A stretch of DNA of 39,095 bases. Source: Actinomycetota bacterium (lineage in GTDB: Bacteria > Actinomycetota > UBA4738 > HRBIN12). Location: the NCBI GenBank assembly GCA_021325015.1, contig JAJPHY010000048.1, positions 1 to 39,095 of the forward strand. The letters run 5' to 3'. A program made the translations under genes and the position numbers. Positions 1 through 39,095 of this stretch are shown here, piece by piece (the stretch's first letter is position 1; every line of letters starts with the position of its first letter). Under the pieces are notes generated by a model, which was not told where the DNA came from, made no database searches, and saw only the letters and a program-made list of their open reading frames with translations.

Positions 1-93
1 CCCGCCGAGATCTTCTACGCCGATTGCCCCGAGCTCCTCGTCGCGAAAGGATGGGACCTCGATGAGTTCATCCCGCAAACTGTCCGCTCGTAA
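1..93 (+). CDS. C-terminal end of an unrecognised protein (partial)
   Basis: Frame 1 is open from the window edge to a TAA at 91-93 and gives 30 residues ending in DEFIPQTVRS. Codon use is G/C-rich at third positions like the neighbours, so it looks like the tail of a real gene that begins outside the window. The fragment is too short to assign a family. It faces the acetate-transporter gene tail to tail, 40 bases away. Confidence 0.5.
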   Translation, partial: PAEIFYADCPELLVAKGWDLDEFIPQTVRS

Positions 94-133
94 CGCTGGC
101 CACACGCCCTAGTCCCGGCCGGCTGCGACCTCG

Positions 134-790
134 TCACGGACAGGCGGGCGTCCTCGGGGATACGTACGTACCGGTGTACTCGCCGGTACGGACCGCACGC
201 TCCCGCCAGAGCGGACCCCCGACCTTCAGGAGCGGCCGCCCGGCCATCCCGTTGAGGACTCCGGCCGCAGACGTGTACCAGGCGACCGCCGCGGTCACCA
301 CTCCGACCACGCCTCCGGCCTTCACGACGCTCTCGGAGTCCGTGAAGAAGCCGACGAACAGGATCACCTCGGTGGCCTCGAGCGTGAGGAACACGAGGAA
401 GGTGGCGAGGGCGGTGCGGGCGCTCCACAGCAGCATGTACGTGTTGAAGATCGCGAACGCGAGCAGGATGAATCCCAGATCGTTCGCGGGGTTGGGGCTC
501 TGCCCCTCGACGAGCAGCACGTACAGGCCGAGGCCGATCCAGAAGGCCCCATACGTGGAGAAAGCCGTGGCGCCGAACACGTTCCGGTTGCGGAACTCCC
601 ACATCCCCGCGAGCAGCTGCGCGAGGCCGCCGTAGGCGAACGCGAAGCCCAACCACGCGTTGCCGCCGTCGGTCCAGCCCGCGTTCTTGGCGGAGAGCAG
701 GAAGGTCGTGAGCGCGAATGCCGCGAGTCCGAGCGGCGCGGGGTCCGCGACCGGCGGAAGGACGATGCGGCGTTCAGGCGTCTGGTCCAT
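134..790 (-). CDS. satP: SatP/YaaH-type acetate (succinate) transporter, GPR1/FUN34/YaaH family
   Basis: This 218-residue inner-membrane protein probably carries acetate or related short carboxylates with protons or as a channel, as known for SatP and GPR1/FUN34/YaaH proteins. The family signature near the N-terminus is visible as DPAPLGLAAFALTT (usual form NPAPLGL), followed by about six hydrophobic helices and the conserved FGATAFSTYGAFW stretch. Length matches the bacterial family, about 190-220 residues. The ATG at 788-790 was chosen because a strong AGGAGG lies about seven bases upstream and the family signature follows within about 20 residues. An open frame extends upstream but has no family features. 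It is transcribed alone, divergent from the FAD oxidoreductase across a 160-base gap. No acetate-metabolism gene is adjacent. Confidence 0.92.
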   Translation of the reverse strand: MDQTPERRIVLPPVADPAPLGLAAFALTTFLLSAKNAGWTDGGNAWLGFAFAYGGLAQLLAGMWEFRNRNVFGATAFSTYGAFWIGLGLYVLLVEGQSPNPANDLGFILLAFAIFNTYMLLWSARTALATFLVFLTLEATEVILFVGFFTDSESVVKAGGVVGVVTAAVAWYTSAAGVLNGMAGRPLLKVGGPLWRERAVRTGEYTGTYVSPRTPACP

Positions 791-950
791 GTGCGGTCCT
801 CCTCGAGGCGGGGTTTGCCGTGATGCCTGGATGCTCCCCCGCCGGCCGTCCCGGTCCGAGCGACGAAGGTCCCGCACCCCGAGGGCACCCCGGCCCCGGG
901 CCGCCGGACGGACGGTCGGCCCCGGCCGGCGGCTGCGACACAATGTCCGC

Positions 951-2108
951 GTGAGCGAGGTCGTCGACGTCGTCGTCGTGGGCGGCGGCGTGATCGGGCT
1001 GTCGGTGGCGCGCGCGCTCTGCCTGGAAGGCGTCGATCGGGTCGTCGTCCTCGAACGCGAGGCGGCGGTCGGGCTCGGTTCCTCCTCGCGCGCGAACGGA
1101 GGGTTCCGCGCCCAGTTCACCACCCGGCCGAACGTCGAGTTCTCCCGCTGGTCCATCGAGCGGTTCGAGGAGCTCGACCGACGGTCTGGGCTCCTGTCGC
1201 TCCGGCAGGTCGGCTACCTCCTCGTCACGGGGACCCAGGACGGCGAGCGGTCCCTCCGGGCGGCGTTCGAGCTCCAGCGCTCGCTCGGGGTCGCGACGGA
1301 GTGGCTCGCTCCAGACGAGGTGATCGCGCGGGCGCCGTTCCTGCGGCCCGACGGCATCCGGGCCGGGACGTTCCACGCGCGGGACGGGATCCTCGATCCC
1401 CACGGGCTGGTGCAGGCCACCCGCCAGGACGCGGTCGCGGCCGGAGCGCAGATCCTCACGAGGACGCCGGTGCGAGCCCTCTCCCTCGGCCCCGATCGCC
1501 TGTTCGAGGTCCGGCACGAGGGCGGACGCCTGCGAGCCCGCTGGGTCGTGAACGCCGCTGGGGCCGACGCCCGGAGGGTGGCGGCCATGCTCGGTCTGGA
1601 GGTACCCGTCACCCCGTACCGGCGGAACCTGGCGTTCGCCCGCGACCCCGCCGGCGAGCGGACGCCGATCCCGATGTGCGTCGACCTCGACACCGGCGTT
1701 CTCGTCCGACGCGAGCCGAGCGGGGGATACGTGATCGCCTACTCCGACCCGAACGACCCGCCCTCCACCGACACGACCCTGGACCCCGCGTTTCTCGACG
1801 CGGTCGCGGCCCGGATCGGCAACCGCTTCCCGTTCCTCTCGGAGGTTCCGATCGATCCCGCGCGCTGCTGGGCGGGTCTGTACCCCGAGACGCCCGACCA
1901 CCACGCGATCGTGGGCGAGTGTGAGGAGGTCCCGGGGTTCCTGCAGTGCGTGGGGTTCGGGGGCCACGGGTTGATGCATTCGCCGGCCGCCGGACGTGCG
2001 ATCGCCGAGCTCGTCACCGCCGGGCGGTGCACGACGTTCGACCTGCACCCGCTACGGCCCTCGCGCTTCGCCGAGGGCGACCTGGTCGTCGAGACCGCGG
2101 TCCTGTAG
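951..2108 (+). CDS. FAD-dependent oxidoreductase of the DAO family (sarcosine oxidase beta / amino-acid oxidase-like)
   Basis: This 385-residue flavoprotein should oxidise an amine or amino acid at the C-N bond, as DAO-family enzymes do; the substrate cannot be read from the sequence. The N-terminus has the Rossmann dinucleotide-binding motif VVVVGGGVIGLSVA with an acidic residue ending strand 2 (VVVLERE). The C-terminus has the DAO-type VGFGGHGLMHSPAAGRAIAE helix start. The GTG at 951 places the flavin motif at residues 7-16, the normal distance; longer upstream readings have no such support. A weak -10-like CACAAT ends six bases before the GTG, so the message may be leaderless. Sarcosine oxidase beta and D-amino-acid dehydrogenase are alternatives; no alpha, gamma or delta subunit is adjacent, which argues for a single-subunit enzyme. 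pilT follows after 100 bases. Confidence 0.85.
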   Translation: MSEVVDVVVVGGGVIGLSVARALCLEGVDRVVVLEREAAVGLGSSSRANGGFRAQFTTRPNVEFSRWSIERFEELDRRSGLLSLRQVGYLLVTGTQDGERSLRAAFELQRSLGVATEWLAPDEVIARAPFLRPDGIRAGTFHARDGILDPHGLVQATRQDAVAAGAQILTRTPVRALSLGPDRLFEVRHEGGRLRARWVVNAAGADARRVAAMLGLEVPVTPYRRNLAFARDPAGERTPIPMCVDLDTGVLVRREPSGGYVIAYSDPNDPPSTDTTLDPAFLDAVAARIGNRFPFLSEVPIDPARCWAGLYPETPDHHAIVGECEEVPGFLQCVGFGGHGLMHSPAAGRAIAELVTAGRCTTFDLHPLRPSRFAEGDLVVETAVL

Positions 2109-2208
2109 TCCGGCCCCGAGCGGACGCGTGCGGCCGGACTCGGGCTCAAGGCGCGCCGGGCTACGCCCGAAGAACTCACTGGCGACCCGGCGGAGGACCC
2201 GACCGCAC

Positions 2209-3303
2209 ATGGACGTAGCCGACCTGCTCCGAACCATGGCCGAGAGAGGCGCGAGCGATCTCCACCTCTCCGCCGGCAACGTCCCGTTCATTCGCGTCGA
2301 CGGGGAGCTGCTGCCGATGGCCTTTGCGCAGCTCGACGCCGACGACACCGAGGACGTGGCCGACGCCCTCATGCCTGCGCACAAGAAGAGCGAGTTCACC
2401 CGGACGAACGAGGCGGACTTCGCCCACACGCTCGAAGGCGTGGGACGGTTCCGCGTCAACGTCCTGCGGCAGCGGGGCACCGTCGCGCTCGCGATCCGCC
2501 TCGTCGCCTCCGAGGGTCAGACGTTCGAGGAGCTCAACCTCCCGCCGATCATCCAGAGCCTCGCGGAGGCGCGACGGGGCCTCGTGCTCGTGACCGGCCC
2601 CACCGGGGCCGGCAAGACCACGACGATCGCGGCGATGATCGGGTTCATCAACCGGACGCGCCGGGCCCACGTCGTGACCATCGAGGATCCAATCGAGGTG
2701 GTGCACACCGACGACATGTCGGTCGTGTGGCAGCGGGAGATCGGCCCCGACACCGAGTCCTACGCGGCCGCCCTGCGTCAGGTGCTCCGTCAGGACCCCG
2801 ACGTGATCTTCGTGGGCGAGATCCGCGACGCCGACGCGGCGCTCGCCGCCATCCAGGCGGCGCAGACCGGACACCTGGTGCTCTCCACGATGCACACGAT
2901 CGACGCGACCGAGACCGTCTCCCGCGTCGTCGAGCTGTTCCCCCAGTCGCAGCACCGGCAGGTCCGCACCTCGCTCGCCGGGGCGCTGCGCGGAATCGTC
3001 TCGCAACGGCTGCTGGAACGTGCCGACGGTCGCGGACTGATCCCCGCCGTCGAGATCCTGATCAACACCGGCCGCGTCTACGAGCGGATCCTCGACCCGG
3101 ACCAGACGGCCGGGCTCGTCGACGTGATCGCCGAGAGCGGCTTCGACGGGATGCAGACGTTCGACCAGGACCTGGTTCGGCTCGTCCGCGAGGGGCTCGT
3201 CGCCGAGGAGGATGCGCGGGCGGTCGCCACCAACCCGCACGACTTCACGCTGGCGCTCGGCGGCGTCCTGACCCGCAGCGTCGCCGCCGTCGAGGGGGCA
3301 TGA
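2209..3303 (+). CDS. pilT: PilT-like type IV pilus retraction ATPase
   Basis: A 364-residue hexameric secretion ATPase of the PilT subfamily, which in known systems powers pilus retraction from the cytoplasmic side of the membrane. The N-terminal PAS-like part begins with MDVADLLRTM and has the ASDLHLSAG motif. Walker A is GPTGAGKTTT (about 130-139), then an Asp box, Walker B DPDVIFVGEIRD, and a His box with GHLVLSTMHTIDA. The C-terminal NPHDFTLALGG resembles PilT. The ATG at 2209 fits the family start, with GGAGG 12 bases upstream. No pilB, pilC, pilM or pilin gene is in the window, so this is either an orphan retraction motor or works with pilus genes elsewhere. The next gene starts four bases after its stop, so the two are probably co-transcribed. 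Confidence 0.92.
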   Translation: MDVADLLRTMAERGASDLHLSAGNVPFIRVDGELLPMAFAQLDADDTEDVADALMPAHKKSEFTRTNEADFAHTLEGVGRFRVNVLRQRGTVALAIRLVASEGQTFEELNLPPIIQSLAEARRGLVLVTGPTGAGKTTTIAAMIGFINRTRRAHVVTIEDPIEVVHTDDMSVVWQREIGPDTESYAAALRQVLRQDPDVIFVGEIRDADAALAAIQAAQTGHLVLSTMHTIDATETVSRVVELFPQSQHRQVRTSLAGALRGIVSQRLLERADGRGLIPAVEILINTGRVYERILDPDQTAGLVDVIAESGFDGMQTFDQDLVRLVREGLVAEEDARAVATNPHDFTLALGGVLTRSVAAVEGA

Positions 3304-3307
3304 GGCC

Positions 3308-6300
3308 GTGGATCTCGAGGCCGCGCTTGGCGGCGGCCCCCCGGCCCGCGAGGCCGCCGGCCGGTGCCCATGGTGCGACGGCGAGAACGGGCCCGGGGCC
3401 CGATTCTGCCAGTTCTGCGGCGAGCGGCTGTCCGGGCCGGGACCGCTGTCCGGGTCGGGACCGCTGTCCGGGTCGCCGTCCGGGCCCTCCAGGATCGTCA
3501 CCGCCGTCGTGTGCGAGATCTCCGCGGCGCCCTCCACGGAGTGGCCGCCCGGGCCTGGCGAGTCCGCTCCCCCGCGGGCCCTGTTGCGCATCCGCGAGAT
3601 CCACGAACGTCACGGGGGGGACGTGCGGGAGGTTGCGGCCGGCCCCGAGGCCGTGGGGGCCGTCTTCGGACCCGAGCCGGCCGGAGGGGACGGGCCCCTT
3701 CGGGCGCTTCGCGCGGCCGACGAGATCCGCTCCGGATTCTCCTCGAACGCTGGCGCCGCCGGAGCCGAACCCGGAGGCGGAGACGGGTTCGGCGGGGTCA
3801 GGATCGGCGTCGGCGCCTCCGACGTCGGCGGCGAGGGACCGGAGGCCGAGCGGCTGTGGTCGGAGCGCGTGCTCGACCTCGCCGTGCGCCTTCAGCGAAT
3901 GGCCGGCCCCGGCGAGGTCATCGTGAGCGAGAGCGTCTACCGGTCGGTCGGCGACGCGGCCGAGCTCCGACCGGTCGATCCCCGAGCCCCGGCCGAGGGC
4001 GACGCCTCGGTCGGACCCCTCAGGCTGCTCTCGGTCACGCCCGGGCCCACCGCCCTCGGGCTCGTGACGGCGCCGCTGATCGGGCGGGACCGAGAGATGT
4101 CCACGCTGCGCGAGGCGTTCGAGCGCTCGGTCGCGGAACGGCGCGGGTTGCTCGTCCGGGTGATCGGAGACCCGGGCATCGGCAAGACCCGACTGACCGA
4201 GGAGCTGCTCGGCGAGCTCGAGCGTGAACGAGGGGCGCGGACGGTGCGCATCCGCTGCCGACCGGCCTCGGAGGGAGGCATCACCTGGCCTCTCGCCGAG
4301 CTGGTGGCCGGCGTGATCGGGCTCGCGCCCGGCGACGATGCCGAGCGCGTCCGGGCCCGGATCGAGGCCCTCCTCCCGGGCGATCCCGACGCGAGGCGGG
4401 CCGCGGAGCGGCTGCTGCCGGTGCTCGGCCTTCCGGGTCGGTGCGTGGCCGCGGAGACCGGGTGGGCGCTGCGGCGCCTGCTCGAGGGCGCCGCGCAGGA
4501 CCGCCCGCTCGTCGTCGCGATCGACGATGCAGAGCGGGCGGAGCCGGCGTTCGGACTCCTGCTCGACCAGGCGATCCGTCGCGTCCGCGCGGTGCCGCTG
4601 CTGGTGGTCCTGGTCGGTCCGGCGGAGAGCGGGGACGCGGCCGCGGGTTCGATCGTCCGGCTCGAGCCGCTCCCCCATCGCGCGCTCGGCGAGCTCGTCT
4701 CGGGCGTTCTCGGGGACCGGGGGCTCTCGGCCGAGATCCGCGACGCGCTCGTCGCCCCGTGCGCGGGAAACCCGCTGATCGCCGAGCAGTACGCGGCGAT
4801 GCTCATCGGCCAGGGGTACCTCCGTCTCGACCTGGGTCGCTGGGTCGCGACGACCCCCCCGAGCGCGTTCCCGGTGCCCGAGAGCTTCGACGCGCTCCTG
4901 GAGCTTCGGCTCGCCGAGCTCGGCGCCCCGGAGCGAGCCCTGATCGGGGCCGCCGCCGTGGTCGGCGAGCGCGTGGACGTGGACTGCCTCGGAGACATCG
5001 TCTCCGACCGTTCGGCGGAGGAGCTGCGCGACCACCTGGGCTCGCTCGTCGGCGTTCGGCTCGTTCGCGAGGCGGGCGAGGGGGTCATCGAGTTCGTCCA
5101 CCCGCTGGTGCGCGCGGCGGCCCGCGAGGCCGTCCCCGCGGAGCTCCGAGCGGAGCTCCACGAACGGTGCGCGCGCTGGCTCGGCGAGGCCGGCGTGCCC
5201 GTCCACGAGCGCTTGCCCGAGGTCCTTGGGGCGCATCTCGAGGCCGCCGCGCGGGGCGGGGCGGGCGCCGCCGCTCGCGCCGCGGAGCGCCTGTCGCGTG
5301 CGTCCGATGGGGCCGAGGCGCTGACGGACCTCCGCGGCGCGCTCGCGCTCCGGCTTCGCGCCGCCGCCCTGGTTCCGGCGGACGATCCCCGGCTCGCGGC
5401 CCTGTTGCTGGACGCGGGCCGGCTCCAGGGAGCGCTCGGCGAGGTACGGGCGGCGGACGGGCTCCTCGCGCAGGCCAGCCGGGTCGCGCTCACCAACGGC
5501 GAGCGCGGGCTGGAGCATCGCGCGAAGCTCCTGCGGGCCGCCCTCAGGCTGGACGCGCCGGACCCGGATGCGCTCGAGCGCGTCCGGGAGATCGCCGACG
5601 CCGCGATCGAGGAGTGCGCGGAGCACGGCGACCACCTCGGGCTCGCCTGGGCCTGGTCCGCCCGCGGGGCCGTGTACCGGCGTCGCGGACACTGGGCGGC
5701 CGCCGCGGACGCGGCGGCCCGCGCGGCGGAGCACGCCGCCGCGGCAGGACGCCGCGAGGACGAGATCCGAGCGCTGCAGGAGCTCGCGTCCGCGGTCGCC
5801 GATGGACGCCTGCCGGTGGCCGAGAGCGTCCGGCGCTGCGAGGAGGTTCTCGACCGGGTGCGTGGGGAGCGACCGGCAGAGCAGGTGGTGGCGGCGATCC
5901 TGGCGGAGTTGCTCGCCCGGGCCGGGAGGCTCGACCCGGCGCGCGAGCAGGCGGCCGAGGCGGCCCAGGCGCTCGACGGCCTCGGCATGGAGCCCGGGCA
6001 GGCCACCTGCCTGCTCGCGCTCGGGCGCATCGAGGCGCGCTCGGGACGGCTCGGGGAGGCGGAGAGCGCGCTTCGTCGAGCGATCGAGCTCGCGACCTCG
6101 GCGGGGGACCGGGCGACGCGCCTTCGATCCGCGGCCTCGCTCGCCGGCCTCTTGCTCGATTCGGGACGCGAGCAGGAGGCGCTGCACATGGTGGAGGAAG
6201 GAGGGCCGGCCCCGTCCGACGACGTCCCGGTCCGGGTCGAATGGGAAGCGACGAGGGCGCGCGCGCTCGCCGCCTCGGGTCGGTCCGGCGAGGCCAACGC

Positions 6301-6823
6301 GCTGGCCCGCCGGGCGGTCACCCTGGCCGAGCAAACCGACCTCGTCGACCTGCGGGCTCGAGCGCTCCTCGACCTCGCCGACGTGCTGAGGATCTCCGGA
6401 CGCCCGAACGAGGCCGCCCCGTTCGCCCGCCGGGCGTTGCGGGCGCTCGAGCGGAAGGGCGCCGCCGGTCAGATCGCGGTCGCTCGCGCCGTGCTGGAGC
6501 GGATCGCTCGGCCGCCCGGAGCCGCCGACGCGATCCCCGCCGGACGGGCCGGCGAGCACGACGAGGTGGAGGCAGCGAGCGTCGAGCCCGCTCCCGCCCT
6601 GGGGGAGGCGGAGACCCCCGAGGCGCCCCCGACGCTGGAGACCGAGGAGGATCGGACGGTCCACGCCGAAGCGGCGGGACCGACCGAGGCCGGGCCGGAC
6701 GGCGAGGCCGGGCCGGGCGAGGCAGCCGAGGTCGCCCCGGCCCCCGCCCTCGCCGCGGGCGAGGGGCGCGGCTCCGAGCCCCAGAGCGAAGCGGCGGCGC
6801 GACGGTTCCGCTGGCGCTGGTAG
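3308..6823 (+). CDS. Zinc-ribbon / degenerate class III cyclase / AAA ATPase / TPR giant regulator-like protein
   Basis: A 1171-residue multidomain protein. Residues 20-37 form a zinc ribbon (C20-x2-C23 and C34-x2-C37). Next is a region aligning with class III nucleotidyl cyclases, then an AAA_16-type ATPase from about 258 (LIGRDREM) with Walker A GDPGIGKTRL near 287 and a Walker B-like LVVAIDDAERAEP. The C-terminal half is helical TPR-like repeats ending in an Ala/Glu/Pro-rich tail after about 1075. The order matches known cyclase-AAA-TPR signalling proteins. However, the two metal-binding Asp sites of the cyclase are altered (VVCEIS for FCDL-type; AGPEAV for GDA-type), so this domain is probably inactive and sensory. 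GTG at 3308 is the only sensible start. It follows pilT by four bases. Partners are unknown; a STAND-type signal integrator is the inference. Confidence 0.8.
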   Translation: MDLEAALGGGPPAREAAGRCPWCDGENGPGARFCQFCGERLSGPGPLSGSGPLSGSPSGPSRIVTAVVCEISAAPSTEWPPGPGESAPPRALLRIREIHERHGGDVREVAAGPEAVGAVFGPEPAGGDGPLRALRAADEIRSGFSSNAGAAGAEPGGGDGFGGVRIGVGASDVGGEGPEAERLWSERVLDLAVRLQRMAGPGEVIVSESVYRSVGDAAELRPVDPRAPAEGDASVGPLRLLSVTPGPTALGLVTAPLIGRDREMSTLREAFERSVAERRGLLVRVIGDPGIGKTRLTEELLGELERERGARTVRIRCRPASEGGITWPLAELVAGVIGLAPGDDAERVRARIEALLPGDPDARRAAERLLPVLGLPGRCVAAETGWALRRLLEGAAQDRPLVVAIDDAERAEPAFGLLLDQAIRRVRAVPLLVVLVGPAESGDAAAGSIVRLEPLPHRALGELVSGVLGDRGLSAEIRDALVAPCAGNPLIAEQYAAMLIGQGYLRLDLGRWVATTPPSAFPVPESFDALLELRLAELGAPERALIGAAAVVGERVDVDCLGDIVSDRSAEELRDHLGSLVGVRLVREAGEGVIEFVHPLVRAAAREAVPAELRAELHERCARWLGEAGVPVHERLPEVLGAHLEAAARGGAGAAARAAERLSRASDGAEALTDLRGALALRLRAAALVPADDPRLAALLLDAGRLQGALGEVRAADGLLAQASRVALTNGERGLEHRAKLLRAALRLDAPDPDALERVREIADAAIEECAEHGDHLGLAWAWSARGAVYRRRGHWAAAADAAARAAEHAAAAGRREDEIRALQELASAVADGRLPVAESVRRCEEVLDRVRGERPAEQVVAAILAELLARAGRLDPAREQAAEAAQALDGLGMEPGQATCLLALGRIEARSGRLGEAESALRRAIELATSAGDRATRLRSAASLAGLLLDSGREQEALHMVEEGGPAPSDDVPVRVEWEATRARALAASGRSGEANALARRAVTLAEQTDLVDLRARALLDLADVLRISGRPNEAAPFARRALRALERKGAAGQIAVARAVLERIARPPGAADAIPAGRAGEHDEVEAASVEPAPALGEAETPEAPPTLETEEDRTVHAEAAGPTEAGPDGEAGPGEAAEVAPAPALAAGEGRGSEPQSEAAARRFRWRW
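3439..3474 (+). repeat. Two perfect 18-bp tandem copies inside the zinc-ribbon/AAA gene
   Basis: GGGACCGCTGTCCGGGTC occurs twice head to tail, with partial copies on both sides. In frame it encodes GPLSGS twice, a flexible linker between the zinc ribbon and the pseudo-cyclase region. Copy number could vary by slippage without shifting the frame. Confidence 0.85.
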
Positions 6824-6838
6824 CGTGCGGGCTTCGAG

Positions 6839-7948
6839 ATGACCGGAGCGACCGGCGCCCGCACCTCACGACGGCGACGGGTCGCCCTCGCGCTCGTCGG
6901 GCTGGCGCTCGCGGGGCTGCTCGTCGCCCCGCCCGCCGGCGCGAGCCGACTCCAGAGCGCGCGGGCGCGCCTGGCCCGGCTGGAGCACGAGATTCGCCGC
7001 GAGCAGACGGCGATCGAGGCGCAGCACCGCACGATCGAGTCCATCGCCGCCCGGCTGGCCGACGTGCAGGCGGCCCAAGCCGCGACCGCCTCGCAGCTCC
7101 TCTCGACCCAGCGCCGCCTGGCCGCGGCGCAGGAGCGGTACGACGCGCTCCGCGCGCGCCTCGGCGAGATCGTCCGGACGGCGTACGAGGTGGGTCCGTT
7201 CGCGCCGATCGAGGCGCTCCTCGGGTCGAGCTCCTTCACGAGTCTCATCCAGCGGATCGCGTACCTCGAGAACGTGCAGACGGTCAACGAGACCCTCGCG
7301 AACGACGTGGCGAACCGGTCCGCGCGGCTGCGGATGATCCGGCACGACCTGAGCTCGCTGTCGGCCCGGCAGGCACGACAGGCGAACGCGCTCCAGTCCG
7401 ATCAGGCGGCGCTCCTCTCGGGGCTGCTCGATCAACAGCGCCGGCTGGGTGAGCTCTCATCGGCCAGGAGACGCGCGGCGCGGCTCGTGCGTCTGCTCTC
7501 CCTGCCCGTCGATCCCGGGCTGATCGGCGCCGGCACCACGTTCGGGCACTGGGCGCATCTGCTCCTCGCACGCCTGGGAGCCCCGGCCTGTCAGGACAAC
7601 CTGATCGTGATCGTGAGCTGGGAGGTGGCCGAGGGGACCGCCGCGGCCTACAACCCGCTCGCGACGACCCGCGACTACCCCGGCGCGACCGAGTTCAACG
7701 CGGCCGGCGTGAAGAACTACCCCTCGCTCCAGGCCGGGCTGCAGGCCACGATCGAGACCCTGCGGCTCGGGGCGGCGACGCACGGCTACGGCGCCATCGT
7801 GAGAGGACTCGAGGGCTGCGCTCCGCCGGAGACCACGGCCACCGCCATCAACGCGTCCGACTGGTGCCGCGGCTGCGCGGGCGGGCTGTACGTGCTGGAC
7901 GTGCTGCCGCTCGTCGAGGCCGACTACGCGCGCTTCGCGAACGGATGA
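6839..7948 (+). CDS. Secreted coiled-coil protein with a C-terminal lysozyme-like domain (peptidoglycan hydrolase candidate)
   Basis: A 369-residue exported protein. The N-terminus is a signal peptide (RRRR followed by a hydrophobic stretch, probable cleavage after PPAGA near residue 35). Residues about 36-235 form a long heptad-type coiled coil of the PcsB/FtsX-partner kind. Residues about 255-369 resemble a lysozyme-like fold seen in actinobacterial and phage lysins: VSWEVAEG with a candidate catalytic Glu, then YNPLATT and GVKNYPSLQAGLQATIETL. Several Cys in this domain (ACQD, EGCAPP, DWCRGC) could form disulfides outside the cell. It starts 15 bases after the AAA gene, probably in the same transcript. 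Coiled-coil hydrolases often depend on an FtsEX partner; none is in the window. Activity is inferred, not shown. Confidence 0.7.
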   Translation: MTGATGARTSRRRRVALALVGLALAGLLVAPPAGASRLQSARARLARLEHEIRREQTAIEAQHRTIESIAARLADVQAAQAATASQLLSTQRRLAAAQERYDALRARLGEIVRTAYEVGPFAPIEALLGSSSFTSLIQRIAYLENVQTVNETLANDVANRSARLRMIRHDLSSLSARQARQANALQSDQAALLSGLLDQQRRLGELSSARRRAARLVRLLSLPVDPGLIGAGTTFGHWAHLLLARLGAPACQDNLIVIVSWEVAEGTAAAYNPLATTRDYPGATEFNAAGVKNYPSLQAGLQATIETLRLGAATHGYGAIVRGLEGCAPPETTATAINASDWCRGCAGGLYVLDVLPLVEADYARFANG

Positions 7949-9360
7949 CCCCGCCGCGCCGACGGACCGGGCCCCGCGTGGACCGCGTCGACGGACCGCC
8001 CCCTCTGTCTGCGACCGCGTTCGAACGCGAACACGGGAGGGCCGTACCGAAGGCTCACGGTTCCGAGCACGCCGAGCGGGGGTCCGGTCGAGGGGAAGCA
8101 TGAGGCACTGAACACCAGCAGGGCCTCACGGAGCGCGGAGTTTCCCAGGGCGCAGGCGACCGTGAGCGCTCCGAGCGCGTGCCAGGGGAGGAACCAGGGC
8201 GTCACGAGGACGTAGGCGACCATCACGGACAGGATGCCGGCCCAGCGATCCTCGAGGGTCCTTCGTCGAACCTGCCGAACCGCGACCGCGATCACCAGCA
8301 CCGCCCCGACCGCGCGCACCGTGTCCGATGCAGCGGTCGCCGGGTCCGGAACGGCCAGGTGCGAGAGCAGCCAGGCCAGGGCCGCCTCGACGGCGCCGGC
8401 GAGGGACGACGAAGCGCGCTCTGCCACCTGGCCCACGCCCCGGAGCGTCGCGATGCCACGCCAGTAGGGCACGTACCCCACGGTCACGGCCCCCGCGGCC
8501 AAGAGCGTTGCGGCCACGACCCGTCGCGCCTCGGCTCGACGGATCACCATCGCAAGATAGGTGACGAGCGCGAGTCCCGCGTAGAGCTTGACGAGGGTCG
8601 CGGCGGCGAGGAGCACGAGCGAGAGCCTGGTTCGCCCGCGCCGATCCGCGACCATCGCCCAGGCAAGGGCGGCGGCCACCGCGACGTCTGCATGCCCGGA
8701 GAGCGCCACCGCGGTGAGCACCATCGGGTTCAGCGCGAGGCTCGCCACGGCGAGGGGGGCCGCCCGACGGTCCGCCGCGCGCGACGCGATGCGGACGAGC
8801 GCCCAGACCGTGAGACCCCCCAGGCCGAGCGCGAAGGCCTTGGCGAGCAGCAAGGCTCGAAGGAGGCTGGAGCCCGCGATCTCGACCACCACCGCCATCG
8901 CGCTCGACCACAACGGTCCGTACACCGAGACCTGGTGCCGCCAGGCGACGTCGGCGAGCCATGGGTCGCGGCCGAACGCGGCGGGTTCGACGACGTAGGG
9001 GTTCGCTCGATGGACGACCAGCATCCGGCCGTAGAACAGGTACGAGTACAGGTCCTGGGATTGGAGCAACGGCGCCATGGCGAGCGGGATCGACAGGGCC
9101 GCCGCGCACGCCACGACCACGCGCAGCGCTGGGCCGTCCGCCCGTCGCACCGCGATCAGCGTCAGCGCGTACGCGGGAAACGTGGCGAGCAAGAACCAGG
9201 AGTAGGAGTAGCCGGTCGCGCTCGGTCGCGGGCCGTACGGAGCGCCGCCGGACGCGAGCGGCCGCAGCAGGGCGAAGGCGTCGATGAGCGCGAGCCCGCC
9301 GATGCCGAGCGCGAACGCAGTCGGTGTCCGGATCCTCCGGAGCGCGTGATCGAGGGCCAT
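7924..9360 (-). CDS. Integral-membrane GT-C glycosyltransferase, polyprenol-phosphomannose-dependent mannosyltransferase-like
   Basis: A 478-residue protein with about 11-13 hydrophobic helices. It carries the GT-C/GT87-type first-loop motif QSQDLYSYLFYGRM with Asp103 as the probable catalytic residue, followed by ANPYVVEP, and a later AATLVKLYAGLAL helix that is common in MptA/MptB and DUF2029 proteins. Known relatives use decaprenyl-phosphomannose to build lipomannan or related glycolipids at the outer face of the membrane. The ATG at 9358-9360 gives a short cytosolic N-terminus before the first helix; no clear ribosome-binding site is seen. Its last 25 bases overlap the end of the coiled-coil lysozyme gene on the other strand. 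The acceptor is unknown; a general GT87 mannosyl- or glucosyltransferase is the alternative. Confidence 0.75.
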   Translation of the reverse strand: MALDHALRRIRTPTAFALGIGGLALIDAFALLRPLASGGAPYGPRPSATGYSYSWFLLATFPAYALTLIAVRRADGPALRVVVACAAALSIPLAMAPLLQSQDLYSYLFYGRMLVVHRANPYVVEPAAFGRDPWLADVAWRHQVSVYGPLWSSAMAVVVEIAGSSLLRALLLAKAFALGLGGLTVWALVRIASRAADRRAAPLAVASLALNPMVLTAVALSGHADVAVAAALAWAMVADRRGRTRLSLVLLAAATLVKLYAGLALVTYLAMVIRRAEARRVVAATLLAAGAVTVGYVPYWRGIATLRGVGQVAERASSSLAGAVEAALAWLLSHLAVPDPATAASDTVRAVGAVLVIAVAVRQVRRRTLEDRWAGILSVMVAYVLVTPWFLPWHALGALTVACALGNSALREALLVFSASCFPSTGPPLGVLGTVSLRYGPPVFAFERGRRQRGRSVDAVHAGPGPSARRGHPFAKRA

Positions 9361-9443
9361 GGCGTCGGGGTCGTGCGCGGGCCCCCCTCCGCCACGCACA
9401 GCGTCGACCAACTCCCCGAGAAGCGCAAGTCCCCAGCCCCAGG

Positions 9444-9459
9444 TAGCATGGCGGCGGTG
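9444..9459 (+). promoter_or_regulatory. Leaderless -10 box (TAGCAT) 7 nt before a GTG
   Basis: TAGCAT at 9444-9449 matches the actinobacterial TANNNT -10 consensus and is followed by seven bases and then GTG at 9457. The upstream in-frame ATG at 9448 overlaps the -10 box itself, so the GTG at the expected transcription start is the better translation start. No -35 match is clear. Confidence 0.5.
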
Positions 9460-9777
9460 AAGGAGGGAGGAGGCATCGCGATCGGCATCGGCTTCGCGGT
9501 GTTCGTGCTGCTCACCCTGCTCCCGTTTCTCCTCGTGGTCGTGCTCTTCACGTTCTTCACGATCTACGGCATGACCAAGGGAACGGACTTCAGCGCCTCC
9601 ACGATCAACCCCGCCGTCTGGTGGTCCGGGGTCGCGCTGCTGGTGGCGACCTTCGCGGTGCTGCTCGCGCTGGCGGTCGCGGTCGCCGGCAGATCCCTGA
9701 ACCCGCCGAGACGACGCGACCGCGACGAGCCTCAGAGCGCGCGCGAGAGCGCCTCGACGACCTCTTCCTCCAGGTAG
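9457..9777 (+). CDS. Small two-helix membrane protein, unknown function
   Basis: A 106-residue protein with two long hydrophobic segments (IGIGFAVFVLLTLLPFLLVV and WWSGVALLVATFAVLLALAV), a short polar loop, and a basic, Ser-rich cytosolic tail. No family is recognised. I chose GTG 9457 rather than ATG 9448 because a TAGCAT -10 box covers the ATG and ends seven bases before the GTG. The hydrophobic pattern with third-position G/C supports real coding. The last 46 bases overlap the end of the DUF2017 gene on the opposite strand, so the tail sequence is constrained by both genes or may be poorly conserved. Confidence 0.6.
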   Translation: MKEGGGIAIGIGFAVFVLLTLLPFLLVVVLFTFFTIYGMTKGTDFSASTINPAVWWSGVALLVATFAVLLALAVAVAGRSLNPPRRRDRDEPQSARESASTTSSSR

Positions 9778-10208
9778 CTCAGGTACGCGTACAGCGCGAA
9801 CGCCCGAGCGTTCTCCTCGCCGGGCGGGAGCTCGCGCTCGGTGGTCTCCTCGGTCACGTCCAGCCTCGTGCCGAGCACGAGGCGGAGGTCGTTGATCGAA
9901 GAGAGCCACGCGGTGAGCTCGTCCTCGGACAGGCGATCGGCGTCGATCGTGCGCTCCATCGTCTCGATCGCCGACAGGCGCCGCTCGAGCAGATCGCCCC
10001 GAACCAGACGGTCGAACTCCTCCGCACGCTCGGGTTCCCCCTCGTACGCCGGTGGGAACAGGCGCCGCAGCGCGGGGTCCCCCGCCGCGTCGCCGAGGGT
10101 GAGAAGCGTGCGGAGCTGCGCCGGAAGCCCGCGAAGGATCTCCCGCTCCCCGCGCGGTAGGCGGACGGAGTACTGGCCCGACCGAGTCCTGCGGATCCTG
10201 CCCGCCAC
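9732..10208 (-). CDS. DUF2017 family protein, ClpS neighbour
   Basis: A 158-residue, all-alpha cytosolic protein recognised as DUF2017 by the opening (RIRRTRSGQYSVRLPRGER), the LFPPAYEGEPERAEEF stretch, and the position directly downstream of clpS, which is typical in actinobacteria. Its biochemical role is unknown; the constant pairing with ClpS suggests a link to Clp proteolysis. The GTG start at 10208 lies three bases after the clpS stop, so the two genes are translationally coupled. Its 3' end overlaps the small membrane-protein gene on the opposite strand by 46 bases. Confidence 0.85.
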   Translation of the reverse strand: MAGRIRRTRSGQYSVRLPRGEREILRGLPAQLRTLLTLGDAAGDPALRRLFPPAYEGEPERAEEFDRLVRGDLLERRLSAIETMERTIDADRLSEDELTAWLSSINDLRLVLGTRLDVTEETTERELPPGEENARAFALYAYLSYLEEEVVEALSRAL

Positions 10209-10211
10209 CGA

Positions 10212-10505
10212 TCACCGGTCCTTGCGCATGGTCGCCCACAGGCCGTGAGCGTGGAGGCGCGCGACGTCGAGCTCGCACTTCTCCTTCGTGCCGTGCGAGA
10301 CGGCCGCCTTGCCCTTGTGGTGGACGTCGAGCATGAGCCGGGTCGCCTTCTCGCGGCTGTACCCGAAGAGCTTCTGGAACACGTACACGACGTACGACAT
10401 CAGGTTGATCGGATCGTTCCAGACCACGACCACCCACGGCACGTCGGGTCGCACGTCCTCGTCGCCCGTCGGGCGGTCGACCTCCACCGGAGCCGTGCTC
10501 GCCAT
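10212..10505 (-). CDS. clpS: ATP-dependent Clp protease adaptor ClpS
   Basis: This 97-residue adaptor binds N-degron substrates and hands them to ClpA/ClpC for degradation in the cytosol. The hallmark [20 protein letters not shown] segment is intact, including the Asn-Asp of the ligand pocket, followed by the [13 protein letters not shown] helix region. The N-terminal extension of about 25 acidic residues is disordered, as usual for the family. The ATG at 10505 was chosen; an in-frame GTG three codons upstream (10514) is an equal alternative, and neither has a strong Shine-Dalgarno. It is followed by DUF2017 after three bases. Confidence 0.93.
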
Positions 10506-10591
10506 GACGATCACGATACGGCAGGCGCCGGCGAAGGCGGCGTCCGACGTGCGCGGCGCGAGATCGGGAGGCTCAGGCCGCGCGGACCCGG

Positions 10592-10783
10592 TTGGGGGCG
10601 CCGGTCGGCGACCGCGCGGTCCAAGACGTCCTGCGGACCTGCCGGGGCCTCGACGCTCGGGAGCTCAACGAGCGCATCGTCCTTCTCGGCGCTCTCGCGC
10701 ACGCGCCGGCCGGCCTCGGCCTCACGCGTCCTCGTCGGAGGGGTGCCGGGTCAGCGGGGCAACGACGACCCGCTCGCCCTTGA
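10592..10783 (+). pseudogene. Possible gene remnant or short reading frame in the clpS-ybaK gap
   Basis: The 216-base space between clpS and the first YbaK gene contains a plus-strand frame from TTG 10592 that reads like protein for about 45 residues ([20 protein letters not shown] and onward to LLGALAHAPAGLGL) with very G/C-rich third codon positions. The open frame also extends upstream without a standard start, and its end runs into the antisense of the YbaK gene. No ribosome-binding site or family is recognised. It could be a fragment of a lost gene or a chance frame in GC-rich DNA. Nothing else is seen in this gap. Confidence 0.25.
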
Positions 10784-11198
10784 AGAGGTCCTCCGTGCGC
10801 ATCTTCACGGACTCGGTCCGGCTTCCCGCCGCGAAGACGACGATCTCGTGGCGCATCACGTCCGGATCGACGTAGGTGGCCACGCCGAGCAGCGACCCGA
10901 TCGGCGGCAGACATCCGAGCTCGAAGTCCGGGTGCTCGCGCTCGATCTCCGCCTCGCTCGCGAGGTGGGCGCGGCGGGCGCCGACCGCCTGCTCGACGAG
11001 CTTCATGTCGAGGCGGCGGTCGCCGGGGACCACGGCGAGCACGTGACCTTCGGGCGTGTCGAGCAGGAGCGTCTTCACCACCTCGTCCGCCTCGATGCCG
11101 AGCGCTCGCGCCTCGTCGATCGTGGTGAAGGCGCTCTCGTGCGGCACCGTCTCGAACGGCACCCCCTTGCGCGTGAGGTACTCGGTCGTGAGCGACAT
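10722..11198 (-). CDS. ybaK: YbaK/ProRS-associated (INS superfamily) aminoacyl-tRNA deacylase, copy A
   Basis: A 158-residue protein of the YbaK/EbsC fold, which in known members hydrolyses mischarged aminoacyl-tRNA such as Cys- or Ala-tRNAPro. The family's functional Lys is present as VVKTLLLDT (K42), as are the VVPGDRRLDM strand and the GCLPP substrate loop (95-99). GGAGG lies six bases before the ATG. A possible TACGGT -10 is 33-38 bases upstream. It is a clear paralogue of the next gene upstream, with equal length, an ungapped alignment and over half identical residues by eye. The two differ mainly in the C-terminal 30 residues and in the loop after the GCLPP motif, so they may have different tRNA or amino-acid targets. 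Confidence 0.88.
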   Translation of the reverse strand: MSLTTEYLTRKGVPFETVPHESAFTTIDEARALGIEADEVVKTLLLDTPEGHVLAVVPGDRRLDMKLVEQAVGARRAHLASEAEIEREHPDFELGCLPPIGSLLGVATYVDPDVMRHEIVVFAAGSRTESVKMRTEDLFKGERVVVAPLTRHPSDEDA

Positions 11199-11229
11199 CG
11201 GGACCCTCCTTCCCGCCGCCGGCATCCCG

Positions 11230-11235
11230 ACCGTA
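11230..11235 (-). promoter_or_regulatory. Candidate -10 box TACGGT for YbaK copy A
   Basis: Read on the minus strand, TGTACGGT gives an extended -10-like element 32 bases before the ATG of copy A. It lies in the 143-base gap between the paralogues, which suggests copy A can be transcribed separately. The -35 region is weak. Confidence 0.3.
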
Positions 11236-11341
11236 CACCGAGAGGGCGGGCCCGGAACGGGGTCGTGCGACTCCGGCCGGCAGAGTCGTGCGGCCCGCTC
11301 GATTCGGGCGTCCCGGTCGGCCCTCGAGCTCGGGCTCGCGC

Positions 11342-11818
11342 CTAGACGTACTCCCGGACGGGCTCGGTGGCGATGTGCGCGACGGTCACGTGCTCGTGAT
11401 CGAACAGGTCGACCGTGCGGGCGCGCACCGCCTCGCCCGAGCTGCCGGCGGCGAACACGACCTCCTCGTGCCGCAGGACGTGCCCGTCGACGTACACGGG
11501 AAGCCCGAGCATCATGCCCAGGGGCGGGAGGCATCCGAGCTCGAAGCTGGGGAACTCGGCCCGGATCTCCTCCTCGGTCGCGAGGCGTGCGTGATGGTCG
11601 CCGACGGCCTCGCGCACGAGCCGCATGTCGAGTCGACGGTCCCCCGGAACGACCGCGAGCACGCGACCCCACTTCGTGTCGAGCACCAGCGTCTTGACGA
11701 CAAGGTGCGTCGGGATGCCGACCGTCCGAGCCTCCTCGACGGGCGTGAAGGCGCGTTCGTGCTCGATCGTCTCGAACGGGATGCCCTTTCGCTGCAGGTA
11801 CTCGGTCGTGCCGCTCAT
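11342..11818 (-). CDS. ybaK: YbaK/ProRS-associated aminoacyl-tRNA deacylase, copy B
   Basis: A second 158-residue YbaK-fold protein with the same landmarks: VVKTLVLDT (K42), VVPGDRRLDM and GCLPP. Function is expected to be trans-editing of mischarged tRNA in the cytosol. The start is the ATG at 11818, because AGGAGG lies five bases upstream; the alternative GTG at 11824 would overlap that ribosome-binding site. It differs from copy A by more basic/His-rich helices (GDHHARL) and a different C-terminus. A -10-like TACGCT lies 25-30 bases upstream of the ATG on this strand, within the gap shared with the divergent polymerase gene. Tandem duplication followed by divergence is the simplest origin. 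Confidence 0.88.
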   Translation of the reverse strand: MSGTTEYLQRKGIPFETIEHERAFTPVEEARTVGIPTHLVVKTLVLDTKWGRVLAVVPGDRRLDMRLVREAVGDHHARLATEEEIRAEFPSFELGCLPPLGMMLGLPVYVDGHVLRHEEVVFAAGSSGEAVRARTVDLFDHEHVTVAHIATEPVREYV

Positions 11819-11842
11819 CTGCACCTCCTGGTCTCCGTCGGA

Positions 11843-11848
11843 AGCGTA
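11843..11848 (-). promoter_or_regulatory. Candidate -10 box TACGCT for YbaK copy B
   Basis: TACGCT on the minus strand matches TANNNT and ends 24 bases before the start codon, leaving room for a short leader containing the AGGAGG. No convincing -35 is visible. Confidence 0.35.
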
Positions 11849-11949
11849 GGCGGGGGCCCTCGGCCCCGGCCGGGTCGCCGGCCCGTCCCCGCGCGGGCCG
11901 GAGGGCCCCCGGGTCGCCGGCGGGCGCGCAGATCGGCCATGCTGGGTTT

Positions 11950-13035
11950 GTGACCGAGTTCGTCCTCCACGTCGACCTGGACCAGTTCATCGCCGCGGTC
12001 GAGCTGCTCCGGCATCCCGAGCTCGTCGGGAAGCCGGTCGTGGTGGGCGGCGAGGGCGACCCCACCAAGCGGGGCGTGGTGTCGACGGCGAGCTACGAGG
12101 CTCGGGCGTTCGGGATCCGCTCGGGCATGCCGCTCCGAACGGCGTTCACGCGGTGTCCCGAGGCGGTGTTCCTACCGGTCGACGCGCCCGCGTACCTGGC
12201 CGCGTCGCGACGCGTCATGCGGACGCTCCGGACGTTCCCCGCGACCGTGGAGGTCGCCGGGTGGGACGAGGCGTTCCTGCGGGTCGACTCCGACGACCCC
12301 GAGGGGCTCGCCCGCGAGATCCAGCGAAGCGTCTTCGCGCGGACCCGACTGTGGTGCTCGATCGGGATCGGCGACAACAAGCTCCGCGCCAAGGTGGCGA
12401 GCCGCCTGGCCAAGCCCGCGGGCGTCTTCCGGCTGACCGCAGCCGAGTGGCACGAGGTCATGGACGCCCGCCCGGTCGACGCGCTCTGGGGGATCGGACG
12501 GAAGACGGCGGCGCGCCTTGCCGCCCTCGGGGTTCGCACGGTCGCCGATCTCGAGGGGGCGCCGGAGGAGCTCCTCGCGCGCGTCTTCGGCCCGAGGACC
12601 GGACCCTGGCTCCGGCGCCTGGCGGCCGGCGAGGACTCGTCGCCCGTGCTCGCCGAGCCTCGTGTTCCGAAGAGCCGCGGCCGCGAGCGGACGTTCCAGC
12701 GCGACCTCATCCAGGCCGACCGCGTCCGGGAGGAGGTGTGCCAACTCGCCGACGAGCTCGCGGAGGAGCTTCGGCGCGACGGACGGGCCGCGGTGCGGCT
12801 CACCGTCAAGGTGCGCTTCGCGCCCTTCGTCACCTCCACGCACGGCCTCGCGCTCGCGAGCCCCACCAACCGGGCCGACGACCTGCTCGGGGCGGCGCTG
12901 CGCACGCTCGGACGGTTCGAGCTCGATCGGCCCGTGCGCCTGGTGGGCGTGCGAGCGGAGCTCGCGCCCGGGAGAATGCCCGAGGGCGTCGAGACCACGC
13001 CCGAGGCCATCCGTGAACGAGGAGTTCGACCATGA
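11950..13035 (+). CDS. dinB: Y-family DNA polymerase IV, DinB2/DinB3-like with an aliphatic steric gate
   Basis: A 361-residue translesion polymerase. Catalytic acids are in place: D9 in HVDLD and D106-E107 in GWDEAFL. The SYEARAFGIRSGMP fingers motif, the helix-hairpin-helix LWGIGRKTAARLAALGV and a little-finger domain follow. The residue at the steric-gate position is Ile14 (DLDQFI), not Tyr or Phe as in E. coli DinB. Mycobacterial DinB2 has Leu at the same position and is known to insert ribonucleotides readily, so this enzyme may do so too (inference). GWDEAF replaces the usual SIDEAY. The GTG at 11950 is supported by the family N-terminus; a weak CATGCT -10-like box ends six bases before it. 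Its stop overlaps the start of carbamate kinase (ATGA). No C-terminal clamp motif was recognised. Confidence 0.9.
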   Translation: MTEFVLHVDLDQFIAAVELLRHPELVGKPVVVGGEGDPTKRGVVSTASYEARAFGIRSGMPLRTAFTRCPEAVFLPVDAPAYLAASRRVMRTLRTFPATVEVAGWDEAFLRVDSDDPEGLAREIQRSVFARTRLWCSIGIGDNKLRAKVASRLAKPAGVFRLTAAEWHEVMDARPVDALWGIGRKTAARLAALGVRTVADLEGAPEELLARVFGPRTGPWLRRLAAGEDSSPVLAEPRVPKSRGRERTFQRDLIQADRVREEVCQLADELAEELRRDGRAAVRLTVKVRFAPFVTSTHGLALASPTNRADDLLGAALRTLGRFELDRPVRLVGVRAELAPGRMPEGVETTPEAIRERGVRP

Positions 13036-13982
13036 GCCCGAAGACGGCGGTCGTCGCGATCGGCGGGAACTCGCTGATCAAGGACCGCATGCACCAGACC
13101 GTCCGCGACCAGTACGTCGCCGCCGGCGAGACGTGCTGGCACATCGCGGGGATGATCCGAGACGGCTGGGATGTCGTGATCACGCACGGCAACGGGCCGC
13201 AAGTCGGGTTCATCCTGCGCCGGTCCGAGCTCGCCGCCCACGAGCTCCACGAGGTGCCGCTGGACGTGTGCGGCGCCGACACCCAAGGTGCGATCGGCTA
13301 CGCGTTGCAGCAGAACCTGTACAACGACTTCGCCAGGCTCGGCATCTCCCGGCAGGCCGTGACCGTGATCACGCAGACCGAGGTGTCGGCCGACGACCCG
13401 GCGTTCGAGAACCCGTCCAAGCCCATCGGCTCCTACATGGACGAGGAGCAGGCGCGTCGTCGCCGGGAGCAGGACGGCTGGAGCGTGATCGAGGACGCCG
13501 GACGCGGATGGCGGCGGGTCGTTCCCTCGCCGCGCCCCGTGCGGATCGTCGAGCTGGACGCGATCGCGCACCTGCTCCGCGACGGGTTCGTGGTGATCGC
13601 GGTCGGCGGCGGAGGAATCCCGGTCGTGGCCGACCCGGAGGGCAACCTGCAGGGGATCGCGGCCGTGATCGACAAGGACCTCGCGTCCTCGCTGCTCGCC
13701 TCGTCGCTCGGCGCGGAGCTGTTCCTGATCAGCACCGCAGTCGAGAAGGTGGCGCTCCGCTTCGGCACCCCCGAGCAGGAGTGGATCGACCGGATGACGG
13801 TCTCGCAGGCAAAGGCGTACCTGCGGGAGGGCACCCACTTCGCCACGGGCAGCATGGCCCCGAAGATCGAGGCGGCGATCTCGTTCGTCGAGCGGACGGG
13901 GGGGACGGCGGTCATCACCAACCCGGACAACGTCGAGCGCGCCCTCGCGGGAGAGACCGGCACCCGGATCGAGTCCGGCTGA
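13032..13982 (+). CDS. arcC: Carbamate kinase
   Basis: A 316-residue amino-acid-kinase-fold enzyme that converts carbamoyl phosphate and ADP into ATP, ammonia and CO2. Visible landmarks are AIGGNSLIKD at the start, THGNGPQVGFILRRSE (substrate loop), the GGGGIPVV phosphate loop, AAVIDKDLASSLLA, and the FATGSMAPKIEAA C-terminal segment. Length is normal. The ATG overlaps the polymerase stop by four bases, with GAGGAG upstream, so it is translationally coupled to dinB, an unexpected partner. arcA, arcB, allantoin and oxamate genes are absent here, so the source of carbamoyl phosphate is unclear. Biosynthetic-type use is less likely but possible. Confidence 0.95.
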   Translation: MSPKTAVVAIGGNSLIKDRMHQTVRDQYVAAGETCWHIAGMIRDGWDVVITHGNGPQVGFILRRSELAAHELHEVPLDVCGADTQGAIGYALQQNLYNDFARLGISRQAVTVITQTEVSADDPAFENPSKPIGSYMDEEQARRRREQDGWSVIEDAGRGWRRVVPSPRPVRIVELDAIAHLLRDGFVVIAVGGGGIPVVADPEGNLQGIAAVIDKDLASSLLASSLGAELFLISTAVEKVALRFGTPEQEWIDRMTVSQAKAYLREGTHFATGSMAPKIEAAISFVERTGGTAVITNPDNVERALAGETGTRIESG

Positions 13983-13992
13983 CGCGTCGGTC

Positions 13993-14005
13993 CCCCCGTT
14001 GGGGG
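13993..14005 (+). terminator. Short GC hairpin after arcC, terminator-like but without a T tract
   Basis: CCCCC-GTT-GGGGG forms a tight five-pair stem ten bases after the arcC stop codon. There is no run of T after it, so it may only stabilise the 3' end or work with Rho. Confidence 0.3.
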
Positions 14006-14030
14006 CTGCGGGAATCACGCCAACGGCCGA

Positions 14031-14060
14031 CTGAACCGCACCGCCCGCTCCGCCTAGGGT
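14031..14060 (+). promoter_or_regulatory. Promoter for the small-protein/patatin pair
   Basis: CTGAAC at 14031-14036 resembles a -35 box and is 18 bases from TAGGGT at 14055-14060, a TANNNT -10. Transcription would start near 14067 and give a leader of about 20 bases carrying AGGGAGGG before the TTG start. Confidence 0.45.
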
Positions 14061-14088
14061 GATTCCCTCACGCGCAGGGAGGGTCGCG

Positions 14089-14328
14089 TTGTCCGAGACA
14101 CCGCCCCACAAGACCGCGAACCCGCCCAAGGCCACGTGGGACGAGCAGATCCAACAGCTCTACGAGTCGTGGCATCGCCGGGTCGCGGCCGCCGAGATCG
14201 GACACCGACTGATGTCGGACCGCATGCGGAACCGCTACGAGACGCTCCGCCGCGACATGGCCAAGACGCTCGCGCTCCCGCCGGCCCCGGCGGCGATCCC
14301 CACGGAGGGAGGGCCACATGGACGCTGA
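14089..14328 (+). CDS. Small hydrophilic protein upstream of patatin, unknown function
   Basis: A 79-residue cytosolic protein with a disordered Pro/Thr-rich start, one helical region of about 45 residues (WDEQIQQLYESWHRRVAAAE and after) rich in Arg and Glu, and a Pro-rich tail. No family is recognised. I chose TTG 14089 because AGGGAGGG lies six bases upstream; the earlier in-frame GTG at 14059 overlaps the -10 box. It overlaps the patatin start by 11 bases, so the two are co-translated. Work as a partner or regulator of the phospholipase is inferred only from this coupling. Confidence 0.65.
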   Translation: MSETPPHKTANPPKATWDEQIQQLYESWHRRVAAAEIGHRLMSDRMRNRYETLRRDMAKTLALPPAPAAIPTEGGPHGR

Positions 14329-15355
14329 CCTGGTGCTCGAGGGCGGAGGCGTAAAGGGCATCGGCCTCGTCGGCTCGTTCGCCTCGCTGGTCGAGGCCGG
14401 GTACGAGATCCATCGCGTGGCGGGGACGTCCGCGGGATCGATCGTGGGCGCGTTGATCGCCGCGGGTATGCCGGTGGACGATCTCGAGCGCGTCATGCGC
14501 GAGGTCGACTACGGCAAGTTCGAGGACCAGAGCTTCATCGACCACCTCGGCCTGGTCGGCAAGGGCATCTCGCTCCTGTTCGACAAGGGGATCTACGAGG
14601 GACGCTACCTCCACCAGTGGCTCGACGGGCTCCTGGCCGATCTCGGCAAGCGCACTTTCGGCGACCTGCGGATCGAGGACCCGGGCAGCTCGCTCCCTCC
14701 CGAGAGGCAATACCGCCTCGTGGTGATGGCCTCGGACGTGACGCGCGGAGAGCTCGTGCGGCTGCCCTGGGACTACCCGAGGTACGGACTCGACCCCGAC
14801 GAACAGCTCGTGGCCGACGCGGTCCGGGCCTCGATGTCGATCCCGTTCTTCTACGAGCCGGTGCAGCTCAAATGGCGCGGCCCCGACGGCCGGCCGATCG
14901 TCTCCTACCTGGTCGACGGCGGCATGCTCTCGAACTTCCCGGTCGAGGTCTTCGACCGGACCGACGGCAAGGCCCCCAGGTGGCCGACGTTTGGCGTCAA
15001 GCTCTCCGCGAAACGCATCAACATGCGGATGGCAAAGTTCGACGTGACGAGCACGCTCGGGCTCGCTCGAGCCATGGTCGGCACGATGACGAGCTTCCAC
15101 GACCAGATCCATATCGACGACCCGTCGGTGATCGCCCGGACGATCTTCGTCGACACCGGGCACGTGAAGGCCACCGACTTCGACCTCGACGAAGCGACGC
15201 AGGACATGCTGTTCGAGCACGGACGGCACGCGGCGACGAAGTTAATCTCGAGCTGGAACTTCGAGCGCTACGCGCGGACCTACCGCTCGGGCGACGTGGT
15301 CGACCTGACGGCGGGCCCCGAGGCCGTCGAGGCCCTGGGCTCCGACCACGCTTGA
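14318..15355 (+). CDS. Patatin-like phospholipase / acyl hydrolase
   Basis: A 345-residue serine hydrolase of the patatin family, expected to cleave acyl chains from lipids. The Ser-Asp dyad is complete: oxyanion loop EGGGVKG (8-14), nucleophile elbow GTSAGS with S38, and catalytic Asp200 in DGGMLSNFP. No signal peptide is present, so it acts in the cytosol or on the inner face of the membrane. GGAGGG precedes the ATG by four bases. It overlaps the small upstream gene by 11 bases. The segment after the DGG motif is long and family-typical for bacterial patatins. Substrate is not known; housekeeping lipid turnover or an anti-phage-type effector are both possible, and no defence genes are adjacent. 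Confidence 0.9.
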   Translation: MDADLVLEGGGVKGIGLVGSFASLVEAGYEIHRVAGTSAGSIVGALIAAGMPVDDLERVMREVDYGKFEDQSFIDHLGLVGKGISLLFDKGIYEGRYLHQWLDGLLADLGKRTFGDLRIEDPGSSLPPERQYRLVVMASDVTRGELVRLPWDYPRYGLDPDEQLVADAVRASMSIPFFYEPVQLKWRGPDGRPIVSYLVDGGMLSNFPVEVFDRTDGKAPRWPTFGVKLSAKRINMRMAKFDVTSTLGLARAMVGTMTSFHDQIHIDDPSVIARTIFVDTGHVKATDFDLDEATQDMLFEHGRHAATKLISSWNFERYARTYRSGDVVDLTAGPEAVEALGSDHA

Positions 15356-15430
15356 TGGCCTGACCGAGGGTTACGCCTCGCTCGGGGCGGGGCTGGCGCC
15401 CGGCGGCGCGCTCGTGCGAGCATCCCCCTC

Positions 15431-16942
15431 ATGCAGGCGCGGCGAGCTCGGGTGCGCAGGCTCGCGCTTCTCGTCATGCTCCTCCTGCCTTCGGCCGCCG
15501 CTCAGCCGGCCAACGCCTGCGCCCCGGCGGCGGCCGGGCCGATCACGCTGCGCGTGGCCGAGTTCAACATCGAGTACGGCGGCACGCACGTGAGCTTCGA
15601 CAAGGTCGTGCAGGCGATCCGCAGGGGCGGCGCCGACGTCGTGGCGATCGAGGAGGGGTACGGCCACATGCCGCGGCTGGCCCGCCGGCTCGGCTGGCCC
15701 TCCTACAGCGTCCGAACGCAGGTCGTGTCGCGGTACCCCGTGATCGACCCGCCGGGCGCCGACGGGCGCTACGTGCTCGTCGAGGTCGCGCCGGGCGAGG
15801 TGGTCGCGATCGAGAACGTCCACCTGCCCTCGAACCCGTACGGGCCGTACTGGACGCGGAGCCGGCCGAGACGCGACGTGGTGGCGCTCGAGCGCCGGCG
15901 CCGGCTGCCGGCCATCCGGCCGTACCTGCGGACGGCGAGGACGCTCGTCGCCTCGGGCATCCCGGTCTTTCTCGCCGGAGACTTCAACGCGCCGTCCTGG
16001 CGCGACTGGACGCCCGAGATGGTCGGCGTCCGCCCGCAGATCCGCTACCCGGTGCGCTGGCCGGTCAGCGTGGCCGTCGAGCGCGCGGGGTTCGTCGACT
16101 CGTACCGCTCGGTCCACCCCGACCCCATGGCACGCCCCGGCCTCACCTGGTGGGCGGCCCGTCCCCAGCTCCCGGGCTGGAACCCCGGCCCGCACGCGCC
16201 GCAGGACCGGATCGACTTCGTCTACGCGGCGGGCGCGGCGAGGCCGACCGACAGCGTGATCGTCGGGGAGCCGGGGGCGCCGGGGGTGGACGTCGCGGTC
16301 CGGCCCTGGCCCTCGGACCACCGCTCCGTGGTCTCGACGTTCGAGGTCACGCCGGGCGTTCCTCCCGTGTTCGTCGCGGTCGAGCGGCGGCTGATCGCGG
16401 CGGGCGACGACCTGCGCGTGAGCTTTCACGCGCCCGGGCAGCCGGGTGAGCGGGTGGTGATCGTTCCCGCCGGCGGCGACCCGACGGTCGACACCCGTGC
16501 ATCGCACCCGACGGGTGGCGCGACCGACGGGACGCTCGTGTTCGCGACGGGCTCGCTGGCGGCGGGGTCCTACGACGCCGTGCTCGTCGATGCGGGGGGG
16601 ACGGAGCTCTCCCGCATCCCGTTCTGGGTCGAGCTTCCGGGAGCCGTCCCCGAGATCTCCACCGGCAGGCGGACGTACGCCGTTGGAGAGGGGATCGACG
16701 TGTCGTGGCGAAACGCGCCGGGCAACCGGTGGGATTGGGTCGGCATCTACCACCGCGGCGCGAACCCGCGGAAGGCCTACTACCTGCTGTGGGCGTACAC
16801 GGGCGCGAGCGTCGAGGGATCGGCCACGCTCGACGCCTCGGCGTCCGGGCCGTGGCCGCTCCCGGCGGGCCGCTACAGCGTGTACCTGCTCAAGGACGAC
16901 GGGTACACGGCGCTCGCCCGCGCCGACTTCGAGGTCGGCTGA
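15431..16942 (+). CDS. Secreted endonuclease/exonuclease/phosphatase-family protein with two beta-sandwich C-terminal domains
   Basis: A 503-residue exported protein. The signal peptide (ARVRRLALLVMLLLPSAAAQ) is followed by a catalytic domain of the DNase I/synthetase/sphingomyelinase fold: FNIEYGG, AIEEGYG (metal Glu), LAGDFNAPS, DRIDFVYA and the WPSDHRSVV Asp-His ending near residue 305. Two beta-rich modules follow, the last with WDWVGIYHRGANP and LPAGRYSVYLLKDDGY, a motif shared with SKICH-like and other extracellular sandwich domains. The reaction is phosphodiester or phosphomonoester cleavage outside the cell; DNA, phosphoinositide and sphingolipid are all open. Both sides have short spacers, so it is likely a single gene. 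A weak GAGCAT -10-like box ends seven bases before the ATG. Confidence 0.85.
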   Translation: MQARRARVRRLALLVMLLLPSAAAQPANACAPAAAGPITLRVAEFNIEYGGTHVSFDKVVQAIRRGGADVVAIEEGYGHMPRLARRLGWPSYSVRTQVVSRYPVIDPPGADGRYVLVEVAPGEVVAIENVHLPSNPYGPYWTRSRPRRDVVALERRRRLPAIRPYLRTARTLVASGIPVFLAGDFNAPSWRDWTPEMVGVRPQIRYPVRWPVSVAVERAGFVDSYRSVHPDPMARPGLTWWAARPQLPGWNPGPHAPQDRIDFVYAAGAARPTDSVIVGEPGAPGVDVAVRPWPSDHRSVVSTFEVTPGVPPVFVAVERRLIAAGDDLRVSFHAPGQPGERVVIVPAGGDPTVDTRASHPTGGATDGTLVFATGSLAAGSYDAVLVDAGGTELSRIPFWVELPGAVPEISTGRRTYAVGEGIDVSWRNAPGNRWDWVGIYHRGANPRKAYYLLWAYTGASVEGSATLDASASGPWPLPAGRYSVYLLKDDGYTALARADFEVG

Positions 16943-17014
16943 GGCGGCGCGCGGCCGCAATCGACCCCGCGTACGGCCGGGGCGGTCGAATCCCTGGGGC
17001 ATCCGGGGCCGAAC

Positions 17015-17029
17015 TATCATGTGCCGATG
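17015..17029 (+). promoter_or_regulatory. Leaderless -10 box (TATCAT) 6 nt before an ATG
   Basis: TATCAT at 17015-17020 fits TANNNT. The ATG of the redoxin lipoprotein begins at 17027, where transcription would be expected to start. A GTG at 17021 in the same frame is too close to the box to be in the transcript. Confidence 0.55.
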
Positions 17030-18061
17030 CCCGACCCATCCTCGCCGACGGTCGACCGGCCCTCGCCCGCGCCGGGCCGGCCCGTCCCGCTCACGCTCGC
17101 GGGTGCGCCGCGTTCCCGGCGCCGGTTCCTCGCCGAGCTCGGGGTCCTCGGCCTGGGCCTCGTCGCGACGGCCTGCTCCTCGGGGGGATCCGGCTCGACC
17201 GGATCCAGGAGCGCCGCGGGCCCGCCCACCCTCGCCCAGCTGAAACGCCGCGGGGCCGAGGTCTCGCTGCTGAACCCGCAGGAGCCCGTCCAACCGGGCC
17301 CGCAGCCCTACGCGTTCGACCTCGTCACCCGGCAGAACACGCTGGTCACCGGCGGGACGGCCGAGGTCTGGCTGTTCGAGAACGGGGCCGGCCGCGGACG
17401 CGGCCCCGTCCCGGCGACCTGGTACCCGTTCACCGGCTACGAGGCCACGCACGACCGCTCACCAAAGAGCGACCTGCCCGGGATCTACCTGGCGACGATC
17501 GACCCGGCCACGAGCGGGATCTGGGAGGTCGGCGCGCTGGTCACGGTGGGCTCGCAGTCGGTCGTCGGCACGGCGGCGCTCCAGGTCACCGGCGCGAAGG
17601 TGGTCGCCGCGGTCGGGAGCAAGGCGATCTCGGTCCAGACCCCGGTCGCCACCACGACGTCGAAGCTCGAGCAGATCTGCACTCGGACCCCCGTGTGCCA
17701 CCTGCACTCGATCTCGCTCGCCGACGCGCTCACGAACGGCAAGCCGACCGTGGCCTGCTTCGCGACGCCCCTGTTGTGCGAGAGCCGGCTGTGCGGGCCC
17801 GTGCTCGACGAGGTGATCCTGGTCGCCGAGACGCACGGGACCAGGGCGAACGTCATCCACATCGAGGAGTTCCTGCCGGGCCCCTCGCTCTCGCCGCCCG
17901 CAGCAACCCTCCAGAACCAGTCCCCTGGGTTCAAGGCATGGGGGTTTACCAGCGAGCCCTGGGTCATCGTGATCGACCGGAACGGGGTGGTCCGGGGCCG
18001 GCTCGGACCCGGGCCGTCGGTGGCCCCGGAGATCGAGGCCGCGCTGGAGCCGCTCCTGTGA
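17027..18061 (+). CDS. Tat-exported lipoprotein with a C-terminal thioredoxin-like domain
   Basis: A 344-residue protein with a twin-arginine signal (RSRRRFLAEL) and a lipobox LVATAC with Cys50, so it should be folded before export and anchored outside the membrane. The middle region (about 90-190) is beta-rich. The C-terminal region from about 240 is redoxin-like: VACFATPLLCESRLCGPVLDE has a C-x4-C pair where peroxiredoxin/thioredoxin-like proteins have their redox Cys, followed by EPWVIVIDRNG, a thioredoxin-fold strand. A disulfide or thiol role outside the cell is inferred. It is probably leaderless (TATCAT box). The GTG of the next gene overlaps its stop (GTGA), so the two proteins likely work together. 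Confidence 0.78.
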   Translation: MPDPSSPTVDRPSPAPGRPVPLTLAGAPRSRRRFLAELGVLGLGLVATACSSGGSGSTGSRSAAGPPTLAQLKRRGAEVSLLNPQEPVQPGPQPYAFDLVTRQNTLVTGGTAEVWLFENGAGRGRGPVPATWYPFTGYEATHDRSPKSDLPGIYLATIDPATSGIWEVGALVTVGSQSVVGTAALQVTGAKVVAAVGSKAISVQTPVATTTSKLEQICTRTPVCHLHSISLADALTNGKPTVACFATPLLCESRLCGPVLDEVILVAETHGTRANVIHIEEFLPGPSLSPPAATLQNQSPGFKAWGFTSEPWVIVIDRNGVVRGRLGPGPSVAPEIEAALEPLL

Positions 18062-18795
18062 GCTCGCGAGCACCAACGGGCAAGCGCGCCCGGCGCGAGG
18101 AGGCCCGGAGACAGCGCCTCGAGCTGCAGCGCAGGCTCGAGCGCCGTCGGCGGATCAGGGGCCTCGCGATCCGGATCGCGGTCCCGATCGCGCTCGTCGC
18201 GGCCGGGCTGCTCGCCCTCAACCTCATCCGCTCGCGCTCCCCGGCCACCGCGGCTTCCTACGTCAGCGGAGGTCCGGCGATCGACCCCGCCTCGCTTCCG
18301 GGGATCCAAACCGGCCCGCTCCCCTGGCAGCCCGAGATCGCTCACCTGCGAGATCGCCTGCAGGCCGACGGCCTTCAGGTCCTCGCGCAGGAGGGCACCG
18401 TGCTGCACATCCACCAGCACCTCGACCTGTTCGTGAACGGACGGCGCGTGCCGGTGCCGGCGGACATCGGGATCGACGCATCGGCCGGGTTCCTCTCGCC
18501 GATCCACACCCACGACGCGAGCGGGGTGATCCACGTCGAGTCGCCCGTGGTCGGGAAGTTCACGCTCGGGGAGTTCTTCGACGTGTGGGGCGTGCGGTTC
18601 ACGCGGTCCTGCATTGGGAGCTACTGCACCTCGGGCGACCGGACGCTCCGGGTCTACGTGAACGGCCATCTCGCCACCGGGGACGTCCGCCGGATCGAGC
18701 TCACCTCGCACGAGGAGATCGCGGTCGTCTACGGGACGCCGGCCGAGGAACCGAACCCGATCCCGGCGAGCTACACGTTCCCGGTCGGCGAGTAG
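18058..18795 (+). CDS. Membrane-anchored His-rich extracellular protein, unknown family
   Basis: A 245-residue protein with a very basic N-terminus, one membrane helix (LAIRIAVPIALVAAGLLALN) and a beta-rich outer domain. The outer domain has closely spaced His residues, LHIHQHLDLFVNGRR and SPIHTHDASGVIHVES, which look like a metal site, plus two Cys in RSCIGSYCTSG. Similar HTHDxSGxIHVES proteins occur in environmental bacteria and archaea, but I know no assigned function. Coupling to the redoxin lipoprotein by a GTGA overlap suggests joint work in extracellular copper or thiol handling (inference). The 3' end lies nine bases from the convergent TetR gene. Confidence 0.7.
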   Translation: MSSRAPTGKRARREEARRQRLELQRRLERRRRIRGLAIRIAVPIALVAAGLLALNLIRSRSPATAASYVSGGPAIDPASLPGIQTGPLPWQPEIAHLRDRLQADGLQVLAQEGTVLHIHQHLDLFVNGRRVPVPADIGIDASAGFLSPIHTHDASGVIHVESPVVGKFTLGEFFDVWGVRFTRSCIGSYCTSGDRTLRVYVNGHLATGDVRRIELTSHEEIAVVYGTPAEEPNPIPASYTFPVGE

Positions 18796-18804
18796 CTCGC
18801 CGGC

Positions 18805-19470
18805 TCACACGTCGGAGGCGAGCGCCCTGCGCCGGATCTCCGGCAGGCGCTCGGGCTCGGACAGCAGCGCGCGCAGCACGAAGGCCGCGACCTCCTCGCC
18901 GAGCTTGGTCGGCGCCCCCGGCCGCCCGCTGTACAGCACCAGGGTCCGGACCAGGATGCCGGCGATCGCCTCGCGCACGAGCGCCGGCGTGACCGAGACG
19001 AACTCACCGGAGGTGACGCCCTCGCGGACCATCCCCTCGACCGCCGCGTGGAGGCGGGCGCGCTTCCTCGCCCACGGCGCGAACTCCGGATCGCCCATGA
19101 CCTCCTCCGTGTACAGGCCGCTCAGGTTGTACGGCGAGCCGGCGAGGTGGTCGACGTCCCGGCGCACGTAGCGGTACAGGCGCACCGAGGCGGGCCCGCG
19201 CCCGCGCGCCACCGCGAGGACGAAGGGGAGGGCCTCGTCCAGGTCCGACGCGAGCAGGGCCTGCATGATCGCCCCCTTCGAGGGGAAGTGGTAGAAGAGC
19301 GAGGGCTGGCGCACCCCCACCGCCGCCGCGATCTCGCGGGTCGTCGTCCCGTGGTACCCCTGGCGCGCGAACAGGTTCGACGCCTCGTACAGGATGCGCT
19401 CGCGCGTGGGGCGCTCCGCGTTCGCTGCGCGCTCCCGACCGCGACCGCCCGAGGCGCCTCCGGCGCTCAC
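18805..19470 (-). CDS. TetR-family transcriptional regulator of the opp operon
   Basis: A 221-residue repressor-type protein. The N-terminal TetR helix-turn-helix is complete: RERILYEASNLFARQGYHGT, then REIAAAVGVRQPSLFYHFPSKG. The C-terminal ligand-binding domain is divergent, as usual. The GTG start overlaps the oppF stop by four bases (GTGA), so it is the last gene of the oppABCDF transcript and is made with the transporter. Two copies of an almost identical palindrome, one on the oppA promoter (25285-25298) and one on the agmatinase promoter (29448-29465), are the obvious candidate operators. The ligand is unknown; a transported peptide or an amino-acid or guanidino product would make sense. 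Confidence 0.9.
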   Translation of the reverse strand: MSAGGASGGRGRERAANAERPTRERILYEASNLFARQGYHGTTTREIAAAVGVRQPSLFYHFPSKGAIMQALLASDLDEALPFVLAVARGRGPASVRLYRYVRRDVDHLAGSPYNLSGLYTEEVMGDPEFAPWARKRARLHAAVEGMVREGVTSGEFVSVTPALVREAIAGILVRTLVLYSGRPGAPTKLGEEVAAFVLRALLSEPERLPEIRRRALASDV

Positions 19471-20516
19471 GCCCGCCCTCCCGCGAGGTCGACCGCCCGT
19501 CGGGTGACCGGCGACGCGGCGGCCTCGTCCGCGAAATGGCAGGCCACCGACCGCCCCGGCCCCACCTCCCGGAGCAACGGCTCCAGCGTCCGGCAGATCT
19601 CCGGATCGCCGAGGCGCTCGCGGAGCCAGCACCGCGTGTGGAAGCGGCACCCGGGTGGTGGAGCGGCCGCGCTCGGCGGGTCCCCCGGCAGGACGATCCG
19701 CTCGCGCGCCGCCTCGACCGAGGGGTCCGGCACCGGGTTCGCCGACAGCAGCGAGACCGTGTAGGGGTGCATCGGCTCCCGATACAGGTCGACGCCCGGC
19801 GAGAGCTCCACGATCTGCCCGAGGTACATGACGGCGATCCGGTCGCTGATCTGGTGCACCACCGCCAGATCGTGCGCGATGAACAGGTAGGCGAGCCCGA
19901 GCTCCTCCTGCAGCCTCTGCAGGAGGTTCAGGATCTGCGCCTGGATCGAGACATCGAGCGCGCTCACCGCCTCGTCGGCGACGACGAGCGCCGGCCGGAG
20001 CGCGAGCGCCCGGGCCAGCCCCACGCGTTGACGCTGACCCCCCGACAGCTCGTGCGGGTAGCGATCGGCCATGCGGCGCGAGAGCCCGACGAGCTCGAGG
20101 AGCTCGAGCACGCGCTCGCGTCGCTCGCGACGGTCGCCGGCGCGGTGCAGGCGCAGCGGCTCCTCCACGCTCCTCGCGATCGGCCACCGCGGGTCGAGCG
20201 AGGCGAACGGATCCTGGAACACCATCTGGAGCTCGGACCTGGCGCGCCTGGCCCCGCGGCCGCTCAGGGTGGACACCTCGACCCCGCGCAGCCGGATCGA
20301 GCCGGCCGTCGGCGGCACGAGGCCGACGATCGCCCGCCCGAGGGTGGTCTTGCCGCTCCCGGACTCGCCCACGAGCCCGAGGGTCTCGCCCTCCCGGACG
20401 TCGAGCGTGACCCCGTCGACCGCCCGGACGACCCCCGTCGTCCTCCGAAGGACCACCCCCCTGGTCACGGGAATGTGCACCCGGAGGGCCTCCACGCTCA
20501 GGAGGGTCGCGCTCAC
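19467..20516 (-). CDS. oppF: Oligo/dipeptide ABC transporter ATP-binding protein OppF/DppF-type
   Basis: A 349-residue nucleotide-binding subunit on the inner face of the membrane. It has Walker [12 protein letters not shown]-loop [14 protein letters not shown], signature LSGGQRQRV, a Walker B written [11 protein letters not shown] (Ala where most relatives have Pro), and the H-loop IAHDLAVV. The C-terminal oligopeptide-type extension with Cys ([20 protein letters not shown]) is present and in known members binds an iron-sulfur cluster or has a structural role. The GTG start overlaps the oppD stop by four bases. It pairs with OppD as a heterodimer, as is normal for this class. Confidence 0.93.
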
Positions 20517-21565
20517 GCGACCCCCGCTCGGATACCGGGAGGCGGCGCCGGCGCGAAGCCCGGGCGGATCGGACGACCCGGCCCGACCTCCTCGGGCTCC
20601 GCCGGGTCGTGACAGGCCACGAGGTGCGCCGGACCGTCGTCGGTCGCGAGGGATGGGTTCTGCGTCCAGCACGCCTCGATGCGCCACGCGCATCGAGGCG
20701 CGAACGGGCACCCCTCGGGCAGCCGTTCGAGATCGGGCGGCGAGCCCTCGATCGGGACGAGCGCCCTCCTCGCGCCGCCGATTCGAGGGATCGAGCGGAG
20801 CAGCCCGACCGTGTACGGATGGCGCGGGCGAGCGAACAGCTCCTCCGTGGGCGCCGACTCGACCACCCGGCCCGCGTACATCACCGCGATCCGCCCCGCC
20901 ATCCGCGCCATGATCCCCAGATCGTGACTGATCAGCACGACCGCCGCCCCCACCTCGTCCGTGAGGTCACGCAGCAGCTCGAGGACCTGCGCCTGCACGG
21001 TGACGTCGAGGGCGGTCGTCGGCTCGTCGGCGATCAAGAGCGTCGGGCGGAGCGCGAGCGCGATCGCGATCATCACCCGCTGGCGCATGCCGCCGCTCAG
21101 CTGGTGGGGAAACCGCCCGAGCTGCTCCTCGGGCCGGGCGATCCCAACCGCCCCGAGGAGCTCGACCGCTCGAGCGCGCGCGGCCGGGCGGCTCACGCGC
21201 TCGTGCGCGCGGATCGCCTCCTCGATCTGCTCGCCCACCGGCAGCACGGGGTTCAGGCTGGACTGCGGGTCCTGCAGGATCATCGCGATCTCGCGGCCCC
21301 GGACGGACCGCATCTCGGCGGCCGATAGCCGGAGGAGATCCCGTCCCCCGAACCACACCTGTCCGGACACGACCCGGCCGCCGCGAGGCAGCAGGCGCAT
21401 GATCGCGAGGCTCGTGACGCTCTTGCCCGACCCCGACTCCCCCACCAGCCCCAGCGTTCCACCCGGCTCAACGTCCAGGCTCACGCCGTTCACGGCGTGC
21501 ACGACGCCCCGGCCGGTGGAGAAGCGGACGACGAGGTCTCGGACCGACAGCACGGGCTGTCTCAC
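20513..21565 (-). CDS. oppD: Oligo/dipeptide ABC transporter ATP-binding protein OppD/DppD-type
   Basis: A 350-residue ATPase subunit with Walker [12 protein letters not shown]-loop [16 protein letters not shown], signature [12 protein letters not shown], Walker [15 protein letters not shown] and H-loop [11 protein letters not shown]. The C-terminal extension carries [15 protein letters not shown], the Cys-rich motif of OppD/DppD. GTG 21565 overlaps the oppC stop by four bases, and the TGA overlaps the oppF start. Together with OppF it drives peptide or nickel import. Which substrate is transported depends on OppA and cannot be read from this subunit. Confidence 0.94.
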
Positions 21566-22467
21566 TCCTGCAGCCCCCCGAGACTTCCTCGCAGCCGCGG
21601 GTCGATCCAGTCGCGGAGCCCGTCTCCCAGCAGGTTGAACCCGAGCACGGTGACCGCGAGCGCGATTCCCGGGAACGTCGGCCACCACCACGCGGTCTGG
21701 ATGAAGCTCCGGCCGTCCGTGATGATCGCACCCCACTCCGGCGTCGGCGGTTGGGCGCCGAGCCCGAGGAACGACAGCGCCGACGTCGCGAGCATCGCGT
21801 ACCCGACGTCGAGCGAGACCTGCACGACGACGATCGGCAGCACGTTGCGCAGGAGGTGACGAAGCACGATCCACATCGTGCCGGCCCCTGCAACCCGGGC
21901 TGCCAGCACGAACTCGCGCTCGCGGAGCGCCAGCACCTGCCCGCGCGCGAGCCGCGTGTACCAGGGCCAGAACACCACCGCGAGCGCGAGGACCGTGTGG
22001 TTCAGGCTCGGACCGAGCGTCGCGGCGATCGCGGCCGCCAGGATGAAGGCCGGAAAGGCGAGGAACAGGTCGGTCACGCGCATGACGATCTCCTCGAGCA
22101 GCCCCCCGACCAGCCCGGCGACGATCCCGAGCAGGGTCCCGAACGCGACCGACAGCCCCAGGATGATCACGGCGACCTCGACCGAGATCCGGGCCCCGGC
22201 GAGCACGCGGCTGAAGAGGTCCCGCCCGAGGTTGTCGGTCCCGAACCAGTGCGCCGACGAGGGCGGTTTGAGGGCGGCGAGGAGGTCGAGGTGGTTGGGG
22301 TCGTGGGGCGCGAGCGCCCGTCCGAACACGGCGAGTAGCACGACCGCCGCGACGATCCCCGCGCCGAGCGCGTTCAGCCGCGACGCGCGGAGGAACCCGC
22401 CAGTCTGACGGAGCGCCCGCCGCCACCGGCGCGGGACGGCGTCGTCGCGAACCGCCCCGGCGATCAC
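21562..22467 (-). CDS. oppC: Peptide ABC transporter permease OppC/DppC-type
   Basis: A 301-residue inner-membrane permease with the OppC N-terminal region, the family motif ALKPPSSAHWFGTDNLGRDL, five to six membrane helices, and the EAA loop EFVLAARVAGAGTMWIVLRH contacted by the ATPase subunits. The listed GTG at 22467 has no ribosome-binding site of its own, but overlaps the stop of a 22-codon frame (22464-22532) that starts on the oppB stop. That peptide reads like a normal OppC N-terminus, so the true start could lie in that frame if a base was lost. The oppD start overlaps the oppC stop by four bases. Confidence 0.9.
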   Translation of the reverse strand: MIAGAVRDDAVPRRWRRALRQTGGFLRASRLNALGAGIVAAVVLLAVFGRALAPHDPNHLDLLAALKPPSSAHWFGTDNLGRDLFSRVLAGARISVEVAVIILGLSVAFGTLLGIVAGLVGGLLEEIVMRVTDLFLAFPAFILAAAIAATLGPSLNHTVLALAVVFWPWYTRLARGQVLALREREFVLAARVAGAGTMWIVLRHLLRNVLPIVVVQVSLDVGYAMLATSALSFLGLGAQPPTPEWGAIITDGRSFIQTAWWWPTFPGIALAVTVLGFNLLGDGLRDWIDPRLRGSLGGLQE

Positions 22468-22532
22468 GGCTCCGCCTCGCGGGTCCGGCCGCGGACCACA
22501 ACCCCGCCCGGCGCTTCCACGACGGCCGTCAT
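22464..22532 (-). CDS. 22-codon mini-frame between oppB and oppC, coupled on both sides
   Basis: ATG at 22532 overlaps the oppB stop by four bases (ATGA), and its TGA overlaps the oppC GTG by four bases (GTGA). The peptide is MTAVVEAPGGVVVRGRTREA plus EP. It may be a translated coupling peptide that carries ribosomes from oppB to oppC, or the true N-terminus of OppC separated by a one-base frameshift in the gene or the assembly. The perfect overlap at both ends matches the other junctions of this operon. Confidence 0.4.
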   Translation of the reverse strand: MTAVVEAPGGVVVRGRTREAEP

Positions 22533-23536
22533 GTGTAGCGGATCCTGGGGTCCAGGTACAGGTACGCGAGGTCGACGACCAGGTTCGTGAGCACGTACGC
22601 GATGGCGATCACGAGCGTGGCGCCAAGCGTCGCGTTGTAGTCGGAGGCCTGGATCGCCTGGAACGCGTAGTTGCCGAGCCCCGGCCACTGGAACACGGCC
22701 TCCACCACGAACACGCCGGAGGCCAGCAGGCCGAACTCGAGCCCGAGCACCGTCACGGCGGGGAGCATCGCGTTCCGCAGCACGTGCCGGCGGAGCACCC
22801 GCCACCGTGTGAGCCCTTTCCCCTGGGCCGTTCGCACGTAGTCCTCGCCGACGACCTCGAGGATCGAGGTTCGCACGATCCGGGTCATGAGACCGAACAC
22901 GCCGGCCGCGAGCGTGAGCACCGGGAGCGCCAGGTGCCAGAGCGCGTTCACGAACGCGTGGAGGTGGAGCGTCAGCAGGCTGTCGAGCGTGAGGATCCCC
23001 GTGAGGCGCGGCGGCGCCGCCACGCCCGCGTCCAGCCGCCCTCCGAGCGGGAACCAGCCGAGTCGCGTGTGCAGCAGGAGCTGGAGGAGCAGCGCGAGCC
23101 AGAACGCCGGGACCGACAGCCCGGCGATCGCCATCAAGCGTCCCCCGGCGTCGAGCGCGGAGCCTCGCCGGTAGCCGGCCACCGTGCCGACGACCAGGGC
23201 GGCGAGGAACCCGAGGAGCAGCGAGTAGCCGGCGAGCTCGAGCGTGGCGGGCAGGAACGCTCGAACGTCGGTGGTCACCTCGCGCCTGGTCACGAACGAG
23301 ACGCCGAGGTTGCCGTGGAGCAGGTCGGCCATGTACCTGCCGTACTGCGTCCACAGCGGGTCGTCGAGACCGTAGATCCGCCGGATGTGCGCGACCTCGG
23401 TCGGGCTCGCCTTGGGACCCGCGAGCAGCTTGGCCGGATCGCCGGGCACCACGCGCGAGAGGAAGAACGTGACCAGCGTGACGCCCCAGACCACGAACAC
23501 CATGAACGCGAGGCGCCTCGCGATCAGCCGGCCCAT
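22529..23536 (-). CDS. oppB: Peptide ABC transporter permease OppB/DppB-type
   Basis: A 335-residue membrane permease beginning MGRLIARRLAFMVFVVWGVT, typical of DppB/OppB, with six helices, the extracytoplasmic YGLDDPLWTQYGRYMADLLHG region, the EAA-type loop EDYVRTAQGKGLTRWRVLRRH, and FGLLASGVFVVEAVFQWPGLG near the end. A GGAGGGGAG precedes the ATG closely. It starts 30 bases after the oppA stop, the only real gap in the operon, so oppA may be made in larger amounts, as is usual for binding proteins. Confidence 0.94.
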   Translation of the reverse strand: MGRLIARRLAFMVFVVWGVTLVTFFLSRVVPGDPAKLLAGPKASPTEVAHIRRIYGLDDPLWTQYGRYMADLLHGNLGVSFVTRREVTTDVRAFLPATLELAGYSLLLGFLAALVVGTVAGYRRGSALDAGGRLMAIAGLSVPAFWLALLLQLLLHTRLGWFPLGGRLDAGVAAPPRLTGILTLDSLLTLHLHAFVNALWHLALPVLTLAAGVFGLMTRIVRTSILEVVGEDYVRTAQGKGLTRWRVLRRHVLRNAMLPAVTVLGLEFGLLASGVFVVEAVFQWPGLGNYAFQAIQASDYNATLGATLVIAIAYVLTNLVVDLAYLYLDPRIRYT

Positions 23537-23566
23537 CTCCCCTCCGCTCCGATCCGGAGGCCCAGC

Positions 23567-25237
23567 CTAGGACGCGCGCGACAGGGCGTAGTAGTCGTAG
23601 GTCAGGACGTAGAGCGGGTTCGCCACGTAGCCGTCGATGTCGCCTCTCAGGTACGAGGTGTCCACGATCTGCCCGATCGGGATCCAGGGCGGGTCCTCCC
23701 GGCCCATGATCTCCTGCGCCCGCGTCCACATCGCCGTGAGCTTGTGCTCGTCCGAGACCGTGTACCCGTCGTTGATCGCCTTGTTCACCGTGTCGTTCAT
23801 GTAGTAGCCGCTGTTGAACAGCGCGGCCTTGGGCGTCGCGTCCTCGGACAGGATCGGATACAGGTAGTCCGACGGCGAGTTGTACCCGGGCCACCAGAAC
23901 CAGTAGTACATGCTCGCGCGCTCGGACTCCGGCCGGTCGGTCGACATGTCCGCGACGAAGGCCGGATAGGCCTTCTCCACGAGCTTGAGCGAGAGCCCCA
24001 CCTGCTGGAGCTGCTGCTGGAGCACGAGCCCGGGCTCCTTGCGCCGTCCGGGGTAGTACTCGTACGTGAGCTGGGTCCCCTGGGGGACACCGGCCTGCTG
24101 GAGCAGCCGGCGGGCCTGGTCGACGTCGGTCGTGCGGGGGTACGAGCCGGCGTCCGAGTACAGGATCAGGTCGGGGATCACGCTGTTCGGTGCCTCGAGC
24201 GTCCCCTCCATCACCGAGGCGAGGAACTCGTCGTGCGGGAACAACAGGTTCATCGCCCGCCGGGCCTCCGGGCTCGCGAGCGGCCCGTACTCGCCGAGGA
24301 CGACGTACTCCATCCCCATGACCTTCTGGTCGCCCACCACGATGCCCGGGGTGGTGCGCAGCGCCGCCGTGTCCTGTGGCGTGCCGGGGAAGGCGATGTC
24401 GAAGTCCCCGGCCTCCATGCCCTGCCGGCGGCTCGAGTCCTCCTCGACCTGCCGGATGATGATCCGCTCGAACTGTCGAGAGCTCCATCCCCGCCAGTAG
24501 TTCGGGTTCCGGACCAGCACGACCTGGTCGTTGGGGGAGACCGACTCGACCATGTAGGCGCCGGTCCCCGCGGAGTGCGACGTCAGGTAGTCGTGCCCGT
24601 GGTTCTTGCCCTGGCTCTCGACGTTCGGGTTCACGACCCCCGTTCCGTACTGGGACGCGAGCAGCAGGTCGAACCTCGGCACCGGCAGGCCGAGGTCGAA
24701 CACGACCGTCCCGGGATCCTTCACCACGATCTGCGTGCCCGGGTCGGTGATGTACGTCGAGAGCGTCGATCCGGCGCCGAGGCCGGCGGTGATGGTCCGC
24801 GTGTAGGCGGCCTTCAGGGCGTTGCCGTCGAACGACGTCCCGTCGCTGTACTTCACTCCCGAGCGGAGCGAGAAGGTCCACACGCTCTTGTCGGCATTGG
24901 TCCGGTACCGCTCCGCGAGCACCGGCTCGACCTCGGTCGCGCTGTTGCCCTTCATTCGGAGCAGGCCCTCGTAGATCCCGTAGTTCGTCACGATGCCCGA
25001 CAGCAGGAAGTACGAGGCGGGGTCGAAGTCCGGCAGGAACGCGTCGACGGCGACCACGAGCGTCCTCGGGTCGCGGGAGAGCGGGGCCGCCTGCCCCGCC
25101 TGCCCCTTCTTGCCCGCCGGCGCCCCGCTCGAGCAGGCGGCGAGCAGGCCTCCCAGCGAGCCGAGCGCGAGCCCGCCGAGCGCCGTTCCGCCCGCACCCT
25201 TGATGAACTGCCGACGCGAGATGCGCCCGCCGCTCAT
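23567..25237 (-). CDS. oppA: Extracellular peptide/solute-binding lipoprotein of ABC family 5
   Basis: A 556-residue binding protein of the SBP_bac_5 family that catches the substrate outside the membrane. It has a Tat signal (ISRRQFIKGAGG) and a lipobox LLAAC with Cys35. Family landmarks include YEGLLRMKG, WTFSLRSGVKYSDGTSFD, and a C-terminal hinge-lobe region around YYWFWWPGYNSPSDYLYP. AGGAGG lies seven bases before the ATG at 25235-25237. The promoter TTGACA-17-TACTGT and the TetR-like palindrome lie upstream. The neighbouring hydrolases and aminotransferase suggest a nitrogenous substrate (peptide, amide or guanidino compound), but the ligand cannot be identified from sequence. Confidence 0.93.
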   Translation of the reverse strand: MSGGRISRRQFIKGAGGTALGGLALGSLGGLLAACSSGAPAGKKGQAGQAAPLSRDPRTLVVAVDAFLPDFDPASYFLLSGIVTNYGIYEGLLRMKGNSATEVEPVLAERYRTNADKSVWTFSLRSGVKYSDGTSFDGNALKAAYTRTITAGLGAGSTLSTYITDPGTQIVVKDPGTVVFDLGLPVPRFDLLLASQYGTGVVNPNVESQGKNHGHDYLTSHSAGTGAYMVESVSPNDQVVLVRNPNYWRGWSSRQFERIIIRQVEEDSSRRQGMEAGDFDIAFPGTPQDTAALRTTPGIVVGDQKVMGMEYVVLGEYGPLASPEARRAMNLLFPHDEFLASVMEGTLEAPNSVIPDLILYSDAGSYPRTTDVDQARRLLQQAGVPQGTQLTYEYYPGRRKEPGLVLQQQLQQVGLSLKLVEKAYPAFVADMSTDRPESERASMYYWFWWPGYNSPSDYLYPILSEDATPKAALFNSGYYMNDTVNKAINDGYTVSDEHKLTAMWTRAQEIMGREDPPWIPIGQIVDTSYLRGDIDGYVANPLYVLTYDYYALSRAS

Positions 25238-25284
25238 GCGAGACCTCCTCCCCACCGGCCGTACCCGGCACTCCACCGGGTTAC

Positions 25285-25298
25285 CTATCGAGCGATAG
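25285..25298. promoter_or_regulatory. Palindromic operator at the oppA promoter
   Basis: CTATCGAGCGATAG is a perfect inverted repeat (six-base arms, two-base centre) immediately downstream of the -10 box and covering the expected transcription start. The same 14 bases, with one central change, occur at the agmatinase promoter. It is the likely binding site of the operon's TetR protein. Confidence 0.75.
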
Positions 25299-25327
25299 AC
25301 AGTAGGAAGGCGACCCCGCGTTGTCAA
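25299..25327 (-). promoter_or_regulatory. Sigma70-type promoter of the oppA operon
   Basis: On the minus strand TTGACA (25322-25327) is separated by exactly 17 bases from TACTGT (25299-25304). Transcription would start near 25292, inside the palindrome, giving a leader of about 55 bases before the oppA ATG with its AGGAGG. Confidence 0.8.
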
Positions 25328-25388
25328 GGGACTCCCGCGCCCGGGCCGGCCCGAACCCCCGGGTCCACCCCGCGCAGGCCCCGGGGCC

Positions 25389-25778
25389 TCACATGCCGGC
25401 GAGCCGGATCACCGCGTTCAGGGTCGCGGGGTCTCCCCTCCAGTGCTCCGCGAGCACGGGGCGGCCGGCGCGCCTGAGCACGTGGCGCAGCACGAGCGCC
25501 GCCACGATCGCGTCGTCGAGCGGGCCCGCGATCGGAATGAACTCGGGGATGAGGTCGATCGGCGAGACGATCCAGATGATCGCGAGTCCCAACAGCAGCT
25601 TGGAGCTCCGCGGAACGCGGCGATCGCGGATCAGCCCCCGGAACAGCGCGAGCAGGTTCGGGACGAGCGCGGCGAGCTCGCGCGCCCTGGAGCGCCGGCC
25701 GGCCAGCACCAACACCAGGATGGAGATCAGCCAGACCGCCGCCACGACGGCGATCCCGATCACGAGCCCGCGGCCCAC
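25389..25778 (-). CDS. DUF1232 (YkvA-like) small membrane protein
   Basis: A 129-residue protein with an N-terminal membrane helix (LVIGIAVVAAVWLISILVLV) and the DUF1232 signature WIVSPIDLIPEFIPIAGPLD, which is part of a second hydrophobic segment. The biochemical role of DUF1232 is not known. The GTG at 25778 sits six bases after TAGGCT, a -10 box that contains the stop codon of the aminotransferase gene, so it is probably transcribed leaderless from its own start as well as read through from the aminotransferase. Confidence 0.85.
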   Translation of the reverse strand: MGRGLVIGIAVVAAVWLISILVLVLAGRRSRARELAALVPNLLALFRGLIRDRRVPRSSKLLLGLAIIWIVSPIDLIPEFIPIAGPLDDAIVAALVLRHVLRRAGRPVLAEHWRGDPATLNAVIRLAGM

Positions 25779-25790
25779 CGCGCGAGCCTA
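25776..25790 (-). promoter_or_regulatory. Leaderless -10 box (TAGGCT) overlapping the aminotransferase stop
   Basis: On the minus strand TAGGCT (25785-25790) is followed by six bases and the GTG of the DUF1232 gene. The first three bases are the TAG stop of the aminotransferase. Confidence 0.45.
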
Positions 25791-26948
25791 CGCTCGAGGC
25801 GCCGGCGCGCCGAGGCGCGCGCCCGCCTCGCGCAGCGTCTCCAGGCGCTTGCAGAACGCGAACCGGACGAGCCGGCGCCCGAGATCGGGGCGGGAGAAGA
25901 ACGACGAGCCCGGCACCACCGCCACTCCGACCTTCTCGACCAGGTGGTGGGCGACCTCGGTGTCGTCGGCGAACCCGAGGTGCCCGACGTCGGCCATCAC
26001 GTAGTAGGCGCCGGTCGGTGGCCGGGCCTCGAACCCGTGCTCGGCCAGGACCTGCATCATCACGGCCCGTCGCTCCCCGTACTCGCGCCGGAGGGTCTCG
26101 TAGTATCCGTCCGGCATCGACAGGGCCACGGCGCCGGCGTGCTGGAGGGGCGTCGGCGCCCCCACCGTGAGGAAGTCGTGCACCTTGCGGATGCCCTCGA
26201 CCAGCGGGGGCGCGGCGACCGTCCACCCGACCCGCCAGCCCGTCACGGCGTAGGTCTTCGAGAGCGCGCTGATCGTGACGGTGCGATCCTCCATGCCCGC
26301 GATCGTCGCCATCGGCACGTGCACCGCGCCGTCGTACGTCAGGTGCTCGTAGATCTCGTCCGTGAACGCGAGCGCCCCGTGCCGGACGCAGAGCTCCGCG
26401 ATCCGCTCGAGCTCCGCTCGGGTGAACACCTTGCCGGTGGGGTTGTTCGGCGTGTTGATCACGATCGCTCGCGTTCGGTCCGAGAAGGCGGCGCGCAGCT
26501 CGCCCTCGTCGAACGTCCACTCCGGGGGGTGGAGCGCGACGAAGCGCGGCACCGCCCCCGACAGGATCGTGTCGGGCCCGTAGTTCTCGTAGAACGGCTC
26601 GAAGATCACGACCTCGTCGCCCGGGTCGAGCAGGCCGAGCATCGAGGCGATCATCGCCTCCGTTGAGCCGCAGGTGACGCAGACCTCCCGCTCGGGATCG
26701 ACCCGCATCCCGTACCGGCGGGCGTACGCCGCGGCGATCGCCTCACGGAGCTCGGGCTCGCCCCACGTGACCGGGTACTGGTTGAGGTCGCGGGCGACGG
26801 CGGCGCGCGCGGCCTCCTTCACCTCGTCGGGGGCCGGGAAGTCCGGGAACCCCTGCGCGAGGTTGATCGCGTCGTGCTCCATCGCGAGCCGGGTCATCTC
26901 GCGGATGACCGACTCGGTGAACGACGCGGTCCGCGAGGATGCGTTCAT
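25788..26948 (-). CDS. Class I/II pyridoxal-phosphate aminotransferase (KAT / methionine-aminotransferase-like)
   Basis: A 386-residue cytosolic transaminase. Landmarks: INLAQGFPDFPAPDEV, the FEPFYENYGP loop typical of kynurenine/glutamine-type aminotransferases, NTPNNPTGKVFT (N169), TDEIYEHL (D197), the PLP lysine K231 in SALSKTYAVTGWRVGW, and the substrate carboxylate Arg near the end in RLVRFAFCK. GGAGGTG lies two bases before the ATG. It is divergent from the amidase gene across 45 bases. Aromatic amino acids, methionine and glutamine are candidate amino donors. The neighbouring amidase and peptide importer suggest a role in using imported amino compounds (inference). Confidence 0.9.
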   Translation of the reverse strand: MNASSRTASFTESVIREMTRLAMEHDAINLAQGFPDFPAPDEVKEAARAAVARDLNQYPVTWGEPELREAIAAAYARRYGMRVDPEREVCVTCGSTEAMIASMLGLLDPGDEVVIFEPFYENYGPDTILSGAVPRFVALHPPEWTFDEGELRAAFSDRTRAIVINTPNNPTGKVFTRAELERIAELCVRHGALAFTDEIYEHLTYDGAVHVPMATIAGMEDRTVTISALSKTYAVTGWRVGWTVAAPPLVEGIRKVHDFLTVGAPTPLQHAGAVALSMPDGYYETLRREYGERRAVMMQVLAEHGFEARPPTGAYYVMADVGHLGFADDTEVAHHLVEKVGVAVVPGSSFFSRPDLGRRLVRFAFCKRLETLREAGARLGAPAPRA

Positions 26949-26980
26949 CCCACCTCCGAGCGTCCGGACGGAAGGGCCGC

Positions 26981-26996
26981 TATGGTAGCGCGCGTG
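26981..26996 (+). promoter_or_regulatory. Leaderless -10 box (TATGGT) 7 nt before a GTG
   Basis: TATGGT at 26981-26986 followed by seven bases and GTG at 26994. The upstream in-frame ATG at 26982 lies inside the box, so it cannot be in this transcript. Confidence 0.55.
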
Positions 26997-28385
26997 CTTG
27001 CCGAGCTCGCCCGCGCCGTGCGAACCCGCCGCGTCGCTGCCCGGGAGCTGGTCGCCCTCGCCCTCGACCGCATCGAGCGGCTGGACGGCGAGCTCGGCTC
27101 GGTGGTCGCGCTCCGGGCGGAGGAGGCGCTCGCGGAGGCCGCCGCGCTCGACGAGCGCGTCGCGGCCGGCGAGGACCCGGGACCGCTCGCCGGCGTGCCG
27201 TTCCTCGTCAAGGACATCGAGGACCTCGCGGGGATGCCGACGACGTGGGGCTCGCGCCTGTTCGAGGACGCCCCGCCGGCCACCCGAGACGGGCTCGTGC
27301 CCAGGCGGCTCCGGGCGGCCGGCGCGATCCCCCTCGGCAAGACCAACACGCCGGAGTTCGCCACCGAGGGGTTCACCTCGAACCTCCTGTTCGGCACGAC
27401 GCGAAACCCGTGGGCGCCCGAGTGGTCGCCCGGCGGGTCCTCGGGCGGCTCCGGCGCCGCGGTCGCGGCCGGCCTGGCTCCGATCGGGACGGCGACGGAC
27501 GGCGGGGGCTCGATCCGCATCCCCTCGGCCTTCTGCGGTCTGGTCGGGATCAAGCCGACGAACGGCGTGGTCGCCCGCGATCCCATCCCGCCCTGGATCG
27601 ACCTGTCGACCGACGGACCGCTCGCGACCTCGGTCGCCGACCTCCGGCTGCTGCTGCGGGTCGAGGCCGGTCCCGAGCCCGGAGACCCGACCGCGCTGCC
27701 GTCGTGGCGGCCTGGCCCGGGAGGCATGCCGAGCCGGGTGATCGCGGCGCCGCGGTTCACGCCGTGGGGGCCGCTGCCGCGGCCCGTCAGAGAGCTGTTC
27801 GAGCGGGCGCTCGCCGACCTGGAGCGCGAGCTCGGGCTCCCGGTCGAGACCGTCGAGCCGGAGGCGATCTTCCGCTCGGGCAACCCCGACACGGACTGGT
27901 TCGTGCTGTGTCCGGCCGAGCACGTCGGGCTGCTCGGCCGCGAGGTCGTCGAGCGGAACCTCGACCGCATGCACCCCACGACGCAGGCTTTCATGCGGGA
28001 AGGGCTCCGCGCCACGATCGAGGAGTACCTGGCCGCCCGCCGGCGGCGATTCGAGTACGTGCGCGAGCTCGACGAGCTCCTCGGGGCGGACGCCGTCGTC
28101 GTCACGCCAACGCTCGCCTCGGAGGGATGGCTCGCGGAGGGGCGGATGCCGGGATCCCAGGAGCTCGGCGTCCCGGCCGAGGTCTACAACACGGCCGTCC
28201 AGAACCTCACCGGCCACCCCGCGATCTCGCTCCCGGCCGGGCGGTCCTCGAACGGCGTGCCGTTCGGGCTGCAGGTCACGGCCCCGAGGTTCCGGGACGA
28301 CCTGCTCCTCAACCTGGCCGAGGCCTGGGAGCGCGCGCGGCCGTGGCCTCCGGCGGCCGACGGGTACGAGCCCTTCGAGCTCTGA
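26994..28385 (+). CDS. Amidase-signature-family hydrolase
   Basis: A 463-residue amidase. The Ser-cisSer-Lys triad can be placed: K73 in FLVKDIEDL, S149 in GGSSGGSGAAVAAG, and nucleophile S173 in DGGGSIRIPS. Length is normal for single-chain amidases; GatA-like transamidase features (GatB/GatC neighbours) are absent. The enzyme should release ammonia from an amide of unknown structure in the cytosol. GTG 26994 was preferred because the TATGGT -10 box covers the upstream ATG, and the chosen start puts the usual ELARAVRTRRVAARELVALA helix at the N-terminus. It is convergent with the agmatinase gene, 13 bases apart. Confidence 0.9.
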   Translation: MLAELARAVRTRRVAARELVALALDRIERLDGELGSVVALRAEEALAEAAALDERVAAGEDPGPLAGVPFLVKDIEDLAGMPTTWGSRLFEDAPPATRDGLVPRRLRAAGAIPLGKTNTPEFATEGFTSNLLFGTTRNPWAPEWSPGGSSGGSGAAVAAGLAPIGTATDGGGSIRIPSAFCGLVGIKPTNGVVARDPIPPWIDLSTDGPLATSVADLRLLLRVEAGPEPGDPTALPSWRPGPGGMPSRVIAAPRFTPWGPLPRPVRELFERALADLERELGLPVETVEPEAIFRSGNPDTDWFVLCPAEHVGLLGREVVERNLDRMHPTTQAFMREGLRATIEEYLAARRRRFEYVRELDELLGADAVVVTPTLASEGWLAEGRMPGSQELGVPAEVYNTAVQNLTGHPAISLPAGRSSNGVPFGLQVTAPRFRDDLLLNLAEAWERARPWPPAADGYEPFEL

Positions 28386-28398
28386 GCCTGCCGGACGC

Positions 28399-29364
28399 CT
28401 ACCGGGGGGCGGTCGCGAACACGCCGAGGAGCTCGTAGGCGGCGTGAGCCGCGGCGATCCCGGTCAGCTCCGCGTGGTCGTACGGCGGCGAGACCTCGAC
28501 GATGTCGGCGGCCACGACGTTCAGACCGGCCAGGCCGCGAAGGATCCCGAGCAGCTCGCGCGAGGTGAGCCCGCCGGCCTCCGGGGTTCCGGTCCCGGGC
28601 GCGTGGGCGGGGTCGAGCACGTCGACGTCGATCGAGACGTAGATCGGCGCATCGCCCAGCCGATGGCGGACGCGCTCGACGACCCCGGCGACCCCCGCGG
28701 TCTCGAGCTCCATCGCCGGCACGATCCGGAACCCGAACCGCTCGTCGTCGGCCAGGTCGGCGCGAGAGTAGATCGACCCTCGGATCCCAACGTGCATCGA
28801 GCGGTCCTCGAGCAGCAGCCCCTCCTCCCAGGCGCGCCGAAACGGCGTGCCGTGCGTGTACGGGGCGCCGAAGTACGTGTCCCAGGTGTCGAGGTGCGCG
28901 TCGAAGTGCAGCAGGGCGACCGGTCCCGCCGACCGCCGCGCCACGCGAAGCAACGGGAGCGCGATCGTGTGGTCGCCGCCGATCGCGAGGAGCCGGCTCG
29001 CACCCGACAGGACCTCCTCGGCCCCCGTCTCGATCGAGCGGATCGCCTCCTGGATGTCGAACGGGTTGCAGGGCAGGTCGCCCGCGTCCGCAACCTGCTG
29101 CTCGCCGAACGGCTCGACGTCGAGCCCGGGATGGTACGCCCGGAGCAGGCGGGAGGCCGTGCGCACGTGGTGCGGCCCGAACCGCGCTCCCGGGCGGTAG
29201 GTCACACCGGAGTCGAACGGAACGCCCACGATCGCGACGTCGCACCGCTCGATCTGGTCGCGCCGGGGAAGGCGCGCGAAGGTCGAGGGGCCGGCGTAGC
29301 GCGGAACGCGGAGCGCGTCGACGGGACCGACGGGCCCCGCCGGTGGATTCGGTTCGTCCGGCAT
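28399..29364 (-). CDS. speB: Agmatinase/ureohydrolase-family enzyme
   Basis: A 321-residue Mn-dependent hydrolase of the arginase/agmatinase fold that cuts urea from a guanidino group. Metal ligands are all visible: H132 in [10 protein letters not shown]155-x-H157-x-D159 in HFDAHLDTW, and D246/D248 in [19 protein letters not shown]. The region [18 protein letters not shown] matches agmatinase-type rather than arginase-type enzymes; guanidinobutyrase and guanidinopropionase are alternatives. GGAGG lies seven bases before the ATG. A strong promoter (TTGATA-18-TATGCT) and a palindrome matching the oppA operator lie upstream, which suggests joint control with peptide/amine import. Confidence 0.92.
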
Positions 29365-29426
29365 CCGAGCCTCCGCGGGCGATGGGCGCGCCCCGGCGGG
29401 ACGGGCCCGCCCGGGGCGCACCGCGG

Positions 29427-29456
29427 AGCATACACCTTGCGGCCCGTGCCTATCAA
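29427..29456 (-). promoter_or_regulatory. Sigma70-type promoter of the agmatinase gene
   Basis: On the minus strand TTGATA (29451-29456) is 18 bases from TATGCT (29427-29432). The -35 box lies inside the palindromic operator, so a bound repressor would block it. Confidence 0.75.
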
Positions 29457-29465
29457 GCGATAGGC
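29448..29465. promoter_or_regulatory. Palindromic operator at the agmatinase promoter
   Basis: GCCTATC-AAGC-GATAGGC is an 18-base palindrome with seven-base perfect arms. Its inner 14 bases differ from the oppA operator by one central base (A for G). It overlaps the -35 box of the agmatinase promoter. Confidence 0.75.
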
Positions 29466-29494
29466 GCCCCGCCGGACGCTCCGACACCGCTGAC

Positions 29495-29995
29495 TCACTC
29501 GAACAGGTCGGCAACCTCCCGAGCGCATCGCTCGATCGCGCCGAACAGCTCCCGCCGCTGGTCCTCGGGGAGCTCCGCCTCAAGCAGCGGCTCGACCTCC
29601 TCGTCGGCCTCGTCCAGGTGGGCGGTCAAGAGGGCGTGGAGGCTGTAGAGGATGCGCCGGAGCTCGCGCTCGGCCCGGGCCGAGCCGGCGCGAAGCTGCG
29701 CGAGCTGGTGCTCGAGCTCGTCCACGAGACGCCCGACCTGCACGTGACACTGGGTCATGCGGATGCCGATGGTCGGCTCTCCGGTCCGGTCGCGGACGAG
29801 CGGCATGAGCACCCGACCCTCGGCCACGGCGTGTGGCATCACCGTATGGGCGAGGAACTCGTGGGCCCTGGCGGCGCGGTCGAGCACCCCGACCGGCGGC
29901 AGCGTGCCGATCTCGTCGGCCAGCTCCCGCAGCGTCTCGAGCTCCGCCCTAATGAGCGCGTGCTCCTCATGGATGGTTCGTGCTCCGGATCCCAT
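29495..29995 (-). CDS. Hemerythrin / HHE cation-binding domain protein
   Basis: A 166-residue four-helix-bundle protein with metal-ligand-like residues in the expected helices: [51 protein letters not shown] and [20 protein letters not shown]. Such proteins bind a di-iron centre and can sense or carry oxygen, nitric oxide or iron. It starts five bases after the padR stop, with GAGGAG inside the padR end, so it is the last gene of the long dsrE-qmo transcript. Protection or redox sensing for the oxygen-sensitive iron-sulfur complex is a reasonable inference. A single Cys (QCHVQ) could also be functional. Confidence 0.82.
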
Positions 29996-30000
29996 GCTCC

Positions 30001-30453
30001 TCACCGCCTTCTCCAGGATCGGTACCGCGTCGCGAACTCGCCGATCAGCCGCACTCGCTCCTCCATCACCGCCGCCCACTCGTCGAGCGCGCGACGACCG
30101 GCGTCGGTGAGCTCGTACTCCCGCCGGCGAGGGCCCGTCGGATCGTCCGACCACCGCGAGCTCACGTGGCCGAGCGACTCCAGGCACCGGAGCGTCTTGT
30201 AGACCTGCCCCACGTCGATCTCGCCCTCCGACACGCCCATCTCCTGCAGGCGCTGGATCAACGCGTATCCGTGCGCGGGCCGCTCCGTGAGCAGGACCAG
30301 GATGAACGGCGCCATCCACCGTCGGCGGCCGCCGCAGGCGGCCCAGCCCCGGTGCAACGGGTTGCCCTTCTCGTCCCGCGACGACGCGATCTCGGCGACC
30401 CGGGGTGCGGCCTCCACCCGGGCCCCGCCCGCGAGCGGACCCGTGCCGCTCAC
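30001..30453 (-). CDS. PadR-family transcriptional regulator
   Basis: A 150-residue winged-helix regulator. After an N-terminal extension of about 45 residues comes the PadR core: MAPFILVLLTERPAHGYAL, EIDVGQVYKTLRCLESLG, RREYELTDAGRRALDEW. The GTG start overlaps the qmoC-like stop by four bases, so it is in the same operon as the electron-transfer genes. An autoregulator of the operon is likely; no operator could be assigned with confidence. A Cys in the N-terminal extension (WAACGGRRRW) might allow redox control, which is speculation. Confidence 0.85.
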   Translation of the reverse strand: MSGTGPLAGGARVEAAPRVAEIASSRDEKGNPLHRGWAACGGRRRWMAPFILVLLTERPAHGYALIQRLQEMGVSEGEIDVGQVYKTLRCLESLGHVSSRWSDDPTGPRRREYELTDAGRRALDEWAAVMEERVRLIGEFATRYRSWRRR

Positions 30454-31646
30454 GCGGGTGCACCTCCCGAACCGCTCCGCAGCCGAAGGACCGCGAGCGC
30501 GACCGGACGGTAGATCGCGTGCGCGAACTTGCCGAACGGCGCGAGCAGCACCAGGGTCATCGACACCGCCACGTGGAACAGGAACACCGGGTAGCCCCAG
30601 CCCGGCGCGTCGGGCAGGTACAGGGCGAGCTCGAGCGCGAACCCGCTCACCCCCGCGAACCACAGCAGCCACAAGAACCACCAGTCCGAGACCGACGACC
30701 GGGCCACCGATCGCTCTCGTTTGCGAACCCTGCGAACGATGGACACGGACGTTCCGTACACGAGCAGCAGCCCCCCGAGCGTTCCGAGCAGCCGGACGGG
30801 GTACCAGAGGGGCACGTGGACGCCGGTTGGCTTCAGGCCGGTCAGGTCGAGCAGAAAATCGGCGATCGTTGCGACCAGGAGGCCGAGGAAGCCCCACATC
30901 GTGGCGGCGTGGATGAACCAGCGCCGCAGGTACCACGGGCGGGCCTCCACGCCGGGGTCGTCGGCGCACTCGCGCCGCATCCGCTCCTGAGCGATGGACT
31001 CGCGCGCGACCGCGAACCAGACGGCCTCGCCAATGGCCCGGGTCGAGCGCGTACCGTGTTCGGCCGGCCGCACGCGGGAGAGGGTGCGGCAGCAGCGTAC
31101 GAGTCCGCCGATCGCGGCCACCCCGAACGCCGCGAGGATCGCGATCCCGAGGTTGTGAACGAACGTGGCCGGCAGGTACTCGAAGAGCGCGATCTCCCGG
31201 CCCGACACCGGCCGGTGCGCCGTGTACAGGAAGGCCGCGAGCGCCCCCACGAGGAGCGTGATGAACACCGTCGCGAACGGCGCCGAGGTCGCGAGCCTCC
31301 GGGCCAGGCCCGTGTGGTCGTGGCTCGCCGTCGCCCAGCGGCGGGCGGCGGCCATGAACCCAGCGGGATCGGCGTCGCGGGGGCAGCTCTGCGTGCACTC
31401 GCCGCACGCGTAGCAGGACCATACCTCCGGGCTGGCCGCGAGCCGATCCCGCATCCCGAGCTGCGCGTAGCGGATGAGCCTGCGTGGGAACGCCCCATCC
31501 TCGGTCCCGATCGGACAGACGGCGGTGCAGCTGCCGCAGTTGAAGCAGGCCGAGACGTCCACCGCGCCGAACCGCTCCAGCTCCGGGATGAGGCTGCGCT
31601 CGAGCCGAACCGGCGCGAGACTCCTGTCCTGCGTCGTGACGCTCAT
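30450..31646 (-). CDS. qmoC: QmoC-like: HdrC-type iron-sulfur domain fused to a membrane cytochrome b-like domain
   Basis: A 398-residue protein with two 4Fe-4S motifs, C34-x2-C37-x2-C40-x3-C44-P and C78-x2-C81-x2-C84-x3-C88-P, followed by six hydrophobic helices with His residues suited to haem (FVHNLG, WFIHAATMWGF, FLFHVAVSM, GKFAHAIYRP). This HdrC+HdrE fusion is the structure of QmoC, which passes electrons between the quinone pool and soluble HdrA-like subunits; DsrM/NarI-type cytochromes are less likely. It overlaps the winged-helix gene by ATGA and the padR gene by GTGA. It anchors the inferred complex to the membrane. Confidence 0.85.
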   Translation of the reverse strand: MSVTTQDRSLAPVRLERSLIPELERFGAVDVSACFNCGSCTAVCPIGTEDGAFPRRLIRYAQLGMRDRLAASPEVWSCYACGECTQSCPRDADPAGFMAAARRWATASHDHTGLARRLATSAPFATVFITLLVGALAAFLYTAHRPVSGREIALFEYLPATFVHNLGIAILAAFGVAAIGGLVRCCRTLSRVRPAEHGTRSTRAIGEAVWFAVARESIAQERMRRECADDPGVEARPWYLRRWFIHAATMWGFLGLLVATIADFLLDLTGLKPTGVHVPLWYPVRLLGTLGGLLLVYGTSVSIVRRVRKRERSVARSSVSDWWFLWLLWFAGVSGFALELALYLPDAPGWGYPVFLFHVAVSMTLVLLAPFGKFAHAIYRPVALAVLRLRSGSGGAPA

Positions 31647-31948
31647 GCTCGTGGATCCTCTCGGGTCAGCGCGTATCGGGGGTAGTCGCCCTCTTCGTCT
31701 ACCTCGGCGACCACGCCGTACTTCCGCAAGGCGGTGAGCATCCACAGCGCCTCGCGCGGCGAGATCCCGGCCGCCTCCGCGACCTGCGGCGCCGTGCGGG
31801 GGCCGTCGGCGAGCGACCGGCGGACCGCCGCCTTGATGCGGTTCTGCTCGCGCACCCGCTCCAGGAGGTCGGCCGGCGCCTGGCCGTGGAGCTCCTTGTA
31901 GACGGCGATCGTCCCCTTCGTCTTCGCCGTCGTCGTCTCGGCGCTCAT
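31643..31948 (-). CDS. Small winged-helix-like protein between the qmoB-like and qmoC-like genes
   Basis: A 101-residue protein with a basic-Thr start, a helical region (TIAVYKELHGQAPADLLERV) and a winged-helix core: AAVRRSLADGPRTAPQVAEA through EALWMLTALRKYGVVAEVDE and a RYAL wing strand. DNA-binding cannot be taken for granted, because such domains also serve as protein linkers. Both ends overlap neighbours by ATGA, so its level is fixed with the complex subunits, which favours a structural or assembly role as much as a regulator. I recognise no named family. Confidence 0.7.
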   Translation of the reverse strand: MSAETTTAKTKGTIAVYKELHGQAPADLLERVREQNRIKAAVRRSLADGPRTAPQVAEAAGISPREALWMLTALRKYGVVAEVDEEGDYPRYALTREDPRA

Positions 31949-33819
31949 CCGGTCGTCACCTCCGATGGGTCGATCGCCCTCGGGAAGCCGGCCGGATCGG
32001 CGGTGATCGCGTCCACCATGGCCAGGTACTGGCTCATCTCCCATCCCTGGACGTCGACCGCGCCGTTCGGGCAAACGGCCACGCATGCTCCGCATCCCTT
32101 GCAGGCCACCGGGTTCACGTACGCGCGCGGCACCACGACCCCCTCGTCGAGCTCGACGTCTTGGAGCCCCACGGCGCCGGGGTACGGGCACGTGGCCACG
32201 CACTCGCCGGAGCCCCGGCACCGCGACAGATCGACGCGGGCGACGAACGGCTCCATCTCGACCTGGTCGCCCGCGAGCAGCGTCGCGACCTTGGCCGCCG
32301 CCGCCGAGGCCGACGTGGTGCTCTCCGCGATGTCCATCGGGCCGCGCGCGGTCCCGGCGAGGAGGATTCCGGGGATCGCGCTCTCGACCGGCCGAAGCTT
32401 CGGATGTACCTCGAGCAGGAACCCGTCGGCGCCGGTTGGCGCCTTGGTCATCGCGACGAGATCCTCGACGGGTCCCGGCTCCATCGCGGTCGCGAGAACC
32501 ACGAGATCGACCGGAACCTCGAGCTCGGCTCCGAACGTGAGGGTGTCGCGGGTGCGAACCAGCAGCGGGTACGGGTCCTCGCGCGGCGCGGGCTCGACCG
32601 TTGCCCGCTCGTCGGTGGGCACGCGGACGAACACGACGCCGGCCTCCCCCGCCCGCCGGTACTCCTGCTCCTGATCCCTCGCGTAGGTGCGGATGTCCCG
32701 GTACACGTCGACCACCCGCACGGCGGGGAAGCGCCGTCGCGTCTCGGCCGCAGCGCGCACGGTGGCGGTGCAGCACACGCGCGAGCAGTACGTGTTCAAG
32801 CGTCCGCTCGCACCCGGCTCGTCGACGCCCTCGACCTGACGGCTCCCGACGCAGTGCAGGAACGCGATCGCCCGCACCGGCCCGTCGATCCCGAGCGCGC
32901 GCGCCGGATCGGCCTCGCCCTCGGCCGCGTACAGACGCCGCTGGTAGTCCGCGAGCGTCACCACCCGCGGATGGCCGAACCCGTACCGACCACGAGCGGG
33001 CTCGTGATCGCGGAAGCCCGTGGCGACCACGATCGCTCCGACCTCGACCTCCTCGTCGCAGGGGTGCCCGTCGGTCTCCTCACGGACCGCGCGGAGACCG
33101 ACGTGGAAATCGCCGACGTAGCCGGTGACCTGGCAGACCTCCGTCGACAGTCGAACCTCCACCAGGGGCTCGTCGCGAACCTGCGACACGAGGCGCTCGA
33201 TCAGCGCCCTTCCCGGCTCGTCGGTGGGGTACGTTCGACCCAGGCGCAGCACGTGTCCGCCGAGCTCGTTCGAGCGCTCGACCAGGACCACCGGCATCCC
33301 CCACCGGGCCAGATCGAGCGCGGCCCGCAGACCGGCCACCCCTCCGCCGACGACCAGCGTGCGGTGGACGGCGTCCACGCGGACCTCGTCGAGCTCGCGC
33401 AGCAGTGCCGCCTTGGCGATCGCGGCCTCGACGAGCCGCGCGGCCTTCTCGGTGGCCGCGGCCTGGTCGTGGACGTGAGCCCAGCTCACCTGCTCGCGGA
33501 TGTTCGCGTGCTGGTAGAGGTAGGGGTTCAGCCCGGCTCGAGCGACCACCCGACGAAACGTCGTCTCGTGCAGACTCGGCGTGCAGGCGGCCACGACCAC
33601 CCGATCCAGGCCGAGCTCCCGGACGTCCTGCTCGATCGTGCTCTGACCCTCGTCCGAGCACATGAACTGGAGGTGCCAGGCGACGACGACGTCCTCGTCG
33701 GCCCCGGCCCGAGCGGCGACGGCCTCGACATCCACGACGTCGCTGATGTTGCCGCCGCAGTGACAGACGTAGACGCCGATCCGCCTGCGGTCGGATCCCT
33801 CGGAGCCCCGGTCAGCCAC
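31945..33819 (-). CDS. qmoB: HdrA/QmoB-like flavin and iron-sulfur oxidoreductase subunit
   Basis: A 624-residue HdrA-type protein. The N-terminal HdrA domain is VYVCHCGGNISDVVDVEA, then CSDEGQ (C54) and VVAACTPSLHE. The FAD domain starts at about 154 with LVVGGGVAGLRAALDLAR and LGGHVLRLGRTYPTDEP; the Cys pair found next to the flavin in the other HdrA-like subunit is missing here. YCSRVCC follows. The C-terminus has two ferredoxin motifs: the first is C534-R-G-S537-G-E-C540-x3-C544-P, with Ser in place of one Cys; the second, C573/C576/C579/C583, is complete. GTG 33819 has GGAGGTGG upstream and overlaps the qmoA-like stop. Canonical QmoB has an MvhD domain fused at its end; here MvhD is a separate gene. 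Confidence 0.85.
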   Translation of the reverse strand: MADRGSEGSDRRRIGVYVCHCGGNISDVVDVEAVAARAGADEDVVVAWHLQFMCSDEGQSTIEQDVRELGLDRVVVAACTPSLHETTFRRVVARAGLNPYLYQHANIREQVSWAHVHDQAAATEKAARLVEAAIAKAALLRELDEVRVDAVHRTLVVGGGVAGLRAALDLARWGMPVVLVERSNELGGHVLRLGRTYPTDEPGRALIERLVSQVRDEPLVEVRLSTEVCQVTGYVGDFHVGLRAVREETDGHPCDEEVEVGAIVVATGFRDHEPARGRYGFGHPRVVTLADYQRRLYAAEGEADPARALGIDGPVRAIAFLHCVGSRQVEGVDEPGASGRLNTYCSRVCCTATVRAAAETRRRFPAVRVVDVYRDIRTYARDQEQEYRRAGEAGVVFVRVPTDERATVEPAPREDPYPLLVRTRDTLTFGAELEVPVDLVVLATAMEPGPVEDLVAMTKAPTGADGFLLEVHPKLRPVESAIPGILLAGTARGPMDIAESTTSASAAAAKVATLLAGDQVEMEPFVARVDLSRCRGSGECVATCPYPGAVGLQDVELDEGVVVPRAYVNPVACKGCGACVAVCPNGAVDVQGWEMSQYLAMVDAITADPAGFPRAIDPSEVTTG

Positions 33820-35146
33820 GAGCCACCTCCACCAGCTCGTCGGCGGTCTCGGTCGAGCGCCGCAGGTACCCGGCGACGCGCATCGCCACCGCGCTCGCCT
33901 CGGCCACCGTGTCGACGATGTCCTTCGGCGCGAGCGCCGTACCTGCGGCGAACATGCCGGGTACCTCGGTGCCGGTGACGTCGAGCGCCGCATCGGCCGA
34001 GCGGACGAACCCGTATCGATCCGTCCGGACCGGCGCGAAACGACCCACGTCGTCTCCCGGCTCGAGTCCCACCGAGAGCACGACCAGGTCGTGGCGCACG
34101 TCCTCCACCCGACCGTCCTCCTCCTGATGCTCGATTCGCAGATCCACGTCGCCATCCGGACGCGGAGTGATCCTCGCCACCTTGGCCTTGACGAAGTTGA
34201 TGCCCATCGAACGGGCGGTCTGGTAGAACTCCTCGTATCCCTTGCCGAACGTGCGGATGTCCATGTGGTAGATCGTGATGTCGGCGAGCGGCAGCGCCCC
34301 CGACAGCAACATCGCCTGCTTGATCGCGTACATGCAGCACACGCGGGAGCAGTAGGGAACGCCGAGGGTCTCGTCCCGCGAGCCGGCGCACTGCACGTAC
34401 GCGATGCGCTCGGGGATCTTGCCGTCCGACGGCCGCAGCACGCGGCCGTAGGGGCCGTTCGGTGCGAGCAGTCGCTCCATGTCCAGGCCGCTGATGACGT
34501 TTCCGGTCCGGCCCGCGACGTACTCCCGCTTGGCATCGGTCGGCGTGGGCCGGTAGCCGGTGGCAAGGACCACCGCCCGCGCGCGCGCCTCGATCGCCTC
34601 CGGCTCCTGCAGCAGATCGATGGCGCCGGCCGGGCAGGCCTTCTCGCACTTGCCGCACAGGATGCAGTTCGCGAGGTCGAGGACGGCCTTCTGTGGGATC
34701 GCCGTTCCGAAGGGCACGGCGATCGCGCGGCGCGCTCCGAGCCCACCGTCGAACTCGTGCGGGACGTCGACCGGGCACGCGTACTCGCACAGCCGGCAAC
34801 CGGTGCACGCGTCCTCGTTCACGTACCGCGGGCGCTTCACGATCCGGGCCTCGAACCCTCCGGGCACCCGCGTGATCGAGGTCACATCGGAGTAGGTGAG
34901 GGTCGTCACCAGGTCGTGGTGCGCGGCGGCCGACATCTTCGGCGTGGTGATGCAGCTCGCACAGTCCATGGTCGGGAAGACCTTCGACAGCCCGATCATG
35001 TGGCCGCCGATGCTGGCCTCACGCTCGACGAGCAGCACCCGGTACCCCTGGTCGCCGAGGTCGAGCGATGCCTGGAGACCGGCGATCCCCGCGCCGACGA
35101 CGAGCACGTCGGCGTCGATGCGTCGAGCGAACGCCGCCGCGCTCAC
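33812..35146 (-). CDS. qmoA: HdrA/QmoA-like flavoprotein with iron-sulfur clusters
   Basis: A 444-residue HdrA-like subunit of the length expected for QmoA. Order: FAD motif VLVVGAGIAGLQASLDLG (14-31), the HdrA signature FPTMDCASCITTPKM (C62 and C65), two 4Fe-4S motifs C114/C117/C120/C124 and C161/C164/C167/C171, then CAGSRDETLGVPYCSRVCCM and the GxFAAGTALAPKDI FAD-binding end. In known Qmo and Hdr complexes this subunit splits or relays electrons at the flavin. The GTG overlaps the mvhD-like stop by four bases. Unlike its partner gene product, all cluster ligands are present. Confidence 0.88.
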   Translation of the reverse strand: MSAAAFARRIDADVLVVGAGIAGLQASLDLGDQGYRVLLVEREASIGGHMIGLSKVFPTMDCASCITTPKMSAAAHHDLVTTLTYSDVTSITRVPGGFEARIVKRPRYVNEDACTGCRLCEYACPVDVPHEFDGGLGARRAIAVPFGTAIPQKAVLDLANCILCGKCEKACPAGAIDLLQEPEAIEARARAVVLATGYRPTPTDAKREYVAGRTGNVISGLDMERLLAPNGPYGRVLRPSDGKIPERIAYVQCAGSRDETLGVPYCSRVCCMYAIKQAMLLSGALPLADITIYHMDIRTFGKGYEEFYQTARSMGINFVKAKVARITPRPDGDVDLRIEHQEEDGRVEDVRHDLVVLSVGLEPGDDVGRFAPVRTDRYGFVRSADAALDVTGTEVPGMFAAGTALAPKDIVDTVAEASAVAMRVAGYLRRSTETADELVEVARG

Positions 35147-35637
35147 GGGGACTCACTCCCCACGGGCTCGGGCCCGCGCGCCAGCTCGGCGGCGACCGGG
35201 CCCAGCTCCTCTACCACCCGTGCGAGGTCCCCGACCTCTTTCACGAAGGCTTTCGTGCACACCGAGCAGATCGCGGTGAGCCTCAGCCTCCGGATGTCGA
35301 GGCCGCGCTCCTTCATCTGCCGGTACACCCGGTTGATCCGGGCGGCGAGGCGCTCGTAGGACCCCTCGTACGGACTGTCGGTCCCGCAGGAGGCGATCAG
35401 GATGCCGTCGATCCCCCGCTCGAAGCAGTGCCAGTAGAAGGACTCAGGGAACATCACGGGATCCGGCGTTGGAAGGACATACGTGTTCGCGGGGTAGTCC
35501 AGGTGCGCCTGACCCGTCGCGTCGATCCCCGGATAGGCGCAGAGGAGCGACGCGAGCACCAGGATCCTCGTCGACCGCGCGTTCGTCTGGGCTTGGAGGT
35601 CCATCAGCGCCCCACTCGCGCCTGCAGAGCTGCTCAT
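35143..35637 (-). CDS. mvhD: MvhD-like iron-sulfur protein with altered cysteine pattern
   Basis: A 164-residue protein with the MvhD fold: RILVLASLLCAYPGIDATGQ, DYPANTYVLPTPDPVMF, ERGIDGILIASCGTDSPYEG and RINRVYRQMKERGLDIRRLR. In known MvhD a set of five Cys binds a 2Fe-2S cluster and links the hydrogenase to HdrA. Here only two of those positions appear kept (C33 and C84), while C71, C124 and C127 are new, so the cluster may be bound differently (inference from remembered family motifs). It starts 12 bases after the tusA stop, without a clear ribosome-binding site; Met12 is an alternative start. Confidence 0.75.
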   Translation of the reverse strand: MSSSAGASGALMDLQAQTNARSTRILVLASLLCAYPGIDATGQAHLDYPANTYVLPTPDPVMFPESFYWHCFERGIDGILIASCGTDSPYEGSYERLAARINRVYRQMKERGLDIRRLRLTAICSVCTKAFVKEVGDLARVVEELGPVAAELARGPEPVGSESP

Positions 35638-35649
35638 CAGCGGCAGCGC

Positions 35650-35916
35650 TCACTTCTTACGGCGGACGAACACCCGCTCGTAGCCGTCGGCGGCAAGGAC
35701 TCCGAGGAACTCGTGGCCGACCTTGCCGGCCCACGCCTCGACGTCCGACTTGGTCTGGGGATCGCTGGACCAGATCTCCAGGATCCCGTCGATCCCCACG
35801 CCGCCGATGCCCTTCTTGGCCTCCAGCAGCGGGCCGGGGCAGGCCGATCCCCGAGCGTCCACCCTCTTGTCCGGAACGAGCGACGCGAGCTCCGCCGCTT
35901 CGCGTACGGTGGTCAT
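35650..35916 (-). CDS. tusA: TusA/SirA-family sulfur-carrier protein
   Basis: An 88-residue small carrier. The CPxP-type motif is DARGSACPGPLLEAKKGI with the sulfur-binding Cys26, and the strand-helix pattern (WSSDPQTKSDVEAWAGKVGH) is typical. TusA proteins receive and pass persulfide sulfur, for example to DsrE-type partners and to Hdr-like or Dsr enzymes in sulfur oxidisers. GGAGG lies five bases before the ATG. It is second in the operon after the dsrE-like gene, which supports a sulfur-relay role rather than tRNA thiolation alone. Confidence 0.9.
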   Translation of the reverse strand: MTTVREAAELASLVPDKRVDARGSACPGPLLEAKKGIGGVGIDGILEIWSSDPQTKSDVEAWAGKVGHEFLGVLAADGYERVFVRRKK

Positions 35917-35962
35917 GGTGCCTCCTTCGATTGCCTCGCGCGAACGGTCGGTCTTCGTCCAC

Positions 35963-36331
35963 TCAGTAGACGAGGCTGTTCGTGGCCGAGGTGATCTCCG
36001 CGACGAACCGGCCGGCGGCCACGACCTCGGCTCCCTCCACAAGCCCCTCCGGAGGAATCTGCCGCGCCTTGATGCAGGGGCTGCAGACGAGCAGCTTGCC
36101 GCCGAGCTCGCGGATCGTGGGCAGCAGCTCCCGGATCGGAGTGAACTCGGGTGCCTCGACCTTCTCCGCGATGCCTTCCTGCACCAGGCGAACGCCCTCG
36201 GCCTGGAAGCCCATGACGACCTCCACGTCCGAGGCGAGCGCCGCGGCGGCCATGACGAACGGGATCGTGGCGAGCTCCGCCTCGTCCGGCCCGTGCGTGA
36301 CCATGATCACGAGCTTCTGCTGACCCGGCAT
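35963..36331 (-). CDS. dsrE: DsrE/DsrF-like sulfur-transfer family protein
   Basis: A 122-residue protein of the DsrE/F-like fold, opening KLVIMVTHGPDEAELATIPF, with the conserved late motif LLVCSPCIKAR (C83 and C86) that would bind persulfide sulfur. DsrE-type proteins exchange sulfur with TusA. GGGAGGTG lies six bases before the ATG. It is the first gene of the inferred nine-gene transcript. A -10-like TATGTT is 34 bases upstream. It lacks partner DsrF and DsrH subunits, so it is probably homo-oligomeric like stand-alone DsrE-like proteins. Confidence 0.82.
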   Translation of the reverse strand: MPGQQKLVIMVTHGPDEAELATIPFVMAAAALASDVEVVMGFQAEGVRLVQEGIAEKVEAPEFTPIRELLPTIRELGGKLLVCSPCIKARQIPPEGLVEGAEVVAAGRFVAEITSATNSLVY

Positions 36332-36678
36332 GGCGACACCTCCCGGTTCTGTATGCCCAGGGCCAACATAGGTCGCAGTCCTCTAGATCCCCGAGGCCAA
36401 ACGGTCCCGATCCCGCCCGGCGATGGTCCCGAGGCAGCGCACCGTCGCACCGACAGGCGTATGTCGCTGAAATCCTTGCGGCGCAAACATGTCTGGGATG
36501 GGAGCCGAGGGACCCTAGGGTAGATGCCCGAGGGCACTCTCGGGTGCCCGCCCGAGGCGCGTGGCCCGATACCAGCTGCCAACGCGTGCGCGGTCGCCAT
36601 CGCGGCGATCGCCGCGACCACGAGCGCAAGGGACCGACGAATTGGAATAGCCGTCGAGACGCGCGCGTTCCCCTGCAC
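36307..36678 (-). CDS. Doubtful secreted-protein frame upstream of dsrE
   Basis: A 123-codon minus-strand frame (GTG 36676-36678) begins with a signal-peptide-like stretch IRRSLALVVAAIAAMATAHA. The rest is Arg/Pro/Gly-rich with no recognised family, and its end overlaps the dsrE start by 25 bases. Alanine-rich hydrophobic runs are common by chance in GC-rich DNA and the start has no ribosome-binding site. Treat it as a possible gene, not an established one. Confidence 0.2.
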   Translation of the reverse strand: MQGNARVSTAIPIRRSLALVVAAIAAMATAHALAAGIGPRASGGHPRVPSGIYPRVPRLPSQTCLRRKDFSDIRLSVRRCAASGPSPGGIGTVWPRGSRGLRPMLALGIQNREVSPCRVSRSS

Positions 36679-36696
36679 AAAGCGAGGAATGGAGCC
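36332..36696. promoter_or_regulatory. 365-base divergent regulatory region between dsrE and pirin
   Basis: It holds the likely dsrE promoter (TATGTT read on the minus strand at 36365-36370), a perfect palindrome ACCCTAGGGT at 36512-36521, and an inverted/direct arrangement CCCGAG-N6-CTCGGG-N6-CCCGAG at 36527-36556 in which the middle arm can pair with either flank. CCCGAGG also occurs at 36390 and 36428. No clear -35 box was found for either gene. The doubtful secreted frame above also lies here. Confidence 0.4.
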
Positions 36697-37737
36697 ATGC
36701 CTGCGATCACCGTCGACGACCTCACGCTCCTGGACCGCCTGCCGCCGGTGGACCCTGCGCTGCGGCAGCGGCGGGTGCGAAGCGTGACGGTCGCCCCGCA
36801 CGGCCTCGAGGGCGAGGGGTTCCCGGTCCGGCGCGCGTTCGCGGGAGCGGACCTCACCGACCTCGACCCGTTCATCCACATGGACCAGATGGGCGAGGTC
36901 GAGTACGCGCCCGGCGAGCCGAAGGGCACGCCCTGGCATCCGCACCGCGGGTTCGAGACCGTCACCTACATGATCGACGGCATCTTCGAGCACCAGGACT
37001 CGAACGGCGGCGGCGGCGTGATCACGAACGGCGACACCCAGTGGATGACGGCCGGAGCGGGGATCCTGCACATCGAGCGGCCGCCCGAGCACCTGGTCGC
37101 GAGCGGCGGGCTGTTCCACGGGCTGCAGCTATGGGTGAACCTCCCGAGGACCCAGAAGTGGGCGCCGCCGAGGTACCAGGACCTGCGCGCCCGCGAGGTG
37201 GCCCTGCTCGCCTCGCCCGACGCCGGCGCGCTCGTGCGGGTGATCGCGGGTGAGATCGCCGGCCATCGCGGGCCCGGCGACACGTACACACCCATGACGA
37301 TGGTGCACGCCACGGTGTCCCCCGGGGCGCGTCTCGAGCTTCCCTGGCGCCCCGACTTCAACGCGCTCGCCTACGTGCTCGCCGGGTTCGGCACCGTCGG
37401 CGTCGAGCGCCATCCCGTCGCCACCGGCCAGCTCGCGGTGTTCGGCCCCGGCGACGCCGTCCGGCTGGAGGCGGCGAGGACCCAGGAGTCGAGATCGCCC
37501 GCGCTCGAGGTGCTCCTGCTCGGCGGCCGGCCGATCCGCGAGCCGGTCGCCTGGTACGGGCCGTTCGTCATGAACACGCGCGACGAGCTGATCCAGGCCT
37601 TCGAGGACTACCAGGCGGGCCGCCTCGGCACCATCCCGGCCGCCCACCACACCCCGGACCACGTCGTCGAGTCGACGCCGCAGCCGGACCGGCTGCAGCC
37701 GGACCCCGAGCTCGGAACGAGCCCCGACCGCGAGTGA
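36697..37737 (+). CDS. Pirin-family bicupin protein
   Basis: A 346-residue cupin protein with the pirin metal site: H81-x-H83 in WHPHRGFETVTYMIDG, and H125/E127 in AGAGILHIERPP, which in known pirins hold iron. Known bacterial pirins act as quercetin dioxygenases or as redox-sensitive regulatory partners. The second cupin is also clear (SPGARLELPWRPDFNALAYV). The C-terminal tail after about 320 is a short disordered extension. GGAG lies two bases before the ATG, rather close. It is divergent from the dsrE operon across a 365-base gap. Confidence 0.9.
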   Translation: MPAITVDDLTLLDRLPPVDPALRQRRVRSVTVAPHGLEGEGFPVRRAFAGADLTDLDPFIHMDQMGEVEYAPGEPKGTPWHPHRGFETVTYMIDGIFEHQDSNGGGGVITNGDTQWMTAGAGILHIERPPEHLVASGGLFHGLQLWVNLPRTQKWAPPRYQDLRAREVALLASPDAGALVRVIAGEIAGHRGPGDTYTPMTMVHATVSPGARLELPWRPDFNALAYVLAGFGTVGVERHPVATGQLAVFGPGDAVRLEAARTQESRSPALEVLLLGGRPIREPVAWYGPFVMNTRDELIQAFEDYQAGRLGTIPAAHHTPDHVVESTPQPDRLQPDPELGTSPDRE

Positions 37738-37783
37738 GCCGACCTGCCTTGCGGCCGGACGACGCTCGGTCGACGATGGGTGG

Positions 37784-38473
37784 GTGAGGGAGCCGGTCCG
37801 AGTCCCGCGAACGGTCGAGCGCTCGAGCGAGCCGATCGTCGGATGGCGCGCGTGGAACCTCTCCGACGAGCCCGGGGAGGGTCCGATGCTCCACCCCGTC
37901 GGGCCGGGGGTCGACGTCTGGCGCCCGCGGGTCGCGCTCCACGCACGCTGCGGCGCGCGGCCATTGCTCCGGCTGCTCGGGTGGTCGCACCGGGCCCCGG
38001 ACCCTCGATGCACCTGCGGGATCTACGCCGCGCGCTCGCTGCTCGAGCTCGACCGGCCGAGGCCCGCATGGCCGCCGCCGCCGGTCGTGGGGACGGTGTC
38101 GCTGTGGGGGCGGGTCGTCGAGCACGAGCGCGGCTGGCGCGCCGCCTCCGCGTACCCGGCCCGCCTGCGGCTCGTGTGCGCGATGTGCGCCTGGTTCGAA
38201 CCGGGCCCCGGCGTCCCGCTGGTCGTGCACGCGTTCGTCGGGCGCCTGTACGCGCTCTGCGCCCGGCACCGCGGTGGGATCCAGGTGCCGGACGGGCGGC
38301 GCTCCTCGCCCACGTCGCTCGACCCAAGGGAGCTCCAGAGCCGGCTCCTCGACGCGTACGCCGTCGAGCTCGTCCCGCTCGACCAGGTCGCGCCCCTGTT
38401 CCGCCTGCCGCGGACGCCGGAGCCCCGATTCGCCTACCTCCCCTCGATCCGCGTGGTTCCCGCCGAGGAGTGA
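37784..38473 (+). CDS. Conserved hypothetical protein with CxCGIYA motif
   Basis: A 229-residue cytosolic protein of a family common in actinobacteria but with no known function. Recognisable stretches are IVGWRAWNLS, DPRCTCGIYAARS, VVGTVSLWGRVVEHERGW and CAMCAWFEPG. Seven or so Cys residues, several in pairs, could bind zinc. The GTG at 37784 follows the pirin gene by 46 bases, with no clear ribosome-binding site. A link to the pirin is possible but not shown. Confidence 0.7.
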   Translation: MREPVRVPRTVERSSEPIVGWRAWNLSDEPGEGPMLHPVGPGVDVWRPRVALHARCGARPLLRLLGWSHRAPDPRCTCGIYAARSLLELDRPRPAWPPPPVVGTVSLWGRVVEHERGWRAASAYPARLRLVCAMCAWFEPGPGVPLVVHAFVGRLYALCARHRGGIQVPDGRRSSPTSLDPRELQSRLLDAYAVELVPLDQVAPLFRLPRTPEPRFAYLPSIRVVPAEE

Positions 38474-38582
38474 GCGCAGCCCGCCCGAGCCTGCCGGAGA
38501 GCCCACCGATCTTCTTCGAGTGATCCGGCGCCCGGTCGGCTGCGAATCAGGCGGTCGAGAAGTCGCTTCGAGGAGGAGGACG

Positions 38583-38861
38583 ATGGCTGAGCTGTCACGC
38601 CGCACCTTCCTTCGCCGCGCGTCGGCCGGCGCCGTCGCGGGCGCGGGGGCGCTGGGGGCGATCGCGGGCGGGGCGCCCACTCGAGCCCTCGCGCGGGGCC
38701 TGCGCGAGGCCGCGGACCCCGCGGAGACGGACGGCACCGAGCCCGTCGTGGCGTACGTGAGCGACGCGGGACGGGGCGAGGTCACGATCATGGTGGGCAC
38801 CCGAGAGGTGACGCACCGCGATCCGGACCTCGTCCGGCGCATCCGTCGCGCGGCCTCCTGA
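38583..38861 (+). CDS. Small Tat-signal exported protein
   Basis: A 92-residue protein with a Tat signal (LSRRTFLRRASAGAVAGAGA) and a short mature part ending in EVTIMVGTREVTHRDPDLVR, which reads like a small exported beta-rich protein. AGGAGGAGG lies three bases before the ATG. Similar small Tat proteins occur beside DUF4331 genes in actinobacteria, as here, 94 bases before the DUF4331 start. Function is unknown. Confidence 0.75.
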   Translation: MAELSRRTFLRRASAGAVAGAGALGAIAGGAPTRALARGLREAADPAETDGTEPVVAYVSDAGRGEVTIMVGTREVTHRDPDLVRRIRRAAS

Positions 38862-38955
38862 GCCAGAGCCTCCGCCCACGACCGCACGTCCGCCGCTCGT
38901 GAGACGTCGCATCGAACCCAGGGCGCCAGCGCCCCAGACGATCGAGAGGTGATCG

Positions 38956-39095
38956 ATGTCTTCGCACCGTGAAGCGCCGGGGATCTCAAAGGACCCGGTC
39001 GCCGACAACACCGACCTGTACGCGTTCGTCAGCCCGGACCGACCGGACACCGTCACGCTGATCGCCAACTACATCCCGCTCGAGGACCCTCCGGG
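38956..39095 (+). CDS. DUF4331 family protein (N-terminal part, runs off the window)
   Basis: The 46 visible residues begin MSSHREAPGISKDPVADNTD and continue LYAFVSPDRPDTVTLIANYI, the classic opening of DUF4331 proteins, whose function is not known. AGAGGTGA lies about four to eight bases before the ATG. The gene is cut by the window end. A signal peptide is not seen in the visible part. Confidence 0.9.
   Translation, partial: MSSHREAPGISKDPVADNTDLYAFVSPDRPDTVTLIANYIPLEDPP

What the first reader, a model, noticed from the sequence alone, without database searches (positions are those of the whole stretch)
29495..36331. Nine-gene sulfur-carrier / Qmo-like / PadR / hemerythrin operon
Seen: nine minus-strand genes in a row (dsrE, tusA, mvhD-like, hdrA/qmoA, hdrA/qmoB, winged-helix, qmoC-like, padR, hemerythrin), with five 4-base stop-start overlaps, one 8-base overlap (qmoA-qmoB) and gaps of only 46, 12 and 5 bases. 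Known: QmoABC joins quinone to HdrA-like subunits in sulfate reducers and some sulfur oxidisers, and TusA/DsrE move persulfide sulfur. Inference: a membrane complex that takes electrons from protein-bound sulfur, or reduces it, and connects to quinone, in a lineage and gene set not usually linked to sulfur energy metabolism. Lack of aprAB, sat, dsrAB and hdrB here makes the donor unclear.
Basis: partly seen in the sequence, partly recalled or inferred. Interest (0 to 1): 0.85.

Follow-up and report, generated by a model that had tools for sequence, protein, structure and literature searches.

The report
TusA/DsrE-linked Qmo-like sulfur–quinone complex
A bacterial genome not expected to live on sulfur carries a conserved set of genes that appears to join small sulfur-carrier proteins to a membrane electron-transfer complex; the same set, with a helix-turn-helix protein as a probable subunit, recurs in many bacterial phyla and one archaeal genome, and I found no description of it.

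Summary
In detail: nine minus-strand genes lie in a row (dsrE, tusA, flpD/mvhD, two hdrA-like "qmoA/B", winged helix, qmoC, padR, hemerythrin). Six of them, tusA-flpD-qmoA-qmoB-wH-qmoC, are a conserved cassette: all 62 related loci with enough upstream DNA have tusA, flpD, qmoA, qmoB and qmoC on one strand, nearly always with a DsrE-family gene nearby, across many phyla. It is not the sulfate reducers' Qmo: no aprA or dsrA in this genome (aprA in 1, dsrA in 2 of 26 cassette genomes), and its A and B subunits do not pair with Apr-linked QmoA/QmoB. New features: FlpD keeps the MvhD fold but replaces the MvhD cysteines with an invariant CxxC; the winged helix is fused to QmoB in six Bacteroidota loci, so it is probably a subunit; QmoA has short and long (GltD-like insert) types. 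RpoB places the genome in Actinomycetota, yet its cassette groups with Limnocylindria (Chloroflexota). The genome also carries DsrE2-TusA-SQR-TusA-DsrE2. Best reading: a complex exchanging electrons between TusA/DsrE-bound sulfane sulfur and quinone, probably oxidative. Direction and product are unproven.

The parts
35963..36331 (-). DsrE-family sulfurtransferase, 122 aa; CxPC motif (LLVCSPCIKAR)
   Evidence: Pfam DsrE 1.1e-14; CxPC in nearly all closely related DsrE proteins aligned; a DsrE-family gene accompanies the cassette in nearly all loci, at varying position
35650..35916 (-). TusA sulfur carrier, 88 aa; CPGP motif
   Evidence: Pfam TusA 3.1e-16; Cys26 invariant in 73 sequences
35143..35637 (-). 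FlpD/MvhD-fold protein, 164 aa, with invariant CxxC (Cys124/Cys127) and without the MvhD cysteine pattern
   Evidence: Pfam FlpD; AF2 model pLDDT 87, TM 0.72-0.91 to solved MvhD-type chains; cysteine analysis
33812..35146 (-). QmoA-like HdrA protein, short type, 444 aa: FAD fold plus two 4Fe-4S motifs, no GltD insert
   Evidence: HdrA2 model 4e-137, solved HdrA 6.7e-118; short/long types
31945..33819 (-). QmoB-like HdrA protein, 624 aa, with HdrA N-terminal domain and C-terminal ferredoxin domain (Cys537 replaced by Ser, a position usually not Cys in the short type)
   Evidence: HdrA2 model 1.7e-147; cysteine columns
31643..31948 (-). winged-helix-like protein, 101 aa; probably a subunit of the complex
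   Evidence: weak HTH_20/DUF7342; conserved between qmoB and qmoC; fused to the QmoB C-terminus in six Bacteroidota loci
30450..31646 (-). QmoC-like membrane subunit, 398 aa: eight 4Fe-4S cysteines, about six TM segments, four conserved His as candidate ligands of two hemes b
   Evidence: NCBIfam qmoC 1.3e-52 but below the curated cut-off; conserved C/H; hydropathy
30001..30453 (-). PadR-family regulator, 150 aa; lineage-specific neighbour, not core
   Evidence: Pfam PadR 1.4e-19; found near the cassette mainly in Chloroflexota loci
29495..29995 (-). hemerythrin HHE-domain protein, 166 aa (alternative GTG start at 30004); lineage-specific neighbour
   Evidence: Pfam Hemerythrin 5.4e-11; hemerythrin homologues also near a few Chloroflexota cassettes, e.g. 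L048, L057

Best explanation
A membrane-bound sulfane-sulfur:quinone oxidoreductase. SHOWN: a conserved cassette of sulfur carriers (DsrE, TusA), an MvhD-fold protein with a new CxxC, two HdrA-like FAD/4Fe-4S proteins, a winged-helix domain protein and a QmoC-like membrane subunit, without the aprA or dsrA partners. INFERRED: TusA Cys26 and DsrE present a protein persulfide to the CxxC of FlpD, which would sit where MvhD docks on HdrA; making or breaking a di- or trisulfide there exchanges two electrons with the FAD/4Fe-4S chain of the HdrA-like pair, and QmoC passes them through two 4Fe-4S clusters and two hemes b to or from (mena)quinone. In this genome the likely flow is oxidative: SQR turns sulfide into sulfane sulfur, DsrE2/TusA carry it, and the complex takes further electrons to quinone. 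In long-type relatives an inserted GltD-like domain adds NAD(P)H as a third partner, which would suit electron bifurcation or confurcation.
For: Conserved cassette across phyla. Flanks within 4.5 kb hold many sulfur families: DrsE_2, DsrE, rhodanese, CoA-disulfide reductase-type and SQR-type oxidoreductases, YeeE/TsuA, TauE. The same genome has DsrE2-TusA-SQR-TusA-DsrE2 on C120; homologues of its SQR (51% identity) and one DsrE2 lie beside a cassette in L057, and of both DsrE2 proteins in L054/L055. TusA Cys26 and FlpD CxxC invariant; QmoC Fe-S cysteines invariant and heme-type His nearly so. FlpD model matches MvhD. AprA absent from 25 of 26 cassette genomes tested, including this one; DsrA absent from 24 of 26.
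Against: No expression, binding or activity data. No HdrB-type (CCG) or other known active site for making sulfite in the cassette. TusA and DsrE also serve biosynthesis and regulation. Direction rests on SQR and on TauE near the closest relatives; CoA-disulfide reductase and rhodanese fit reduction equally well. No subunit contact was modelled.
Confidence: 0.5

Rival explanations
1. Same complex, reductive direction: quinol, plus NAD(P)H in the long type, reduces TusA/DsrE-bound sulfane sulfur to sulfide, as sulfur respiration or persulfide detoxification.
For: GltD-like NAD(P)H domain in the long type; CoA-disulfide reductase with rhodanese domain beside Acidobacteria cassettes; this genome also has [NiFe]-hydrogenase and Hdr genes on C104.
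Against: Quinol-driven reduction of sulfane sulfur is thermodynamically hard without a low-potential co-donor (general knowledge), and the window's short-type QmoA has no NAD(P)H domain; SQR in the same genome points to oxidation.
Confidence: 0.2
2. Bifurcating NAD(P)H/ferredoxin:menaquinone oxidoreductase of Hdr type; TusA, DsrE and the CxxC serve cofactor maturation or redox regulation, not bulk sulfur metabolism.
For: QmoA/QmoB are clear HdrA relatives; HdrL (HdrA-glutamate synthase fusion with MvhD) is known (PMC2702500).
Against: DsrE and TusA are retained with the cassette across phyla and sulfur genes crowd the flanks; the cysteines of the MvhD electron-entry subunit are not conserved.
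Confidence: 0.17
3. A functional substitute for sHdr or reverse Dsr that oxidises TusA-bound sulfane sulfur all the way to sulfite, exported by TauE-type carriers.
For: TauE/SafE genes near L048, L054, L055, L056, L094; SQR, TusA and DsrE2 present but no dsrA or soxB found in this genome.
Against: Four electrons and three oxygens must be handled without any recognised site; TauE carries other anions too.
Confidence: 0.1
4. An ordinary type I QmoABC serving APS reductase elsewhere in the genome.
For: QmoC-like subunit and two HdrA-like subunits; a sat gene exists.
Against: No AprA over the cut-off in this genome; A and B do not group with Apr-linked QmoA/QmoB.
Confidence: 0.02

Closest known systems
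QmoABC, Apr-linked (type I)
   Same: Two HdrA-like flavo-FeS subunits and a QmoC with 4Fe-4S clusters and a heme-type membrane domain
   Different: No aprA; A and B arose separately from the Apr-linked pair; long branch (1.93) between the two sets in the concatenated tree; TusA, FlpD-CxxC, wH and DsrE added
Type II QmoABC (PMC10504309; Ammonifex degensii, Vulcanisaeta moutnovskia)
   Same: A/B nearer HdrA than Apr-linked Qmo; occurs without Apr and Dsr
   Different: The passages read do not mention tusA, dsrE, flpD or wH in the unit; direct comparison with those species was not possible
HdrL-MvhD of Desulfobacterium autotrophicum (PMC2702500)
   Same: Long-type QmoA is also an HdrA/glutamate-synthase fusion next to an mvhD-like gene
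   Different: HdrL loci described there are soluble, without tusA or qmoC; the window protein lacks the insert
HdrABC-MvhD
   Same: HdrA and MvhD folds
   Different: No HdrB; MvhD cysteines replaced by CxxC; membrane QmoC instead of HdrBC
sHdr-LbpA with TusA/DsrE
   Same: TusA and DsrE beside an HdrA-based complex
   Different: No HdrB and no lbpA in the cassette; membrane subunit present
YTD cluster of sulfur disproportionators (PMC12998232, PMC8780430)
   Same: TusA and DsrE; one relative (L075) also has YeeE/TsuA next to its cassette
   Different: No yedE or conserved hypothetical genes at the window; YTD as described has no Hdr/Qmo genes

Membership tests
QmoABC, Apr-linked (type I) | two HdrA-like subunits plus QmoC encoded together | tested here: met
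QmoABC, Apr-linked (type I) | QmoC over the NCBIfam NF038018 equivalog cut-off | tested here: not met
   179.5 bits against 300
QmoABC, Apr-linked (type I) | APS reductase in the genome | tested here: not met
   no AprA over cut-off in G000, while the five Apr-linked Qmo genomes have it beside qmo
QmoABC, Apr-linked (type I) | QmoA and QmoB orthologous to the Apr-linked pair | tested here: not met
   Apr-linked A and B are sisters of each other; cassette A and B form separate clades (FastTree, midpoint root)
Type II QmoABC | A/B closer to HdrA than to Apr-linked Qmo | tested here: met
   QmoA 39% to own HdrA, 34-36% to Apr-linked QmoA; QmoB 35% to own HdrA, 29-30% to Apr-linked QmoB
Type II QmoABC | groups with Ammonifex or Vulcanisaeta Qmo | not tested
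HdrABC-MvhD | HdrB (CCG domain) in the unit | tested here: not met
   none in the operon; CCG genes lie on other contigs
HdrABC-MvhD | MvhD cysteine pattern | tested here: not met
   CNWC, MCxGR and GCHxGDC not conserved; invariant CxxC instead
sHdr | paired HdrB/HdrC and lipoate-binding LbpA | tested here: not met
   no HdrB in the cassette; genome has one clear GcvH-type protein plus one marginal match, neither on the window's contig
YTD cluster | yedE + tusA + dsrE + conserved hypothetical genes | tested here: not met
   only tusA and dsrE in the operon at the window

The most novel reading that the evidence does not exclude
A previously undescribed cytoplasmic route that joins protein-bound sulfane sulfur to the quinone pool, beside reverse Dsr and sHdr, using a FlpD-CxxC module and a winged-helix subunit, spread by transfer among phyla and present in ordinary isolates such as Cellulomonas and Actinotalea.
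Probability: 0.38. Interest if true: 0.88.

Novelty: new variant of a known kind. Interest (0 to 1): 0.7.

Why it matters
If true, many soil, peat, groundwater and mine-drainage bacteria now counted as heterotrophs could gain or spend energy on sulfur with an enzyme that marker-gene surveys for dsr, sox and sHdr miss or misfile as Qmo. It would also show a winged-helix fold used as a subunit of a redox complex and give cultivable hosts for a direct test.

Tried and rejected
Apr-linked Qmo (no aprA; tree). Chloroflexota as host: first assumed from the relatives, rejected by RpoB; a first RpoB tree was discarded because antisense frames had been picked in high-GC loci. Mis-binned Chloroflexota contig: the tetranucleotide profile of the contig fits the rest of this genome best (flank 0.90, operon 0.81, against 0.76 and 0.61 for the Limnocylindria locus L065); suggestive only, since binning uses the same signal. 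FlpD folded without an alignment gave a poor model (pLDDT 42) and was replaced. Plasmids and viral contigs: no match. Seven literature searches found no description of the cassette; preprints and most subscription papers are not held.
Full report
WHAT IS THERE. The nine genes are real and lie head to tail on the minus strand, 29495-36331. Seven of the eight junctions lie between an 8-base overlap and a 12-base gap; the exception is the 46-base dsrE-tusA gap. Upstream, a divergent pirin gene lies at about 36544-37737; downstream is an agmatinase-type gene on the same strand, 28399-29364. Two cautions: QmoC scores well against the qmoC model (1.3e-52) but below its curated cut-off (179.5 against 300 bits), and the winged-helix protein has only weak family matches.

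HOW WIDESPREAD. The window lies in a 2.6 Mb genome (96.5% complete, 169 contigs). No other genome held of its family (16) or class (26) has a full-length QmoC; one in the order (G024) matches only over the HdrC-like iron-sulfur stretch. A scan of 84,980 species genomes with a QmoC alignment found 396 relatives, of which 80 were kept; Apr-linked Qmo may be among the rest. In all 62 loci with at least 6.5 kb upstream of qmoC, tusA, flpD, qmoA, qmoB and qmoC lie on one strand. The winged-helix gene was found by tblastn in 52 of them; of the other ten, it was read by eye in four (L039; L050, L061, L064), and in six Bacteroidota loci (L107, L110, L116, L117, L119, L120) it is fused to the C-terminus of QmoB (HMM E-values 1e-17 to 5e-13). 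That fusion is the main reason to call it a subunit rather than a regulator. A DsrE-family protein accompanies the cassette in nearly all loci but at different positions, which speaks for a functional rather than a merely inherited link. Record titles name Chloroflexota, Actinomycetota, Bacillota, Acidobacteria, Planctomycetota, Bacteroidota, Latescibacteria, deltaproteobacterial lineages and Thermoplasmata; most are metagenome assemblies and the labels were not checked, but Cellulomonas and Actinotalea isolates are among them.

TWO TYPES. QmoA is short (about 440 aa, as here) in 30 loci and long (about 910 aa) in 44. The long type carries, inside its ferredoxin region, a GltD-like domain (PRK12771/GltD family, Fer4_20 and Pyr_redox_2), like HdrL of Desulfobacterium autotrophicum (PMC2702500). 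In the concatenated QmoABC tree the short and long types largely form separate clades, with exceptions (L112, L122).

NOT APR-LINKED QMO. In a tree of the HdrA superfamily the Apr-linked QmoA and QmoB are sisters of each other, while cassette QmoA and cassette QmoB form separate, supported clades (FastTree, 458 columns, midpoint root). AprA passes its cut-off in the five Apr-linked genomes tested, beside qmo, and in only one of 26 cassette genomes, a deltaproteobacterium. DsrA is over its cut-off in 2 of 26 cassette genomes and not in this one. Neukirchen et al. (PMC10504309) report a type II QmoABC nearer to HdrA and present with or without Apr and Dsr; the cassette fits that description, but the named type II sequences could not be compared.

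RESIDUES. TusA Cys26 (CPGP) is invariant. FlpD keeps the MvhD fold (AF2 pLDDT 87; TM 0.72-0.91 to 5odh, 5odc, 8rvu, 7bkb chains), but the MvhD cysteines (CNWC, MCxGR, GCHxGDC) are not conserved, and an invariant CxxC (window 124/127) appears in both types. QmoC keeps eight Fe-S cysteines, an extra invariant Cys227 and four His (164, 246, 358, 376), candidates for two bis-His hemes b; hydropathy gives about six membrane segments. In the short type one cysteine of a QmoB ferredoxin cluster is usually missing (window Ser537). These residue patterns are sequence facts; their chemistry is inference.

LINEAGE AND TRANSFER. RpoB puts the genome in Actinomycetota with Cellulomonas, Actinotalea and Acidimicrobiaceae (100/99) and apart from Chloroflexota. 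Its QmoABC groups with four Chloroflexota loci (L054, L055, L056 and the Limnocylindrales locus L065; support 1.0), at up to 70% identity in QmoA. With the absence from its family and class this suggests transfer between phyla. Composition gives no sign of a mis-binned contig, though that test is weak.

SULFUR CONTEXT. Among 264 flank ORFs, DrsE_2 (25), DsrE (18), ArsR-type HTH_5 (16), rhodanese (8) and Pyr_redox_2 (8) stand out. Many of these DsrE-type hits are the DsrE proteins of the cassette itself. No random-neighbourhood control was run. YeeE/TsuA (L075), TauE (L048, L054-L056, L094) and SQR-type proteins (L057, L096, L097, L099) occur beside cassettes. In this genome contig C120 carries DsrE2-TusA-SQR-TusA-DsrE2; the SQR matches a type III SQR model (358 bits, under that selenoprotein model's cut-off). 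Its homologue (51%) lies about 10 kb from qmoC in L057. Sat is present, SoxB was not found, and GcvH-type proteins are one clear and one marginal.

MECHANISM. I take the complex to exchange electrons between TusA/DsrE-bound sulfane sulfur and quinone through FlpD CxxC, the HdrA-like FAD/4Fe-4S pair and QmoC, oxidatively in this genome. Gene content, order, residues and the absence of Apr/Dsr are shown; every transfer step, the direction and the product are inferred.

NOVELTY. Seven literature searches found no account of this unit. It is best filed as a new variant of the HdrA/Qmo kind, with a real chance of being a distinct sulfur-quinone route.

Noticed in passing
G000:C104 (L014:4150-15444): Two [NiFe]-hydrogenase large/small subunit pairs, one with NAD-binding and DHODB-type partners, around an HdrC/HdrB-type ORF and HdrA, followed by hydrogenase maturation genes.
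   Followed up: partly
G000:C5 (L199:5380-6203): A third DsrE2 gene next to a TusA whose two halves read in overlapping pieces of different frames, perhaps a frameshift.
   Followed up: no
G000:C145 (L202:2325-2690): A second DsrE-family gene, 31% identical to the window DsrE, away from any cassette.
   Followed up: no
L103:12012-13739 and other Acidobacteria loci: CoA-disulfide reductase with a C-terminal rhodanese domain just after the cassette, with a FadL-type outer-membrane protein and an ArsR gene upstream.
   Followed up: partly
L082:792-1955: A TDT/SLAC1-family anion carrier upstream of the cassette in a Cellulomonas isolate.
   Followed up: no
L089 (QmoB frame, about 549-2471): Besides the Bacteroidota fusions, the L089 QmoB frame also runs into the winged-helix domain; sequence quality there was not checked.
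   Followed up: no
window:11950-13982: An IMS-type (Y-family) DNA polymerase gene overlapping an amino-acid-kinase-family gene by four bases.
   Followed up: no
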